From NCBI GenBank assembly GCA_016219965.1, contig JACRJM010000015.1:157857-221856 (forward strand): a DNA stretch of 64,000 bases, read 5' to 3'. The notes beneath the pieces were generated by a model that searched no databases, was not told where the DNA came from, and saw only the letters and a program-made list of their open reading frames with translations. Positions 1-64,000 of this stretch are shown here, piece by piece. Position 1 is the first letter of the stretch. The number at the start of each line of letters is the position of its first letter. Source of the DNA: Candidatus Schekmanbacteria bacterium. GTDB lineage: Bacteria; Schekmanbacteria; GWA2-38-11; J061. The translations under genes and the position numbers were made by a program.

Positions 1-1141
1 GTTTATTGGTGAATTTTTTTGCAAGATATGAGTGAGTATGGGCGATCCTCCAGATTCTGGGATCTGCTTTCAGTTCTACCATGAAAAGCTGTGTATCCAT
101 CCACGAATGCTTCTTTTTAGAAGGCGGATTTTGAGAACCGCAGGTAGAAACCAATATCCATCCCGGAGTTGTACTGCAATTGCCTGAAAAATGGAGACCT
201 ATATCAGGATTTATATTAAAAGGAATGAAGACAAGTTGTGTCTCGGCGCCGGTTTCAAGGTCTGCCATTGAAATATAGTCAGTGGCATTGTTTTGATAGA
301 CAAATACATCCTTTCCTTCTGCGGTCAATGCCAGATCTCCATGGGCATTTGAACCGTCAGGAAGTTTTATGCTCGATGAAAAATCCCGTGAAAAAACGTG
401 GATATAACTTACGTAATCATAACCAATCAGGCAGTGCTCACCTGACATATCCATACTCACCCAGTCTATCCCATCGTCGAACCCCGAGCTCTTCTCTCCT
501 ACTATCTTGTCTTCGGTCCTGTCATAGACAATGACTGACAGGAGATTGTATTCTTCGTTCTCTACCATAAATGACCAGAATCTTCTGTCTGAAGACGAGT
601 CTCCTTCGGTTTTCGTTGTGATAAATGCACCTGACGGAAATTCATTTTTAAAATCATGAATAAGCGTTGAAGCATCTGTTTCTGTATTGTAGCTTCTAAG
701 CTCCATATTTGAGAGATAATAAAATATATTCGGCTCCGCAGGGTCCCATCTCGGTTCAGGTTCTTCTCCCCCCTCGTTGAATGCATTGATTTTTTTTATT
801 TTCTTATAGGTAGTCAAATCGTAAAGATACCATACTCCGTCATTACCTCGCAAAACAAGGAGAGTGCCGTCGCTGTTCTCAGGAGCTGTTCTTGCATATT
901 CATTTTCTATTCCCGGACCTGAATACTTATCTGTACTCTTCTTTGTAATCCGGACAATCGTTGTATGGAAATTCTTGTCTGTAAATGCCTTTCCCTTTTT
1001 AGGAAGCGAGACTTTGGGGACTGTATATTTGTCTTTACCCATGACAAAATCAAAAATCTCGGCGTGTGTCTTGATGTTTGAAAATGCAGTAAAGATAAGA
1101 ATAAAAAAAACTACGCTGCAGACCGCTTTATTTCTTTTCAT
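1..1141 (-). CDS. Exported beta-propeller-like protein, 3' end cut off by the window
   Basis: I translated this open frame by hand from the ATG at 1141 down to base 1 with no stop, giving about 380 residues; the C-terminus lies outside the window. It begins with a short basic segment and a hydrophobic stretch (MKRNKAVCSVVFFILIF...), a plausible Sec signal peptide. The rest alternates short beta-strand-like segments with turns such as RWDPAEPNIFYYLS and SNAHGDLALTAEGKDVF, which is the style of TolB/WD40-type propellers that read out step by step. No catalytic motif is visible. The start is supported by a GGGGGAGTT ribosome-binding site just upstream, a G-run type shared with several other exported-protein genes here. 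It is divergent from the beta-helix gene that starts at 1353. Function unknown; a six- to eight-bladed extracellular propeller is the best guess. Confidence 0.75.
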   Translation of the reverse strand, partial: MKRNKAVCSVVFFILIFTAFSNIKTHAEIFDFVMGKDKYTVPKVSLPKKGKAFTDKNFHTTIVRITKKSTDKYSGPGIENEYARTAPENSDGTLLVLRGNDGVWYLYDLTTYKKIKKINAFNEGGEEPEPRWDPAEPNIFYYLSNMELRSYNTETDASTLIHDFKNEFPSGAFITTKTEGDSSSDRRFWSFMVENEEYNLLSVIVYDRTEDKIVGEKSSGFDDGIDWVSMDMSGEHCLIGYDYVSYIHVFSRDFSSSIKLPDGSNAHGDLALTAEGKDVFVYQNNATDYISMADLETGAETQLVFIPFNINPDIGLHFSGNCSTTPGWILVSTCGSQNPPSKKKHSWMDTQLFMVELKADPRIWRIAHTHSYLAKKFTNK

Positions 1142-1352
1142 AACTCCCCCTTCTTCCCAGACATTTAAACAAATTTGAAACACAGAGCCATTTTTCTAAT
1201 ATCAATTTATGCACGGTCTTATTCGAGTCAATAATTAACAATATATATGGGATCTACCTCTTAGAAGAATTGTTAATGCTTGCATATTAATAAATTACAT
1301 ATATTTTTTTAGATAGTAAATGCAGAAACTTTTGTCGTGGGGGGAATTCCGC

Positions 1353-2750
1353 ATGAAAGTATTTAAAGTTAAAAAACATATTCTCTTTATCTCTGTTTTG
1401 GTTATAGCTGGTATTATCATTTGTTGTAATCAGGGAGCCGCATCAGATGACAGACAAAGTGCAAACGGAAAAGTTTATTATATCTCAAAGAGCGGGAAAG
1501 ATTCCAACACCGGAACCTTCAAAAAGCCATGGAAAACAATACAGCATGCCGCTGACAAACTCACTGCCGGAGACACGCTTTATATCAGGAAAGGAATATA
1601 TAAAGAAAGGGTCGTGCCAAAGAATTCCGGCGAGTCAGGTAAATTCATAGTTTACTCCTCTTATAAAGGTGAAAAGGTGACTATTGACGGAAAGAATGTG
1701 AATTTGCCGCCAACAGGGGAATATGGAGATCTTTTTGGTTTGTTTGAGATAAGCGGGAAAAGTTACATAAAAGTGAACCGCCTGAGAGTTGTCAACGCTT
1801 TAACCAATGCCGGCAGCAATGGGATTCTGTTGAGTGATTCAGACAATATCATTATCAGCAATAATTATGTCGGGAACACTCAGTCCTCCGGTATCGGAGT
1901 ATGGAATTGCCAGAACATGACTTTAACCGGAAATGAAATTAACAAAGCCTGTAAAGGCGGGCAACAGGAATCAATCAGTGTGGCAGGCACGGACACATTT
2001 GAAATCAAAAACAATAAAGTCCATCATACTAATACAAAAGCAGACAAAGAAGGCATCTGCGTAAAAGATGGTTCTTCAAATGGGAAAGTTTATAATAATC
2101 TCATTTATAAGGTGCCTGCCGCAGGTATTTATGTTGATGCGTGGGACAAACACACTTACGGCATTGAAGTTTTCGGCAATGTTGTCCACGGCATTTCGAA
2201 TAGTGACGGGATTCAGGCAGCATCAGAAATGGGCGGGTTATTGGAAGATATAAAATTCTATAACAACATCAGCTATAATAATAAATATCGCGGCATTACC
2301 ATTACACGCAACGGCGATGAAGGCGGCAGTCATCCAATGAAAAATATCAGTATTATCAACAATACCTTTTATAACAACGGAGATGATTGGGGAGGCGGTG
2401 CGGCAATGGACAACACTGAAGCCGAAGATGTGGTAATCAGAAACAATATTTGCAGCCAAAACCGTTCATTTGAAATATCTGTGTCCAGCGATGTTCCAGT
2501 GCAAAATACGGCAGTGGAAAATAATCTGCTTTACAGCTACAAATCAGACCTCGAAGACGGCGAAGTGACTGGAATTGATTTTGTAGAGGGGGATCCGCTT
2601 TTTATAAACCCTGCCAAAGGTAATTTCCATTTGAAGGATACATCACCGGCAATTGATAAAGGCTCTTCTGTAGATGCTCCGGAATATGATTTTGACGGTA
2701 ATACCCGTCCCCAAAATGGAAAATACGACATCGGTGCTTTTGAGAAATAG
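1353..2750 (+). CDS. Exported right-handed parallel beta-helix protein (DUF1565/choice-of-anchor Q type)
   Basis: A 465-residue protein. An upstream in-frame ATG exists at 1320, but the ATG at 1353 is preceded by a GGGGGGAATTCCGC ribosome-binding site and begins a normal signal sequence (MKVFKVKKHILFISVLVIAG), so I use 1353. The hydrophobic stretch ends in IIICC, so lipoprotein processing at a cysteine is possible. The mature part opens with YYISKSGKDSNTGTFKKPW, the typical DUF1565 entry to parallel beta-helices. It continues with repeated NNxxxxNxxxGI rungs (for example ISNNYVGNTQSSGIGVW). The last 50 residues (NPAKGNFHLKDTSPAIDKGS, then DIGAFE) are the usual end of bacterial choice-of-anchor Q proteins. 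Related folds include polysaccharide lyases and epimerases, but I see no catalytic signature, so the role may be adhesion or glycan binding. Confidence 0.85.
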   Translation: MKVFKVKKHILFISVLVIAGIIICCNQGAASDDRQSANGKVYYISKSGKDSNTGTFKKPWKTIQHAADKLTAGDTLYIRKGIYKERVVPKNSGESGKFIVYSSYKGEKVTIDGKNVNLPPTGEYGDLFGLFEISGKSYIKVNRLRVVNALTNAGSNGILLSDSDNIIISNNYVGNTQSSGIGVWNCQNMTLTGNEINKACKGGQQESISVAGTDTFEIKNNKVHHTNTKADKEGICVKDGSSNGKVYNNLIYKVPAAGIYVDAWDKHTYGIEVFGNVVHGISNSDGIQAASEMGGLLEDIKFYNNISYNNKYRGITITRNGDEGGSHPMKNISIINNTFYNNGDDWGGGAAMDNTEAEDVVIRNNICSQNRSFEISVSSDVPVQNTAVENNLLYSYKSDLEDGEVTGIDFVEGDPLFINPAKGNFHLKDTSPAIDKGSSVDAPEYDFDGNTRPQNGKYDIGAFEK

Positions 2751-2783
2751 GGACAGCGCCCGTTTTTTATTGAATCATTTATT

Positions 2784-3026
2784 ATGTACTATTTATATAT
2801 CCTCCAATGCTCTGATAAAACTTTATACACCGGGATCACAGTTGATTTGTCGCGCCGGGTGAAAGAACATAACACCTCTAAGCTTGGTGCAAAATATACG
2901 AGTGCCCGCAGACCGGTCAAACTCGTTTATTCAAAAAAGTTCCGTAACCGTTCTACGGCTTCAAGGGAAGAACACCGGATAAAGAAGCTCTCCAGAGAAG
3001 AGAAGTTGGAGTTGATAAAAAAATAA
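2784..3026 (+). CDS. GIY-YIG nuclease-like protein (UPF0213 type)
   Basis: An 80-residue protein made almost entirely of a single GIY-YIG fold. The N-terminus reads YYLYILQCSDKTLYTGIT, in which the YxYIxxC and LYxGxT elements are the hallmarks of the UPF0213/UvrC-type family. It is followed by the conserved RRVKEHN helix with its arginine and by KLVYSK. The length is normal for this stand-alone family (80-100 residues). Members are predicted DNA endonucleases, and their cellular role is mostly unknown. No clear Shine-Dalgarno sequence precedes the ATG. A GGGACAGCGCCCGTTTTTT stretch lies between the beta-helix gene and this gene, and a similar GGAACAGAGCCCTTTTTT stretch follows it. Both could act as weak terminators. 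Confidence 0.85.
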   Translation: MYYLYILQCSDKTLYTGITVDLSRRVKEHNTSKLGAKYTSARRPVKLVYSKKFRNRSTASREEHRIKKLSREEKLELIKK

Positions 3027-3056
3027 TAAGAAAATAATAAGGAACAGAGCCCTTTT

Positions 3057-5168
3057 TTACTTAACAGTTATCTTCTTCGATACCTTGATATTGTTGTCCT
3101 CGTTTGATTCAGAGATAGCATTGCCACTGTCACATTTGACTTTAATGTAATAGGTGCCGTGGGTGGCATTTGCCTTCCAATTGTATTTAATGATCTGGCT
3201 TCGTTTCTTACTTAAGCTCCTTACAGATTTGCTACCCAGCAATGTATCTCCATCTATTGTGCTGTTATCCTTATTAGCAGACAGATAAAATTGCACAGAA
3301 GATGCAGACGCAGTTACCTTGCCGACATTTTTAATCACGGCTTTTATGGCAAGCTTCTTCCCATTTTTTATCTTATTCGGGCATGTGACTGAATTGGCTG
3401 TGAGGTCGGCAAGGTTAATAGGAGGAGTAATGCCGCTTTGAGTTATCGTGAAAACCTTATCTTCTATATCTGCAACGCTGGCAATGGTAAACCCATTTAG
3501 AGTGGCTGCCACTGTTATTGTTCCGGTTATAGGATTAACAGTGTTGTTTTCTGCTACAGTGTAGGTGATTACGCCGTCGCCTTCACCGCTTGCCCCGAAA
3601 ATAATCGTTATCCAATCGTCGTTGCTATGGGCTGTCCATGCAACACCGGCAGATGCTGTTACAGTTATACCCCCTTCGCCGCCGTCTGAGCTAAATGAAT
3701 CACCTGATCCCGAAATTTCAAGCGTATCAGTGAATGCTGATTCCGTAACAGTAAATCCCGCCGGCAATGACTCTGTGCCGATTGTATTTGTAACAGTTAC
3801 ATCTCTTGCGCCTGGATTTGCAAAAAGATCTATGGAGATAGTTGCAGTCATCGCTGTATCACTGATTACAGTAAAGGTAATTACTGTTATCCCTTCACCA
3901 AATCCTATAGCTTCAGCTCCTGTAAAATTTGCTCCGCTTATTGTGATATCCAATGTTTCTCCCGGCTCTGCGGAATCCGGGCTTGAGAACGAAACCAAAG
4001 GAACAGCCGGCTCAACCTGTTCAGACCTAACCGGCCAAACATAGTTAAGGTCGCCCTTACCGGCGTCATAGGCGTAGCAATGGACCATATCGACATACCA
4101 TGCGTGGCTTTTATTGGTTGCGTAAGTAGAAGACGACCAATAGTACCAGGACTCAACATTGCTAAAACCCTGAGCATTGAGCCATGTGTATGTATCCACC
4201 TCGCCCACATTTACAAGGCTTCTAAGCTCATTAACATTCGGGAGGCGCCAGTCGTTAAACCCGAGATAATTACTACCGTTAAGCGATGCAATATAAGAAA
4301 GAGCCTCCTGCCATGTTTTATCATCATTTGGAATATCTGCGTTCTTTGCCCATATCAGCCCTGTGAGATTATCCGTGACAGTTTGATCGCCATTGTCAGT
4401 AAATCTTGAGCTAGGCCATGCAACGCCTGCCTGAATGTCTCCGTCCTGTCCCGTGCCTGCGCAGGGAATCTCTGTGCCTGATTCGTCATTGCACTTTGTC
4501 TGCCCTGTCTGCGGAAGGGAAATAACCGAAGGACCGGATGACCTGACCGGCCAAACATTGTAAGTGAAAGCCTTGCCGCGGTATTTGACCTGACCATAGT
4601 CCATAGCGACTCCCCACCCGCTGTATGTATCTCCTGAGTACATGGAAGAAGACCAATAGTAGTCTGCCTGCACATTGCTGAAACCTTGCGTATTAAGCCA
4701 TGTGGATATCCCCGCCTCATCAACATTTACAAGGCTGCTAAGTTCGTTAACATTGGGGAGACGCCAGTCATTGTGACCGAGGTAACTTTCAGAATTTAAT
4801 TTAGCTACATAATTCAGGGCATGCTGCCATATTACTTTACCATCATCAGCGATATTATCAGCATCAAACCCCGGGTCTCTTGTTGTCATGATATTTGCAT
4901 CCTTTACCCAGATAAGCCCTGTGAGGTTGTCAGTGACAGTCTGATCGCCATTGTCAGTAAATCTTGGGCTAGGCCATGCAACGCCTGCCTGAATATCAGC
5001 ATCCTGCCCGGTGCCTGCGCATGCAATCTCTGCGCCCGATGAGTCGTAGCACTTTGTCTCGCCTGTCTGCGGAAGCTCAATCACTCCACCGGCATAGGCA
5101 CTTGCGGTTATGGAAAGAGCTGCTAATAAGATTGTTAATAGTCTGGAAGAGAAATTATTGGATAGCAT
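3057..5168 (-). CDS. Exported two-DUF1566, TIG, BACON and CARDB domain protein
   Basis: A 703-residue exported protein. Residues 1-26 form a signal peptide ending AYA. Two tandem DUF1566/Lcl-C modules follow at roughly 29-210 and 216-390. Both carry the shared pattern LPQTGxTKC, FTDNGDQTVTDNLTGLIW, NDWRLPNVNEL and YYWSSS. Next come an IPT/TIG-like Ig fold (about 390-475, SFSSPDSAEPGETLDI), a BACON-like segment (about 485-580, containing VAWTAHSNDDWITI) and a C-terminal CARDB domain (about 590-703, ending SNEDNNIKVSKKITVK). All are extracellular carbohydrate- or protein-binding folds, so a surface adhesin or cell-envelope binding role is likely. The start is set by an AAGGGGGTATT ribosome-binding site directly before the ATG. 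The two DUF1566 copies are clearly an internal duplication. Confidence 0.85.
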   Translation of the reverse strand: MLSNNFSSRLLTILLAALSITASAYAGGVIELPQTGETKCYDSSGAEIACAGTGQDADIQAGVAWPSPRFTDNGDQTVTDNLTGLIWVKDANIMTTRDPGFDADNIADDGKVIWQHALNYVAKLNSESYLGHNDWRLPNVNELSSLVNVDEAGISTWLNTQGFSNVQADYYWSSSMYSGDTYSGWGVAMDYGQVKYRGKAFTYNVWPVRSSGPSVISLPQTGQTKCNDESGTEIPCAGTGQDGDIQAGVAWPSSRFTDNGDQTVTDNLTGLIWAKNADIPNDDKTWQEALSYIASLNGSNYLGFNDWRLPNVNELRSLVNVGEVDTYTWLNAQGFSNVESWYYWSSSTYATNKSHAWYVDMVHCYAYDAGKGDLNYVWPVRSEQVEPAVPLVSFSSPDSAEPGETLDITISGANFTGAEAIGFGEGITVITFTVISDTAMTATISIDLFANPGARDVTVTNTIGTESLPAGFTVTESAFTDTLEISGSGDSFSSDGGEGGITVTASAGVAWTAHSNDDWITIIFGASGEGDGVITYTVAENNTVNPITGTITVAATLNGFTIASVADIEDKVFTITQSGITPPINLADLTANSVTCPNKIKNGKKLAIKAVIKNVGKVTASASSVQFYLSANKDNSTIDGDTLLGSKSVRSLSKKRSQIIKYNWKANATHGTYYIKVKCDSGNAISESNEDNNIKVSKKITVK

Positions 5169-5317
5169 AATACCCCCTTATGCTGAGAATGTTGATAAGC
5201 GGAAATATCTAAATATAAGTATCAGGATTAAAGCAAGGAATAAATATTGAAGGTTTCAACAGCGCTTTTATTTATTTGACAACTAAGAAGACTTATAAAG
5301 TGCATATAGCACTAACA

Positions 5318-5872
5318 TCAATTTCTTTTCTTTTTTGTTTTGTATTGTGCTGATTCCTCTTCTGTCTCAAAACCTATTTTTCTTTTTGGGCTAGGTGGTG
5401 TTTGTAAGAGCTGCCGAATGGCATCAAAAACTATTTTAAACTGACTATCATATTTCTTTTCAATTTTTTCGAGTTTGCTTGCAAGATCTTTATGAGTTGC
5501 AAGGATTTCACGCAGTTTCACAAATGCTCTCATTATTCCAATATTCACCTGTATTGCTCTCTCACTGTTCAACACTGTTGAAAGCATTGCAACACCTTGT
5601 TCTGTAAAGACAAGCGGCAAATAACGCCTGCCGCCGCGGCCTTTCGAGGTCGCAATTTGCGACCTCAAATATTCATATTCTTTATTAGTAAGTTTAAACA
5701 TAAAATCTGGAGGAAACCTGTTTATATTTCGTCTGACCTGTTCATTTAAACGTTTTGTACTTACCTGATAAAGCTCCGCAAGATCAGCATCCAGCATTAT
5801 TTTCTGGCCACGAACAAAAAATATCCGTTTTTCGATCAGCTCATGCGGAATTATTTCTTTAGTAGTAGTCAA
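5318..5872 (-). CDS. ORF6N domain DNA-binding protein
   Basis: A 184-residue protein. The N-terminal part is a clear ORF6N domain: IEKRIFFVRGQKIMLDADLA, then ELYQVSTKRLNEQVRRN, FPPDFMFKL and LPLVFTEQGVAML are all characteristic. The ORF6N/KilA-N group is common in phage and mobile-element antirepressor-like proteins, but it also occurs as stand-alone chromosomal genes. The second half (residues 125-184) is a predicted coiled coil (KDLASKLEKIEKKYDSQFK) followed by a charged tail ending KKKRN. No phage genes lie nearby, so this is probably a stand-alone regulator or the remnant of a mobile element rather than part of a prophage. The target is unknown. Confidence 0.85.
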   Translation of the reverse strand: MTTTKEIIPHELIEKRIFFVRGQKIMLDADLAELYQVSTKRLNEQVRRNINRFPPDFMFKLTNKEYEYLRSQIATSKGRGGRRYLPLVFTEQGVAMLSTVLNSERAIQVNIGIMRAFVKLREILATHKDLASKLEKIEKKYDSQFKIVFDAIRQLLQTPPSPKRKIGFETEEESAQYKTKKKRN

Positions 5873-6208
5873 AAAGTACCTTTCAATATCAGTTAACTAA
5901 ATTTGTTTTATATTTATTATTTTATAATTTACTTGCTATTAATAACATTGTCTCACCCTTAACACAATGCATATTGTAAACTTTTCCTGTTGTTAAAATA
6001 GGGATCATTAGATGGTATTTATGCCAATCCAAAGAATGGCACGTTCGGGGAACGTGCCCTACAAAAATGATGCATGTGAAAATTAAAATAGAAGTACCGC
6101 CTGTTTTTTTTATTCAAAATGCTTTATAAATTCTTTAATCATGTGTATTGAAAACATTCGATGTGTTAAGAAATCTGGCGGTGTATAGACAGCGAGAGAT
6201 TTAGAGCT
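5873..6208. other. 336-base intergenic region
   Basis: This AT-rich stretch lies between the divergent ORF6N and FAD-oxidoreductase genes. It contains one perfect 21-base hairpin repeat (listed separately at 6038-6058). I see no ORF with a ribosome-binding site and no convincing promoter hexamer pair. Confidence 0.6.
6038..6058. repeat. Dispersed palindromic repeat, copy A1
   Basis: A perfect inverted repeat with 9-base arms (GGCACGTTC and its complement) around a GGG loop, followed by CTACA. The same 21 bases occur again at 39303-39323, also followed by CTACA. Read on the minus strand, each copy is TGTAG followed by the palindrome. It lies between genes, as expected for REP-like elements. 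Confidence 0.85.
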
Positions 6209-7549
6209 ATGACTGAAAAATCATTTGATATAGCTGTTGCGGGTGCAGGGCCATGCGGATTGATGGCGGCAAAGAAGTTGTCTGCAAAGGGATTTAAGGT
6301 TGCAGTGGTTGACCGGAAGCCTTTTGCGTCATTCATCAATCCCGGCATAATGGAGATGCTTTCTCTCCAGCCAAACAGGGTAAGCGTAGATGACAGCGGG
6401 ATTTATTTTCCTGAAAGCGGTTTCACTCTTCCCAAGTACAGCATTAAAAATGAGATATACGGGTTTGCCACATATTCCCCCGGAAAGCAGAGTCTGCGCT
6501 TGCGTTCCCACTTCCCCACAAATTACCGGATTGATTATCCTTACTGGATAGAGAAGCTTGAAAAAGAGGCAAGAAATTTTGGTGCTTCTTTATTTTACGG
6601 CTTTGAGGTTGTCTCTCTCATAAAGGAAAAAGAGCGCGTAATCGGATTGGTAGCTGAAAATAAAGATAGCTCTCAGTTAGAAATCAAGGCTCATCATTTA
6701 GTGGCAGCAGACGGCATAAGGTCTAAAATCTCGCGGTTTGCTGGCATCAAGAAAGAACACTGGGGAGCCAAAAGAATTGCAGGTCTTAAATTTAAGGATT
6801 TTGATATATCACTTACTTCAAGGAGTGAATTTTTTAATCCTGCATTTCATAATATGTATCTGGACAAAAAGTTTTCAGGTCCAAATACCCTTGCGCTTGC
6901 TGCATATCTTGGAGATGGGGAGATGTACACAATTGCAGATATCAATGACCATGATGTGAAAGGCAATTCATCATATAATCCTGTGGATTGCCTTGAAAAC
7001 TTTCTGAGTTTCTTAAATAAGCATGCTGCATGTGCAGAGGCATTCAGCAAGGCGCGTCCTTATAAAAGGTTCTGTGCTTATCTTCCAATTAGCTCCCCGA
7101 TTGCGGAGCCGTTTGCAATGGAAGGGATAAGTTTTATTGGTGATACGGCATTTACAATAGAAACCCAGTGGGCAGGTGCAATGGCGATTGCAGCGCGGGC
7201 CGCTGAAACAATAGAAAAGATACTTGTCAGTGACGGAGCTCAAGAATCAATTGAAAGTTATAATAAGTGGTGGGGCAGGTATGTGAAGAATGCGAGGAAG
7301 CAGGTTGACTTTTCAACATTTATGCACTCACTAGATGAGGAAGAGCTAAATGAGCTTTTTGGAATATTCAGTGAGGAAATTGTAATAGAGCATCTTGAAG
7401 GCAGTGATGATATGTTTGGAACACCCAATGAGTATATAAAAAATATGTATGAGACTCTTCTTTCTGTGAATCCGTCGGAAATAAAATCTCAGAAAGTAAA
7501 ACTGCTCGTTTCCATGCTTTTAAAACGGGGAGAAGAATTGCAGAAATAA
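6209..7549 (+). CDS. FAD-dependent oxidoreductase (geranylgeranyl reductase/group A monooxygenase-like)
   Basis: A 446-residue flavoprotein. Residues 7-17 (DIAVAGAGPCG) are the GxGxxG dinucleotide-binding loop of a Rossmann fold. It is followed by a strand ending in VVDRKPF, whose acidic residue would bind the ribose. VAADGIRSKIS near residue 170 is the DG motif, and FIGDTAFTIETQWAGA near residue 305 is the GD motif of the p-hydroxybenzoate hydroxylase/geranylgeranyl reductase superfamily. The C-terminal 100 residues are helical. The enzyme is cytosolic and would reduce or hydroxylate a hydrophobic or aromatic substrate that I cannot identify. The gene lies 55 bases upstream of the aldo/keto reductase and is probably co-transcribed with it. 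The ribosome-binding site is weak (GAGAG region at 6192). Confidence 0.8.
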   Translation: MTEKSFDIAVAGAGPCGLMAAKKLSAKGFKVAVVDRKPFASFINPGIMEMLSLQPNRVSVDDSGIYFPESGFTLPKYSIKNEIYGFATYSPGKQSLRLRSHFPTNYRIDYPYWIEKLEKEARNFGASLFYGFEVVSLIKEKERVIGLVAENKDSSQLEIKAHHLVAADGIRSKISRFAGIKKEHWGAKRIAGLKFKDFDISLTSRSEFFNPAFHNMYLDKKFSGPNTLALAAYLGDGEMYTIADINDHDVKGNSSYNPVDCLENFLSFLNKHAACAEAFSKARPYKRFCAYLPISSPIAEPFAMEGISFIGDTAFTIETQWAGAMAIAARAAETIEKILVSDGAQESIESYNKWWGRYVKNARKQVDFSTFMHSLDEEELNELFGIFSEEIVIEHLEGSDDMFGTPNEYIKNMYETLLSVNPSEIKSQKVKLLVSMLLKRGEELQK

Positions 7550-7604
7550 ATTTTGAAATTAGAGACTGTTGATTTTTAAAATATAAAAATACAAGGAGCA
7601 TGTT

Positions 7605-8636
7605 ATGGAAAAGACCAGGCTTGGAAGAACTAATCTTGAAGTCACAAAGATGGGACTGGGAGGGATAGCTCTTTCAACTGTAATGGGAGGCAAGGATGAA
7701 GAGACGATCAACAAGGTGATTCACGCGGCGCTGGATGCAGGGATTAACTTTATAGACACCTCAAGGGTTTACATGGATTCTGAAACAAACATCGGTGAGG
7801 TGATGAAGACAAGGAGAAAAGAATGTATTCTTGCCAGCAAATCTCATAGAAGAGGATATGATGAAGTGCTGTCAGATCTGGAAGACAGCCTGAAAGAATT
7901 ACAGACAGATAAGATAGAGATTTACCAGATACATGAGCTTGAACCCGATGAAATTTCCGATGTGATGAAAAAAGGTGGAACGCTGGATGCTTTTAAGAAA
8001 GCAAAGGAACAGGGCTTGATAGATTTTATAGGATTAACCAGCCATCATACGGATGTTACCGTTGAAATGATGAAGACTGGAGAGTTTGATACTGTTATGT
8101 TTCCATTTAACGTGATTGAGCGGGAACCTGAGAATGAAATAGTCTCCCTTGCCTGCTCTAAAGATATAGGAAGCATAGTGATGAAAGCCCTTGCCGGCGG
8201 TGTAATCAGGAATATTGAAAAATGTCATAAATTCTTAAACGGTTATCCTCTTGATAATGTCCTTGTCGGTGTTGCCAACCTCGCTGAGTTAGAGGAGAAT
8301 CTCAAGTATGCAGAGAGCACGGAGCCTCTGACAGCGCAGGAACTTAAAGAGTTTGAGGATGAGGTTGCCTATTTAGGAAAAGATTTTTGCAGACGCTGCA
8401 ACTACTGTATGCCTTGTTCAAATGATATCATTATATCGGCTATGATCCATCTTACCTGGCAAAGGGTGAAAGGTTTAAGCTACGATGAACTCTCTGATGA
8501 CAGAAAGAGATCTGGTAATAATCTAATGCTCTGGTGGCAGGCATGCAATGAGTGCGGACAGTGTGAAGAAAAATGTCCCTATGATCTTCCAACCATTGAA
8601 CGCAAGAATGATTTGATGAAGTTGTTTTCCAGATAG
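7605..8636 (+). CDS. Aldo/keto reductase with C-terminal two-cluster ferredoxin domain
   Basis: A 343-residue protein. Residues 1-255 form an aldo/keto reductase barrel with the catalytic tetrad visible as D51 and Y56 (IDTSRVY), K79 (ILASKS) and H110 (YQIHEL). The C-terminal part has two cysteine clusters, FCRRCNYCMPC near residue 262 and CNECGQCEEKC near residue 316, each followed by P or a similar residue. These could bind two 4Fe-4S clusters, though the first group is not a textbook ferredoxin motif. Such fusions are known as ferredoxin-type oxidoreductases in anaerobes and probably couple NAD(P)H or ferredoxin to carbonyl reduction. An AAGGAG ribosome-binding site precedes the ATG. It follows the FAD oxidoreductase as a likely two-gene unit. 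The substrate is unknown. Confidence 0.88.
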   Translation: MEKTRLGRTNLEVTKMGLGGIALSTVMGGKDEETINKVIHAALDAGINFIDTSRVYMDSETNIGEVMKTRRKECILASKSHRRGYDEVLSDLEDSLKELQTDKIEIYQIHELEPDEISDVMKKGGTLDAFKKAKEQGLIDFIGLTSHHTDVTVEMMKTGEFDTVMFPFNVIEREPENEIVSLACSKDIGSIVMKALAGGVIRNIEKCHKFLNGYPLDNVLVGVANLAELEENLKYAESTEPLTAQELKEFEDEVAYLGKDFCRRCNYCMPCSNDIIISAMIHLTWQRVKGLSYDELSDDRKRSGNNLMLWWQACNECGQCEEKCPYDLPTIERKNDLMKLFSR

Positions 8637-8678
8637 GTCATAGACAGATTATAAAAAACGTTTACGAGGTCGTGGACT

Positions 8679-11600
8679 TTAGTCTGCGGATGCTAATTCT
8701 TTCTTTGTCTTAGATTTCTTTGCCGTAATCTTAATCTCAATAGGATCGTGAAATGTGCTGACTCCATACATGTTTATATCCTCAATCCTGTATAAGTATT
8801 TCTTGCCTGATTTGATATTGTTGTCTTTAAACTTGTACTTTGCGCCGCTGATTCCAGCATTTTTTGTTTTGATGAGGTTTTTATTTATTTTTACATATTC
8901 TCTATCAGTAGATTCATTACCGGCAGATTCACTACGAAGAATATTGAAGCCTTCATTGTTTGATTCAGAAGCTGTTTTCCATTTGAGTACAACTTTTTTG
9001 CCGGATTGCCTGGCTTCAAAGAAAGAGAGAGTTACCGCTGTGGGCGTTTGTTCGCAAGCATCACCGATTCCATTATTATCAGCATCTAACTGATCAGCGT
9101 TTGCGACAGCGGGACAATTGTCAACAGAATCGCAAACTCCGTCAGCATCTTCGTCAGACTCTTTTAACCACCCTGAATCGCTGAGGCTGAATGTACTATA
9201 TATTTCTTTCTCACTGAGGTTTGATGCTTTCACCCAGTAATAGTATTGCAAACAAAGCTCAGCGGTTTTATCATCAAAGCTTGTACCAGCCTGACAAACT
9301 CCCACTTGCACTGCTGTCCCCGGGTCATTGTTAAGAGAGCGATATACACAGTAAAGTGTTGCCCCTTTGACTTTATTCCATTGAATATTTACGATTTCCC
9401 TATAAGTCCCGTTGCTTGCATATATGCCTTGGGGGACAGCAAGTTCTCGCCAGCCAACATCAGGAGTGCTGAATGCGCTTGCGCGCTCGGGAGAGTCACT
9501 CCTTGCGACCCTTACCCAGTAATAGTATGGCTGGCCTGAATCAGCCGTTGTGTCATCATAGCTGGTCTCGGTCTGCCAGGAGCTGATTGGTGCTGCGTCA
9601 TCAATAACAGACGTCATGCTCCTGTATACCTGGTAGAATGTAGCATCAGGTGACGTAGCCCAGGTTATCCGGACTTTATCGACATAAGCGCCGTCAGTGG
9701 CAGAAACTCCGGTTGGCGCAGAATACCCGCGCCATCCGCTGTCCGATATGCTTTTATTAGAACCGCAGAGACCGGAACTGTTTGCCCCTGCCTCCACCCA
9801 ATAGTAATATATCCTGATCTTCTCTGCCGTTATATCATCGTACTGGGTTTCTGTCTGCCAGGACCCAAGGGACTGGGCTCCGGTGAGACTGTTAGTGGTA
9901 TTCCTCCAGATACGATAGTAAGAGGCGCCCTGAACGCTATCCCAGGATACTGTCACCATGGCGTCGGAAGCGCCGTCAGATGCAGTTACTCCCGTAGGTT
10001 CCTGCAAGTGGTAGGAACCTGTACCATAAAGCGAACTCGATGCGCTCGCATGATTCCCGGATTGATTTGTTGCAGTCTTTACCCAATAATAATAGTTGAT
10101 ATTACAATCAGAAAGTTCCCAGTCATCATAGGTTGTTGCAGTTTGCCATGTGCCGATGGCTACGGCACTGGTATTGTTAGTTGTTGTATTGCGGTAAACA
10201 CGATAATATGTCGCCCCTGAGTATGAGTTCCATGATACGGATATGTGGCCGCCAAGAGTAGTGGTTGCCTTGACACCATTTGGGGCTGAAAGCGCCTTCC
10301 ATCCGATGTCCGGTGCGCTGAAGTCACTTTCCCTTGTTCCAGCATCATCTATTGCGGCAACAACCATATACTCATAATCAACTCCCGGTTCGGAAGACGT
10401 GTCATTGAAGGAATCCTCTGTTGCCCAGTCCCGTATCATAAGCGTAGAGCCCAATATTCGGTCAATGGCACCGGCCTTTTTGCGGAACACCCGGTAATAT
10501 AGAGGTGTTTTACTGATTATTGGCGCCGTCCAGGTGACGGTAACATAGCTTGCTGATTTTCCGTCAGTAGCGGTAACGCCTGTAGGCGCCGGAAGGGGAG
10601 TATAGGTCTTGTACCCCTTGTCAGGAAAGCTGAAATCGCTGTAAAAATAACCACCCCTGTCTGAATGATATCCCCTGGTTTTAACCCAGTAATAGTAGGA
10701 ACGGTTCTGCACGGCAGATAAATCAGTAAACTTCCTGGATGTAACCCACGAGGTCAATGCCGTTGCCGTAGAAGGGTCGTCTGTACTGTTGCGGTAAAGC
10801 TGATAAGCGTCAGAATAGGAAACAGCATCCCATGTAATGAAAACGTGGTCAGTGTATGTTCCTTTGCTTGCATCAACGAATGAAGGTGCCGCAATACCAA
10901 TGTATCCTTTTTCAGCGACGCTGTATGACTTGTTGTCACTATCCATGCTGCTCCAATCAATATACGAACTTTCGCCTGCAGCTATCCAGTAATAGAAGTC
11001 TTTCCCGGGAATCGGTTTACTGCAGCCAGTCCCACTGTCTTCATAAGCTTCATCAGCCAAAGTTGTCCCATTCGCACAGTTAATCGCCTTTGAGCGATCA
11101 ATGGAATCGCTCCGGTACAGACCGTAATAGTTTGTCCCCGGCACCTGGTCCCAGGTAACAGAAATATATTCAGCAGAACAGCCCTCGCAGGCAGAAACAT
11201 TTTGAGGGGCTGAAAACGGGGTAATGCCTGTTGCCCATTCGCTCTGGACCGGATATTCTCCATAACTTCCGCAGAAGTTGTAACTCCTTACACGATAATC
11301 ATAGCTCTTGCCGGGTGCTACTGTTTCATCCATAAAAGCGGAAGTCAGATTTTTGTTTGTCAGTATCTCCCATGTGCCGCCTGATGCAAGGCGTGATACC
11401 TCGTAGCCTGACGCTCCGCTAACAGAATCCCATGAAACCCACACGTAACCAACCTTATTTGTCGAAGCCGTTATATTTGCAGGCGGCGGAGGACCGTCGG
11501 GACATACTATGTGAATCTTGGGATACATTCGCGTAAGATTGTTCCCTGTTATCGTTTCCCATGACTCCACTCCCGGCAATGCGCTCGGGCAGTCGTCGCT

Positions 11601-13514
11601 GTTTCCTGTCACGACAAGGTTAATGTAATAGTCTCCGGGAGGTATGTCGTCAGGAATCACTGATGTTATGTTCCCTGTCCAGTATGATTCATAAGTGAAT
11701 GAAGGCCACTGTACATACGTCCCAAGCTGATAATAATCACCATGCGTCCAGTCCTCATCAGGAGAACAATAAATACCAATATATGGTTGTTTGGAAAGAA
11801 ACACTCTCAGGCGCACGTTGGACGTGGAGGTGTTTGACATATTCTCAACGGTTATGTTGTTTAGAATTATCCAGAACCCCGGTTCATATGTGCCGCCATC
11901 GACGGAGTCCTCGTCAACATTGCCGTCGGGCTTAAGAGCCTGCCTGTCCGTTGTGGCATTATGCAGTCCTCCCTGGGCATAGTATGACTCTACGCCGAGA
12001 TCGTTGACATTCATGATAGGGGTTTGCATCCAGTAAAGACCTCGGAGCAACGCTGCATCTTTGAAGTGAATCCCGCTCCCATCTTCAACAAGGGTGGAAG
12101 AGCGGGAATGCATGACGGTTGGAATATCATAATCATAATTTTCGTTTCCGTCATTAGGCATAAGACCCCATGAATGTCCCAATTCGTGCATCAGTGTCGT
12201 CTGATAGAGATTCAAGTTTTGGTTGCTAAGAGCTTCTTCAAGATCATCAGTCCACACAATATCACCATTAAAAACAATGTCAGTCTCAAATATAGTAGTG
12301 CTAATATTCCAATAAAAGGTGTATCCACGGGCATTCCCCCAGTGATGTCCGAACAAGTCATACAATGCAGCGTCGCTAACAAATCCAAAGAACTCACTAT
12401 AAAAATTAGGGTAGCCATAGCTCCCATCATCATCACGCATGCGGTAGACGTCCATAAACTCATTGTACTGGTTCATCCCCCACTGATCCCAACTGTAATT
12501 CCACCAGGATTCCGGCAGCATTTCCATTACGATAGGGAGATCCCAATAGGCATAAAATCCAAGTGTATCGTTCAGGGCGGTTATAGTGTCTGTTTCAGAG
12601 AGATTTCTTTTTCTGGCAATACCGGAAGTATCTGAGTTGTTGTCGCGGAGCAATTCGATGTCTAAAGGATTTCCTTCAGCATCCAGGATTTCTCCGTCAT
12701 CGGTTATCTGCCATGAAGCAGATTCCGGAAGTTTAGGTGATATTTTTCCCTCTTTGTCACTTGTGATGCCTGCTTTTTTAGAGGACTTTTTGTCAGGTTT
12801 TTTTTGGGCAGGAGATGCAAGCACTTTATTAATTTTACGTTTGAAATTTTTAAAGGTAAGAACAGACACAATCTCTTCACTTTCCCTTGCAAGAGTTTTA
12901 ATGGAACCATCCGGTGCATCCTCGGGCAAGGGAACCATTGTTATCTCTGGTGGAGCGACCTCTGCGATGCCGTTTAAAATCTGTTTTATTTTCCGTCCTG
13001 ATTTTAGCTTTCCTTCTTTCAGGTGAAATCCTCTGCCGCTGGCTGTAAGAACATATTTTTCTCCGGTGCCTTTATCCTCCGTTATCTGGAAAAGACCCTG
13101 GGTGCCGCCAACAATGGGATTGACATAATGCTCACCATCAAAAGTCGAAAAAACCATGTAACGTTCGCCTTCTTTGAAGCTGGGCATATCTGAGACAGTC
13201 AAAGCGATTTTGCCGAGTCGACCGCCGAGAAAAGTAAGTGTAATCTCCTGCGATATATCTTTTTTCACAGTTTTCTTCTTATGGACTAAAGCTATATCCT
13301 TGAATGTTACATCAGTAACTATGGTGTTTCTTTTGGGACCAACGCGGCAAGCCATTTCAGAAACAGTGCCGGCAAAAATAATATCAGCCGAACGCACTAT
13401 CTCATCAAACTCAAGATTTTGCTCAAAGGCAAACGCCAGGCTGTCGGCAAATGAGAAAGCCGATAGCACAGCTATTATAGCAAATATTAAAAACTGTTTT
13501 GTTTTGAGCTTCAT
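8679..13514 (-). CDS. Giant exported matrixin-like metalloprotease/FN3 protein
   Basis: A 1611-residue exported protein. The open frame extends 16 codons further upstream, but the ATG at 13514 has a CAGGGAGT ribosome-binding site and starts a normal signal sequence (MKLKTKQFLIFAIIAVLSAF), so I use it. Near residue 442 the sequence HELGHSWGL matches the zinc-binding HExxHxxG core of metzincins. DIVFN lies upstream of it, as in matrixins, and PTVMHS downstream is a candidate Met-turn. The third zinc histidine of the HExxHxxGxxH motif is replaced (LMPND). About eight FN3-like repeats follow (residues about 675-1445; each opens APxGVxAxDG and contains W..V.GA..Y.VYR), then one TSP3 calcium-binding motif (DNCPAVANADQLDADNNGIG). 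The last 120 residues form a domain with a lysine-rich end that also ends both SBBP proteins. Expression is probably sigma-54 dependent. Confidence 0.85.
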   Translation of the reverse strand: MKLKTKQFLIFAIIAVLSAFSFADSLAFAFEQNLEFDEIVRSADIIFAGTVSEMACRVGPKRNTIVTDVTFKDIALVHKKKTVKKDISQEITLTFLGGRLGKIALTVSDMPSFKEGERYMVFSTFDGEHYVNPIVGGTQGLFQITEDKGTGEKYVLTASGRGFHLKEGKLKSGRKIKQILNGIAEVAPPEITMVPLPEDAPDGSIKTLARESEEIVSVLTFKNFKRKINKVLASPAQKKPDKKSSKKAGITSDKEGKISPKLPESASWQITDDGEILDAEGNPLDIELLRDNNSDTSGIARKRNLSETDTITALNDTLGFYAYWDLPIVMEMLPESWWNYSWDQWGMNQYNEFMDVYRMRDDDGSYGYPNFYSEFFGFVSDAALYDLFGHHWGNARGYTFYWNISTTIFETDIVFNGDIVWTDDLEEALSNQNLNLYQTTLMHELGHSWGLMPNDGNENYDYDIPTVMHSRSSTLVEDGSGIHFKDAALLRGLYWMQTPIMNVNDLGVESYYAQGGLHNATTDRQALKPDGNVDEDSVDGGTYEPGFWIILNNITVENMSNTSTSNVRLRVFLSKQPYIGIYCSPDEDWTHGDYYQLGTYVQWPSFTYESYWTGNITSVIPDDIPPGDYYINLVVTGNSDDCPSALPGVESWETITGNNLTRMYPKIHIVCPDGPPPPANITASTNKVGYVWVSWDSVSGASGYEVSRLASGGTWEILTNKNLTSAFMDETVAPGKSYDYRVRSYNFCGSYGEYPVQSEWATGITPFSAPQNVSACEGCSAEYISVTWDQVPGTNYYGLYRSDSIDRSKAINCANGTTLADEAYEDSGTGCSKPIPGKDFYYWIAAGESSYIDWSSMDSDNKSYSVAEKGYIGIAAPSFVDASKGTYTDHVFITWDAVSYSDAYQLYRNSTDDPSTATALTSWVTSRKFTDLSAVQNRSYYYWVKTRGYHSDRGGYFYSDFSFPDKGYKTYTPLPAPTGVTATDGKSASYVTVTWTAPIISKTPLYYRVFRKKAGAIDRILGSTLMIRDWATEDSFNDTSSEPGVDYEYMVVAAIDDAGTRESDFSAPDIGWKALSAPNGVKATTTLGGHISVSWNSYSGATYYRVYRNTTTNNTSAVAIGTWQTATTYDDWELSDCNINYYYWVKTATNQSGNHASASSSLYGTGSYHLQEPTGVTASDGASDAMVTVSWDSVQGASYYRIWRNTTNSLTGAQSLGSWQTETQYDDITAEKIRIYYYWVEAGANSSGLCGSNKSISDSGWRGYSAPTGVSATDGAYVDKVRITWATSPDATFYQVYRSMTSVIDDAAPISSWQTETSYDDTTADSGQPYYYWVRVARSDSPERASAFSTPDVGWRELAVPQGIYASNGTYREIVNIQWNKVKGATLYCVYRSLNNDPGTAVQVGVCQAGTSFDDKTAELCLQYYYWVKASNLSEKEIYSTFSLSDSGWLKESDEDADGVCDSVDNCPAVANADQLDADNNGIGDACEQTPTAVTLSFFEARQSGKKVVLKWKTASESNNEGFNILRSESAGNESTDREYVKINKNLIKTKNAGISGAKYKFKDNNIKSGKKYLYRIEDINMYGVSTFHDPIEIKITAKKSKTKKELASAD

Positions 13515-13565
13515 ACTCCCTGCCGGAAAGAAATACTTACTTTGATAACAAATCAAAAGCATGAC

Positions 13566-13581
13566 TGCAAAAATAATGCCA
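13566..13581 (-). promoter_or_regulatory. Sigma-54 promoter for the metalloprotease/FN3 gene
   Basis: Read on the minus strand from 13581, the sequence is TGGCATTATTTTTGCA. It has GG and GC exactly ten bases apart and matches the TGGCAY-N-N4-TTGCW consensus. Transcription would start near 13555, leaving a leader of about 40 bases before the ATG at 13514. Confidence 0.7.
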
Positions 13582-13720
13582 CAAAAATTTTTATCATTGC
13601 AAGACTTTGGGGGATTCTTCTTGCGGTAAACACTTAAAGAAAATAATATTCAAAAAGCGAAAGAATTATTTTGTTCAGTGATCAGGGAGTCGAGCTGGTC
13701 ATAAATAGTGAGGTATTTTT

Positions 13721-14704
13721 ATGAGTGAAAGAGATGCTGTTCTGACTGATGTGAGAGGTTTCATGAAAAGCCGCGTCATATTGACTGCTGCGGAACTGGA
13801 TTTTTTTACCATCCTCGACGAAAAACCGGCAAGTGCGAATGAAATTGCATTGAAGAAGGGACTTGACTTGCGAGCAGCAACGCGTGTTCTTGACTGTCTT
13901 ACAGCCATTGGTTTTTTGGAAAAGTGGGACAGTATTTATCATCTTACAAAAAAAGCGTCTTTTTATTCTTCTCATCATCCTGAGACAGTCCTTCCAATGG
14001 TTCTCCACATGAATCATGTTTGGGATAGATGGAGCGGTCTCACAGAAATTGTAAAAACTGGAATCCCTGCTGAAAGAGAACCCGGTATTGCGATGGATGA
14101 TGAAAGCTGGAAGTCATTCATAGGCGCTATGCATGTTGCAGGACTGGAGGTTTCTCAAAAGATCGCTGATGAGTATGACCTTAGCCGTTTCACGCACCTG
14201 CTTGATATAGGAGGTGCTTCAGGTACTTATACTATCGCTTTTTTGCGGCATAACCCTGCCATGACTGCGGTGATTTTCGATCTTGAAAATGTAATTCCAA
14301 TGGCAAGGGAGAGGATAGCGACGGAAGGACTTAGTAAACGAGTTGAATTGGCTGCCGGAGATTTTTATAAGGACGAGCTTCCAACGGGGTGTGATCTGGC
14401 GCTACTTTCAGCCATAATTCATCAGAACAGTCCTCACGAGAATCTTGATCTTTACATCAAGATTTTTAAAGCGCTTAAGCCGGGCGGGACACTGCTTATA
14501 CGCGATCACATTATGGACTCGTCACGCACAAAACCTCCGGCAGGCGCGATGTTTGCCATCAACATGCTCGTTAACACCGGAGGTGACACATATACATTCG
14601 AAGAAGTAAAAGAAGGTCTGGAAAAAGCAGGGTTCACAAACATAAAACAGCTTCGGTACGGAGTGAGTATGGATTGTCTTGTAGAAGGAAGAAAGCCTGA
14701 ATAA
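13721..14704 (+). CDS. SAM-dependent O-methyltransferase (winged-helix plus Methyltransf_2)
   Basis: A 327-residue cytosolic enzyme. Residues 10-85 form a winged-helix dimerisation domain (ILTAAELDFFTILDEKPASA, then RAATRVLDCLTAIGFLEK). Residues 155-320 form a class I methyltransferase fold with the SAM-binding glycine loop LDIGGASGTY at 161-170. An acidic strand end follows at VIFDLENV, then AGDFYKDELP and LKPGGTLLIRD. This is the architecture of plant-type and bacteriochlorophyll BchU-type O- or C-methyltransferases and of many bacterial natural-product methyltransferases. The acceptor is not predictable from the sequence. A TGAGG ribosome-binding site precedes the ATG. It is divergent from the sigma-54 controlled metalloprotease gene and does not obviously belong to its unit. 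Confidence 0.85.
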   Translation: MSERDAVLTDVRGFMKSRVILTAAELDFFTILDEKPASANEIALKKGLDLRAATRVLDCLTAIGFLEKWDSIYHLTKKASFYSSHHPETVLPMVLHMNHVWDRWSGLTEIVKTGIPAEREPGIAMDDESWKSFIGAMHVAGLEVSQKIADEYDLSRFTHLLDIGGASGTYTIAFLRHNPAMTAVIFDLENVIPMARERIATEGLSKRVELAAGDFYKDELPTGCDLALLSAIIHQNSPHENLDLYIKIFKALKPGGTLLIRDHIMDSSRTKPPAGAMFAINMLVNTGGDTYTFEEVKEGLEKAGFTNIKQLRYGVSMDCLVEGRKPE

Positions 14705-14990
14705 TATCTTACGGGATGTTGTTGTTCTGGCAGAGATACCATCTGATATCACTTGCATTGTTATTGCTTTAGAAGGAGATCAGATATATTTTACAGACAT
14801 AAAAATCTTAGGATATTTTCGCTGTACGGTGACAATAGGCGTATATATTAAAGAAGCTGATAACATGGTTAGAAAGCTTTTGTAAGTTTGTTGAGCTATC
14901 TGAAGGTTAATTAAAATAAAAATAATCTATTAAGAGTTAAAACAAACATATTTTATATTAATAAAGAGCAATAAGTAATGTCGAGTTTCT

Positions 14991-15060
14991 GAACACTTTT
15001 CCTTTAAATAAAACAATGAGTTAAAAAATCCCATTTTATTGTGTCTACTAAACCGACACT
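14991..15060 (+). promoter_or_regulatory. Candidate enhancer-binding site, copy 1
   Basis: GAACACTTTT at 14991, AAACAATGAG at 15011 and GTGT at 15041 recur with identical relative spacing (0, 20 and 50 bases) upstream of the SBBP gene at 19859, 19879 and 19909. AACAC and GAGTT form loose inverted half-sites. The element lies 175 bases upstream of the sigma-54 promoter, the distance expected of an upstream activating sequence. GTGTC and GACAC at 15041-15059 also form an inverted repeat. Confidence 0.45.
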
Positions 15061-15165
15061 ATGAAAACAGGACCTACTGGTTTAATAGATTCCCATTTTA
15101 GTCTTTTTATTACAACAGTTTGATTTAATGGTATTTTTTTACTCATTAAAAACCAGAAAAATATA

Positions 15166-15181
15166 TGGCATGTCTTTTGCA
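15166..15181 (+). promoter_or_regulatory. Sigma-54 promoter for the TSP3-RCC1-CARDB gene
   Basis: TGGCATGTCTTTTGCA is a near-perfect match to the -24/-12 consensus, with GG and GC ten bases apart. Transcription would start near 15192, only about 4 bases before the ATG at 15196, so the message would be almost leaderless. This agrees with the absence of a Shine-Dalgarno sequence. Confidence 0.75.
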
Positions 15182-15195
15182 AGTTTTTCTGGTTA

Positions 15196-18100
15196 ATGCT
15201 TACAAAAATAGGCTTCCTATTTCTCCTATTGGTTGTTCTTGTTCTTTTTTACGCTCCCGTTGATGCTGCCTTATTGTGGGAATCTGATTACGGCACACTT
15301 GTCCATCAAGACCCTGCTATTGCTTTAATCGGAGGTGTCGCAACAGGTGCAAAGAGATATACAATAGGGTTTAATTTTGTTTTTTATGGACAGACTTTTT
15401 CGGAGCTTTGGATTAACAGCCTCGGCACAGTATCATTTGGTGATTCAAATCTTAGTGTTACAAATGAGGGATTCCCTGCCGTACAGGATGTTTCAAACCC
15501 TGTCACTCATAAACCACAGCCCTATGAGAGAATGAAAATGATAGCCCCTTTATGGGATTATCTTTTAACAGCTCCTGATGCAAAAGAGGATGGTTCAACT
15601 AATCCAAATACAGGCGTATGGGCAAGACTCATTGGCACCGCCGGTTCACAAAGGCTTATCCTTACTTGGAATGATGTTTCGCATTTCAATTTAAGCGGCT
15701 ATCCCGCTGCATATTATGGCTCAGACACATTCCAGCTTATCCTTTACGAGGGAACTAATGACATAGTAATGAGTTACCTGAATCTTGGCGGCGTTAAAAA
15801 CCCTCTGCACTCCGGAGGTGTTACTTTTCCGGGGGGCAATTATGTTGCCAATGATGATAATGGAATAACTATCGGAGTTAATGCCGGAGATCTGGCAGGA
15901 ACTAATCCGCTTAAAGGTACACAGTATCTTTATGGTTTTGTGGATAATTCGCTTCTGCCTGAGGGTGATTCAATTATTTTTACTTATGACCCTAACTATC
16001 ATGGAGCTGGCATAGGCGGTTATAATTTCTCTACCTATACGACTCCGGATTCTGATGGCGATGGGATCTTAGATACCGCTGATAACTGCCCCTCTGTTTC
16101 AAACCCGGACCAATCGGATATAGACGGCGATGGTATTGGCGATGTGTGTGATAGTGACAAGGATGGTGACGGCATAGCCAATACTTCTGACAACTGTCCC
16201 ACCATTTCAAACGCTGACCAGGCTGATACAGACGCTGATGGTATAGGCAATGCGTGTGATGATGACATGGATGGAGACGGCATCCTCAATGCTTCTGATA
16301 ACTGCCCGTTAACTCCAAATCCAGACCAGATGGATACAAACGGGAATGGGATTGGCGATGCATGTGATAATGATATAGATGGCGATGGGATAGCAAATGC
16401 TTCTGATAATTGCCCCAGCACGTATAATCCGGATCAGCTCGATATAGATGGCGATGGCATAGGAGATTTGTGTGACAGTGACAAGGATGGAGACGGCATA
16501 GCGAATACTTCTGATAATTGTCCAAGCACATATAATCCGGATCAGCTCGATACAGATGGCGACGGCATAGGAGATACATGTGATGATGATATGGATGGTG
16601 ACGGGATACTTAATGCTTCTGATAACTGCCCCAGTGCATACAATCCAGACCAGACTGATACAAACGGGAATGGAGTTGGTGACGCCTGCGATAATGATAT
16701 AGATGGTGATGGGATAGCCAATGCTTCAGATAATTGCCCCTATATTTCAAATCCGGATCAGCTCGATTCAGATAGTGATGGCATAGGCGATGTCTGCGAT
16801 ACGGACAAGGATGGAGACGGTGTATCCAATCAATATGATAATTGTCCGTTAACAGCTAACTCTGATCAGGCAGATACAGACAGCGATGGTATCGGTGATG
16901 CATGCGATGTTTGTACGGATTCAGACAATGACGGTTTAGGAGATCCGGGATTTCCAGAAAATACATGTCCTCAGGATAACTGTGCATTCGTATCAAATCC
17001 GGATCAGCTGGATACAGACGCTGACGGCATAGGGAATGCGTGCGATGATGATATGGATGGAGACGGCGTACTTAATGCTTCTGACAACTGCCCGTTAACT
17101 CCAAATCCTGATCAAATGGATTATGATGGAAATGGCATAGGCGATGCCTGCGATGATGATATAGATGGAGACGGCATCCTCAATGCTTCTGATAATTGCC
17201 CCGGTGCATATAATGCTGATCAGCTTGATACTGACGGTGATGGTATAGGCGATGTCTGTGATGATGACATAGATGGAGACGGCATAGTCAATGCTTCTGA
17301 TAATTGCCCGCTGCTTGCAAACTATGACCAGGCAGATGCAGACAGCGATGGTATCGGCGATGCCTGTGATATTTGCACAGACACAGACAGTGACGGATTC
17401 GGAGATCCGGGATTTGAAGCTAATACTTGTCCAACGGATAATTGTCCTTATGTACCGAACTCTGATCAATTAGACTCTGACGGCGACGGTATCGGCGATT
17501 CGTGCGATGATGACGTAGATGCCGACGGTGTAAGCAATAACCTCGACAATTGTCAGTTCATAGCTAATCCTTCTCAGGCAGACAGCGATTGGGATGGAAT
17601 CGGCAATGCCTGTGATGAAACGCCTATTGTAAGAGCAGTGCTCACAGCAGGTACATACCATTCTATTTCTATAAATACCGATGGAACGCTCTGGTCGTGG
17701 GGAGATAATTTATACGGTCAACTTGGTAACGGTACGACGACCGATAAATCATTGCCTGTCCATATAGGGACTGAAGCAAACTGGTCTCAGATAGCAGCCG
17801 GAGGTTTCAGCACGTCAGCAATAAAAGGTGACGGCACATTGTGGACATGGGGACGCAATAATTATGGCCAGTTAGGAGATGGTACTACGACTAACAAAAC
17901 TGCACCGTTACATATTGGGACAGAAACAGACTGGGCATATGTTGCAGACGGCAGTTATCACACTATAGCGATAAAAACAGACGGCACACTATGGGCATGG
18001 GGATACAATAATTATGGCCAGCTCGGAAACGGCACAACTACTAATAGCTATGTGCCTTTGCACATAGGCACAGACAGCGATTGGCTCTATGCGGCAGCAG

Positions 18101-19737
18101 GAGCCTCGCACACAGTGGCTATAAAATCAAACGGGACCATGTGGGGATGGGGGTATAATTTTTATGGCCAGTTAGGAGAGGGCACGACTACTAATAGCTA
18201 TGTGCCTGTACAGGTAGGCACAGACAGCGATTGGGTATATGTCTCTGCAGGCAATTCGCATACTGTTGCCATAAAAGCAAACGGAACCATGTGGGCATGG
18301 GGACGAAATAACTATGGACAGTTGGGAGACGGCTCGACAAGCGACAGCCATGTGCCCGAGCAGATAGGAATTGATACTAACTGGATGTTTGCTGAGGCTG
18401 GCAATTATCATAATCATGCGATGAAAATAGGCGGCACCTTGTGGGCGTGGGGATATAACAATTATGGCCAGCTTGGAGATGATACTACAATTGCAAAGAA
18501 TTCACCTGTCCAGATAGGAGCTGATACAGACTGGATATATATTGCGGCAGGCGATTATCATAGTTTGGCGAAAAAATCAGACGGGACAGTCTGGGGATGG
18601 GGATACAGCAATAACGGGCAGGTAGGAGATAATACAAAGACGAACAGGAAAACACCTGTGATAGTATTTGGTCCCGATCTAACGGTTTCAACCCTGACAG
18701 CTACTCTCTCATGTACAGGGATAACGATAAACGATACAACAAAGGAAAACGGAGGATTGATGCGCGCAGGTGCGTCAACAACAGGTTTTTACCTTTCCAC
18801 TGACACAGTACTTGACATATCGGATACTTATTTGGCAAGCAGGGAAGTTCCTTCGCTTGAACCCGGTACATCGAATGCGGCAACTACTATTATATCTGTT
18901 CCGGAAGGAATAACACCAGCGAGCTATTACATTATAGCCAGAGCAGATGATTCCGGCATAATCTCTGAGACAAAAGAAACAAACAATACTAAGAGCATAT
19001 CTGTTAAATTGAAGCCTGACCTTTCAGTTTCATCTATTATTACTGCGCCGACAACTTCGGGTGCGGGGAAGTCCATATCCATTACAGACTCGACAAAGAA
19101 TGGCGGGTTTGTTGGCGCAGGTGTTTCAGCGACAGGTTTTTACCTTTCAACGAACTCAACGCTTGATGCATCTGACGTGCTTCTTGGGAGTAGAGACATA
19201 ATATCCATTAGCCCGTGTCAGACCAGCACCGGCAGCATTTCAGTGACAATACCTATTGGAACTGTAGGAGGGAAATATTATATCATCGCAAATGCAGACA
19301 ATCTTTCCTCTATTGATGAGACATATGAAACCAATAATTTAAAGAGCAAGACAATAAACATTGGACCTGACCTTACAGTTTCATATATTTCAGCGCCTTC
19401 AACTGCCACTGCCGGAGCTACTATTGCTGTTGCAGATACGACAAAGAACAGCGGCGGCGGGGATGCAGATAGTTCAACAACGATAATTTATCTGTCAACG
19501 AATACAACTCTTGACGGAAGCGATGTCGAGCTTGGAAGCAGAGCTGTCGCGTCAATTGCAGCAGGGCTGAGTAATCCGGGAACTACCTCTGTAACTCTTC
19601 CTTCAGGCATATCAGGGAGCTATTATTTAATTGCCAAGTCAGATGCTGGTTCAGGCAATCCTCTAAGTACCGGTGTGATTGTTGAACCCAACGAGACGAA
19701 CAATACAAAGTATAAGTCTATAACTATAAATCCGTAG
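15196..19737 (+). CDS. Giant exported TSP3/RCC1/CARDB repeat protein
   Basis: A 1513-residue exported protein. The signal peptide is residues 1-24 (MLTKIGFLFLLLVVLVLFYA, ending VDA). Residues 25-280 form a beta-rich NIDO-like domain (FNFVFYGQTFSELWINSLGT, then RLILTWND). Residues 285-810 hold 14 thrombospondin type 3 units, each built around DNC with aspartates spaced for calcium (DxDGDGIxD). Residues 815-1165 are seven RCC1-type repeats with the core WGxNNYGQLG, enough for a complete seven-bladed propeller. The C-terminus is three CARDB domains (each opening PDLxVS and ending ETNN). The architecture suggests a calcium-rigidified stalk displaying a propeller and adhesive Ig-like domains on the surface. 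There is no Shine-Dalgarno sequence, consistent with the promoter position. It lacks the lysine-rich tail domain of its neighbours. Confidence 0.85.
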   Translation: MLTKIGFLFLLLVVLVLFYAPVDAALLWESDYGTLVHQDPAIALIGGVATGAKRYTIGFNFVFYGQTFSELWINSLGTVSFGDSNLSVTNEGFPAVQDVSNPVTHKPQPYERMKMIAPLWDYLLTAPDAKEDGSTNPNTGVWARLIGTAGSQRLILTWNDVSHFNLSGYPAAYYGSDTFQLILYEGTNDIVMSYLNLGGVKNPLHSGGVTFPGGNYVANDDNGITIGVNAGDLAGTNPLKGTQYLYGFVDNSLLPEGDSIIFTYDPNYHGAGIGGYNFSTYTTPDSDGDGILDTADNCPSVSNPDQSDIDGDGIGDVCDSDKDGDGIANTSDNCPTISNADQADTDADGIGNACDDDMDGDGILNASDNCPLTPNPDQMDTNGNGIGDACDNDIDGDGIANASDNCPSTYNPDQLDIDGDGIGDLCDSDKDGDGIANTSDNCPSTYNPDQLDTDGDGIGDTCDDDMDGDGILNASDNCPSAYNPDQTDTNGNGVGDACDNDIDGDGIANASDNCPYISNPDQLDSDSDGIGDVCDTDKDGDGVSNQYDNCPLTANSDQADTDSDGIGDACDVCTDSDNDGLGDPGFPENTCPQDNCAFVSNPDQLDTDADGIGNACDDDMDGDGVLNASDNCPLTPNPDQMDYDGNGIGDACDDDIDGDGILNASDNCPGAYNADQLDTDGDGIGDVCDDDIDGDGIVNASDNCPLLANYDQADADSDGIGDACDICTDTDSDGFGDPGFEANTCPTDNCPYVPNSDQLDSDGDGIGDSCDDDVDADGVSNNLDNCQFIANPSQADSDWDGIGNACDETPIVRAVLTAGTYHSISINTDGTLWSWGDNLYGQLGNGTTTDKSLPVHIGTEANWSQIAAGGFSTSAIKGDGTLWTWGRNNYGQLGDGTTTNKTAPLHIGTETDWAYVADGSYHTIAIKTDGTLWAWGYNNYGQLGNGTTTNSYVPLHIGTDSDWLYAAAGASHTVAIKSNGTMWGWGYNFYGQLGEGTTTNSYVPVQVGTDSDWVYVSAGNSHTVAIKANGTMWAWGRNNYGQLGDGSTSDSHVPEQIGIDTNWMFAEAGNYHNHAMKIGGTLWAWGYNNYGQLGDDTTIAKNSPVQIGADTDWIYIAAGDYHSLAKKSDGTVWGWGYSNNGQVGDNTKTNRKTPVIVFGPDLTVSTLTATLSCTGITINDTTKENGGLMRAGASTTGFYLSTDTVLDISDTYLASREVPSLEPGTSNAATTIISVPEGITPASYYIIARADDSGIISETKETNNTKSISVKLKPDLSVSSIITAPTTSGAGKSISITDSTKNGGFVGAGVSATGFYLSTNSTLDASDVLLGSRDIISISPCQTSTGSISVTIPIGTVGGKYYIIANADNLSSIDETYETNNLKSKTINIGPDLTVSYISAPSTATAGATIAVADTTKNSGGGDADSSTTIIYLSTNTTLDGSDVELGSRAVASIAAGLSNPGTTSVTLPSGISGSYYLIAKSDAGSGNPLSTGVIVEPNETNNTKYKSITINP

Positions 19738-19858
19738 CGATTGATCGCGGATTCTCATTCCTCTCTTCCTTGACCACAGTAAGATTATAGAACAGACAAT
19801 TATTCCTATCTATTAATATAATGATGTAACCAAACCATCTTAAACCTGTCGGATAATT

Positions 19859-19928
19859 GAACACTTTAAGTCGTTTAAAAACAATGTGTTATAAAAGCGA
19901 TATAAAAAGTGTGCAATTTAGTGAACAG
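19859..19928 (+). promoter_or_regulatory. Candidate enhancer-binding site, copy 2
   Basis: GAACACTTTA at 19859, AAACAATGTG at 19879 (followed by TTATAAAA) and GTGT at 19909 align without gaps to copy 1 at 14991. The first two blocks match at 9 of 10 positions each, and the GTGT core is identical at the same 50-base offset. AACAC and GTGTT are exact inverted half-sites. The element is 167 bases upstream of the sigma-54 promoter. Confidence 0.45.
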
Positions 19929-20025
19929 ATTAGATGAATGTATATTTATTTATTCCAAATATATTCCTTGTATATAGCTAGTATTTGCAAATAAATCAAC
20001 AAGTTATTGTTTTAGAATTACCTTC

Positions 20026-20041
20026 TGGCACAATCTTTGCT
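20026..20041 (+). promoter_or_regulatory. Sigma-54 promoter for the SBBP-peptide-SBBP unit
   Basis: TGGCACAATCTTTGCT matches the -24/-12 consensus, including the preferred TGGCAC, with GG and GC ten bases apart. Transcription would start near 20051, giving a leader of about 80 bases. It probably drives the SBBP gene, the small peptide gene and the second SBBP gene, ending at the terminator at 25520. Confidence 0.75.
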
Positions 20042-20130
20042 TGCTTTATACAGAACATTTTTTAAATTTGCAGTTTTCTTTTTTCATATAGCCTGTAAAC
20101 ATTTTTTTCACTTCAGAATAAGGGGGTATT

Positions 20131-22719
20131 GTGATGGTGCGTAAGTTTACTTTATTAGTCATCATTTCCTCAATTCTATTAATTCCTCTCATTACTTTTG
20201 CAAACACTAATCCTGATGCATCAAAAATATTAGCTAAGACTGCAAATCTGAAAATTCCCTTTGTGGAAAATCAAGGGCAGGTAAAAGACAATGGAGTAAA
20301 GTTCTTTGCTCAGACATTTGCCGGCACTGTTTTTGTTACTGATAAAGGGGAGATAGTCTATGGGTTGGTGAAGCCGGAAGAAAAGAGCAAAAGTGCAGAA
20401 TCCAAAAGTCAAAAGCCAGAAAAAAATGAATCCCCCTCAAATCCCCCTTTTGTAAAGGGGGAAAAAGGGGGATTTAAAAGTCTTTCTCTGCGAGAGACTC
20501 TCGTTGGTTTACAAAATCTGAGTATCAAAGGTGAGAGCAAGGCAGCAACGCAGATAAATTACTTCGTAGGTGATAAGAGTAACTGGAAAAAGAATATCCC
20601 GACATGGGAAAGTGTGAATTTAGGTGAGGTCTATAATGGCATAGAGTTAAAACTCAAAGCATATTCTAAGAATATTGAGAAGCTCTTCATTGTGAATAGT
20701 GAAGGGAATGTTGATGATATAAAGCTCATGCTTGATGGCGCAAAATGTATAAAAGTGAATAATGCTGGCGAACTTGATGTTGAGACAGCGCTTGGAAGTA
20801 TTAAATTTACAAAACCCGTTGCCTATCAGGAGATTGACGGCAAGACAGTAGAAGTAAAAGTAGAGTATATCATTGCAAATGAAAAACCGTCACCCTTTAC
20901 CTATGGTTTCAAAGTTGCATCCTACGACAAGACATATCCGCTTATTATTGACCCGCTTCTTGCTTCGACTTTCATTGGCGGCGGTACTTCTGAATATGCA
21001 ACTTCAATAGCTCTGGATTCTTCAGGAAATGTTTTTATAACCGGGTATGCGCCTTCAGGATATCCGACAACCGTCGGATCTTATGATACATTATACAACA
21101 GCGGCTTGCATGATGTCCTGATATCAAAACTTGACAGCAATCTTGGTACTCTTTTATGTTCGACTTACATAGGAGGTTCCTCTGCTGACGATGGTTATGC
21201 CCTAGTCATAGATTCATCTGACAATATCTTTGTTGCTGGTTACACTAGTTCCTCTGATTACCCAACAACATCTGGTGCTTACGATACATTGTATAATGGA
21301 AGTGGTGATAGTTTTGTTTCGAAATTTAATAATAATTTGGACACCCTGATTTCTTCAACATATATAGGGGGAGATAATTCTGATTATATTAGTTGCCTTG
21401 CCTTAAGCGCATCAGGAGACCTGTATTTAGCAGGTGATACATATTCATCAGGTGATTACGGATTTCCCACAACACCCGGAGCTTATGACAGAACTTACAA
21501 TGGGTTGTATGGGTGGAACATGTATAGCGATGCTTTTGTATCCAGAATGAATAATTCTCTTTCTTCTCTTTTATCTTCAACATTCATTGGCGGGGAGGCT
21601 GGGGATTACTCAAATTCCATAGCACTGGATTCTTCAGGGAATGTCTATGTAACTGGTTCTACCATTTCACCTGATTATCCATTTACATTCGGAGCCTATG
21701 AATATATAAATCGTTATAATCCTCATGTAGGTTATACTTATGATGTTTTTGTCTCAAAACTGAATAGCAATTTAACTTCTCTCCTCTCTTCAACTATTAT
21801 AGGAGGATACGGCGGTGATATTGGATGTGCAATAGGTATAAATTTTTCAGGTGATGTTTATGTTGCTGGAGAAACTTATTCCTCTAACTACCCAACCACC
21901 GCCGGGGCTTATGATAGAACTTTAAATTATAGCTATGATGGTTTTGTTTCAAAATTTAACAATAATTTGAGTACACTCCTTTCTTCAACTTTCATAGGGG
22001 GGGATAACACTGATTATATTAAATGCCTTGCCTTAAACGCATCAGGAGACCTGTATTTAGCGGGTAATACATATTCATCAGGAACTTATGGTTTTCCAAC
22101 ATCAGTGGGAGCTTATGACACAACACACAATGGCAGCTATGATGTTTTTGTATCAAAGATGAATAGCAGCCTATCTTCTCTTTTATACTCAACATTCATT
22201 GGAGGAAGCGATTATGATTACGCAACTTCCATAGCATTGGATTCTTCAGGGAATATCTATTTAGCAGGATATACTATTTCTTCTAATTACCCAGTTACAT
22301 CCGGAGCCTATGATTCAACTTTTAATGGGGGTTCTGATATCTTCATCTCAAAGCTCGGTATAAACGATCTTCCAACAGCCATTACACTTTCTTCATTCAC
22401 TGCAAATTATAAAGGAAAGATGGTGATGTTAAAATGGAGAACAGCGAGCGAGATAGATAATCTTGGCTTCAATATTTACAGGAGTGATTCGGAGGATGGT
22501 GAATATATAAAGATTAACAAGAAAACCATTAAAGCAAAAGGCAGTTCAACAAAAGGTGCAAGCTACAACTTTAAAGACACAAAGATTGAACAGGGGAAAA
22601 GCTACTGGTATATACTTGAAGATATAGACAGCATCAATGGACCTACAAAACATGATCCGGTAAAAGCAGAAGGCAAATCCGGAAAAGTAAAAACAAAAAA
22701 GAAAAATAAGGGGAAATAA
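20131..22719 (+). CDS. Exported SBBP beta-propeller protein 1 (DUF7948-like plus seven SBBP repeats)
   Basis: An 862-residue exported protein. The signal peptide occupies about residues 1-26 (ends TFA). The next 230 residues resemble the conserved N-terminal domain found with SBBP proteins (IPFVENQGQVKDNGVKFFA, then TQINYFVGDKSNW and AYQEIDGKTVEV). Seven SBBP repeats follow, each marked STFIGG and YPTTxGAYD, and would make one propeller. The final 110 residues carry an Ig/FN3-like domain (LKWRTASEIDNLGFNIYRS, then ILEDID) and a lysine-rich end. That domain is shared with the protein encoded at 22913 and the one ending at 8679. The start could be the GTG at 20131 or the ATG at 20134; an AAGGGGGTATT ribosome-binding site fits either. 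Residues 102-115 are encoded by an inserted palindrome. It is the first gene of a sigma-54 unit. Confidence 0.87.
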   Translation: MMVRKFTLLVIISSILLIPLITFANTNPDASKILAKTANLKIPFVENQGQVKDNGVKFFAQTFAGTVFVTDKGEIVYGLVKPEEKSKSAESKSQKPEKNESPSNPPFVKGEKGGFKSLSLRETLVGLQNLSIKGESKAATQINYFVGDKSNWKKNIPTWESVNLGEVYNGIELKLKAYSKNIEKLFIVNSEGNVDDIKLMLDGAKCIKVNNAGELDVETALGSIKFTKPVAYQEIDGKTVEVKVEYIIANEKPSPFTYGFKVASYDKTYPLIIDPLLASTFIGGGTSEYATSIALDSSGNVFITGYAPSGYPTTVGSYDTLYNSGLHDVLISKLDSNLGTLLCSTYIGGSSADDGYALVIDSSDNIFVAGYTSSSDYPTTSGAYDTLYNGSGDSFVSKFNNNLDTLISSTYIGGDNSDYISCLALSASGDLYLAGDTYSSGDYGFPTTPGAYDRTYNGLYGWNMYSDAFVSRMNNSLSSLLSSTFIGGEAGDYSNSIALDSSGNVYVTGSTISPDYPFTFGAYEYINRYNPHVGYTYDVFVSKLNSNLTSLLSSTIIGGYGGDIGCAIGINFSGDVYVAGETYSSNYPTTAGAYDRTLNYSYDGFVSKFNNNLSTLLSSTFIGGDNTDYIKCLALNASGDLYLAGNTYSSGTYGFPTSVGAYDTTHNGSYDVFVSKMNSSLSSLLYSTFIGGSDYDYATSIALDSSGNIYLAGYTISSNYPVTSGAYDSTFNGGSDIFISKLGINDLPTAITLSSFTANYKGKMVMLKWRTASEIDNLGFNIYRSDSEDGEYIKINKKTIKAKGSSTKGASYNFKDTKIEQGKSYWYILEDIDSINGPTKHDPVKAEGKSGKVKTKKKNKGK
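20439..20475. repeat. Palindromic repeat inserted in frame in the SBBP gene
   Basis: AAATCCCCC at 20439-20447 pairs with GGGGGATTT at 20467-20475. An inner CCCCCTTT/AAAGGGGG hairpin (20443-20461) has a TGT loop. It is translated as SNPPFVKGEKGGF, a peptide signature familiar from REP-like elements read through in coding sequence. The paralogue at 22913 lacks this segment and about 20 flanking residues. Confidence 0.75.
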
Positions 22720-22720
22720 A

Positions 22721-22876
22721 ATGAATGAAATTAAGAAACCTTATAGAGCGCCAACAATAAAAAAAGTAAAACTTGTCCCGGAAGAAGCTGTTCTCGGCGT
22801 ATGCAAGAGCGATACCGCTGCAGGTCCTAACCAATCAACATGCATAATCCCACAGTGCTTTAACCCGGGGAGTTGA
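22721..22876 (+). CDS. 51-residue RiPP-precursor-like peptide
   Basis: This gene falls below the usual ORF length cut-off. The ATG at 22721 follows the stop of the upstream SBBP gene by one base and has an AAGGGGA ribosome-binding site about six bases upstream. The peptide begins MNEIKKPYRAPTIKKVKLVP and continues EEAVLGVCKSDTAAG; its last part contains C41 and C46 and ends CFNPGS. The first 25 residues look like a leader: the YxxP..I pattern is typical of leaders bound by PqqD-like RRE domains. The remainder, with cysteines C28, C41 and C46, looks like a core. No RRE protein, ABC peptidase-exporter or lanthionine enzyme lies in the window. The nearest radical SAM enzyme is encoded at 27270. 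It sits in a sigma-54 unit between two exported propeller proteins. Modification and function are unproven. Confidence 0.7.
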   Translation: MNEIKKPYRAPTIKKVKLVPEEAVLGVCKSDTAAGPNQSTCIIPQCFNPGS

Positions 22877-22912
22877 TTATTCTATAAAATAAATATTATA
22901 GATGGGGGTGTT

Positions 22913-25495
22913 GTGATGTGGCGCAATTTTACTTTATTTGTTATCATCTTCTCAATTCTGTTAATTCCTCTCATTACTTTTGCAAACACTAATCCTGAGA
23001 CATCAAAAGTGCTGGCAAAGGCTGCAAAGCTCCAGATACCTTTTGTAGAGAACAAAGGACAGATACAGGACATGTCAATAAAGTTTTACGCAAACACCTT
23101 TGCCGGGAATGTTTATGTCACGGGAAAAGGTGAAATAGTTTATGGATTAGTGAGAGACGAAGGTTATATGCCTATTCGTGAAACCCTTATTGGTGCGGCA
23201 TCACCAAATATCAATGGTGAGAGCAAAGCTGTCACACAGGTAAATTATTTCGTTGGCAATAAAGATAACTGGAAGTCAAGCATCTCTACATGGGACAGCG
23301 TAAATCTTGGCGAAGTTTATGAAGGAGTGGAGCTTAAGCTCAAAGCATATGGCAATAATGTTGAAAAGCTTTTCTATGTAAATGAATGCGGAGATGTTGA
23401 TGATATAAGGCTCAAATTTGACGGCGTAGAAGATCTTGCTATCAATGAAAAAGGCGAACTCGAAATCGAAACAGACATTGGTACAGTTAAATTCACAAAG
23501 CCTTTTGCTTATCAGGAGATTGACGGCAAGAGAGTTGAAGTAAAATGCGACTTTGTTATTGCGAGGGAGCAAAGCGACCGCTGCAATCTCAGCATTTACG
23601 GTTTCCAGGTTGCGTCATACGACAAAAACTATCCGCTTGTCATTGACCCGCTGCTGTCATCAACATTTATAGGCTCCTCAAATCATGATGAATTTGCATA
23701 TTTTACTAGAGATGCAGCAGGGAATATTTTTGTTACCGGCTATTCCTTATCATCCAATTATCCCACTACATCCGGTGCTTATGACAGGACTTATAATACA
23801 AATAAAGATGTCGTTGTTTCAAAAATTAATGGCAATTTAACTTCACTTCTTTCTTCTACATTTGTAGGCGGTAGCTCTGATGATACTGCAGGTCAGATTA
23901 TCATTGACGCTGAAGGGAATATACTTGTTAGCGGAGGTACACTGTCATCAAATTTTCCAACAACCTCTAATGCCTATGACAGGGTATATCACGGGGCGTG
24001 GGATGCTTTTGTTTTTAAAATGGATAGCACGTTAAGCAATCTAATTGCATCAACATTTATTGGTGGAACAAATTACGATATATCAAGACGAACGCTAATT
24101 GATTTATCCGGTAATATCATTATATCAGGTGTTACCTATTCAGCAGATTACCCAACAACTATAGGTGTCTATGATTCCTTTTATAATGGAGGAGTTGATA
24201 TCTTTGTCTCAAAACTCAACAATAATCTTACATCTTTGCTTTGCTCAACTTTCATAGGTGGATCAAGTGATGATGATGGAGAAGCTCAATTACTTGATAG
24301 TTCAGATAACATTTTCATAAACGGTAAGACTAATTCATCAGATTACCCGACTACAACAGGAGCATTTGATATTACATATAGTGGTGGAACAGATGCATTT
24401 GTTTCAAAGCTGGACAATAACTTGACTTCACTCCTTTCTTCTACATTAATTGGAGGAAACAAGGATGAATATTCTTATGATATTGCATTAGGATCTTCAG
24501 ATAACCTGTATCTGGCAGGCGAAACATTTTCTTCAGGTGCTTATTCATTTCCTGTGACTTCGGGCGCTTATGACACAACTTTTAATGGCGGCCCGAGAGA
24601 TGCTTTTCTTTGTGAATTTACTGATGATCTGAGTACTCTCTTAGCTTCAACAATTTTCGGAGGAAATAGCGATGAAGGTGTTCTTTCAATTGTTATAGAT
24701 ACATCAGGTAACATTTACTGCTTTGGTACAACCGGCTCTTCAAATTTTCCAACAACACTCGGAGCATATGATCGTACTTTTAACGGTGCGGTCGATTTCT
24801 TTGTCTCTAAGTTTGATAGTAGCTTGACCAATCTCCTTGCTTCAACTTTCATTGGTGGAAGTATTGATGATTGGAGCCAGCAAATGATTATTGATCCTGA
24901 TGGCAATATTTATATTGGTGGAGTTAGCGCATCTTCGAATTATCCTACAACACTTGGTGCTTACGATAAGACTTTTAATGGAAGTTATGACATGGTTATA
25001 TCAAAGTTTGATCCTAATCTTTCCAGCGGAACTGACAGCGACGGTGACGGCATATTGGATCCATCTGATAATTGCCCGGTTGTTCCAAATCCTGACCAAG
25101 CTGATTACAATAATAACGGGAAAGGCGATGTATGTGATCCACCTCCACCAACACTAATAGAACTTTCTTTTTTTGATGCAATTCAACATGGCAAAAAAAT
25201 CTTAATAACTTGGCAGACTGCAACAGAGGTTGACAACCTTGGCTTCAACATCCTTCGCAGTGAATCTGAATCAGGGCCTTATGAAAAAATTAATAAGAAG
25301 CTCATCAAAGCCAAAGGCAGTTCAACAAAAGGTGCAAGCTACAACTTTAAAGACACAAAGATTGAGCAGGGAAAAACCTACTGGTACATACTTGAAGATA
25401 TTGACAGCAACAATGGGCCTACAAAACATGATCCGGTTAAAGCAGAAGGAAAATCCGGAAAAGTAAAAACAAAGAAGAAAAATAAAAGGAAATAA
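22913..25495 (+). CDS. Exported SBBP beta-propeller protein 2
   Basis: An 860-residue paralogue of the SBBP protein encoded at 20131. The signal peptide and N-terminal domain are nearly the same (ILLIPLITFANTNP, then IPFVENKGQIQDMSIKF), and seven STFIGG-type repeats follow. It differs in having one thrombospondin type 3 unit (DSDGDGILDPSDNCPVVPNP) before the C-terminal Ig-like domain, and it lacks the palindrome insertion. The C-terminus ends KSGKVKTKKKNKRK, like its paralogue. A stretch of 53 identical bases (25313-25365 against 22537-22589) encodes the same place in the C-terminal domain. The start may be the GTG at 22913 or the ATG at 22916, with GGGGG upstream. It lies 36 bases after the peptide gene, so the three genes are probably co-transcribed. 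Confidence 0.87.
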   Translation: MMWRNFTLFVIIFSILLIPLITFANTNPETSKVLAKAAKLQIPFVENKGQIQDMSIKFYANTFAGNVYVTGKGEIVYGLVRDEGYMPIRETLIGAASPNINGESKAVTQVNYFVGNKDNWKSSISTWDSVNLGEVYEGVELKLKAYGNNVEKLFYVNECGDVDDIRLKFDGVEDLAINEKGELEIETDIGTVKFTKPFAYQEIDGKRVEVKCDFVIAREQSDRCNLSIYGFQVASYDKNYPLVIDPLLSSTFIGSSNHDEFAYFTRDAAGNIFVTGYSLSSNYPTTSGAYDRTYNTNKDVVVSKINGNLTSLLSSTFVGGSSDDTAGQIIIDAEGNILVSGGTLSSNFPTTSNAYDRVYHGAWDAFVFKMDSTLSNLIASTFIGGTNYDISRRTLIDLSGNIIISGVTYSADYPTTIGVYDSFYNGGVDIFVSKLNNNLTSLLCSTFIGGSSDDDGEAQLLDSSDNIFINGKTNSSDYPTTTGAFDITYSGGTDAFVSKLDNNLTSLLSSTLIGGNKDEYSYDIALGSSDNLYLAGETFSSGAYSFPVTSGAYDTTFNGGPRDAFLCEFTDDLSTLLASTIFGGNSDEGVLSIVIDTSGNIYCFGTTGSSNFPTTLGAYDRTFNGAVDFFVSKFDSSLTNLLASTFIGGSIDDWSQQMIIDPDGNIYIGGVSASSNYPTTLGAYDKTFNGSYDMVISKFDPNLSSGTDSDGDGILDPSDNCPVVPNPDQADYNNNGKGDVCDPPPPTLIELSFFDAIQHGKKILITWQTATEVDNLGFNILRSESESGPYEKINKKLIKAKGSSTKGASYNFKDTKIEQGKTYWYILEDIDSNNGPTKHDPVKAEGKSGKVKTKKKNKRK

Positions 25496-25519
25496 AATAA
25501 CAACAAACTTGCATATGAA

Positions 25520-25550
25520 GAATCCCCCAACGCCTGTTGGGGGATTCTTT
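25520..25550 (+). terminator. Rho-independent terminator after the SBBP unit
   Basis: A perfect 12-base stem (GAATCCCCCAAC and its complement) with a GCCT loop is followed by a short T run. It closes the transcription unit that begins at the sigma-54 promoter at 20026. Confidence 0.88.
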
Positions 25551-25632
25551 ATGCTTTATGACTCCTTTTTTTGTTCACTTGCTTGGATATTTTAATATAT
25601 CCTTCCATAAAAAATTATCAGTCTTATAGATT

Positions 25633-27264
25633 ATGATGTCATTAAATAATAATTCTGAAATATCTTCACCCAAACGCGGGGCAGCGTTGTTTGCCATATT
25701 AGCGGTAAGCGCTTTCTTCAGTTTTTATAGATTAGGCTTAGTTGAGTTTGTAGAGGGCGACGAAGCGGTTGTTATGAATAAAATAGTCCGTTTCCTTAAC
25801 TGGGGGACTGATTACAGAAATCTGGCAGCTTTTTTAACAGCAGAGCATCCGCCGATGCGTTTTCTTGTTTCACTTCCCTTTGTCTATCTTTTCGGTGCGT
25901 CAGAGTTCTGGCTCCGTTTTCCGCACGCTTTATCAGGTATTTTGTCTGTGTACTGGGTTTACAGGATTGGAAAGATTGCTTTTAATACTTATTCCGGTTT
26001 GATTGCAGCATTGGTTTTTGCTGTAAGCGGTATGAGTGCAGTGTATAGGTCAGCTAATGGGATAGGTGTATTCACGTTATTTTTGTTAATTGCTCTCGAA
26101 TGTCTTTTTCGCTTTGAATTGGCGGTTACGGAAGAAACAGAAAAGAAATGGTTAAACTACACTTTTTTATTTCTAGGACTTGCATCAATAACTTTCCTCG
26201 AAGGAGTCCTCTTTGCTATTCCGGCGGTTTATTACGCTTACAGGAAAAAAATAAAAGTCAGGGGGATTATAAGAGCATCTTTACCATTTATAATTCTTAG
26301 CACAGGATATCTGTTCCTATGGGTTATTCTGCCAGGCATTGCAGGATATTTCGGTCTTATCCCCTCTTATCTTGCAGGCAATACAACTCATGTTGGAGGG
26401 CGCTTAAACAACTTGTTTGCCTTCAATCTTTCTGAATTTGCCGGAGCAGTTATTGCTACGAATTCTTTGCCGGTGATAATACTTTTTTTGTCGGTTTTTA
26501 TATTTCAGAAAAATCTTATCTGCGAGAGACTGCGATTACCTGTATTTTATTTTCTTCCACATTTTATTGCCTGGTTTTTTCTTTTTAAAAAGCCATGTGG
26601 ACATGGTGCTTATATTGCACCATTATTTGCTCTTGTCATTGGAGGCGGGGTAGTCTTTTGGAATTCCGATACCGCTTCTGTCATGAAAAAAACAGTGCTG
26701 AATTTAATGCTTGCCATAGTAGTTGTTCTTACGGGCTGGCATAATTATATTCTGAATCTGCAGGATGAAATTACACCATCAATAAGAAACTTTGTTTACT
26801 ACGATGAAAGCTATATGAATTATCCTGCCGGTGCCCCGAATTTTAACTTTGAAGGCAAGGCAGCGGCTGGCGTTTACGTGAGAGAGCATGTCAAACCCAC
26901 TGACAGGGTTCTTACCGACTTTGGTTATAATATGGAACTTTATTATGCTGGATTGCTCCATACAAGTGAAGAATTGGATGAGATTGCCCCGCATTTAGCT
27001 GATAGAGATTTAATGCAGTCATCAGGAATACATTATTTGCTTTTAAAATATCCATCCAAATATCAATATGCCGGCACACATATCCCTGCCGCGATAGTCT
27101 TTGTGAGGTCAAAAGCAACAATATATATTTATGATTTATGGAAAGAGCCGGAAAATACCGTCCGTCTTCAGGCAGAGGATGAGCGCAATAAATTTTATGA
27201 AAAGTATGCAGTATGGAATAAAATCAGACCTGTGGCAGCGAATGTTCAATTAAGGAAGGAATAA
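25633..27264 (+). CDS. GT39-like polytopic membrane glycosyltransferase
   Basis: A 543-residue membrane protein with about ten hydrophobic segments and a soluble C-terminal region of about 140 residues. The first loop after the first membrane helix contains VEFVEGDEAVVMNK, in which the acidic E/D pair matches the catalytic loop position of GT-C enzymes of the PMT/ArnT (GT39) group. AEHPPMRFLVSLP follows, matching the HPP motif of the same family. Such enzymes transfer sugars from polyprenyl-phosphate donors on the outer face of the cytoplasmic membrane. The acceptor is unknown. The gene is 6 bases upstream of the B12 radical SAM gene and so probably functions with it. No good Shine-Dalgarno sequence precedes the ATG. 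Confidence 0.8.
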   Translation: MMSLNNNSEISSPKRGAALFAILAVSAFFSFYRLGLVEFVEGDEAVVMNKIVRFLNWGTDYRNLAAFLTAEHPPMRFLVSLPFVYLFGASEFWLRFPHALSGILSVYWVYRIGKIAFNTYSGLIAALVFAVSGMSAVYRSANGIGVFTLFLLIALECLFRFELAVTEETEKKWLNYTFLFLGLASITFLEGVLFAIPAVYYAYRKKIKVRGIIRASLPFIILSTGYLFLWVILPGIAGYFGLIPSYLAGNTTHVGGRLNNLFAFNLSEFAGAVIATNSLPVIILFLSVFIFQKNLICERLRLPVFYFLPHFIAWFFLFKKPCGHGAYIAPLFALVIGGGVVFWNSDTASVMKKTVLNLMLAIVVVLTGWHNYILNLQDEITPSIRNFVYYDESYMNYPAGAPNFNFEGKAAAGVYVREHVKPTDRVLTDFGYNMELYYAGLLHTSEELDEIAPHLADRDLMQSSGIHYLLLKYPSKYQYAGTHIPAAIVFVRSKATIYIYDLWKEPENTVRLQAEDERNKFYEKYAVWNKIRPVAANVQLRKE

Positions 27265-27269
27265 TTAAA

Positions 27270-28631
27270 ATGAGAATACTGCTTATACAGCCGGCTAAGG
27301 CGCCTGTTACCATTGGCGGCGAGGATGTGTTTATCTATGAGCCGCTTGCCCTTGAATACATTGGCGCAGGGGTTGCAGGGAATCATGATGTCAGAATCCT
27401 TGATATGCGTCTCGATAAAAATCTTAATAAGACTCTATATGAATTTAATCCTGATATTGTCGGAATAACCGCATACACAGTGCATGTTAACGGTGTTAAA
27501 GAACTTTTCCGTAAAATTAAGGAGTTCAACCCGGTAATACTTACTGTTGCCGGCGGTCATCATGCAAGTGTTGCCCCCCTGGACTTCATGACACCAAATA
27601 TAGACCTTGTTGTGACAGGCGAAGGGGTTTTTGCATTTAACGAGATTATACGCCGGTTTGAAAAGGGTGAAAACTTTGATGGAATACCGGGAGTTGCAAT
27701 TTGCAAAAAAGACCGTCTTATAATGCCTCAATGCTTATCTCCAATAGAGCTTGATTCCTTACCGTTCCCTGACAGGAAGCTTACTGCTCAATACAGGAAA
27801 CATTATTATTCAGAATGGATGAGGCCGCTTGCATCCATACGCACTTCGAAAGGATGTCCATACAGGTGCAGTTTCTGTGCCCTCTGGAAACTCGCCGGCG
27901 GACATTACTTCCGGAGAAAACCGGAAAAAGTATTGGAAGAGATTGCAGGTATAGAAGAAGAATTTATCTTCTTTGCAGATGATGAATCTCTTGTAGATAC
28001 GGAAAGGATGAAGACGCTTGCCTTGCTCATAAAGAATGCAGGTATAAAAAAACAGTACTTCCTGTATGGAAGAGGCGACACAATTGCCGGCAATCCGGAA
28101 CTACTCGAACTTTGGAAAGAGATCGGTCTTCAAAGGGTATTCGTGGGACTTGAATTTTTCAGGGATGAAGACCTTAAATACATAAAAAAGGGCTCTCATG
28201 TAAGTGATAATGAAAAGGCGGTGAAAATTTTACAGAGCCTTGATATTGACATATATGCATCTTTCATAATCCGTCCCGAATTTAAGAAAGAGGATTTCAG
28301 GGCTTTTATAGAATATTGTCAGGGGCTGGATTTAAACTTTGCATCTTTCGCAATGCTGACACCTCTGCCCGGTACAGATTTTTTTGAAGAGGTAAAAGAC
28401 AAGCTGATAACCCGCAACTATGATTTGTTTGACTTTGTACATACGCAGCTTCCGACGGCTATGCCGCTAAAAGAGTTTTTCAATGAATACTTTGAGCTCT
28501 ACAAAAAATCAGTCCCATTCAGGAAGTCGATATCTTTTCTTAAGAAGTTCCCTATGAAGGAAATCCCTTCTATTCTAAACATCTCATATAAAGCCTTAAA
28601 GAGAATCAAAAACGCTTACCGTGATTATTAA
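27270..28631 (+). CDS. B12-binding radical SAM enzyme (HpnR/hopanoid-methylase-like)
   Basis: A 453-residue class B radical SAM protein. Residues 1-140 form a cobalamin-binding Rossmann domain (RILLIQPAKAP, then VGITAYTVHV, TVAGGHHAS and LVVTGEGV). The radical SAM cluster motif is C196-C200-C203 in GCPYRCSFCALWK, a normal Cx3Cx2C. Then come FADDESLVDTERM and the C-terminal FAMLTPLPGTDFF block. The wording of these blocks recalls hopanoid C-3 methylase HpnR, but many B12 radical SAM methylases and cyclases share them. Possible roles are methylation of a lipid or of a peptide. The gene is tightly linked to the GT39-like gene and lies 4.4 kb from the peptide gene, across a terminator, so a link to the peptide is only a possibility. 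Confidence 0.85.
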   Translation: MRILLIQPAKAPVTIGGEDVFIYEPLALEYIGAGVAGNHDVRILDMRLDKNLNKTLYEFNPDIVGITAYTVHVNGVKELFRKIKEFNPVILTVAGGHHASVAPLDFMTPNIDLVVTGEGVFAFNEIIRRFEKGENFDGIPGVAICKKDRLIMPQCLSPIELDSLPFPDRKLTAQYRKHYYSEWMRPLASIRTSKGCPYRCSFCALWKLAGGHYFRRKPEKVLEEIAGIEEEFIFFADDESLVDTERMKTLALLIKNAGIKKQYFLYGRGDTIAGNPELLELWKEIGLQRVFVGLEFFRDEDLKYIKKGSHVSDNEKAVKILQSLDIDIYASFIIRPEFKKEDFRAFIEYCQGLDLNFASFAMLTPLPGTDFFEEVKDKLITRNYDLFDFVHTQLPTAMPLKEFFNEYFELYKKSVPFRKSISFLKKFPMKEIPSILNISYKALKRIKNAYRDY

Positions 28632-28664
28632 GCGAGGGGAAAGATTGTCTGTTATTTTCCCCGC
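28632..28664. terminator. Possible bidirectional terminator between convergent genes
   Basis: GGGGAAA at 28636-28642 pairs with TTTCCCC at 28656-28662, extended by GC/GC across a two-base bulge. There is no strong T run on either side, so efficiency is uncertain. Confidence 0.4.
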
Positions 28665-28685
28665 AGTTTGATATTCAGTTTGAAA

Positions 28686-29738
28686 TTAATGACGGCACAC
28701 GAAAATTGAGTTTTGTGGGCGTGGCGTATCGATCATCTCGACATTCTTAAATCCCGCGTCAGAAAGCATTGCCCGTGCAGACTCTTCTCCCCAGACTGCT
28801 CCAAGCCCCGGCCCTCCGCATGCAAGGGACACTGTCACGCAGTGCATCAGGCTCATGCCATAGTACATCGGGGCAAAGGGGTTTCCCATATTGTTTTCAA
28901 CCTTGCTTGAGAATTTAAATTCAATCATCAGGAAAGTCCCGTCAGGGGACAAAGTTTTTTTCACCTGCTGTAAAACGTTTAATGGTTTTTGCTGGTCATG
29001 GATTGTGTCAAAGGCAGTTATGAGATCGAATTTCCGTTCCTGCGAAAACTCTGAAACGTCAATTACTTCGAATTTTGAATTTAGAAGTCCCATAATCTTG
29101 GCTTCATTTCTTGCACGTGCTACAGCATCTTCTGCTATGTCGTATCCGTAAAACTTCGAGGCAGGAAATTCGGAGGCAAGTATATTCATTGCATGACCTG
29201 TGCCGCAGCCAATATCAAGGACATTGATGCCTGCTTTTAATCTATCACTCAAACCATCGACCCTGCCAATAAATCCTCCTATCAGATGTTCATCAAATAT
29301 GCGGCGCCATGTGTCATCCATGCAGTTCGTGAACTCAGGTCTGAATTCCTGATATGGGATTCCGCCGCCATTACGAAAGCACTTTGTCAAACCTGTGAGC
29401 TGGCTTCCAAAATGATTGATCATACGGCTCAACGGGCTCATGTTGATTGATTTATTTCCTGTTAAATACAGAGCGTGTTCTTCGGGAAGTGAGTATTTCT
29501 CTGATGACGGGTCATAGGTAAAGATCCCGCCTGTTGCCATCGCACAAAGCCATTCGCGGACATATCTCTCGTTAAGCCCGGCACGCTTACTTAATTCAGA
29601 ACTTGTTGCAGGGCCTTCTGATGCAGCTTCGAAGAGACCTGTCTGGTAACCGATATCAATCAATTTTGTAAGGACTGCCCCTGAGTATATGTTAAGAAGT
29701 TTTCCTGCAAACTCTTTTGACGGCTCTGGTTTATTCAT
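28686..29738 (-). CDS. Class I SAM-dependent methyltransferase with winged-helix N-terminus
   Basis: A 350-residue enzyme. Residues 15-80 form a winged-helix domain (LTKLIDIGYQTGLFEAASEG, then LSKRAGLNERYVREWL) as in Rv2258c-like methyltransferases. Residues 170-300 hold the methyltransferase core, with the SAM loop VLDIGCGTGHAM at 173-184, the second-strand acidic residue in FYGYDIAEDA, and LITAFDTIHD followed by LSPDGTFLMIE. The sequence GGPGLGAVWGEESARAML near residue 310 is typical of this family. The enzyme is cytosolic and its substrate is not predictable. It is convergent with the B12 radical SAM gene and divergent from kdp, so it stands alone. Confidence 0.85.
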   Translation of the reverse strand: MNKPEPSKEFAGKLLNIYSGAVLTKLIDIGYQTGLFEAASEGPATSSELSKRAGLNERYVREWLCAMATGGIFTYDPSSEKYSLPEEHALYLTGNKSINMSPLSRMINHFGSQLTGLTKCFRNGGGIPYQEFRPEFTNCMDDTWRRIFDEHLIGGFIGRVDGLSDRLKAGINVLDIGCGTGHAMNILASEFPASKFYGYDIAEDAVARARNEAKIMGLLNSKFEVIDVSEFSQERKFDLITAFDTIHDQQKPLNVLQQVKKTLSPDGTFLMIEFKFSSKVENNMGNPFAPMYYGMSLMHCVTVSLACGGPGLGAVWGEESARAMLSDAGFKNVEMIDTPRPQNSIFVCRH

Positions 29739-29955
29739 TGTTAATTATCTCCTCCATTTTCTTCTTTGTGATTGGACCCCTGTGATGTTGTAAATGTTTA
29801 ACTGCCCATAAAGCATTTCTATATATCCTTTTAATAGCAAGGATTGAAGTTAATCTTAACAAAATTTTTACACAAAACAGCATCATCTTTACTACGCCCT
29901 GAATCATAATTGTAATAATGTGTCTTTGAATAATGAACAGATGGAGGAAGTATTT

Positions 29956-30048
29956 ATGGACATCTTTTATTGGATTGGCGGAATAGTCGCATTGGGACTT
30001 CTTGTGTATCTTCTCATCGCGCTGATGAAACCGGAGATATTCTCATGA
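29956..30048 (+). CDS. kdpF: KdpF, small subunit of the potassium-transporting ATPase
   Basis: A 30-residue single-span membrane peptide (MDIFYWIGGIVALGLLVYLL, then ending MKPEIFS), too short for standard ORF listing. The pattern of one hydrophobic helix followed by LxxALxxPExF is the KdpF signature. A GGAGG ribosome-binding site lies eight bases upstream. The gene overlaps kdpA by four bases (ATGA), so translation is probably coupled. KdpF stabilises the KdpABC complex in the inner membrane. Confidence 0.9.
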   Translation: MDIFYWIGGIVALGLLVYLLIALMKPEIFS

Positions 30049-31784
30049 CTGCAAATGGAATAATTCAAATCAGTTTGTACATGGCGGTTCTCTTGATCCT
30101 TGTGAAGCCGCTTGGCAGTTATATGGCAAAGGTGTATCAGGGTGAGCCGCATTTTTTAAAGCGAATTTTAAGTCCTATCGAGAAGCTGATTTACCGGATG
30201 CTTGGCGTGCACCCCGATGATGAAATGGTATGGAGCACATATGCAACAGCAGCGATCCTCTTCAAACTTGCTTTTTTCTTTTTGTTGTATCTGATTTTGC
30301 GTATTCAGGGAATGCTGCCGCTTAACCCGCAGGGTTTCCCGGGAGTCCCATCAGCACTTGCATTCAATACAGCAGTAAGTTTTATTACCAACACTAACTG
30401 GCAGGCTTATGGCGGTGAATCTACCATGAGCTATCTCTCACAGATGATGGGGCTTGCTGTCCAGAACTTTGTTTCTGCAGCACAGGGAATGGCAGTACTG
30501 GTTGCTCTTGTCAGGGGATTTACGCGCCGTACAACGAAAACAATAGGCAATTTCTGGGTTGACCTTACACGCTCAGCTCTTTATATTCTGCTGCCGCTCT
30601 CTCTTATAATGGCCGTGTTCCTTGTATCGCAGGGAGTAGTGCAGAATTTCAGTCCTTATAAAAACGTGCCGCTTCTTCAGCCTGTAAATAGCAGCTCTGC
30701 CAAAGTTGCTGAACAGACGCTCCCTTTAGGACCTACTGCCTCACAGATTGCGATAAAACAGCTTGGCACTAATGGCGGAGGTTTTTTCAATGTCAACTCT
30801 GCACATCCATTTGAGAACCCAACTCCTCTTTCAAATTTCATTGAGATGCTGGCGATTCTTCTTATCCCTGCCGCGCTCTGCTACACCTTTGGCAGGATGG
30901 TCGGCAACAGCCGGCAGGGATGGGCATTACTTTATGTCATGCTGATAATATTCATCCCATTGCTGCTCTTATGTTATTCGAGCGAGCAGGCGGGAAACCC
31001 TCTTCTCACGGCAGCAGGTGTTAACCAGTCTGCCGGGAATCTCCAGGTGGGCGGCAATATGGAGGGAAAAGAAGTACGCTTCGGCATTGCAAATTCTGCG
31101 CTCTGGGCAACTGCAACGACAGCTGCATCAAACGGCTCTGTAAACTCCATGCACGATTCGTTCAGTCCTCTCGGAGGGCTTGTGCCTATGGTCATGATAC
31201 AACTTGGAGAAGTGGTTTTTGGCGGTGTAGGTTCAGGCCTATATGGAATGATCGCATTTGCCATAGTGGCAGTCTTTGTTTCCGGACTTATGGTAGGACG
31301 TACACCGGAATATCTCGGAAAAAAAATAGAGGCCTTTGAGATGAAGATGGCGTCGCTTGTAATTTTAGTCCCTGCTGCATGTGTATTAGTTGGAACTGCT
31401 GTTGCATCTGTGACAGGCGCAGGTATTGCAGGTATATCTAATCCGGGACCACATGGATTCTCACAGATTCTTTATGCTTTTTCCTCTGCATCGAACAACA
31501 ATGGCAGCGCCTTTGGAGGCCTCTCTGCAAATACTACTTTTTATAATGTGCTGCTTGGGATAGCCATGCTTTTGGGCAGATTCTGGGTGATGATTCCGGT
31601 ACTTGCAATCGCAGGCGCTCTTGCTCAAAAAAAACATGTTCCTCCGGGAACAGGGACATTGCCTACGGATACACCGCTTTTTGTCATTCTCCTTGCAGGC
31701 ATTGTAATTATTGTTGGCGCACTGACATATCTTCCGGCTCTTGCGCTTGGCCCGATAGCCGAGCATCTGATGCTGTACAAATAA
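30045..31784 (+). CDS. kdpA: KdpA, potassium-binding channel subunit
   Basis: A 579-residue membrane protein, close to the usual length of about 560. The frame is open further upstream, but the extension is only the kdpF region read in another frame. The ATG at 30045 overlapping the kdpF stop starts the family N-terminus (MTANGIIQISLYMAVLLILV), so I use it. Selectivity-filter-like segments are visible: TNTNWQAYGGE near residue 110, KQLGTNGGGFFNVNSAHPFE near residue 235, the third around MIQLGEVVFGGVGSGL, and the fourth at SSASNNNGSAFGG. KdpA forms the potassium pathway of the high-affinity P-type ATPase. It is the second gene of kdpFABC. Confidence 0.95.
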   Translation: MTANGIIQISLYMAVLLILVKPLGSYMAKVYQGEPHFLKRILSPIEKLIYRMLGVHPDDEMVWSTYATAAILFKLAFFFLLYLILRIQGMLPLNPQGFPGVPSALAFNTAVSFITNTNWQAYGGESTMSYLSQMMGLAVQNFVSAAQGMAVLVALVRGFTRRTTKTIGNFWVDLTRSALYILLPLSLIMAVFLVSQGVVQNFSPYKNVPLLQPVNSSSAKVAEQTLPLGPTASQIAIKQLGTNGGGFFNVNSAHPFENPTPLSNFIEMLAILLIPAALCYTFGRMVGNSRQGWALLYVMLIIFIPLLLLCYSSEQAGNPLLTAAGVNQSAGNLQVGGNMEGKEVRFGIANSALWATATTAASNGSVNSMHDSFSPLGGLVPMVMIQLGEVVFGGVGSGLYGMIAFAIVAVFVSGLMVGRTPEYLGKKIEAFEMKMASLVILVPAACVLVGTAVASVTGAGIAGISNPGPHGFSQILYAFSSASNNNGSAFGGLSANTTFYNVLLGIAMLLGRFWVMIPVLAIAGALAQKKHVPPGTGTLPTDTPLFVILLAGIVIIVGALTYLPALALGPIAEHLMLYK

Positions 31785-31802
31785 TATGAAAGAGTAATAG
31801 TC

Positions 31803-33875
31803 ATGGAACATAAAAAGAAACCACATTCACTTTTTGAGGCACAGATAGTAAAGCGTGCGATAATCGATTCGCTGATAAAACTTAATCCGCGAAACCAGAT
31901 CAGAAACCCGGTGATGTTCGTGGTAGAGGTGGGAAGCATACTTACCACGCTGTTATTTATCAATGCCATTTTTGTTCCTGGGATGGAGTCTCCGTTGTTT
32001 ATCCTCTCAATATCTCTCTGGTTATGGGCAACGGTGCTATTTGCAAATTTTGCGGAATCCGTAGCTGAAGGGCGCGGAAAGGCGCAGGCAGATGCATTGC
32101 GGAGTTCCCGTAAAGATGTCCACGCAAAACGCCTTGAACACCCTGAACGGGATGCGAAAATTACAGCAGTTCCCTCATCGCAGTTGAGAAAAGGGGACTA
32201 CGTTCTTGTAGAAGCTGGAGACATTATACCAGGCGACGGCGAAATAGAAGTCGGTGTAGCATCTGTAAATGAAAGCGCAATAACCGGAGAAAGCGCCCCT
32301 GTCATTCGTGAAAGCGGCGGCGACAGGAGTGCAGTCACCGGAGGTACTCTTGTTCTTTCAGACTGGATAGTAGTGCGGATCACCACAAACCCGGGGGAAA
32401 CCTTCCTTGACCGGATGATCTCCATGGTCGAGGGTGCAAAGCGGCAGAAAACTCCTAACGAGATAGCACTCGATATTTTACTTGCAGGACTTACCATAAT
32501 TTTCCTTCTGGCAACAGTGACTCTTCTTCCATTTTCCATATTCAGCGTCAATGCTGCAGGGCAGGGGAGCCCGGTCACAATGGTAGTGCTCGTGTCGCTC
32601 CTTGTCTGTCTTATCCCTACTACAATCGGAGGACTCCTTTCCGCAATCGGCATAGCCGGAATGGACCGTCTTATTCAGGCAAATGTCATCGCTATGTCAG
32701 GCCGTGCAGTTGAAGCTGCTGGGGATGTAGACGTACTGCTCCTCGACAAGACAGGGACAATAACATTGGGAAACAGACAGGCGACATCTTTTATGCCGGC
32801 ACTGGGAGTGGAAAGCAATATGCTTGCAGACGCTGCCCAGCTCGCATCACTTGCCGACGAGACTCCGGAGGGGAGAAGTATTGTAGTTTTTGCCAAAGAG
32901 AAATACGGACTGCGTGAAAGGGATATCCATGAACTCGGTGCAACATTCGTTCCTTTTTCAGCGCACACGCGCATGAGCGGAGTAAATCTTAATGGAAGGG
33001 AAATACGCAAGGGTGCAACAGACGCAGTGGAAGCCTTCGTACAGAGCAAGGGGGGCACATTCCCTCCGGATGTCAAAGAGGCTGTTGAAGAAATTGCGCG
33101 CTCAGGAGCTACACCGCTTGTTGTTGCAGAAGGAGGGAAAGTTCTTGGCGCCATACGGCTGAGCGATATCGTGAAGGGGGGGATTAACGAGCGTTTTGCA
33201 GAGCTTAGAAAGATGGGGATCTCGACAGTCATGATTACCGGAGACAATCCGCTTACAGCAGCCGCGGTTGCGGCTGAAGCCGGAGTGGATGATTTTCTGG
33301 CTGAGGCAACTCCTGAAACAAAGCTCTCTCTTATACGGAAATATCAGGCAGGTGGAAAGCTGGTTGCCATGACAGGAGACGGTACAAATGATGCGCCGGC
33401 ACTTGCACAGGCTGATGTTGCAGTTGCAATGAATACAGGTACGCAGGCAGCAAAGGAAGCGGGGAACATGGTTGACCTTGACTCAAATCCCACGAAACTC
33501 ATCGAGATTGTTGAGATAGGAAAGCAGTTATTGATGACGCGCGGCACGCTTACCACATTCAGCATATCCAATGATGTGGCAAAATACTTTGCCATTCTTC
33601 CGGCAGCATTTGTTACTACATATCCGCAGCTTGGCTCTTTAAACATCATGGGGCTTACAACCCCGCATAGCGCAATACTTTCGGCAGTCATATTTAATGC
33701 TCTTGTAATCATCGCACTTATCCCGCTGGCACTGCGCGGTGTGGCATACCGGCCTCTTGGAGCAGCGCTTGTACTGCGCAATAATCTCCTTATTTATGGG
33801 CTTGGCGGACTGATTGTGCCATTTGTCGGGATCAAGATAATTGATTTGCTCTTAACTTTTTTACATCTGGCGTGA
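31803..33875 (+). CDS. kdpB: KdpB, catalytic P-type ATPase subunit
   Basis: A 690-residue P-type ATPase of normal length. The phosphorylation motif [13 protein letters not shown], the actuator motif SAITGESAP, the nucleotide-binding [10 protein letters not shown] and the hinge motif [11 protein letters not shown] are all intact. The inner-membrane segments flank [20 protein letters not shown]. The enzyme hydrolyses ATP to drive potassium through KdpA. It lies 18 bases after kdpA and its stop overlaps the region of the kdpC ribosome-binding site. Nothing unusual is visible. Confidence 0.95.
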
Positions 33876-33886
33876 GGATACATATC

Positions 33887-34489
33887 ATGAGAATGATACG
33901 GCCTGTAATAGTTTCATTGATTGTTTTCACGGTAATTACCGGGATTATTTATCCACTTATAGTGACCGGCATTGCGCAGCTAATCTTTCCGGTTCAGGCA
34001 AACGGCAGCATAATAATAAAAAACGGAAAACCAGCAGGTTCCGCTCTGATAGGTCAGTCTTTTGATAGTCCAGGATATTTTTGGGGAAGGTTGTCGGCAA
34101 CACAGCCGTTTCCATACAATTCAGCTTCTTCATCCGGATCCAATCTGGCACAAAGCAATCCGGCCCTTGTTAAACAGGCAAAGGAACGGATTTCTACATT
34201 AAGAGATGCTGACCCGCAGGCTCCTGCAATGGTGCCGGTTGATCTTGCTACTGCATCTGCAAGCGGTATTGATCCGGATATAACTCCTGCGGCTGCTGAA
34301 TATCAGGTAAAACGGGTTGCAAAAGCACGTCGACTCTCAGAAGCAAGAGTAAGTGCTCTTGTTACGCAGTTTACCGAAGACCGGCAATTTGGCATCCTTG
34401 GCGAGCCGGCAGTCAATGTGCTTAAGTTGAATCTTGCGCTTGATGATATTCAAAAAAATGAGACAAATGAAAGGATAAAACATGAATAA
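33887..34489 (+). CDS. kdpC: KdpC, potassium-transporting ATPase subunit C
   Basis: A 200-residue protein with one N-terminal membrane helix ([20 protein letters not shown]) and a periplasmic domain carrying family blocks [38 protein letters not shown] and [13 protein letters not shown]. An in-frame GTG at 33872 lies within the end of kdpB. The ATG at 33887 has a GAGGA ribosome-binding site nine bases upstream and gives the family N-terminus, so I use it. KdpC is an essential accessory subunit. The final 8 bases overlap the next gene. Confidence 0.93.
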
Positions 34490-34874
34490 AAAGTTTATCA
34501 AAGCTCTTTCTGTCATACTGTTTATGTCAGCTCTCAGCGCTCCTTTCACAGTATCTGCTGTTTCCTATCCTATACGGGTTTACCATCGCCCTGACAATGG
34601 TAAAAAGATAATGAAGGTTGGCCAGATGGCGTTTCTCTTTCATAGCGGTACAGATGATGTGAAGAAGGCGATACATGTCAACGATGTTCTCACCATTTAC
34701 AGGATAGACACATCTTGTGAAATCAGTGAAGTCGGGAAAGCGAGGGTATTGTCCTATGTTGGGGAAACATATTTAAAGGTTGAGATTATCCAGGGTGAGA
34801 TCAAGCCTAATGACATAGGAAAAAAAGATAATGTGTCATGTCTCGTAATCTCTGAAGGTATTTGTAAACAATAG
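34482..34874 (+). CDS. Small exported protein in the kdp operon
   Basis: A 130-residue protein of unknown family. Residues 1-27 look like a signal peptide ([20 protein letters not shown], ending VSA). The mature part of about 100 residues is beta-rich, with [25 protein letters not shown] and [10 protein letters not shown]. It has two cysteines that could form a disulphide and ends EGICKQ. The gene overlaps kdpC by 8 bases and has an AAAGGA ribosome-binding site, so it is translated from the kdp message. It precedes the kinase gene. A periplasmic accessory factor or signal modulator of the Kdp system is a reasonable guess, but nothing in the sequence proves it. Confidence 0.75.
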
Positions 34875-34966
34875 TTGATCATCAATAATTATTTGCCCGC
34901 GCCATAGAAAGATGCGACAATATAAGTAATGAGTAAAGAGGTAAAGCCAAAGGACCGGTTTCAGAA

Positions 34967-36511
34967 ATGGCGTTAAAGAAAGAATCAGACAAATGGCGCG
35001 AACAGGGCTGGATTCTAAGCATTGCCAGCGTAGCACTTTGTACAGGCATTGCCGGAGCTGTATCATCTTATGTTACGATTGCAGACGTGGCAATGCTCTA
35101 TCTTCTCGGCATTGTTATTACAGCAAGTTTGACAAGCAGATGGCCGTCTCTTCTTGCAACGCTTCTTAGCGTAACTGCCTTTGACTTTTTCTTTGTCCCA
35201 CCTTACCTTACTTTGGCAGTAAGCGAAGCAAAATATCTGTTTACATTCATCGTTATGTTCATAGTTGCATATGTCATAAGTTCTCTCACATTACGAATGC
35301 GCGAACAGGCAAAACAAGCAGAACAACGTGAGAAGCGAACTGCCGCTCTTTATAACTTAAGCCGCGAATTGGCGCATGAACGGGAATTGGAGCATCTGTG
35401 TTCTTCTGTGATAAATCATATGAGCAGTGTTTTTTCAAGTTCAGTCGTCATTCTTCTTTCTGATGGGAAAGACAACATGTTAAAACCTATTGCAGACCCG
35501 CAAAACTTTGAACTTGACCAGAGGGATATGGGCGTAGCCCAGTGGGTCTTTGAACATGGACAACAGGCTGGTCTTGGCACTGATACGCTTCCCGGTGCAA
35601 ATGCATTATATCTTCCACTTATTGCTTCATCCAAAACTGTAGGAGTGGTCGGTGTCTTTCCCGGTGAGCCATCAGATACTTTTGATGATGAACAAATCTA
35701 TGCGCTGGAAAGTTTTGCAAACCAGTCTGCTATGGCTATTGAAAGAGCCCTTCTCGCTGAAGAAACTCAGAGAGTGCGTCTTAAAGCTGAGACGGAAATG
35801 CTTCGCAATACAATGTTAAGTTCTGTTTCACACGACCTCCGTACTCCTCTTGCTGCAATTACCGGTGCTGCTACGACTTTACTTCAGCAGGATATAGACC
35901 TTGATCCGTCCAGCAGGAAAGAGCTAATGCAGACAATCATCGAGGAGGCTGAACATTTAAATCAAATCATACGCAATGTGCTGGACATGACGCGCCTTGA
36001 AGCTAAGACAATAACTGTAAAGAAAGAATGGCAGTCACTTGAGGAGATTGTTGGTGCCGTTCTCAACCGACTTTCCGATAGATTAAATGACCGTCAGTTT
36101 ACGGTTAGTCTGCCGGAGGATTTACCGCTTATCCCATTTGATCCTCTTCTGATAGAACAGGTTCTGATTAATCTCATTGATAATGCGCTTAAGTACACTC
36201 CGCAGAGTTCGCCGCTTGCGCTTTCTGCCGTCGTCACTGGAGATGAGGTTATAGTTGAACTTTGTGACAGCGGTTCCGGGATAACACCGGGGAAGGAGGA
36301 GAGGATCTTTGAAAAATTTGTAAGGGATTGTTCAGTCGGAGGTGGAATCGGACTTGGACTTGCTATCTGCCGGACTGTTATTAATGCCCACGGCGGACGC
36401 ATCTGGGCTGAGAATCGCGCCACTGGCGGAGCTGTATTCAGGTTTTCTCTCCCATTTGGCGGGAAACCTCCAAAGATGGAAGAGGAAAATAATTGGGATG
36501 AGAACACATAA
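34967..36511 (+). CDS. KdpD C-terminal-type sensor histidine kinase (separate gene)
   Basis: A 514-residue membrane kinase. Residues 15-108 form the DUF4118 four-helix membrane domain of KdpD (ADVAMLYLLGIVITA, then FDFFFVPPYLTL). Residues 130-262 resemble a GAF domain. The HisKA H-box is SVSHDLRTPL with the phosphorylated histidine at H289. The ATPase domain has LINLIDNALKYTP, DSGSGI and GIGLGLAICR. It lacks the N-terminal KdpD/USP sensor region, which is encoded separately at 37215. It is likely the partner of KdpE, whose start codon overlaps this stop by one base (TAATG). The split and the order kinase, regulator, sensor are unusual. Confidence 0.88.
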   Translation: MALKKESDKWREQGWILSIASVALCTGIAGAVSSYVTIADVAMLYLLGIVITASLTSRWPSLLATLLSVTAFDFFFVPPYLTLAVSEAKYLFTFIVMFIVAYVISSLTLRMREQAKQAEQREKRTAALYNLSRELAHERELEHLCSSVINHMSSVFSSSVVILLSDGKDNMLKPIADPQNFELDQRDMGVAQWVFEHGQQAGLGTDTLPGANALYLPLIASSKTVGVVGVFPGEPSDTFDDEQIYALESFANQSAMAIERALLAEETQRVRLKAETEMLRNTMLSSVSHDLRTPLAAITGAATTLLQQDIDLDPSSRKELMQTIIEEAEHLNQIIRNVLDMTRLEAKTITVKKEWQSLEEIVGAVLNRLSDRLNDRQFTVSLPEDLPLIPFDPLLIEQVLINLIDNALKYTPQSSPLALSAVVTGDEVIVELCDSGSGITPGKEERIFEKFVRDCSVGGGIGLGLAICRTVINAHGGRIWAENRATGGAVFRFSLPFGGKPPKMEEENNWDENT

Positions 36512-37218
36512 TGAATGATAACGAACTCATCCTTCTTGTTGAAGATGAACCTCAGATGCGCCGTTTTCTCCGTATCACACTTCAGGGGAACGGTTACCGT
36601 CTGATAGAGTCAGTTACCGGACAGGATGGTCTCACTCAGGTTGCTACGCGAAATCCTGATGTAGTACTCCTTGACCTCGGACTCCCTGACATTGACGGGC
36701 TTGAAGTTACGAGGAGGCTTCGCGGGTGGAGCAGTGTCCCGATTATAGTGATTTCAGCACGTGAACAGGAGGAGGATAAAATCAAAGCGCTTGATGCAGG
36801 TGCAGACGATTATCTCACGAAACCATTCGGTGCCGGAGAGCTTCTTGCACGGATTCGTGTCGCCCTTCGCCATGTGATAACTCAGAATAGCGGAGGCGAG
36901 AATCCTTTATTCATTATTGACAATATGAAGGTTGATCTTGCCAAACGGCAGGTGTTCATTGATGACAGGGAAATACATTTAACACCCATAGAATACCGCC
37001 TTCTTGCAGTATTGGTAAAGCATGCGGGGAAGGTAATAACCCATAGCCAGCTTCTTAAAGAAGTCTGGGGAGCGGCATATGCCGACCAGAACCATTATCT
37101 TCGAATCTATATGGCACAGTTACGGCACAAACTTGAGCCTGATCCTGCAAGACCGCGTTTCTTTATCAATGAACCGGGTGTGGGATACAGGCTTAAAATT
37201 GATACAGGGAAAAAATGA
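36511..37218 (+). CDS. kdpE: KdpE-type response regulator
   Basis: A 235-residue OmpR-family regulator. The receiver domain has the acidic pair in LLVEDEP, the phosphoacceptor D55 in VVLLDLGLP, the conserved S/T in VISAREQ and K in DYLTKPFG. The C-terminal winged helix has HLTPIEYRLLAVLVKHAGKV and HYLRIYMAQLRHKLE, both typical of KdpE. It would bind the kdp promoter and activate kdpFABC under potassium limitation. It overlaps the kinase gene by one base and the sensor-half gene by four bases, so the three are translationally coupled. Confidence 0.93.
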   Translation: MNDNELILLVEDEPQMRRFLRITLQGNGYRLIESVTGQDGLTQVATRNPDVVLLDLGLPDIDGLEVTRRLRGWSSVPIIVISAREQEEDKIKALDAGADDYLTKPFGAGELLARIRVALRHVITQNSGGENPLFIIDNMKVDLAKRQVFIDDREIHLTPIEYRLLAVLVKHAGKVITHSQLLKEVWGAAYADQNHYLRIYMAQLRHKLEPDPARPRFFINEPGVGYRLKIDTGKK

Positions 37219-39287
37219 GCAATTCTTCTGATTTTCAAAAACCTGATTTCCAAAAACCGGATCCGCAGGCGCTTCTTTCAGAGGTAATGAAAGAAGAAAG
37301 CCGCAGAGGGCGTTTCAAGATATTTCTGGGATATGCCCCGGGAGTAGGCAAGACTTACAAGATGCTTGAACATGCGAGGATTGCGAAAGATCGCGGTATT
37401 GATGTGGTAATCGGTGTTGTTGAAACACATGGGCGTGCTGAAACCGAAAAACTCTCAGAGGGGCTTGAGATAATTGAGCGGCGTCAGATTGATTACAAGA
37501 ATGTCGTGCTTTATGAAATGGATGTTGAAGCAATCATAAAGCGCAGGCCGGAACTGGTCCTTGTTGATGAGTTAGCGCATACAAATGCTCCGGGAAGCCA
37601 GTATGATAAACGTTTTCAGGATATTGAAATCCTTTTGGCAAACAGGATCAATGTTTATACAACAGTCAACGTTCAGCACATCGAGAGTTTAAATGACACT
37701 GTGGCGCAGATCACAGGGGTCCGTATTCGTGAAACAGTTCCGGACAATATCTTTGACAAAGCAGATGAGATTGATGTTGTGGATATTCCCCTTGAGCAAT
37801 TGCAGGAACGGTTGAAGGAGGGGAAGGTGTATGCACCGGATTTAGCTGGAAAGGCATTGGAGAATTATTTCAAGCGCGGCAATCTACTTGCTCTTCGCGA
37901 ACTCGCGTTCCGCCGTGCCGCCAACAAGCTTGATCAGGAGCTTATAAATTATATGAAGGCCCGCGGCATTGCAGGGCCCTGGGCTACTTCAGAGAGGCTC
38001 CTTGTGTGTATTGGGGTAAGCCCCTTTGCAAAGAAACTCGTGCGTAAAGCTTATCAGATGGCAAGTGAACTCAAGGCAGAATGGTATGCTGTTTATGTGG
38101 AAACTCCCGGTCATCTCACATTGAGCCAGAAGGAACGCATCAACCTTACTGAAACGCTTGGTCTGGCTCAGGAATTGGGTGCTAAGGTGATAACGCTCAC
38201 CGGATCCGAGATAGGCGAGGAGATAGTAAAGTTTGCAAACAAAGAAAAAGTCAGCAAGGTCGTGATTGGAAAACCTGTAGGGTTCTTCCTGCGGCAAATG
38301 CTCGCACGTTCCCCGGTGTTTGAGATTCTCAAAGAATCAGGCAGATTCGATCTCTATTTTATCGCACCTGAAAGCGAAGAAGGTTCAAAAGCTGATACGC
38401 CTGCCGTGCCGCCTGTCCGGAGCTCAAAGCGAACTGCCTGGAAAAACTACTTTCTTGCGAGCCTTACCATTCTGCCGGTCACAGCTACTGCTTCCCTGCT
38501 ATTTTACGCATTGAATATCAAATCTCTGGTCATACTATTTATTCTGGCGCCTATGGCAAGTGCGTTTTTCTTTGGCATAGGTCCTTCTCTTTTTGTTTCA
38601 ATCCTTTGCCCGCTTATCTATGATTATTTTTTTACGGAACCGTATTTCAGCCTTACAATCCAGGACCCATCAATCATCCTTGAGCTGATAATTTTTGTAG
38701 TGACCGCAGTTCTTACCGGACAGCTTGCAAAGCTGATTCGCCGTCAGCAGGAGGCAATTACAACGCGTCTTGGGCAGATGGAATTATTGTCTGATATGGG
38801 GAAAGAGCTTCTTGCTATTCCAAATCTCTATCAGTTAATAACAAAGGTCGCAAGTCCCATGGATGAACAGATGAACAATACACTAAAATTCATGAAGATT
38901 ACTGTTCAGGAGGGGATTGCAGAGACCATACTTCGCTATATGGAGAGGGCGATTCATCTGCCATGTTTCGTTATACTTCGCAAGGAAGATTCTCCACTGC
39001 ATATCTGGGCAAAATCAGGTGCAGAACTTTCAATTACTTCTAAGGAAAATGCAATCGTGGAATGGATATTTGCCCACAATGAGCCGGCAGGAAAAGGAAC
39101 AAAAACTCTTGAAGGCTCGGATTACTTTTATCTTCCAATTTCATCTTCCAAAAAAAAATGTCTCGGGGTGATAGGGATTTCATCTGACTACAATCTTCTT
39201 TTACCTAACGAACGTATTCTTATTTCAGCGATTAATAATTTTGCCGCCACTGCGCTTGAGAATCTGGAGATTCAGGCAGAAGACTAG
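37215..39287 (+). CDS. KdpD N-terminal sensor half without kinase domain
   Basis: A 690-residue protein. Residues 30-245 are the KdpD sensor domain, with Walker A GYAPGVGKTYKML starting at residue 39 and Walker B LVLVDELAHTNAPGS with D118/E119. Residues 250-370 form a universal stress protein-like domain (LLVCIGVSPFAKKLV, then GKPVGFF). A DUF4118 membrane domain with four hydrophobic segments follows (about 405-505). The last 150 residues form a GAF-like domain ending LENLEIQAED. The protein stops where a full KdpD would begin its HisKA domain, so it cannot phosphorylate. It presumably senses and passes the signal to the separate kinase at 34967. The ATG overlaps the kdpE stop. Confidence 0.9.
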   Translation: MSNSSDFQKPDFQKPDPQALLSEVMKEESRRGRFKIFLGYAPGVGKTYKMLEHARIAKDRGIDVVIGVVETHGRAETEKLSEGLEIIERRQIDYKNVVLYEMDVEAIIKRRPELVLVDELAHTNAPGSQYDKRFQDIEILLANRINVYTTVNVQHIESLNDTVAQITGVRIRETVPDNIFDKADEIDVVDIPLEQLQERLKEGKVYAPDLAGKALENYFKRGNLLALRELAFRRAANKLDQELINYMKARGIAGPWATSERLLVCIGVSPFAKKLVRKAYQMASELKAEWYAVYVETPGHLTLSQKERINLTETLGLAQELGAKVITLTGSEIGEEIVKFANKEKVSKVVIGKPVGFFLRQMLARSPVFEILKESGRFDLYFIAPESEEGSKADTPAVPPVRSSKRTAWKNYFLASLTILPVTATASLLFYALNIKSLVILFILAPMASAFFFGIGPSLFVSILCPLIYDYFFTEPYFSLTIQDPSIILELIIFVVTAVLTGQLAKLIRRQQEAITTRLGQMELLSDMGKELLAIPNLYQLITKVASPMDEQMNNTLKFMKITVQEGIAETILRYMERAIHLPCFVILRKEDSPLHIWAKSGAELSITSKENAIVEWIFAHNEPAGKGTKTLEGSDYFYLPISSSKKKCLGVIGISSDYNLLLPNERILISAINNFAATALENLEIQAED

Positions 39288-39302
39288 CGCTGAAACTAAG
39301 AA

Positions 39303-39323
39303 GGCACGTTCGGGGAACGTGCC
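39303..39323. repeat. Dispersed palindromic repeat, copy A2
   Basis: Identical to the 21-base hairpin at 6038-6058, with 9-base arms, a GGG loop and CTACA following. Confidence 0.85.
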
Positions 39324-39385
39324 CTACAGAAAACTATGTAGTGTCTGTGAAAATGTTTTGTAGGGTCTGTGGAAATATTTTGTAG

Positions 39386-39406
39386 GGTCTGCTCCCCGAG
39401 CAGACC
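39386..39406. repeat. Dispersed palindromic repeat, type B
   Basis: TGTAG leads into a perfect hairpin with arms GGTCTGCTC/GAGCAGACC and loop CCC. The shape and TGTAG flank are the same as in type A, but the stem sequence differs. Two partial copies of TGTAGGGTCTGTG or a similar string lie just upstream (39338-39371), so the block looks like accumulated elements. Confidence 0.75.
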
Positions 39407-39432
39407 GCATAACTAATGATGTTCAACGATTG

Positions 39433-39461
39433 TTGACCTCTCAAATCCGCCATGATAAACA
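39433..39461 (+). promoter_or_regulatory. Possible sigma-70 promoter for the first UbiD gene
   Basis: TTGACC (39433-39438), a 17-base spacer and TAAACA (39456-39461) lie about 40 bases upstream of the ATG at 39506. The -10 box is only a moderate match. Confidence 0.35.
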
Positions 39462-39505
39462 CGCACTAATTCAACTTATCACTATTTGAATAAGGAGTGA
39501 AAGCA

Positions 39506-41002
39506 ATGGCAATAGGGGAAAATATAAAACTCACCGGTCCCTATGATTCAATGCGGGAATATCTCTCTGCTCTTGAAGCGAAGGGTTGGCTTCTTAAAAT
39601 AAAGGAAGTTGATCAGGACAAATATGAGGGGACTGCATTTGTTTACCGCATGCTCGACAAGATGGATACAAGCAGTACACCGGCAATCATGTTCGAGAAT
39701 ATAAAGCTTAACGGCAACATGATGGAAGGGCCGGTGTTTTCAAACATCTATTCCAGATGGGAATATGCGGCTATGTTTTTTGGCGTTGAAAATGTAACCG
39801 AAGATGAAAGTGACATGTACAGGGCGGTTAGGAATAGGCTCGTATCAAAGATTGAGAAGAACAACGGGCAGTGGCCCCGCATAAAACCTGTCGTGACAGA
39901 TAAAAAAGATGTCCCCTGCAAAGAAGTTATAATGAAAGGGGATGATGTTGATATTCTTAAATTTCCCTTCTTCAAGAACAATCCGGGCGACGTAAGCCAG
40001 TATATCAACACCGGAGCGGTATTCATGGAGGATCCTGAACTTGGTAGGAATGTTGGGACTTACCGTCTTCAGGTAAAGGGGAAAGATAAAATTGGAATGA
40101 ACACAGAGGCAGGCCAGCATGGATGGCAGTTCATAATGCGTGCAAAAAGAAGAGGAGAGCGTTCAATCCCTGCTGCAGTTGCCCTCGGCACAGACCCGAT
40201 AGTGTTTTCAGTAAGCTCCACAAAGGTTGCAGACCTTGGACAGGATGAGCTTGAATTTGCTGGCGGTCTTAAGGGGAAACCTGTGGAACTTGTAAAATGC
40301 GAGACCAGCAATATTCTCGTTCCTGCTGAAGCTGAGATAATAATCGAGGGAGATATAATCATAGAAGAGGAGGATGAAGGGCCTTATGGGGAGATGTATG
40401 GATACATGGGGCTTCAGCACAAAAACTTCTACATGAATATAAAAGCAGTAACCCACAAAAAGAAGCCGTGGATAATTAATGATTTCACGGGTGTTACTCA
40501 CAATACCAACATGATACCCTGGCAGATCAATACATATATACAATTGAAAAAAGCATTGCCCTATGTTGTAGATATGTATGGCATACGCGAAGCGATAGGA
40601 ATTACAATCCTGAGCATTGACAAGAGATTCCCTGGGCAGGGGATATCAGCAGGACAGGTGTTCCTCGGTATGAGTACGTCGAAGGTCGCAATCGTCGTGG
40701 ACAAAGACATTGACGTAACTAACTTGCCCCGCGTACTGAATGCCGTAGCGACAAGATGGCAGCCCCATCCTGCAAGCCTTATCATAAATCAGGCATTCAG
40801 CATGGGAGTTGACCCAAGCATGAAGCAGAGGGGAATTTCCAGCAAGATAGTGATAGACGCAACTAGGCAGTTGCCCTTAGAGGGCGGCCCTTCATCATGG
40901 CCTCCGGTGTCGCGGGTACTTCTCGAGGAGAAAGCCCCGGAGTCATTCAGCCTGGTTGACGGCAAATGGCAGGAGTACTGGAAAAACTGGGGGAAAAAAT
41001 AA
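39506..41002 (+). CDS. UbiD-family (prenylated-FMN) decarboxylase, cytosolic form
   Basis: A 498-residue UbiD-family protein. A GTG at 39497 could extend it by three codons, but AAGGAG at 39492 is correctly spaced for the ATG at 39506. The family catalytic triad seen in Fdc1 (R173, E277, E282) is matched by R187 in RNVGTYRLQ and by E291 and E296 in DEGPYGEMYGY, with the same 5-residue spacing. Other blocks include FAGGLKGKPVELVKCETSN and DFTGVTHNTNMIPW. UbiD enzymes reversibly decarboxylate aromatic or alpha,beta-unsaturated acids using prenylated FMN. No UbiX prenyltransferase gene lies in the window. It is about two-thirds identical by eye to the signal-peptide-bearing paralogue at 48584. 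Confidence 0.88.
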   Translation: MAIGENIKLTGPYDSMREYLSALEAKGWLLKIKEVDQDKYEGTAFVYRMLDKMDTSSTPAIMFENIKLNGNMMEGPVFSNIYSRWEYAAMFFGVENVTEDESDMYRAVRNRLVSKIEKNNGQWPRIKPVVTDKKDVPCKEVIMKGDDVDILKFPFFKNNPGDVSQYINTGAVFMEDPELGRNVGTYRLQVKGKDKIGMNTEAGQHGWQFIMRAKRRGERSIPAAVALGTDPIVFSVSSTKVADLGQDELEFAGGLKGKPVELVKCETSNILVPAEAEIIIEGDIIIEEEDEGPYGEMYGYMGLQHKNFYMNIKAVTHKKKPWIINDFTGVTHNTNMIPWQINTYIQLKKALPYVVDMYGIREAIGITILSIDKRFPGQGISAGQVFLGMSTSKVAIVVDKDIDVTNLPRVLNAVATRWQPHPASLIINQAFSMGVDPSMKQRGISSKIVIDATRQLPLEGGPSSWPPVSRVLLEEKAPESFSLVDGKWQEYWKNWGKK

Positions 41003-41118
41003 CTACAGAGTTCACAGAGAAATTGATGAAATCAGTTAAAAAATATTAATAAACTGGCGATATGCGGCAGTCCATTGAGATACAGTATTGATTCAATAAA
41101 AATGAAAAGTATATTTCT

Positions 41119-42507
41119 ATGCAATATGAAAGCAGGGCAGACAGGTTCATAATATTCCGCTGGGTACTGATACTTTTAACGGTCAATGTCTGTTTTTTCA
41201 TTTTCAGCGAGTTAGTTCTCCATTATCCATATCAGGACCCTTTGAATGTAAGGTTCCGTCCATCGGCACACCCATTATATGTCACGCTTTGTGTCCTGAC
41301 GTTTCTCTCAGTACTGCTGCGTTGGAGGAGAGACTGGTTTCTTTCCCTTTCGGAGAAGCAATTTGTTTTTCTCACATTGTTCCTGGCTTTTTTCTTTGAT
41401 GTGTCGCTTGCATCCACTGACCAGGGTTTCATGTATGCCATACCGCATTCATTTATTTCCACGACTAACGAATATTATTGGGATATCGGGAAGATAAACG
41501 GGCTCAGAAACTTCCTGAGGGATTATGTTAAAATGATGCCTGACCTTTCCCTCCATGCAAACACCCATCCTCCCGGGGCAGATGTGTTCTTCTACCTTAT
41601 ACACAGGTTTCTTGGAGAAGGAGCGATGAAGCCATCGATTATAGCGCTAATCGTGAGCAACTTAAGCCTTATCCCGCTTTACCTGACGCTAAAGATGTTT
41701 TTATCAGAAAGGGCGCTCCGCTTTGCGATTATTCTCTGGATTTTCACGCCTGCCATCGGGATATACAGCGCCGTATGCATGGACGGGGTGTTTATGTTTT
41801 TCCTGCTCTGGCCATTTTACTTTTTTTTCAGGTATCTTGTAACAGGGAAAAACCTGTTGTCCCTTTCATTCCTCACAGGCGCATCTCTTGCAGCGGCAGG
41901 TTTTATGACTTTTTCCGTTGCCTACGAATGCCTCTTTTTTACCCTTCTTACGGGGTTTTGCATTTACAGGAAACATGAGAGATGGAAGGGGATGTGCCTT
42001 AGCCTTTGTGTTGCCGGAGCTGTCTTCGTCCTGTTCTATTATTTCTTCTATCAAGCCACAGGCTATAATATTCGTGACTGTCTTGATGCGGCGCGCGACA
42101 AGGACATGGTTAACTACGGCTCGCCATTTTACAGCTTCACGAAATATATCCATTCCAGGATTGCCAATTTCTCAGTTTATTCCATATTCATGGGTTTTGC
42201 CTCATTCGGGGTTTTCATCGTCTATCTGAGAGGCTGGTACAGACGGTTCGGGCTCGGGAATAAGCTGATGCGCAGCATAACGTATGTAGCGATACTCACA
42301 ATGCTTGAAATGGTTTTCGGCGGGCTTTACTTTTTTGAAACCGGCAGGATATGGATTTACCTGTCACCCATATTCCTCGGGCCTGTGGCAGAGACTATAA
42401 CTCTCATTTCAGATACTGCTCCGGGAAGGATATTCGAGACAGATGTCCTTACTCTTACCTTTTTGCAGACTATGGCAATTGAAATTATTTTTTATACATT
42501 CTGGTAA
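41119..42507 (+). CDS. Polytopic GT-C-like membrane protein
   Basis: A 462-residue protein with about eleven hydrophobic segments. The loop HANTHPPGADVFFYLIHRFL near residue 147 is the THPPG motif of many bacterial GT-C/PMT-like glycosyltransferases. Upstream, STTNEYYWDIGKINGL contains acidic residues where the family's first-loop catalytic aspartate lies. YSAVCMDGVFMFFLLWP resembles the region after the donor-binding helices. It is probably a polyprenyl-phosphate-sugar transferase of the cytoplasmic membrane, though the donor and acceptor are unknown. No ribosome-binding site is obvious. It is convergent with the next gene, another GT-C-like protein, with 23 bases between stops. Confidence 0.7.
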   Translation: MQYESRADRFIIFRWVLILLTVNVCFFIFSELVLHYPYQDPLNVRFRPSAHPLYVTLCVLTFLSVLLRWRRDWFLSLSEKQFVFLTLFLAFFFDVSLASTDQGFMYAIPHSFISTTNEYYWDIGKINGLRNFLRDYVKMMPDLSLHANTHPPGADVFFYLIHRFLGEGAMKPSIIALIVSNLSLIPLYLTLKMFLSERALRFAIILWIFTPAIGIYSAVCMDGVFMFFLLWPFYFFFRYLVTGKNLLSLSFLTGASLAAAGFMTFSVAYECLFFTLLTGFCIYRKHERWKGMCLSLCVAGAVFVLFYYFFYQATGYNIRDCLDAARDKDMVNYGSPFYSFTKYIHSRIANFSVYSIFMGFASFGVFIVYLRGWYRRFGLGNKLMRSITYVAILTMLEMVFGGLYFFETGRIWIYLSPIFLGPVAETITLISDTAPGRIFETDVLTLTFLQTMAIEIIFYTFW

Positions 42508-42530
42508 CAGGCACACAAAGCAGAAGACCT

Positions 42531-44519
42531 TTAAGACTGTGCATCCGTCAGGAACTTTTCTGATATCCCTTCCATCACAAAAGGGAGAAGTTCGTTGTTG
42601 ATGTTTCTTAAAAGTAGCTTTGTGCTTACAATCCCTGAATAGGAAATATCATAGTCTTTGTGAAATATGGCAGGCACCCTGTCTTTCCCAAGAAAATTCC
42701 TGCTTCGCTCGTTAAGTCTGCCATCTATTTTCTCTCCTACCCCTTTTAATATTAAAGAAAGAGCCTGGGGATTATCTTTCATTTTATTCTTTAATTCATT
42801 AATGAAACTGCTGTCTAAAAATTCATAAATTCCCCTCCCTGCTGCCCTGTAAAAAATATTACCGGCAGAGTTATCCGGGAATGACTCGATTGCTCTTGTT
42901 ATCGTCTCAATGCCCTCATAAAAAGGCGCCACCTCGATTTCACCTTCAATGACGTGGCGGGAAGAATCGCTCCCGAAAGTCTCTGCAATCTTTATTGCTT
43001 CCTCAAGTTTTTTGTGCTTTTCCATTATTCCCCTGCCGATCCCTTCGTATATGTAGTCCTTGCCGGCTTGCTCGGTAATGGTTCTTTGCAGGGTTTCTGC
43101 GTTTACGCCAGTTTCTTTTAACGCGATTGAATATCCGAATGCTCTGTAAAGTTCAGGATGATATTCGGGGGGAAGGTTCTCTATCAGACTGATGCATGTC
43201 TTATAATCATAGACCGCTGCAAGCTTTCCCGGAAGGCTTTCGTAAGCATATCCTTTATAAAAGAAAGGTTCACCTAAGAGGCTTCCTGAAAAGTATCTAC
43301 TATAGGATGATACGGGTATAATGAGAAGAGCTATGGCGGTAGAAATACAGAGCTTCTTGTTTTTTATTCTCGCAAGGTATAGCGCCATGAGTGCGAATAT
43401 AAAAGGGGGAAGGGTAGTAAAGAACCTGTCCCTGTATATTTTAAAAGGATGTTCGTTGAGGTTGAGATCGAATATCGGTTTGCCTGTGTAGAACTTGGAG
43501 AAGGTATAAACCAGCGCAAAGACTGCGATGTATATGACAAAAATGAATTCCATAGGAGGCTTTTTACCTTTAAGAATCGCCTTCAACCCGAGGCGAAGGA
43601 AAAATAGAAATGACAGAATGAAGAAGGCATAATAAAGATATGAAAGGACATTTATTCTGTTAATATTGAATGTGTCTATCCAGAATGATTCCGGTATATC
43701 AACAAATACAAGTGCCCCGAATTTTTTTACCATGGCTTTCGCCGGAAGTTTATCCATATATCCCTCATCATGGACGGTGATATTCCTGAAGTTGAATACA
43801 ACTGATGAATAAAAGAAGGGGAGCAGTCCTGCCAGAGATGAAAGTGAAAAGGTCATGAAATCATTACCCAGGAAGAAGTCTTTTTTCAGGATTAATTGAA
43901 ATACCAGCACAGTGAGAATGGTTACTATAAATATATAATCGAAATAGATTCCGAACCCTGCAATCAGCCCAGACATTATGAGGTACCGTTTACCGTTACC
44001 ACCGCTGTCGAACCAGTATTTGAACATTGTTAAGAACAAGAGCACCGAAAGCAGGGATGATTCCCTGTGGTTCCCCCATAGGATGAGAGATATTATGACA
44101 GGGTAAGGGGGGGCTAAAGCGAAGAGAAATCCGAAGAGCGCGGCAGCTTTGAGGCTGAAATATTTAAGCAGGAAAAAAAACATGGCTGACAATATCGCGG
44201 CAGAGATGATGATGGATAAAACCTTAAGGGCGAAAACAGAATTGCCAAGAACAAGAATGAAGGGGAGGGCAAGAATGCTTGTTACGAGTGTCCCGCCGGC
44301 AAAGGGCATATACTGGTAGCAGAAGATAAGGTTGGGGTGTCTCAAAAAAGCCGCCGGGTTGCCAATCATGTCATTGGCAAGAGTTCCGTTGTAAAGTTCT
44401 TCGTGGTTGCTAATGAAATAAAATGAAAAAAACAGGAATAATATCCGCACTGCCGTGTAAAGCAGCAATATCACTCCGAGAAGGGTTATGGTGTCTTTGT
44501 CCGGTTCTAGTTTCATCAT
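42531..44519 (-). CDS. GT-C-like membrane protein with soluble helical C-terminal region
   Basis: A 662-residue protein. Residues 1-400 contain about eleven membrane segments. LWGNHRESSLLSVLL near residue 147 and LYNGTLANDMIG in the first loop are consistent with a GT-C fold. Residues 420-662 are soluble and rich in repeated short patterns such as YRAFGYSIALKE, YEGIGRGIMEKH, YRAAGRGIYEF and LKGVGEKIDGRL. These look like degenerate helical repeats of about 35-40 residues. I do not recognise that region. The start has two adjacent ATG codons, and no strong Shine-Dalgarno sequence is visible. It sits 166 bases downstream of the HD-GYP gene on the same strand. Confidence 0.7.
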   Translation of the reverse strand: MMKLEPDKDTITLLGVILLLYTAVRILFLFFSFYFISNHEELYNGTLANDMIGNPAAFLRHPNLIFCYQYMPFAGGTLVTSILALPFILVLGNSVFALKVLSIIISAAILSAMFFFLLKYFSLKAAALFGFLFALAPPYPVIISLILWGNHRESSLLSVLLFLTMFKYWFDSGGNGKRYLIMSGLIAGFGIYFDYIFIVTILTVLVFQLILKKDFFLGNDFMTFSLSSLAGLLPFFYSSVVFNFRNITVHDEGYMDKLPAKAMVKKFGALVFVDIPESFWIDTFNINRINVLSYLYYAFFILSFLFFLRLGLKAILKGKKPPMEFIFVIYIAVFALVYTFSKFYTGKPIFDLNLNEHPFKIYRDRFFTTLPPFIFALMALYLARIKNKKLCISTAIALLIIPVSSYSRYFSGSLLGEPFFYKGYAYESLPGKLAAVYDYKTCISLIENLPPEYHPELYRAFGYSIALKETGVNAETLQRTITEQAGKDYIYEGIGRGIMEKHKKLEEAIKIAETFGSDSSRHVIEGEIEVAPFYEGIETITRAIESFPDNSAGNIFYRAAGRGIYEFLDSSFINELKNKMKDNPQALSLILKGVGEKIDGRLNERSRNFLGKDRVPAIFHKDYDISYSGIVSTKLLLRNINNELLPFVMEGISEKFLTDAQS

Positions 44520-44685
44520 CTTTTTTTATAATTTTTATATGTTATCATAAAATCTTCTTAAGAAGTAAATACTCCATGCTTCTCGTAGATGCATTTGTAC
44601 CTCTTGGCGGAATTGCGTCCACGTTTTTTATAAGTTTGCAGCGTCTGCCGCAGGGGGAAAGTATAATCGGAAAGGATTCTCTTTT

Positions 44686-45831
44686 TCAGGAAATTTGTTG
44701 AATAAGCTTCTGCATATTATTGAATTGGAAATCAACATCTATATTGTAGTCTGAAGGCTCTATAACTTTATCTACTTTATAGCCTTGTTTTTCATCCGGG
44801 GCAAATTCCTTTGTTTCTTTGTTATCTTCAAATATGCTTTCCATTGTCCATTTGCCGGGTTCTTCACTCTTGGGAGGATTGACGTTTACAATATACGGCA
44901 TAAAAAACATTTTTCCGGTCTCATTCGCAATTACTAAAACTTTCGGATACATTAAGTTGTTCCTGTTCACAGAAACAATTATTCCTATAAGGCTGTTTTT
45001 TAACTGCACAAGACTTCCCAATGGGAAAAGCCCAATGGAATAAACGAAGTGTTCAAAAATTGTTGGATGGAATTGATGACCTTTTTCGGTGTACAGTTTT
45101 CTTAATCCTTCAAAAGGGTTTAGAGCCTTATTGTAGACGCGATCGCTGGTTATCGCATCGTAAACATCTGCAACTGCCGTCATCATTCCAAATGTGCTGA
45201 TCTTGCTGGCTGTGCAACCCGTAGGGTAACCGCCTCCGGAATACCTTTCATGGTGCTGTAATGCCATTAGTATTGACTTTTGGTCGAAGTGAGCAGATTC
45301 TTCGAGCATCTCTGCACCATAAATCGGGTGTTTTTTCATTATTTCAAACTCTGCCTCAGAGAACCTTCCTTCTTTATTCAGGATTTCATTCGGTATTTTC
45401 ATTTTTCCGCAGTCATGCAGCAATCCGCCTGTTCCAAGAATTTCAACCTCCTTATCCGGATAATTTAAATACTTCCCCAGTGCTATTGTAAGAATGGCAA
45501 CATTGACTGAGTGTTTAAACGTGTAGTCATCAAACTTTTTTACCCTGCTCAGAATGAGCATTGCATCTGTATGCTTCAATACATTGTTAACGAGCGACTT
45601 TGCAACAATCTGTATCTTTTCAATATCAATTTTCTTTTCAATTTTAATATCATTTAAAATGTCGCTTACTATTGATAGGTTTTCATCATAAGTAGCTTTT
45701 GTTATCTCAATTTCCTCTGTAAGTAATTTTAATCCTTCAGGATTATTGGGCGCTTCATCATTTTCTTTTGTTAAAAGGTCATAGCCGTCTTTACGAGTAT
45801 TTGAATTGTCTTGTTTGATTACTTTTTTCAT
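44686..45831 (-). CDS. HD-GYP domain protein (probable cyclic-di-GMP phosphodiesterase)
   Basis: A 381-residue protein. An N-terminal helical region (residues 30-95) precedes the HD-GYP domain. Metal-binding residues are visible as H107 in FKHSVNVA, H139-D140 in LLHDCGK and the H193-H194-E195 block. The signature reads HHERYSGGGYP, so the usual aspartate of HHExxDGxGYP is a serine, while the GYP triplet is intact. ADVYDAITSDRVYN follows. The C-terminal 100 residues form a beta-rich domain of unknown role (PLGSLVQLKNSLIGIIVSVN). HD-GYP proteins hydrolyse cyclic-di-GMP and control motility, biofilm and export. The gene lies 22 bases after the split-barrel gene and may belong to the same operon. 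Confidence 0.88.
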   Translation of the reverse strand: MKKVIKQDNSNTRKDGYDLLTKENDEAPNNPEGLKLLTEEIEITKATYDENLSIVSDILNDIKIEKKIDIEKIQIVAKSLVNNVLKHTDAMLILSRVKKFDDYTFKHSVNVAILTIALGKYLNYPDKEVEILGTGGLLHDCGKMKIPNEILNKEGRFSEAEFEIMKKHPIYGAEMLEESAHFDQKSILMALQHHERYSGGGYPTGCTASKISTFGMMTAVADVYDAITSDRVYNKALNPFEGLRKLYTEKGHQFHPTIFEHFVYSIGLFPLGSLVQLKNSLIGIIVSVNRNNLMYPKVLVIANETGKMFFMPYIVNVNPPKSEEPGKWTMESIFEDNKETKEFAPDEKQGYKVDKVIEPSDYNIDVDFQFNNMQKLIQQIS

Positions 45832-45853
45832 ATGGAAACTCTCAAAGCTCCTG

Positions 45854-46318
45854 TTATTTTTTAAGCATATCCAGATGAGTATTATAGAGCGGATACTTAT
45901 TTATTTCCTCGTCCCTTCTGGCTTTGCGGGACTGATTTTTAAATTCCAGAGGTTCAATAATCCAGACTGCCTGTATGTCCGGACCTCCTCCATCCCTTTT
46001 CCTTTCACTTATAAGGAACTGCTGGAAAATCTTTCCGGTTATCAGGCACCTTAAAGGTTTTCCTGTTATCTGGTAGCTATCATCTCCATTTGCGATATTC
46101 ATACTTATAGGCTTGTCAAACCAGATGCTTCTTACCATATTACTGCTAGTCTTTGAGGAATCGAATTCTTCTGCATAGGCAAGTGTGCCGTCATCAAGAA
46201 GTTTCATTGAATCCTTTAAAACAACGTGAGGGACTCCATTCTTATCTACAGTGCCGAGGATTTTAACTGTCTCTTTTTTTTCTAATATGTTTTTTAGTTC
46301 TTCTGGAAGCGTAATCAT
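45854..46318 (-). CDS. FMN-binding split-barrel protein (pyridoxamine oxidase-like fold), 1
   Basis: A 154-residue protein. The frame is open for 18 codons upstream into the preceding gene, but the ATG at 46318 has an AAAGGAG ribosome-binding site and gives the family N-terminus, so I use it. ITLPEELKNILEKK, then VKILGTVDKNGVPHVV and MVRSIWFDKPISMNIAN, are typical of pyridoxamine 5'-phosphate oxidase-like split barrels. These bind FMN, F420 or heme. Substrate and cofactor are not clear. It follows the radical SAM-like gene by 11 bases and so is probably co-transcribed. It is not an obvious close paralogue of the second split-barrel protein at 56598. Confidence 0.75.
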   Translation of the reverse strand: MITLPEELKNILEKKETVKILGTVDKNGVPHVVLKDSMKLLDDGTLAYAEEFDSSKTSSNMVRSIWFDKPISMNIANGDDSYQITGKPLRCLITGKIFQQFLISERKRDGGGPDIQAVWIIEPLEFKNQSRKARRDEEINKYPLYNTHLDMLKK

Positions 46319-46329
46319 TGTTTTCTCCT

Positions 46330-47505
46330 TTAGTCGAGCCTTGCAAGGTCGCTGTCGCCGTGATTGCCGCAATGTTTGTAATCATCCGTGTTGACCCGTA
46401 CTCCATAGGCTGCACGGATATCATGGAGCCCCTGCGCGAGACGTAGATAATATTCTAGAGAAGGCTGCTTCTGACCGTAAAAAGCAGAGCCCCTTGAAGG
46501 GCTCCAGACAAGGGCAAGCATCGCAACTCCATTTTTTGCAAGGAACTCGGCGCCATCTAAAGTTGAATTTAAAGCCTCATCCTCTGTTTTGAATCCATGA
46601 GGTTCAGCCATCTCGCAGCCGGCCACGATATTTGTACATACATTGCCGGGCCCGAAAAGCTCCACTGCGTCTATCATGCTTTTAACCCAATTGTCCCAAC
46701 CCACATATTTGTCTTTTCCGGGGCATATCCATGCAAATTTTTCCCTGTCCCATACCTCGATGTCCGGGCAGTAGGAAAGAATCCCTGTCTCATCATAAAG
46801 ACGTTTCAACTGTTTTTTTGTCATCGCACAGCAGACGAGCTGGCTTGGGAAGCGCTTACTGCTGAAATTTTCGCCTATTGCCTGAAGCACTTTTATATAA
46901 CGGTTAAGCTCGGAGTCAAATGGTTCTGCGCCTTCATAGTCGGCTCCGCCGGTAAGCGTGATTATTGAGAACCTGCCCGGTTCCTTAAGGGCTTCTGCAA
47001 CGGTTTCGCTTATATCCTTTGGGTGAAGCTCCATTCCCTGCTCCATCTTTAACCTGTTCTTTGCAATGACATTGATTGAGCAGAACTTGCATTGATAGCC
47101 GCCCTTCCAATAGTGGCAGAACCTGTAAGGCCAGATGTCGAGGCGCTGGGGTCTGAACATTCCGATTTTTTCCATCGGCGTTCCAAGGCTTGTTTTTTTT
47201 CCATAAAAAGCAGGCTTTGGAGAAAAAGTTATTTCTTCCACATATTCGCCGTGATAAAAAATGCCAAGACTCCCGTTGTGGAAATCAACAGTGTATGGGT
47301 CCTTCTTGTTTGTCTTTTTTGCCGGAGCAGTGACAACTGATGTCCCGTCCCTTAATATCATTGGCCCCGGAAACTCTCCATATTCTTTTTCTACGGCATC
47401 AGAATAAATTGTCCCTCTCCGGTAGAGGTCGAGTTTGAGAATTATGAAACGGGGGAAATTCGGATATTTTTGCACTGCCTCCTGATAGGTCAGGTCGTTA
47501 TTCAT
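46330..47505 (-). CDS. Radical SAM-like protein with C-x8-C-x2-C motif, copy 1
   Basis: A 391-residue protein about 60 percent identical by eye to the one at 59927. The cluster motif is CHYWKGGYQCKFC, with cysteines C130, C139 and C142. The first spacing is eight residues instead of three, and the last two cysteines have the usual x2 spacing. ITLTGGADYEGAEPFDSELN occupies the place of the SAM-binding GGE-type motif. EVWDREKFAWICPG and TNIVAGCEMAEPHGF fit later barrel strands. The N-terminal 95 residues precede the core and are not recognisable. The product is unknown. It lies between the flavin reductase gene (27 bases upstream) and the split-barrel gene, probably one operon. No Shine-Dalgarno sequence is visible. 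Confidence 0.8.
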   Translation of the reverse strand: MNNDLTYQEAVQKYPNFPRFIILKLDLYRRGTIYSDAVEKEYGEFPGPMILRDGTSVVTAPAKKTNKKDPYTVDFHNGSLGIFYHGEYVEEITFSPKPAFYGKKTSLGTPMEKIGMFRPQRLDIWPYRFCHYWKGGYQCKFCSINVIAKNRLKMEQGMELHPKDISETVAEALKEPGRFSIITLTGGADYEGAEPFDSELNRYIKVLQAIGENFSSKRFPSQLVCCAMTKKQLKRLYDETGILSYCPDIEVWDREKFAWICPGKDKYVGWDNWVKSMIDAVELFGPGNVCTNIVAGCEMAEPHGFKTEDEALNSTLDGAEFLAKNGVAMLALVWSPSRGSAFYGQKQPSLEYYLRLAQGLHDIRAAYGVRVNTDDYKHCGNHGDSDLARLD

Positions 47506-47532
47506 ATAGATATCATAGTAGATAAATAATTG

Positions 47533-48354
47533 TCATGAGTCCTGTTCGAAACGGTCAACCACGTCTTTTGGGGCGTATTCTTCAACGAGTTTCATATATC
47601 TCTCGTGTGTTACAATTTCAGCACCCTCTTTTTTTAAGATGTCTTCTGTCATTTCCACAACCATTGAGCGGATTGCTGAAGGTATATTCATCAACTCTTT
47701 AAGAGCATTATCCTCCCACTGCATACATGTCTCGATTTTTTCAGAGGTTATCTCCTTTGGAGGCGGTTTCAAGACATGCTTTTCAATCTTGTCTATCCTG
47801 CCGTAATAGAAGTATTTTCTCTTTTCATCTCCCAGCCCGATGGGAAGGTTCAGGCTTCTGAAACGCTCTTCTCTTCCAAGCTCTATGAGTTCTTCATCCA
47901 TAACTATTGCGAGTACATCTGCGATAATATGACCCTGTGTATTATCAAGCTCGTACTGCTGGCTGGCTCTGCATTCTAAAATCTGTCCGCACTCCTTGAT
48001 GCTTGGCGGGGTTACTTTTTTTGAAGGAATAGTTGTGAATTTTGTGAAGTCCAGTTCATTGACCCCTTCAGGATAGAAGCGGCATGTTTCCATTACATCA
48101 TCGAGATAATCTGCAGATGGAAAATTCACGACGAACTCCCCTGTTTCAGCGATGTTTTTGTAGGTGTGGGTGAACTTCCTCATTCCCACGATTATCCTGG
48201 GATTTTGGTTCATTATGTCATACTGCATGAAGAACGAATATGGCGCTGCGTTTACAACTCCCTGCTTGTTTACTGTTGTGATAATGGTGACCATCTTTGG
48301 GAAAACTACGACATCAGCATACCAGAATGGTTTTATAGGGACACACTTTTTCAT
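47533..48354 (-). CDS. Flavin reductase-like protein with PCP_red-like C-terminus
   Basis: A 273-residue protein. Residues 1-190 form a flavin reductase-like FMN-binding split barrel (FPKMVTIITTVNKQGVVNAA, PYSFFMQY, then GEFVVNFPSADYLDDV and CGQILECRASQQYEL). Residues 212-260 read MQWEDNALKELMNIPSAIRS, VVEMTEDILKKEGAEIVT, a pattern like the small PCP_red domain found in subunits of light-independent protochlorophyllide reductase and in other redox proteins. That domain may bind the partner or the substrate. The first gene of a minus-strand operon, it starts 24 bases downstream of a strong sigma-70 promoter and is divergent from the exported UbiD gene. Confidence 0.75.
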   Translation of the reverse strand: MKKCVPIKPFWYADVVVFPKMVTIITTVNKQGVVNAAPYSFFMQYDIMNQNPRIIVGMRKFTHTYKNIAETGEFVVNFPSADYLDDVMETCRFYPEGVNELDFTKFTTIPSKKVTPPSIKECGQILECRASQQYELDNTQGHIIADVLAIVMDEELIELGREERFRSLNLPIGLGDEKRKYFYYGRIDKIEKHVLKPPPKEITSEKIETCMQWEDNALKELMNIPSAIRSMVVEMTEDILKKEGAEIVTHERYMKLVEEYAPKDVVDRFEQDS

Positions 48355-48384
48355 TTATTATGCTCCATATAATAGGTTAACCTG

Positions 48385-48413
48385 ACTATAAGTACAACGC
48401 AATTGTATGTCAA
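48385..48413 (-). promoter_or_regulatory. Sigma-70 promoter with palindromic spacer, minus strand
   Basis: On the minus strand, TTGACA (48413-48408), a 17-base spacer and TATAGT (48390-48385) form a near-consensus promoter for the flavin reductase operon. The spacer contains TACAA-N5-TTGTA (48407-48393), an inverted repeat that could be a repressor site. Confidence 0.65.
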
Positions 48414-48471
48414 TCTGGAAAACTATTGCAGTTTCTAATAGCGGAATATCGTTATGGCAGACTATATATTC

Positions 48472-48500
48472 TTGACATCAGGATAGCTCCTAAATATTCT
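48472..48500 (+). promoter_or_regulatory. Sigma-70 promoter for the exported UbiD gene
   Basis: TTGACA (48472-48477), a 17-base spacer and TATTCT (48495-48500) give a good promoter. The leader to the ATG at 48584 is about 77 bases. Confidence 0.6.
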
Positions 48501-48583
48501 GCAGCAGTATTACATTTTGTTGATAAGGAATTCTAGTGTTTTAAGATTATATCCCATCAACCTTTTAATCAGGAGTTACGGAA

Positions 48584-50146
48584 ATGAGAAAAGGAAAGGT
48601 TTTCTTGTCAGCAGTATTCATCTTTCTGTCAATCTATCTATCTTTCCCTGCTTTTGGTGCTGATAAGAATGTAAAGCTTACCGGTCCGTACGATACGATG
48701 AGGGATTATCTTGCCGCAATTGAGGCGCGCGGCAGGCTTTTGAGGATAAATCAAATCGATCAGGATAAGTATGAGGGGACTGCATTTGTTTACAGAATGC
48801 TTGACAAGATGGGAACAGACAAAGCTCCTGCAGTTGTATTTGAAAAGGTGAAAATAAACGGACAGGTGATGGATGGTCCTGTTTTCGCGAATATCTATCC
48901 AGGATGGGATACAACAGCCATGATTTATGGTTTGAGTAAGATAACTGATGACCAGAGCGAAATGTACAGGGCGGTAAGGAACAAGCTTGTAAGCATGGTT
49001 GAAGAGAACGGAGGTCAATGGAAAAAGATAAAGCCAGTCACAATTGATTCCAAAAATGCGCCCTGTAAAGAGGTTGTATTGAAAGGCGATGACATTGATA
49101 TAACAAAATTCCCATGGTTTAAGAACAATCCGGGCGATGCAGGGCAGTATATTAACACCCCGGCCGTATTCATGGAAGATCCGATGTTTAACAGGAATGT
49201 TGGCACCTACCGCATCCAGGTCAAAGGGAAAAATAAGATAGGCGTAAATCCCGAGAAGGGACAGCATGGTTATATATTCATCAAAGCGGCTGAGAAAAGG
49301 GGTGAAAAATCAATCCCTGCCGCCATAGCGCTTGGAGTTGACCCTATAATATTTTCAATGGCATGTACCAAAGTAGCAGCCCTTGGCGAGGATGAACTCG
49401 ATTTTGCAGGAGGTCTTAAGGGAAAGCCGGTTGAGCTTGTAAAGTGCGAGACAAGCAATATCATGGTTCCGGCGCAGGCTGAGATGATAATAGAAGGCGA
49501 CATACCTGTTGAAACCGAGGAGGAAGGACCTTATGCGGAGATGTACGGTTATCAGGGCGAGAAGCATCAAAGCTATACCATGAATATTAAAGCCATAACC
49601 TACCGGAAGAACCCTATCATAGTTAATGATTTTACAGGTGTTACCCATCCGACCAACATGATACCTTGGTCTATAGGAACATACATTAACCTTAAAAAAA
49701 TCCTGCCAAACCTTGTAGACCTCTATGATCCCAGAGAAGCAGTAGGTATATCTGTTTTAAGTATTGAAAAAAGATTTCCCGGTCAGGGGATAAGCGCAGG
49801 CGAAGTGCTTTTGGGAGCGTCCACTGCCAAAGTAGCAATCGTTGTTGACAAGGACGTTGATGTCACTGATATGACCCAGGTGCTTCATGCTGTTGCAACA
49901 AGATGGCAGCCATATCCGGGGAGCCTGATAATAAACCATGATTTTCGTCCAAGCGTTGACCCGAGCACAAAGAAGAACAAGCTGAGCAGTAAGATAGTAA
50001 TTGATGCGACGAGACAGTTTCCTGAAGAAGGCGGGCCGGATTCCTTTGCACCTCTCTCAAGAAACATCCTCCAGCAGATGGCCCCTGATGCCTTTGGTAT
50101 CGTTGACAAGAACTGGCAGGAATACTGGAAGAACTGGAAGAAATAA
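48584..50146 (+). CDS. UbiD-family decarboxylase with N-terminal signal peptide
   Basis: A 520-residue UbiD paralogue. The first 26 residues (MRKGKVFLSAVFIFLSIYLS, then FPAFGA) form a clear Sec signal peptide with an AFG/GA cleavage region. The remainder aligns with the cytosolic copy at 39506 without gaps from its residue 5 onward. The catalytic triad is intact: R210 in RNVGTYRIQ, E314 and E319 in EEGPYAEMYGY. An AGGAG ribosome-binding site precedes the ATG. A mature protein outside the cytoplasm would need prenylated FMN to be loaded before or after export. Sec export would require an apo-protein; no twin-arginine motif is present. It is upstream of an MFS transporter gene by 17 bases and so is likely co-transcribed. 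Confidence 0.85.
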   Translation: MRKGKVFLSAVFIFLSIYLSFPAFGADKNVKLTGPYDTMRDYLAAIEARGRLLRINQIDQDKYEGTAFVYRMLDKMGTDKAPAVVFEKVKINGQVMDGPVFANIYPGWDTTAMIYGLSKITDDQSEMYRAVRNKLVSMVEENGGQWKKIKPVTIDSKNAPCKEVVLKGDDIDITKFPWFKNNPGDAGQYINTPAVFMEDPMFNRNVGTYRIQVKGKNKIGVNPEKGQHGYIFIKAAEKRGEKSIPAAIALGVDPIIFSMACTKVAALGEDELDFAGGLKGKPVELVKCETSNIMVPAQAEMIIEGDIPVETEEEGPYAEMYGYQGEKHQSYTMNIKAITYRKNPIIVNDFTGVTHPTNMIPWSIGTYINLKKILPNLVDLYDPREAVGISVLSIEKRFPGQGISAGEVLLGASTAKVAIVVDKDVDVTDMTQVLHAVATRWQPYPGSLIINHDFRPSVDPSTKKNKLSSKIVIDATRQFPEEGGPDSFAPLSRNILQQMAPDAFGIVDKNWQEYWKNWKK

Positions 50147-50163
50147 GAGTTAATCATAAAAGG

Positions 50164-51492
50164 ATGAGCACGACCACGGGAATGCAGCTATCGGGTAAAA
50201 GATTTGCAGGCATTGATATCCCGGTAGGGCTGACACAGGCGAATTATTTTAATCTTTATTTTGCAAGCTGGATTATGGGTTGTCTAATGACAATACCTAC
50301 AGTCATCCAGCCTGCTTTCCTTAAAGAAGTAGTAAAAATCCCGGAAGGTCTTACCGGTTCAATCAATGCAGGCTTGCAGAACATGGGGCAGATTGCCACA
50401 CTTTTGTTGATTGGCCTGGTTGGTATTGCCTCAGACAGGTATGGACGAAAGATATTAATTGTTGCCGGCTTTGCCTTCTGCATTGTCTTTTATCCTGTAT
50501 TCGGCCACAGCTCCGATATTGCCGCTGCTCTTGGATTAGAAAGTTCTGAGTGGCATTTGATAATCGTTTATCTTTCCCGCTTTATGCTCGGCATAGGTCT
50601 TGTCCTTAGCCATCCGCAGTTCGTGACCCTGGTTGCTGACTATACAACTGCTGAGGGAAGAGGAAAGGGGATGGCACTCCATGCAATAATGATGTCTCTT
50701 GGCACTCTTTGTGTGTATGGCTTGTTTACTCAAATGGCTGCCGTGATAGGGATAATCGGAGCTTTCTATGCCGGAGGAGCACTGGGACTTGCCGGAATCC
50801 TTGTTGCCTTGTCAGGATTGGTTGACAGGATTGGAAAGAGCCATGCGGTAAAAACGGATATCAGGGAAATCTATCGACTTGTTTTAAGAAGTTTCCCTCT
50901 GAGAGCAGCTTACATTACGGGATTCGTAACGCGTGCCAATATTTCTCTTACATCAACTTTAATTATCGTCTGGATGGTGAGTATGGCAGGCAAATTCGGC
51001 TACACTCCTTTGCAGGCTACTGCAAGGGCCGGAGTGATAATGATGGTTGGGAATGTTTTCAGCATATTAAGTTTTTATATAATAGGTATCCTTCTTGACC
51101 GCGTAGGACGGCTTCCGGTTCTTATCAGCGCACTTATCCTTACCGGTGCAGGTTATTTTCTCATAGCTACCATAGATGATCCTTTTTCTAACCTTATGTT
51201 TCTATATGTGAGCTTATTGGGGTTTGCAAAAAACGGGGCTATTGTTGCCGCCAATACACTTGCTTCTGACGTAACTCCGCGCCACTGTCTAGGCAGTGCT
51301 CTGGGTGTTTTGAATACAGTAGGAACACTCGGGATAATTTTTTTTCTTCAGGTATGCGGTTATCTTTTTGACAGCATTTCTCATCAGTCGCCATTTGTTT
51401 TCAAAGGTGCCGTTGATGCGGCTTGCGGGATCTGGATATTTATTGCGAGGAAAAAAATTATTAGTATGAAAAAAGAAGGTCAGACTCTATAA
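50164..51492 (+). CDS. MFS transporter, copy 1
   Basis: A 442-residue protein with about twelve membrane segments, paralogous to the one at 58487. The family loop between helices 2 and 3 is visible as GIASDRYGRKILIV. The sequence FAGIDIP, QPAFLKEVVKIPEGLTGSIN and SGLQNMGQI-like (AGLQNMGQI) blocks are shared with the paralogue. The start at 50164 has AAAGG directly adjacent, which is close for a Shine-Dalgarno sequence. The next ATG is at 50182, but the paralogue supports the longer form. A permease for an organic acid or aromatic compound is plausible. It follows the exported UbiD gene by 17 bases. Confidence 0.85.
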   Translation: MSTTTGMQLSGKRFAGIDIPVGLTQANYFNLYFASWIMGCLMTIPTVIQPAFLKEVVKIPEGLTGSINAGLQNMGQIATLLLIGLVGIASDRYGRKILIVAGFAFCIVFYPVFGHSSDIAAALGLESSEWHLIIVYLSRFMLGIGLVLSHPQFVTLVADYTTAEGRGKGMALHAIMMSLGTLCVYGLFTQMAAVIGIIGAFYAGGALGLAGILVALSGLVDRIGKSHAVKTDIREIYRLVLRSFPLRAAYITGFVTRANISLTSTLIIVWMVSMAGKFGYTPLQATARAGVIMMVGNVFSILSFYIIGILLDRVGRLPVLISALILTGAGYFLIATIDDPFSNLMFLYVSLLGFAKNGAIVAANTLASDVTPRHCLGSALGVLNTVGTLGIIFFLQVCGYLFDSISHQSPFVFKGAVDAACGIWIFIARKKIISMKKEGQTL

Positions 51493-51530
51493 TATTTCTT
51501 AGAAGTAAATATTTTAAAGTGATGATCATT

Positions 51531-51968
51531 ATGCGTGGGAAAAAAGGATTTACGCTTATCGAACTGATGATAGTGGTTGCAATCATTGGTATTCTTGCAG
51601 CAATAGCCATTCCTAATTTTTTAAAATTTCAGGCAAAGGCAAAACAGGCTGAAGCAAAAAGCAACCTTTCCGCGATTTATGTGGCTCAACTTTCTTATTT
51701 TGGCGAGCATGACATTTATTGCACATTATTCAGTCAGCTTGGATGGGTTTATGAAGGTCCCAGCAAGTATGAATATTTTTTTTCAGCCACTGAATTTGCC
51801 GGTGATGTTCCTGGTCTTGAAATGCCCGCAGGAGTCGCTGTTGGAACAGATACTTTCACTGCGGGAGCAACAGGCAACATAGATGCAGATACGACCGTCT
51901 ATGATATGTGGACGATTAATGACCGTAAAGAACTCTTAAATGTTGTTAATGACGTAATAAATGATTAG
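51531..51968 (+). CDS. Type IV pilin-like protein
   Basis: A 145-residue prepilin. The leader MRGKKG is followed by FTLIELMIVVAIIGILAAIA, with the peptidase cleavage site before F and the essential glutamate at position 5 of the mature form. The globular part is short and rich in glycine and aspartate, ending NVVNDVIND. The frame also allows starts at 51519 (GTG) and 51522 (ATG), and no strong ribosome-binding site decides between them. The gene stands alone with no other pilus genes, which is common for minor or specialised pilins. It lies 26 bases downstream of the MFS gene. Confidence 0.85.
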   Translation: MRGKKGFTLIELMIVVAIIGILAAIAIPNFLKFQAKAKQAEAKSNLSAIYVAQLSYFGEHDIYCTLFSQLGWVYEGPSKYEYFFSATEFAGDVPGLEMPAGVAVGTDTFTAGATGNIDADTTVYDMWTINDRKELLNVVNDVIND

Positions 51969-51977
51969 CTCCTTTTT

Positions 51978-52187
51978 TTAATCCTTCTCGTATGTCAGTA
52001 CCCTTATCACTCCTATTGTTCCTCCTTCAGTGCCGGTAGTTACAGCATCACTCGTTGATATTACTTTTTTTATTCCGCAGGAGGATATGAAATCATTCAC
52101 TTCTTTATCAAGGGTGCTCAGCTCTTGCATGATGTGAAATATATTAAGTTGTGATGTAAAAGTTTTGACTTTCACCATTTTTTTCAC
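51978..52187 (-). CDS. Small protein of unknown function, 69 residues
   Basis: This ORF is preceded by a strong GGAGGTG ribosome-binding site six bases before the ATG, and the product looks structured: TSQLNIFHIMQELSTLDKEV, then VNDFISSCGIKKVISTSD and GGTIGVIRVLTYEKD. It ends 9 bases from the pilin gene stop, convergent with it, and is divergent from the TonB receptor gene. I recall similar small proteins with VxVKTFxSxLNIFxxxxELxxLD and GATIGVIRVLTYE patterns, but no function. It may be a small regulator or a metabolic accessory protein. Confidence 0.65.
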   Translation of the reverse strand: MKKMVKVKTFTSQLNIFHIMQELSTLDKEVNDFISSCGIKKVISTSDAVTTGTEGGTIGVIRVLTYEKD

Positions 52188-52298
52188 CTCCTCACTTTAT
52201 TACATGTTTACTAAAAATATAAAATAAGGCAAAATTATTTTTTTCATTTTAAAGAACTCATTATCTTCCCTTTTAGAATAACATTTAAGGAGGATGCC

Positions 52299-54959
52299 AT
52301 GGCTTATCGTTTTTCACAAAAAGCACCATGCTATTTTCTCGTAATAATCTTTGTCTTTGCACTGAGCATCTTTATTCATAAGCCTGCTTATTCCGCTGAA
52401 CAGGGAATTGTGAAGGGAATAGTTACTGATAAGAGCAGCAAAGCGCCTCTGCCCGGTATAGCTATAACAGTGGAAGGTACGAACATTTTGGAATTTACCA
52501 ATGAAAAGGGAGAATATCAGATACGACTTGCTCCTGGGACTTATAAGTTAAGGGCTGAACTTCTTGGATATAATCCTGCTGAGGCTTTGGGAGTCATAGT
52601 CGTAGACGGGGAAACTAATCAGGTCAACTTCACCTTGGCTCAGGCAGGTGTCGTTGAAGGAGAGGAAACTGTAGTCACAGGAGAAAGGCAGGATGTCCCT
52701 CTTTCAAAGACGACGGCATCGGTAGCTATCGTTGGAGCAAAAGACATAGAAAAACTCGGTGCAGTTACAAATGCTTCAGATTTGATAAAAAATACACCTG
52801 GTGTTCAGGTTGAAAGCGGCGGATCGGAATTTGCCAAGACAATCAAGATAAGGGGGAGAACCATTGCTCCTCCCAGCGTTAATTCAGCAGGCATACTTCT
52901 CCTTGTTGACGGTGTTCCTGCAAACGACCCTGCTTCAGGGTATGCAAACATGTATCAGATACCTTCTGAAAATATAGAGAAGATAGAAGTCCTGAAGGGC
53001 GCTTCATCTGCGCAATATGGCGGACAGGCGTCAGCAGGAGTAATAAACATCATAACAAAAAAAGGACAAAGGATACCTGTCACAAAAGCGTCTATGGAGT
53101 TTGGCACATACCAGAGAAGGAGCAAAGCTGAAGACGAGCTTTATGAGAATTATACTTTTTACCATAGCTGGGGGAATAAGTATTTTGATTATGCTTTTAG
53201 CGGCTCGTATTCTCATCTCTCAGGTATAACATCAGCAGAAAAATCCGTGGTTGCTACTGCACAGCGTTTATATGGAGAGAAACACCCGGGAACAAGGCTC
53301 CCGGATGGCAGCAAGAAATTTTCTGACCGTATAGAAACTCCTTTCATGACTGGAGCTGACCTTAATGAACTGATGGATGTGGGTGACCATGACAAGGGAG
53401 AAAAGTATTCTGCAGAGTTAAACCTCGGGATCAATCTTTTCAAGGGGAATGCGCTTAGAATAAGCCCGTCATATTTAAACACTAACTTTTTCCTGGGTTT
53501 TTCTCCCGGGAGTAAAGCTCTTGAAAGCCCGACAGATACATTCCTTCAATTCTTTCTTAATGTCATTAACAAGAGAGAGGCTTTCAATGTCTCGGATAAG
53601 TGGGAAATAACGCCAAACCTCACTTATAATTTCAGGATGGGATTGACAAAAAACACCGGAGGTGCAGTTTTCATAACCGTAGGTGATTTTGTTAAATATA
53701 ATAAAGAGGCGAAAGCATCAGGGAAAAAAGACCATTATGTGACGTTAAACGGGGTAAGTCCTTTCAATCCGCTCCCAGGGATTACCGTTGACAGAGCTCT
53801 GACGTTAGCCAATGATATTTCTTATAAATTTGATATATTTGATGGCAATGTTCTTACGGTAGGGCAGGAATATCAGTGGGCAAAGAGCCAGACTCCGCCT
53901 GACCTGATTTTGTATAACAAACCTACTGTTAAACATAATATCCATTCACTTTTCTTACAGGATCTTTTGACTGTTAAGGATTTCAGCTTATCTGTAGGAG
54001 GAAGATGGGACCAGGCAACTACATTTATAGAGAACTTTGATGATGAGTTTTCTCCCAGGTTTGGAATAAATTATTCCATAAACCCAGGGACAAGCCTTCG
54101 TTTTTCAGTAGGCCGGGCAAGAAGGTTTGAAGACTTCGCGCGGCAGAATGGACTTGGACAGTCAAACGGAAGGCTTTGGGGTAACCCGACAATCGGTCCT
54201 GAGGTAAACTGGACATATGAATTGGGGTTCAGATTTGCCACTAAATACATAAGCGGAGACATTGCATATTTTTATGATGATTATGCAGGGCTTGAAATCC
54301 CAGTGCCCCTTTCAGCCATCGGATATGGGAAGGCAAATGGAGATCCCAGGGTCATTAAATATAGCAGAGAAGTCCTCGGTGTTTCGAAGGCTCAGCTTTC
54401 GAAATTTAACATTAACACAACCAACCCAAGGGCAGGGACATTCATTAACGGTCCTGATGCGGTATTCCAGGGATTTGATGTGAGCGTTGATGTGAAACCG
54501 ATAGAGAACTGGGATATTTCGGTTTCTTATCTTTTCCAGAGGGCTGTGTCCGGCAATAACAATCCTTTTGATTTCGGTCAGGGAAAAGCGCAGGCAATCT
54601 GGGTCGCAAGTGACGGCAAGTCGCTGGGACCGAAATTTCAGGATGAGATGAGAATAGCTTATATGCCGACGCATATCTTCAAAGTTTCTTCAGATTATAC
54701 CATGCCTTTCGGACTGAGGTTAGATATCTCAGGCAGGTATAAAAGCACTACGGATTTTTTCTCAGGCTCATATGCAACCGGAATATTCCGTCAGCCTGAG
54801 CACTGGATTTGGGATTACAAAATGACACAGCCGTTGTTTAACGGAAAATTGAATGTCTCCTTCTCGATTGATAATGTCTTCAGCAAGCTTTACTACGAGC
54901 AGGGGGGTATTCCGTCAAATGTCGCAAGGTATGTGATAGGATTTGCAGCTAATTTCTAA
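52299..54959 (+). CDS. TonB-dependent outer-membrane receptor with N-terminal carboxypeptidase-regulatory-like domain
   Basis: An 886-residue outer-membrane receptor. The signal peptide is residues 1-32 (ends AYSA). Residues 35-115 form a carboxypeptidase-D regulatory-like domain (GIVKGIVTDKSSKAPLPGIA, then TYKLRAELLGYNP). GEETVVTGERQ near residue 127 is a TonB-box region, followed by the plug domain (VSIVG-like VAIVGAKDIEKLG, IKIRGRTIAP, VDGVPANDPASG and IEVLKGASSAQYGGQASAGV). The remaining 600 residues form a beta-barrel ending in YVIGFAANF, with the usual terminal aromatic residue. The AAGGAGGA ribosome-binding site is strong. The imported substrate is unknown. It is 29 bases upstream of the HemF-like gene, which suggests a link. 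Confidence 0.92.
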   Translation: MAYRFSQKAPCYFLVIIFVFALSIFIHKPAYSAEQGIVKGIVTDKSSKAPLPGIAITVEGTNILEFTNEKGEYQIRLAPGTYKLRAELLGYNPAEALGVIVVDGETNQVNFTLAQAGVVEGEETVVTGERQDVPLSKTTASVAIVGAKDIEKLGAVTNASDLIKNTPGVQVESGGSEFAKTIKIRGRTIAPPSVNSAGILLLVDGVPANDPASGYANMYQIPSENIEKIEVLKGASSAQYGGQASAGVINIITKKGQRIPVTKASMEFGTYQRRSKAEDELYENYTFYHSWGNKYFDYAFSGSYSHLSGITSAEKSVVATAQRLYGEKHPGTRLPDGSKKFSDRIETPFMTGADLNELMDVGDHDKGEKYSAELNLGINLFKGNALRISPSYLNTNFFLGFSPGSKALESPTDTFLQFFLNVINKREAFNVSDKWEITPNLTYNFRMGLTKNTGGAVFITVGDFVKYNKEAKASGKKDHYVTLNGVSPFNPLPGITVDRALTLANDISYKFDIFDGNVLTVGQEYQWAKSQTPPDLILYNKPTVKHNIHSLFLQDLLTVKDFSLSVGGRWDQATTFIENFDDEFSPRFGINYSINPGTSLRFSVGRARRFEDFARQNGLGQSNGRLWGNPTIGPEVNWTYELGFRFATKYISGDIAYFYDDYAGLEIPVPLSAIGYGKANGDPRVIKYSREVLGVSKAQLSKFNINTTNPRAGTFINGPDAVFQGFDVSVDVKPIENWDISVSYLFQRAVSGNNNPFDFGQGKAQAIWVASDGKSLGPKFQDEMRIAYMPTHIFKVSSDYTMPFGLRLDISGRYKSTTDFFSGSYATGIFRQPEHWIWDYKMTQPLFNGKLNVSFSIDNVFSKLYYEQGGIPSNVARYVIGFAANF

Positions 54960-54988
54960 ATACGTTTGAAATAGTGAAGGAGGTTGTC

Positions 54989-55753
54989 ATGTCGCATTTA
55001 AAAGAGGTTGATGCATATTTTGAGGATCTGAAGAACAGGACGCTTTCTGCCTTCGGCGAGATTGATAAAGCTGGCAAAGTTGATTACAGAAAATGGGATA
55101 CGCCGCTGGGATTGATGGAGGTGCGTGCTTTTAAGGGTGATGTGTTCGAGAAGGCCGGGGTCTCATATTCTGCATTGAAGGTCAAGCATCCAAAAACAGG
55201 TATAGCTGCGGATGTAAGGGTTTTTGAGATACTGACTTATATGACGAATCCAAAGGTACCTACAGCGGCGATAAGCCTCCGTTACAGAGTAAATGGCGGA
55301 GAGATGTTCATGGGGTGTTGCGATCTCTCGCCTGCGGTTATCATAGATGATGACCTTAAGGAGTTTGAAGATGAAATGAAAAAACTTTCCAAAAAGTACG
55401 GCAAGGATTTTGCGAAAATGCAGGAGAGGTTATGCTGGCTGTTTACCTCGCAGTATTCCAAAAAGATGGTCCTTGGAGGAAAAGGAATCGCCTATGATAT
55501 TGAGGCAGGTGGGTTTGACTTTTTTAAGGAAAGCGGAGATGTCTTCCTCGCCACATCGCTTGAGATAATAAAAAGACGCAAGGATGAGCCTTACACTGTT
55601 GCTGAAAAGGACAAACAACTTTACGGACGCGGTGAATGGGTTCAGTTTAACCTCATGGAGGACAAGGGGTTTGTACTTGGGGTGCAGGTAGGGGTGCCGC
55701 CGGAGGCTATGAATTTCCAGACTTTACCACCGTTAGCTAAGTTCTGCGAGTAA
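54989..55753 (+). CDS. Divergent HemF-like (coproporphyrinogen III oxidase family) protein
   Basis: A 254-residue protein. The GTG at 54974 is possible, but AAGGAGG at 54978 fits the ATG at 54989. The family is recognisable: GDVFEKAGVSYSAL matches the GGVFEQAGVNFS block, TNPKVPTAAISLRYR matches NPxVPTSHANVRF, CCDLSPA matches GGFDLTP, and YGRGEWVQFNL followed by LGVQVGVPPEAMN matches the RRGRYVEFNL end. However, the conserved histidine of PTSHAN is alanine here, the neighbouring asparagine is serine, and the later conserved histidines are not visible, although the D and terminal R/G blocks remain. It is shorter than HemF (about 300 residues). It may be a non-canonical or inactive tetrapyrrole-binding relative rather than a working coproporphyrinogen oxidase. 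Confidence 0.8.
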   Translation: MSHLKEVDAYFEDLKNRTLSAFGEIDKAGKVDYRKWDTPLGLMEVRAFKGDVFEKAGVSYSALKVKHPKTGIAADVRVFEILTYMTNPKVPTAAISLRYRVNGGEMFMGCCDLSPAVIIDDDLKEFEDEMKKLSKKYGKDFAKMQERLCWLFTSQYSKKMVLGGKGIAYDIEAGGFDFFKESGDVFLATSLEIIKRRKDEPYTVAEKDKQLYGRGEWVQFNLMEDKGFVLGVQVGVPPEAMNFQTLPPLAKFCE

Positions 55754-55758
55754 GCAAG

Positions 55759-55882
55759 GCAAACGCAAGATTTGGCGATATACGTTGTCAGTAGCTGATT
55801 AGTAAATCCTCATGTACGGAAAAGTACACTCCGGTTTACTCATCAACTACTTTCGCGTCTGCAATCCAAATCTTGCGTTTGC
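55759..55882. repeat. 124-base interrupted palindrome (long hairpin element)
   Basis: Outer arms GCAAACGCAAGATTTGG (55759-55775) and CCAAATCTTGCGTTTGC (55866-55882) are perfectly complementary. Inner arms AGTAGCTGATTAGTAAATCC (from 55790) and CCGGTTTACTCATCAACTAC (from 55831) match with a few mismatches, and GTAC/GTAC closes around GGAAAA. It starts 6 bases after the HemF-like stop codon. I recall similar long hairpins as dispersed intergenic repeats in deltaproteobacteria-like genomes. It may also serve as a terminator or messenger stabiliser. Confidence 0.8.
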
Positions 55883-56049
55883 AACAAAATCTGTGGGGAA
55901 AGGCGTAATAAGCGGATATTGACAATTATTCAATTACTGTAAACTTTTGCGCTCACAAAAAAACATTGGGTGAATATTCTTTTAGCATGGGTCGGGAAAT
56001 GTAATGATTTCTAAATATAACAATTTTACTTGAAGAGATAGATATTGCA

Positions 56050-56292
56050 TCATTTTTTTATAAGTTCGATGAATTCTTCTTTGCTTATGCCTGACTGATC
56101 AATAATTGAAAGCAATGTCCCACGAGGGATATTGCTTCTTTTGGGTATGATTACCAACCTTTTAATTCCCTTTAAATCAGTTTTGAATAAAGCAACGTGG
56201 CTACCTTTACCCCTTTTGGGAGCATAGGTAAATCCGGACTTTTGAAGAATCTTTATAAGTTTATCTGAAGAAATAACCGGGAGTTTTGTCAT
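56050..56292 (-). CDS. hicA: HicA-family toxin
   Basis: An 80-residue protein with the HicA double-stranded RNA-binding-like fold: LPVISSDKLIKILQKSGFTY, then KRGKGSHVALFK, in which GSH holds the likely catalytic histidine, and IPRGTLLSIIDQSGISKEEF. HicA toxins cleave messenger RNA. Its start overlaps the stop of the hicB-like gene by four bases (56289-56292), so it is coupled as a classical pair with the antitoxin upstream. The order hicB then hicA is the less common arrangement but is seen in many genomes. Confidence 0.9.
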   Translation of the reverse strand: MTKLPVISSDKLIKILQKSGFTYAPKRGKGSHVALFKTDLKGIKRLVIIPKRSNIPRGTLLSIIDQSGISKEEFIELIKK

Positions 56293-56528
56293 CTGAAAGC
56301 AACTTCAAAAGTTGAAGTATACTTTTCCTTTGTTTTTAAAGTTGCTTTGATTTCTTTTAAAAGCCCTATAGCTTTTGCATTATCAATATAGAGTTCTACT
56401 GCTTCTTTTAGATTTGATAGTGCTTCCCGTGGAGTGGCGCCGCATGATGCAACACCAAGTTCCGGACATTTCGAAACAAAAGCTACTTCTTCTTCCCAGA
56501 TTACGGCAGTAAGTTTAAATTTTTCCAT
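56289..56528 (-). CDS. hicB: HicB-family antitoxin
   Basis: A 79-residue HicB-like protein: FKLTAVIWEEEVAFVSKCPE, then LGVASCGATPREALSNLKEA and VELYIDNAKA are the partial RNase H-like antitoxin fold. There is no obvious C-terminal helix-turn-helix, so it is the short HicB_lk form. GGAGGAG upstream of the ATG supports the start. It would neutralise the HicA toxin encoded downstream. The pair sits in an accessory region between the HemF-like gene and a split-barrel gene. Confidence 0.88.
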   Translation of the reverse strand: MEKFKLTAVIWEEEVAFVSKCPELGVASCGATPREALSNLKEAVELYIDNAKAIGLLKEIKATLKTKEKYTSTFEVAFR

Positions 56529-56597
56529 TAAAAAACTCCTCCTCTGTTAAAAATACTTTAGTTTGTGCTGACATGCAAAGAGTTTTTTATAAAAATT

Positions 56598-57086
56598 TTA
56601 TTCTTCTTCGAATGTTTCTTCGAAATCTACCACACCTTTGCCGCCGCGTTTTGTGATGTTTATTCTCCAGAAATTAGATGCTGCCGGGTTTTTGAGCGTC
56701 ATCTGAAGTATGGGGTCGAATGCTCCCTGCGGCATTCCCATGTGTTTTTCTGCTGCCCGTCCGGCCCCGACGATCTCATCAGGGTTTGTGACCCTCTCAA
56801 GTGTTCCATCGCATATAACAGACTTCCATGAGCGCTTACCTTTGCCGTAATCTGGATCCAACCAATGTACGGCGAAGCATACGTTCTTGTTTTTCTCAAC
56901 GTAACCTGACTTCCTTCCGCCAGGTCCAAGCGTGAGATAAATGACCTTGTCGCCGTAAAAGTATGCAAGCGGAACACCATATGATGACTGTCCGTCACCA
57001 AGGCATAGTGTGCCGACTCTCTGCTCACTCAAGAACGCATCAATCTCTTCTTCTGTCATGACTATTGAGTTGCTTTTTGCTTTCAT
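56598..57086 (-). CDS. FMN-binding split-barrel protein (pyridoxamine oxidase-like fold), 2
   Basis: A 162-residue protein of the pyridoxamine 5'-phosphate oxidase-like superfamily. TEEEIDAFLSEQRVGTLCLG, then SYGVPLAYFYGDKVIYLTLG and GRKSGYVEKNKNVCFAVHWL are the typical N-terminal barrel strands. SWKSVICDGTLERVTNPDEI follows. It ends in an acidic tail (VVDFEETFEEE). Members bind FMN, F420 or heme, and the substrate is unclear. AGGA lies upstream of the ATG. It is downstream of no other minus-strand gene except the HicAB pair, from which it is separated by 69 bases. Confidence 0.82.
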   Translation of the reverse strand: MKAKSNSIVMTEEEIDAFLSEQRVGTLCLGDGQSSYGVPLAYFYGDKVIYLTLGPGGRKSGYVEKNKNVCFAVHWLDPDYGKGKRSWKSVICDGTLERVTNPDEIVGAGRAAEKHMGMPQGAFDPILQMTLKNPAASNFWRINITKRGGKGVVDFEETFEEE

Positions 57087-57351
57087 ATTTTCCTGCCCCC
57101 TAAAATGGTTTTAAATTTGTGAGCCCCGAGAATTGACTTGTTATTAGTCTGCATTGAATAATGATGCAAGCACTAATTGTAATTTACCTTTAACCAAATT
57201 CAGTTAGCTTGACAAACCTCAAAGCTGACATAAATCAATAGTATTCATATAGCGTAATATATTCTGATATATTACTAAATCCGTCATCATAAATATAATA
57301 TTTTGTCCCGGTTGAATTTAAGCCACGAACCTATGATGCGGGGGGTATGCC

Positions 57352-58476
57352 ATGAAGACCTTTAGACCAGTTGAAAAAAAATTATGTATAGCTTTGTTTT
57401 TCATTTTTTTCTTTTCATTCAATTTATTTCCCTTAGTTGTTTCAACCTGTAATGCAGATACAGTTTATGTGAAATTTGAAAATTTAACTGATGCACTTAA
57501 GAAATCCATTAAGGAGAAACTTCAGGCTCAGTTTGATAAAGAGTTTGGAGTCGGGGTAATCAAAGTGACTGATGATCCCAAGGAGAAAGCTGACAGAAGT
57601 GTTAACTTCAGAAATTTTAAGGGCAAAAATTGGGGAAACACCGGCGACGGGGAAAATGTAAATGTTAATGTAACAACTTTTAAGGATAATCCTGCATTCA
57701 ATACGGATGAGAAACTGGTAAATGGATTGGTTGAATGTGCTGCACATGAAGTCGGTCATACTTATAGCGCTAATCATAATCGCAAGAAAGATGAAAATGT
57801 TGATAAGATGACTGATGGTGTGAATGTATCTGCTGAAAAGCGCGCAAAAGGGGAACGGAGCTACAATGAAGGTGATATAACAAAAATGAAGGAAAACTTC
57901 GGCAAAAAACATAAACCAGTAGCTAAAGGAAAAAAAGATGTCTCAGTGTATGATTTCATGGAGGGCACAGAGGAGACAAATCTTCCCGAAGAGGACAACA
58001 ATGTAGATGCAGCTATAACTGTTGAAGGAACATTGGCGGAATATTTTAATCTTGGGTGGTATTCGGACAATGGGCTTGGGGGCTATGATTTTGTAATTAA
58101 ATGGATGCCTGAGTTTCAGGATGAAGTTGTTACTATCTTTGACGGAGACACAATACACTTTGGTCTTCAGGGAATTGAAGGCACTGCATGGGAAGGGATG
58201 GATTTTGACATCGGGACATATGGCGATATCCAATACAGTGATCCCTTTTATAATCCCAAGTATGACACATATGTTTTTCGCTTCCTTTCCTTAAGCTGGG
58301 ATATAGATATGGATGGAATAGTTGACGAGACAGTAACCCTTAATACAGCGTTTTATGACTCAGAATCTAAAAACGGTTTTCTGCCTACACCGGAACCTTC
58401 CTCGTTTCTTATGATGGGGACCGGTTTGGTGCTAGCGCTCTTATTTGGGAAAAGGCACATAACAAAGAAAAGTTAG
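57352..58476 (+). CDS. PEP-CTERM exported metalloprotease-like protein
   Basis: A 374-residue exported protein. The signal peptide is about residues 1-35 (ends CNA). HEVGHTYSANH at residues 132-142 matches the metzincin zinc motif HExxHxxGxxH, except that the usual glycine is serine 139. VDKMTDG downstream may be a Met-turn. The C-terminus TPEPSSFLMMGTGLVLALLF, followed by GKRHITKKS, is a PEP-CTERM tripartite sorting signal (motif, helix, basic end). It indicates processing by an exosortase, which is not in the window. The middle contains VSVYDFMEGTEETNLPEEDNN, a possible processing region. The start is supported by a GGGGGG run six bases upstream. It is convergent with the second MFS gene by 10 bases. 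Confidence 0.85.
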   Translation: MKTFRPVEKKLCIALFFIFFFSFNLFPLVVSTCNADTVYVKFENLTDALKKSIKEKLQAQFDKEFGVGVIKVTDDPKEKADRSVNFRNFKGKNWGNTGDGENVNVNVTTFKDNPAFNTDEKLVNGLVECAAHEVGHTYSANHNRKKDENVDKMTDGVNVSAEKRAKGERSYNEGDITKMKENFGKKHKPVAKGKKDVSVYDFMEGTEETNLPEEDNNVDAAITVEGTLAEYFNLGWYSDNGLGGYDFVIKWMPEFQDEVVTIFDGDTIHFGLQGIEGTAWEGMDFDIGTYGDIQYSDPFYNPKYDTYVFRFLSLSWDIDMDGIVDETVTLNTAFYDSESKNGFLPTPEPSSFLMMGTGLVLALLFGKRHITKKS

Positions 58477-58486
58477 AGAAAGAGCC

Positions 58487-59821
58487 TCATCTTGCGGGCA
58501 TTGATTCCTGTTTAGGTGTAAAAGGGATCCCTTTCCTTACTTTCAAAACCCAGACTCCGCAGGCAGTATTGACTATGCCTTTCATCAGGAAAGGGCTCCA
58601 GTAGCCGAACTCATCAAGCATGATTCCTCCTGCCTGAAGGAAAACAAGAGTGCCGATTGATTGAAGGGCATTCATCCCTCCCATGATGCTTCCAAGAAGA
58701 TGCTTTGGCGAAGCATCAGCGGTAAGCGCGCTTGCCCCAGTTGTTGCGGCGGAAAAACCTATTCCTATCAATGACAGATAAAAATACATTGGCAGCGAAA
58801 ATGGATTTTCAGTAGCCGCGATAAGAAAATAACCAAGTGATGTTGAAGCAATGGAAAGGAGGATGACAGGAGTTCTTCCCCACTTGTCGAGTAATATGCC
58901 GATTGGAGGCCATGCAAAAAGCGTTACTACTGACATGATGAGAAGCATTATCCCTCCGCTTGCCGTAGCCTTCACGGGGCTCATTCCCATTTTATCTGCC
59001 GCATAAACCATCCATACAATGATGTATGTTGCGATTATTAGTATGTCTACCCTTAAGATTACGGTCACCACATAGCTTACTTTAAGAGGGATGCTCTTTG
59101 TGACTATCTTGTATAATTCTTTCATGCTTATCTTAGACGCCTTTTCTTTCGGCATGCGGTCAACGAGCCCGAAAACGGAAATAAGAATTCCAATTAAACA
59201 TGCCGCACCTGCAATATAAAAAAGGCTCATAAGCCCTGCACTTTTTGCAACCTGTGTCAGTCCTCCGAAAACTATCATTGAACCTATGCTTATGGTGATC
59301 CCCTGATAAGCCATCGCCTTGCCCCTGTCAGGAGGGTAGGAATAATCGGCGCACATGGTGCCGATCTGCGGGAAGGTGAGTATTATGCCGATTCCGATGA
59401 GGAACCTTATGACATAAGTTGCAACAATCTGTCCTCCCAAGCCTTCAACTCCCATGAGAAGGCAGATATCCTTTGTGTAGCCGAACAATACATAGAAGAT
59501 CCCGCTTATCAGAAATCCGGCGATTACAAGCCTGCGCCGTCCAACCTTGTCTGAAAGTATTCCTGCCGCGCCTGTAAAAAGAAGCCATGCGATCTGTCCC
59601 ATGTTCTGAAGCCCGGAGTTGATGGAGCCGGACTGCTCTTTTGGAATATTTATTACGTCTTTTAAAAATGCAGGCTGTACCACAGCAGGAAGGGTTATAA
59701 GGCATGCGACTAGCAAGGATGCGAAGTATAAATTATAGTAGTGATAAGTCTTAAGCTCAGGGGGGATTACAATTCCGGCAAATGTTCTCGCTGGATTTTG
59801 TCCATCATTCAATTTTGCCAT
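58487..59821 (-). CDS. MFS transporter, copy 2
   Basis: A 444-residue paralogue of the transporter at 50164, with about twelve membrane segments. GILSDKVGRRRLVIAGF is the family loop 2-3 motif. Shared blocks include FAGIVIPPEL, YYNLYFASLL, VVQPAFLKDVINIPKEQSG and SGLQNMGQI. A second GRTPVILLS lies in the mirror loop. The substrate is unknown. It is divergent from the second radical SAM-like gene, with a 105-base shared promoter region. Confidence 0.87.
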   Translation of the reverse strand: MAKLNDGQNPARTFAGIVIPPELKTYHYYNLYFASLLVACLITLPAVVQPAFLKDVINIPKEQSGSINSGLQNMGQIAWLLFTGAAGILSDKVGRRRLVIAGFLISGIFYVLFGYTKDICLLMGVEGLGGQIVATYVIRFLIGIGIILTFPQIGTMCADYSYPPDRGKAMAYQGITISIGSMIVFGGLTQVAKSAGLMSLFYIAGAACLIGILISVFGLVDRMPKEKASKISMKELYKIVTKSIPLKVSYVVTVILRVDILIIATYIIVWMVYAADKMGMSPVKATASGGIMLLIMSVVTLFAWPPIGILLDKWGRTPVILLSIASTSLGYFLIAATENPFSLPMYFYLSLIGIGFSAATTGASALTADASPKHLLGSIMGGMNALQSIGTLVFLQAGGIMLDEFGYWSPFLMKGIVNTACGVWVLKVRKGIPFTPKQESMPAR

Positions 59822-59830
59822 AAGTTCATG

Positions 59831-59859
59831 TTAGTACGGAGAGTCGTATTATATGTCAA
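59831..59859 (-). promoter_or_regulatory. Possible sigma-70 promoter, minus strand, for MFS copy 2
   Basis: On the minus strand TTGACA (59859-59854), a 17-base spacer and TACTAA (59836-59831). The -35 box is perfect but the -10 box is weak. It would leave almost no leader before the start at 59821. Confidence 0.35.
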
Positions 59860-59891
59860 GATGTTTTCTGATTTGTTTTAGACTCATTTTC

Positions 59892-59920
59892 TTGACATGG
59901 CTTCCTGAAATGAATATTTT
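59892..59920 (+). promoter_or_regulatory. Sigma-70 promoter giving a leaderless transcript
   Basis: TTGACA (59892-59897), a 17-base spacer and TATTTT (59915-59920) put the expected start of transcription within a base or so of the ATG at 59927. No Shine-Dalgarno sequence precedes that ATG, which fits a leaderless message. Confidence 0.55.
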
Positions 59921-59926
59921 CGAAAT

Positions 59927-61096
59927 ATGGATAAAGATTTAACTTACAGACAAGCGGTAGAGAAATATCCTGATGTGCCAAAGTTCACAATCCTGAAGAT
60001 TGACCTTTACAGGAGAGGACTTGTCTATACCGATGCATTGAAAGAAAAATACGGGCAATATCCGGGCCCCACAGTGTTGAGAGACGGGACTTCTGTTCTC
60101 ACTGCAGCGGGCGAGTGCATGAATGACCATTACACGGTCGACCTTTTCGAAGACAGACTTGGAATCTTTTACAATGGCGAGTTTATAGAAGAGGCGGATT
60201 TTTGCGCCAAGCCGTCATATGTTGGGAAAAAGACGAGCCAGGGAACTCCCATGGAAAGTGTCGGGATGTTCAGGCCGCAGGTTATAAATATATGGGCATA
60301 CAGGTACTGCCACTTCTGGGAAGGAGGCAATGCCTGCAAATTCTGTTCCATCAACACCTTTCTCAAAAAAAGACTCTCCGAGAGGGAGATAGCCCTTGAT
60401 CCGCAGGATATAAAGGAGATAGTCGCAGAAGCTATAAGCGAGCCGGGAAGATTCTCTACAATAAATATAACAGGTGGAGCTGACCCGGAGGGAGAGGAAC
60501 CATTCGATTCAGAGCTCAACCGCTATATTAAAATCCTTCAGGCAGTTGGAGAAAATTTCTCTTCGAGAAGGTTTCCAAGCCAGCTTTTGGCTTGCGCCTA
60601 TAACAAAAAGCAGGTGAAACGGCTTTATGATGAGACAGGTGTCCTTACATATTGCGCTGATATGGAAGTGTGGGACAGGGAGCGTTTCAAGTGGGTCTGT
60701 CCGGCAAAGGAAAAATATGTAGGATGGGATAACTGGGTGAGGAACCTTTTTGATGCTGTCGAGATATTCGGTCCGGGAAATGTGGCAACAAACATCGTGG
60801 CAGGATGCGAGATGGTAAAACCCTATGGTTTTGAGACTGTTGATGAGGCTTTAAAGTCGAATCTTGAAGGTTGCGAGTATCTTGCAAAGCACGGAGTATC
60901 AATGATGGGGCTTGTTTTCAGACCTGTTAAGAATTCCGTGTTCCACAAGGCAAATCAGCCCACGTTAGAGTATTATATCCGTCTTGCACGCGGAATGCAT
61001 GATATCCGCGCAGCCTATGGACTTAGCGATAACTTCGATGATTACAAGCATTGCGGCAATCATCCTGACAGTGATTTAAGCAGGGTTGACTTCTGA
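59927..61096 (+). CDS. Radical SAM-like protein with C-x8-C-x2-C motif, copy 2
   Basis: A 389-residue paralogue of the protein at 46330. The motif is CHFWEGGNACKFC with cysteines C128, C137 and C140, so the eight-residue first spacing is conserved across the two copies. The GGE-like block is NITGGADPEGEEPFDSELN, and the ends align (MHDIRAAYGLSDNFDDYKHC). Conserved stretches at the N-terminus (DLTYRQAVEKYP, LYRRGLVYTDAL, YPGPTVLRDGTSVLTA) are outside the core radical SAM fold and would define the family. The chemistry is unknown. It is convergent with the amidohydrolase gene. Confidence 0.82.
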   Translation: MDKDLTYRQAVEKYPDVPKFTILKIDLYRRGLVYTDALKEKYGQYPGPTVLRDGTSVLTAAGECMNDHYTVDLFEDRLGIFYNGEFIEEADFCAKPSYVGKKTSQGTPMESVGMFRPQVINIWAYRYCHFWEGGNACKFCSINTFLKKRLSEREIALDPQDIKEIVAEAISEPGRFSTINITGGADPEGEEPFDSELNRYIKILQAVGENFSSRRFPSQLLACAYNKKQVKRLYDETGVLTYCADMEVWDRERFKWVCPAKEKYVGWDNWVRNLFDAVEIFGPGNVATNIVAGCEMVKPYGFETVDEALKSNLEGCEYLAKHGVSMMGLVFRPVKNSVFHKANQPTLEYYIRLARGMHDIRAAYGLSDNFDDYKHCGNHPDSDLSRVDF

Positions 61097-61115
61097 CTTT
61101 ATCTCCTCCTGAAAT

Positions 61116-61907
61116 CTAAATCTTGAAAATCTTCTTTGCGGTTTCACCCAGTATGTTTCCCTTGTCGCGCTCTGAGAGGAAATCAGCATTTTTAACGCTG
61201 TTCATCAAAGCTTCCTGATTGAATATCCCGTCCGAGCCGAACAATACGCGGTGCGCTCCAAGCGATGCAGTAAGCTTCTTAAGCGTTGGTGTTACAACTT
61301 CGAACCCCATTGACTGCTCGAGCTGATTAAGGGTTGATATCTCCACATAGACATTCTCTGCGAAAAGACCCACCATTATTGCTTCTTCAACCCATGGGTA
61401 TCCGCCATGTGAGATTATTACGGTTAAATCAGGAAAATCCACGACAACATCATCAAGATAAACAGGGTTGTTATATTTTACTCTTGTTCCTTCTGCAGGC
61501 GCCTTTATTCCGGTGTGGCACATTAAAGGGAGCTCGAGCTCTTCAGCTTTCTCATATACCGGATAGAGCCTGCTGTCATTCGGGTAGAATCCTGCATGGG
61601 GATTTATCTTAATACCTTTGAGCCCCAGTTCGACTGCACGTTCAAGCCTCTCGACGTTTGCCTTTATCTCCCTGTCAGGATGGACGGCAGTAAAACCAAT
61701 GAAACGGTCAGGGTGTGCTGAAACGAATTCTGAAACCTGTTCATCGGTGAGGTTGGCATTTTGTCTGTCACCCATCTTTCCATAGTCTTTCCCAAGTATG
61801 ACTGTCTTGTCTATCTTAAGTTCATCCATGTTCTTCAGGTACTCTTCAACAGGAAGATGGAAGGGATGCCCTTTGGGTGTGATATGGTTATGAATGTCAA
61901 CAATCAT
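61116..61907 (-). CDS. Amidohydrolase-2-family metal-dependent hydrolase or decarboxylase
   Basis: A 263-residue TIM-barrel protein of the amidohydrolase-related family. The metal-binding HxH is DIHNHI near the N-terminus. LPLMCHTGIKAP near residue 132 and VIISHGGYPWVEEA near residue 170 supply further metal-binding histidines. VLFGSDG near residue 225 supplies the terminal aspartate. This family includes aromatic-acid decarboxylases (gamma-resorcylate, ACMSD) and lactonases. A decarboxylase fits the UbiD-rich surroundings. The start has a GGAGG ribosome-binding site. It lies 33 bases downstream of the nitroreductase gene and is probably co-transcribed. Confidence 0.85.
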   Translation of the reverse strand: MIVDIHNHITPKGHPFHLPVEEYLKNMDELKIDKTVILGKDYGKMGDRQNANLTDEQVSEFVSAHPDRFIGFTAVHPDREIKANVERLERAVELGLKGIKINPHAGFYPNDSRLYPVYEKAEELELPLMCHTGIKAPAEGTRVKYNNPVYLDDVVVDFPDLTVIISHGGYPWVEEAIMVGLFAENVYVEISTLNQLEQSMGFEVVTPTLKKLTASLGAHRVLFGSDGIFNQEALMNSVKNADFLSERDKGNILGETAKKIFKI

Positions 61908-61940
61908 TATAATTTCCTCCGGTTATTTAAAACCAATCAT

Positions 61941-62588
61941 TTAAAACCCAATCCAGGTAGTAAGTTTATCAGCAGGTGTGCGAGTCCTTGTGAATTTATT
62001 GATAGGTGAGTTCTCATCAGGGTAACCCAATGCGATGGGAGCGATTATCTCCCTGTTCTCAGGAAGCCCTAGATAAGCTCTTATGTCCTCAGCGCATATA
62101 GCTGCGATCCCGAGCCAGCACGCACCAAGGCCCTTGGCATGGGCGGCGAGCAGGAAATTCTCTACGGCAGGAACAGCGCTGACGGTGAAAAGATTGTCTT
62201 TTCTTTTAAATGTTACAAAAAACACACCAACAGGTGCATCAAAGAATCTCATGATCTTCTGAAAAAAATCTCCGCCTCCAAATCCGGATTTCTCCGCCGC
62301 TTCACCCATCACTTCGAATAGCTCCTCCTGTCGTTCCTGGCAGAAGTCGGGAACATCGCTGAAGGCGTCCACTTCCTTCATTCTGAAAATGAACTTTTCC
62401 TCGACAATATCCCTTATCCTGTCCAGCTCGGGACCAGCAACTACTATAAATTCCCATGGCTGATGGTTAGACCCGCTCGGCGCCCAGATGGCAGCATCGA
62501 GGCATTCTTTTATTACAGCCTTTGAAGGAGGTTCAGGTTTGAAAGCCCTTATGCTTCTTCTTGATTTTATGGTTTCGATAAAGTCCAT
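61941..62588 (-). CDS. Nitroreductase-family FMN oxidoreductase
   Basis: A 215-residue nitroreductase-like protein. MDFIETIKSRRSIRAFKPEP carries the RRSIR FMN-phosphate motif. AAIWAPSGSNHQPWEFIVV supplies the second FMN-binding region with S and N. LLAAHAKGLGACWLGIA and ALGYPDE complete the family pattern. It would reduce nitro-, quinone- or enone-type substrates with NAD(P)H. GGAGTGAAGA before the ATG provides the ribosome-binding site. The substrate is unknown. It probably shares an operon with the amidohydrolase gene. Confidence 0.88.
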   Translation of the reverse strand: MDFIETIKSRRSIRAFKPEPPSKAVIKECLDAAIWAPSGSNHQPWEFIVVAGPELDRIRDIVEEKFIFRMKEVDAFSDVPDFCQERQEELFEVMGEAAEKSGFGGGDFFQKIMRFFDAPVGVFFVTFKRKDNLFTVSAVPAVENFLLAAHAKGLGACWLGIAAICAEDIRAYLGLPENREIIAPIALGYPDENSPINKFTRTRTPADKLTTWIGF

Positions 62589-62666
62589 TCTTCACTCCTT
62601 TTCTTTTTTGTGTCAGAATATAATCTAAACATATAATAAAAAAAACTTATTTTCAGGGGAAATAAA

Positions 62667-63332
62667 ATAATAAAACTGATTAAAAAAATCTGGCGGTTTT
62701 TCTGGAAAATTATTTTCTGGCTTGTCATCATAAGCCTGATACCTGTAATCGCTTACAGGTGGATTCCTGTCCCTGTCACGCCTTTGATGCTTATAAGGTG
62801 CGCAGAGCAGGTAAAATCAGGCGGGCATCTTACCCTGAAAAAAGAATGGACTCCCATAAGCAGGATTTCAAAAAACCTTCAACATGCTGTCATCGTTTCA
62901 GAAGACCAGAATTTCCTAAAACACAATGGGTTTGACTTTGATGCAATAGAAAAGGCGGTAAAATACAATGAAAACCATGAAAGAAAGCGCGGTGCAAGCA
63001 CTATAAGCCAGCAGACCGCAAAAAATGTTTTTCTCTGGCCAGGCAGAAGCTGGCCTCGCAAAGGACTTGAAGCATATTTTACTTTCCTCATTGAAATATG
63101 CTGGAGCAAGGAGCGGATACTTGAAGTTTATCTCAACGTGATAGAAACCGGGAACGGCATCTACGGCGCCGAGGCTGCATCGCAGCTCTATTTTAGCAAA
63201 TCTGTGGAAGAGCTCACTAAAGCCGAGTCTGCGCTTATTGCAGCCTCCCTTCCAAATCCACGGAAATATTCTGTCTCAAATCCCGGACCATACATGCGCT
63301 CGCGTGCGGCATGGATAGCAGGACACATATGA
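62667..63332 (+). CDS. mtgA: Monofunctional peptidoglycan glycosyltransferase, apparent non-AUG start
   Basis: The GT51 domain is clear: VIVSEDQNFLKHNGFDFDAI carries the catalytic glutamate, followed by RGASTISQQTAKNVFLWPGR and NVIETGNGIYGAEAA. The usual N-terminal membrane helix is also encoded in frame (LIKKIWRFFWKIIFWLVIIS, then YRWIPVPVTPLMLIR), but no ATG, GTG or TTG precedes it after the in-frame stop at 62637. The only canonical starts, TTG 62784 and ATG 62787, would delete the membrane anchor. AGGGGA at 62655 is spaced correctly for ATA at 62667, so I suggest a non-AUG start (ATA or a nearby ATT). The predicted length of 221 residues is near the usual 230-240. MtgA polymerises lipid II at the membrane. 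Confidence 0.8.
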   Translation: MIKLIKKIWRFFWKIIFWLVIISLIPVIAYRWIPVPVTPLMLIRCAEQVKSGGHLTLKKEWTPISRISKNLQHAVIVSEDQNFLKHNGFDFDAIEKAVKYNENHERKRGASTISQQTAKNVFLWPGRSWPRKGLEAYFTFLIEICWSKERILEVYLNVIETGNGIYGAEAASQLYFSKSVEELTKAESALIAASLPNPRKYSVSNPGPYMRSRAAWIAGHI

Positions 63333-63372
63333 TGTTATTAGCTATTGTATAAATAAAATCTCAATTATCTTT

Positions 63373-64000
63373 CTAAAAGAACTCAGGCTTGAAGAACTCG
63401 GGGAGTCGTCCGCCATTTCTTAGGCATCTTATAATCTGGTTGTCAGTGACATCCCAAACCCTCTCAGGGTGAATGTCAACGTCGGTGGGAATGCTGTTCC
63501 ATGTGTCGGGATAATTAAAAAAGCCTATAACCTGAACAAATATGGAAAAGCAAAAAAGAAACATGAATAAGAGTTTTAATTGTTTTGAACGCATTATCCT
63601 CTCAATTGCAAAAGAAATAAAAATGCAAAGGAACGGGATGATATCAATAAGGTATCTGTAACCGTAAGTGTGACCTCCCCACCAAGATGTGTAAAAGCTG
63701 AATAATAAAATGTAGAGAATTGATATTACTGATAGGTATTTGCAGAGCGGTGCCGCGCCGTTTTTGAAGATATAATAAATCCCGGCGAATGAAAAAATAA
63801 GGACCGGTGAAAATATCAGAAGCCCCCGGCTCGGGCTTATCAGAAGTCCTGCAAGTCCTGAGAGAAAATTAGATGTCCAGACTGAAGCAATCGGTTTCAA
63901 CTCAAGCATCTTGCTTTCAAGCCTTGCATTACCGCCTGTGAGATTACCGAAGTAATAAAGATTATATGTAAAGAGCAATAGAGCGACAGGGATTGCGGAG
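63373..64000 (-). CDS. Polytopic GT-C-like membrane protein, N-terminal part outside the window
   Basis: The frame is open from 63373 to the window end at 64000 with no need for a start codon; the TTG at 63978 is internal. About 209 codons are visible, containing five or more membrane segments. The segment LISPSRGLLIFSPVLIFSFA is a recurring signature of a family of putative bacterial GT-C membrane proteins, and SWWGGHTYGYRYLIDIIPFL follows. The C-terminus is a short soluble tail (LPEFFKPEFF). The function is probably transfer of a sugar or a related step in envelope glycan assembly. The N-terminal half cannot be assessed here. Confidence 0.7.
   Translation of the reverse strand, partial: SAIPVALLLFTYNLYYFGNLTGGNARLESKMLELKPIASVWTSNFLSGLAGLLISPSRGLLIFSPVLIFSFAGIYYIFKNGAAPLCKYLSVISILYILLFSFYTSWWGGHTYGYRYLIDIIPFLCIFISFAIERIMRSKQLKLLFMFLFCFSIFVQVIGFFNYPDTWNSIPTDVDIHPERVWDVTDNQIIRCLRNGGRLPEFFKPEFF

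Follow-up and report, generated by a model that had tools for sequence, protein, structure and literature searches.

Enzymes that use prenylated FMN (prFMN) have been studied as cytosolic systems together with UbiX. Can a UbiD-family decarboxylase then work outside the cytoplasm? The question is raised by a gene in the 64,000-nucleotide stretch of Candidatus Schekmanbacteria DNA analysed here (hereafter the window), whose product begins with a signal peptide (Table 1). An earlier note on this gene, made without database searches, had claimed that it encodes a UbiD with a Sec signal peptide and a retained R-E-E catalytic triad, that export would be a new setting for such an enzyme, and that its cofactor route would be unclear. 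We favour, with a probability of roughly 0.62, the reading that this is the gene of a true UbiD-family decarboxylase located outside the cytoplasm, with export, cleavage, prFMN loading and activity all being inferred.

Table 1. Positions of the locus features in the window; the arrow marks a predicted cleavage site
Feature	Positions	Strand	Evidence
UbiD-family decarboxylase gene with N-terminal signal peptide (window UbiD)	48584..50146	+	ORF, Shine-Dalgarno, Pfam, TIGR00148, AlphaFold2 model
Signal peptide of Sec type (residues 1-25, MRKGKVFLSAVFIFLSIYLSFPAFG), predicted to be cut at AFG↓ADK	48584..48658	+	Sequence, scorer, conservation, low pLDDT
R210, catalytic Arg (Fdc1 R173)	49211..49213	+	NVGTYR motif, invariant in A1, A2, A3
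EGPYAE motif, E314 and E319 (Fdc1 E277, E282)	49523..49540	+	Glu residues invariant in A1, A2, A3
Sigma-70-like promoter match (TTGACA-17-TATTCT) ahead of the UbiD gene	48472..48500	+	Consensus scan, 10/12
Second UbiD (498 aa) lacking a signal peptide, a paralogue with 67% identity to window UbiD	39506..41002	+	Pfam, alignment
Radical SAM protein	46330..47505	-	NF045502
Flavin-reductase-like protein (PF01613), encoded divergently to the UbiD gene	47533..48354	-	Pfam match
MFS transporter, its gene 17 bases beyond the end of the UbiD gene	50164..51492	+	Orthologues adjoin signal-peptide UbiDs in G060, G689
TonB-dependent receptor with signal peptide	52299..54959	+	Profile matches, signal scorer
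HemF-like protein (Coprogen_oxidas, PF01218)	54974..55753	+	94 bits, cut-off 31.8

The window protein is a UbiD-family member with an intact triad

The gene is a complete, intact open reading frame of 520 codons for amino acids, which starts with ATG and has AGGAG upstream. Its product matches all three Pfam models of the family above their cut-offs (PF01977 at 201.8 bits, UbiD_C at 68.7 and UbiD_N at 27.2) and passes TIGR00148, where it scores 272 bits and the cut-off is 244.85. Membership in the named UbiD groups was tested with the NCBIfam equivalog or exception cut-offs, and the protein missed those for VdcC (251 versus 650 bits), E. coli UbiD (157 versus 788), menaquinone decarboxylase (190 versus 496) and phenylphosphate carboxylase (125 versus 565). 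By every sequence test it is a UbiD-family protein that lies outside the named equivalogs; binding of prFMN and decarboxylation are inferred.

The claim of a retained triad held: R210, E314 and E319 are all present, with the arginine placed within N205-x4-R210. The spacing from arginine to the first glutamate (104) and between the glutamates (5) is the same as in Aspergillus niger Fdc1, where R173, E277 and E282 are the catalytic residues (PMC5818171). An AlphaFold2 model, with 14 homologues as input, has a mean pLDDT of 82, with residues 1-23 falling below 50. The nearest characterized enzymes, being the best matches in both sequence and PDB fold searches, are the Sedimentibacter vanillic acid decarboxylase VdcC (PDB 7ae4) and E. 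coli UbiD (PDB 5m1d). They share with the window protein the three-domain fold, the R-E-E network (E-R-D in E. coli) and the prFMN-site motifs, but differ from it in that identity is only about 27%, its scores lie far below their equivalog cut-offs, and it carries an N-terminal signal peptide. The promoter listed in Table 1 is a consensus match only. We also considered a Gly-to-Ala change in the EGPYAE motif as an active-site change specific to signal-peptide copies, and dropped it because the signal-peptide UbiDs of G060 and G689 have Gly, while some UbiDs without a signal peptide have Ala.

Sec-type and Tat-type signals among relatives of the window protein

Residues 1-25 of the window protein, which are followed by ADK, combine a positively charged n-region (MRKGK) and a hydrophobic h-region with the site A-F-G↓A, in which the residues at -3 and -1 are small, and meet the criteria for Sec export and signal peptidase I. 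On a simple purpose-written scorer, used in place of SignalP, the protein scores 3.40. Elsewhere in the window, clearly exported proteins score about 3.4-4.5 (the TonB-dependent receptor 3.94), and soluble cytosolic proteins score 2.25 at most or not at all; some membrane proteins, however, also reach 3.1-3.5. Five of 62 UbiD ORFs score between 3.13 and 3.48, with the next best at 1.34; a sixth signal-peptide UbiD, L146, is outside those five. Most other UbiDs examined have neither a Sec-type nor a Tat signal. Since the residues preceding the h-region (RKGKVFL) lack a twin arginine and fail the Tat criterion, Sec is the expected route despite the presence of TatC in the genome.

According to the earlier note, a true start further downstream, or a membrane anchor holding a cytosolic enzyme, would refute its claim. 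A start at M39 (position 48698) is unlikely, because no Shine-Dalgarno sequence precedes it and the protein would then lack the TGPYD segment, which is conserved in relatives without a signal peptide. Moreover, the orthologue from G002, a genome of another family in the same order, has no alternative ATG, GTG or TTG in its first 60 codons. The charge distribution speaks against an anchor that keeps the enzyme in the cytosol: in five homologues the charge, counting the amino group, is +3 to +5 ahead of the hydrophobic stretch and -1 to +1 behind it. The predicted topology is therefore N-in/C-out, which would place the enzyme outside the cytoplasm whether the segment is cleaved or remains as an anchor. 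A chance hydrophobic N-terminus was rejected, because six homologues repeat it with the same cleavage pattern.

The earlier note had suggested looking for UbiD homologues with signal peptides. A search of the genome contigs with the single protein found no relative, while a search with an alignment found nine. Signal-peptide copies are present in G002, G060 and G689. The G002 orthologue is 69% identical to the window protein and begins MRRQRIILSALFLFVSVFSNTVFG↓AEK. G060 (MAG CALJBY) has three copies, which begin MKRKAQRNYLILLTALFFLFSYSLSCS↓AEK and MNKKGIVSAVSTFILVLSFCVPSFS↓AEK, the third being partial, and G689, of the same class as G060, has one Sec-type copy (L146), which begins MKTRRAFLFSAIIFIVSLFLFSLSFG↓AEK. 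The signal peptide is common to L006, L044/L079, L059/L078, L067/L080 and L146, and every copy fits the pattern [A/V/S]-x-[G/S]↓A-[D/E]-K, with small residues at -3 and -1. Outside the source class it is known from these two genomes of one other class. The triad and domains are intact in all complete copies despite about 31-43% divergence. Within the window, the paralogue without a signal peptide starts MAIGENIKLTGPYD and aligns to the predicted mature start of the window protein, ADKNVKLTGPYD.

The claim of a UbiD with a Sec signal peptide held, on the domains, the scorer and the conservation. Comparative evidence marks the signal peptide as genuine: it recurs in more than one family and in one other class, is a clean addition relative to the paralogue and follows a secure start; cleavage and localization are inferred. 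In a tree of 36 rows the signal-peptide copies fall into three lineages close to the subfamily's base, which entails three changes. The basal forks are weakly supported, and several gains of the signal peptide cannot be distinguished on this tree from several losses. As a side observation, G050 and G034 have very many UbiD homologues, with at least 25 and 13 matches, respectively, in one search.

Unseen by the earlier note were textbook Tat signals on two further subfamily members, from G689 (L150:11033-12694) and G271 (L077). Their twin-arginine signals, SRRNFLTTGAVGVAAVTAGC, both contain SRRNFL, and the G689 protein passes the curated TAT model TIGR01409 (17.6 versus 16.7 bits). Like the window protein they belong to the 28-row subfamily of the UbiD family and are predicted to be exported; unlike it they have a twin-arginine instead of a Sec signal, and they are only 42-43% identical to it. 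The G689 protein retains the R-E-E residues, with EGPFGE and the N-x4-R motif. In the 36-row tree the pair is a separate branch with full support, and no MFS gene was found beside the G689 member. On the same contig as the latter, a molybdenum-hydroxylase-like large subunit (L150 2898-5036) has a Tat-like signal, LTRRTFLK. Tat signals would let the holo-enzyme cross the membrane, and UbiD export would be wider than one gene, as inferred from sequence alone. Overall, UbiD export is likely to be real and to be reached with two kinds of signal, localization again being inferred.

Gene neighbourhood and cofactor supply

The window UbiD gene is followed by an MFS transporter gene whose orthologues adjoin signal-peptide UbiDs in G060 (62% identity) and G689 (61%), the latter two being 71% identical to each other. 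The other MFS paralogues compared are at most 46% identical to the window protein. The pairing of a signal-peptide UbiD with an orthologous MFS gene is thus seen in three lineages (G000, G060 and G689), with the orientation of the UbiD gene relative to the MFS gene varying between them. The partial third copy of G060 also adjoins an MFS gene of this family; the signal-peptide UbiD of G002 has no MFS neighbour. Receptors about 60% identical to the TonB-dependent receptor of the window adjoin MFS genes in G000:C6 and G001. Past the MFS gene, the run of window genes goes on with one for a type IV prepilin-like protein (51519-51968), then those of the TonB-dependent receptor and the HemF-like protein. 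The interval 58487-61096 is a duplicated module: it has another MFS gene and another radical SAM gene, 43% and 65% identical to those at 50164 and 46330, respectively. Near the partial third UbiD of G060 (L080 219-4021) are genes for DUF1329, YCF48-like and two small cupredoxin-like proteins with apparent signal peptides.

The cofactor is the main difficulty for an exported UbiD. UbiX produces prFMNH2, which needs oxidative maturation, and activation of prFMN enzymes is an open question for which the LpdD chaperone (PMC10865409) and the PhdC maturase (PMC13040415) have been described. To our knowledge no pathway that would bring prFMN into the periplasm has been identified. An exported UbiX was not found in the window genome: its UbiX starts MQKKKLIVALTGASG, an ordinary cytosolic-type N-terminus without a signal peptide. 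An active Sec-exported holo-enzyme would need an extra step for prFMN, the mechanism of which is unexplained. The claim that the cofactor route is unclear hence holds for the window copy, which has no twin arginine and whose UbiX has no signal peptide.

The divergently encoded flavin-reductase-like protein is a possible prFMN maturase, though by fold class only. It shares this broad fold class with PhdC, which is HpaC-like (PMC13040415). It differs in that its best PDB matches are FMN-binding proteins other than PhdC, and it lacks a signal peptide; the catalytic Glu of PhdC remains unmapped in it. Its G060 orthologue is 75% identical and is encoded beside an MFS gene.

Proposed pathway, competing readings and the substrate lead

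In the reading that we prefer, the Sec machinery would export the window protein by means of its signal peptide, and signal peptidase I would cut after AFG, leaving a mature enzyme of about the same extent as the cytosolic paralogue. In the periplasm it would fold, take up prFMN and (de)carboxylate an unsaturated or aromatic acid. The TonB-dependent receptor could bring this acid through the outer membrane, and the MFS carrier would take the acid or its product through the inner membrane. The MFS neighbour itself is shown by computation; post-export loading, the way in which the carrier transports and the aromatic or tetrapyrrole nature of the substrate are inferred.

Four alternatives merit consideration. 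The one that survives best, though unlikely, is an uncleaved signal anchor that tethers the protein to the inner membrane with its catalytic domain in the periplasm. Its hydrophobic stretch of about 17-20 residues is long for a cleaved signal, and the charge distribution fits N-in/C-out. Against it, the conserved cleavage pattern ends the segment in all signal-peptide copies, and other exported proteins of the window have a similar site, such as AYS↓AEQ in the TonB-dependent receptor; it is nonetheless not excluded. It also appears improbable that the exported protein has given up prFMN-dependent decarboxylation and turned to ligand binding or another role. This reading draws on the facts that prFMN comes from a cytosolic UbiX and that Sec passes unfolded chains. 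However, no complete signal-peptide copy has lost any of the catalytic residues across the divergence noted above, suggesting selection for catalysis, and the Tat-type relatives show that UbiD export need not mean loss of the cofactor.

A third alternative is that the signal is a degenerate Tat signal, by which Tat would export the folded holo-enzyme. In L146, TRRAFL precedes a comparable h-region, SRRNFL occurs in two subfamily members, and TatC is encoded in the window genome. We nevertheless doubt this reading, given that the window protein has no twin arginine, that the h-regions are strongly hydrophobic, and that the G060 copies lack RR, with no TatC found in the 1.9-Mb MAG of G060. Weakest of all is a cytoplasmic enzyme with a reverse (N-out) anchor or with export too inefficient to matter: it would answer the cofactor problem simply, and the close paralogue is cytosolic, but the charge bias is opposite to that of an N-out anchor, three lineages have kept the signal peptide and the same genome already has that separate cytosolic paralogue, making this reading very unlikely.

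The claim that an exported UbiD is a new setting met no counter-example: the open-access literature searched contained no report of a UbiD with a signal peptide, in the periplasm or exported by Tat, with subscription papers and UniProt lying outside the scope of this search. In one study signal peptides are reported on esterases and not on UbiD (PMC8269228). As far as this literature shows, the setting is new. If the extracytoplasmic reading is true, either prFMN or the holo-enzyme crosses the inner membrane, and periplasmic (de)carboxylation becomes a possible step in the uptake of aromatic or tetrapyrrole acids. The occurrence of Sec and Tat versions within one subfamily offers a built-in comparison for cofactor loading. 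A bolder version, which we regard as no more than possible, is that of a UbiD subfamily outside the cytoplasm, of which Tat exports some members folded and Sec others unfolded, with prFMN delivered to or loaded in the periplasm by an unidentified route, and with a role in loci for the uptake of tetrapyrrole or other aromatic acids in bacteria rich in bilin-reductase-like genes.

A tetrapyrrole substrate is a tentative lead and not a result, resting on weak inference. Bilin reductases share the HemF fold, and bilin-reductase-like sequences have been noted in Ca. Schekmanbacteria (PMC10151467). PF05996 has 8, 13, 3, 3 and 10 matches at E ≤0.01 in G000, G001, G002, G003 and G060, respectively, most of them over the cut-off, and matches in one of 14 control genomes. 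G061 and G062, whose UbiDs of this subfamily lack a signal peptide, have no matches. The comparison set includes only four genomes of the phylum of G000. In G060 a bilin-reductase-like gene scoring 41 bits (cut-off 31) lies next to one signal-peptide UbiD, and a second, at 48 bits, adjoins an MFS gene of the window family. Co-export of these proteins with UbiD was rejected: none of the 28 examined has a convincing signal peptide, and they look cytosolic. Apart from UbiD, the bilin-reductase-like expansion (loci L116-L145) is itself an observation, at 3-13 per genome in probably non-photosynthetic genomes. In G001 a HemF-like ORF of uncertain start follows a signal-less UbiD (L039 1476-2477), and its N-terminus has a hydrophobic stretch that resembles a signal peptide.
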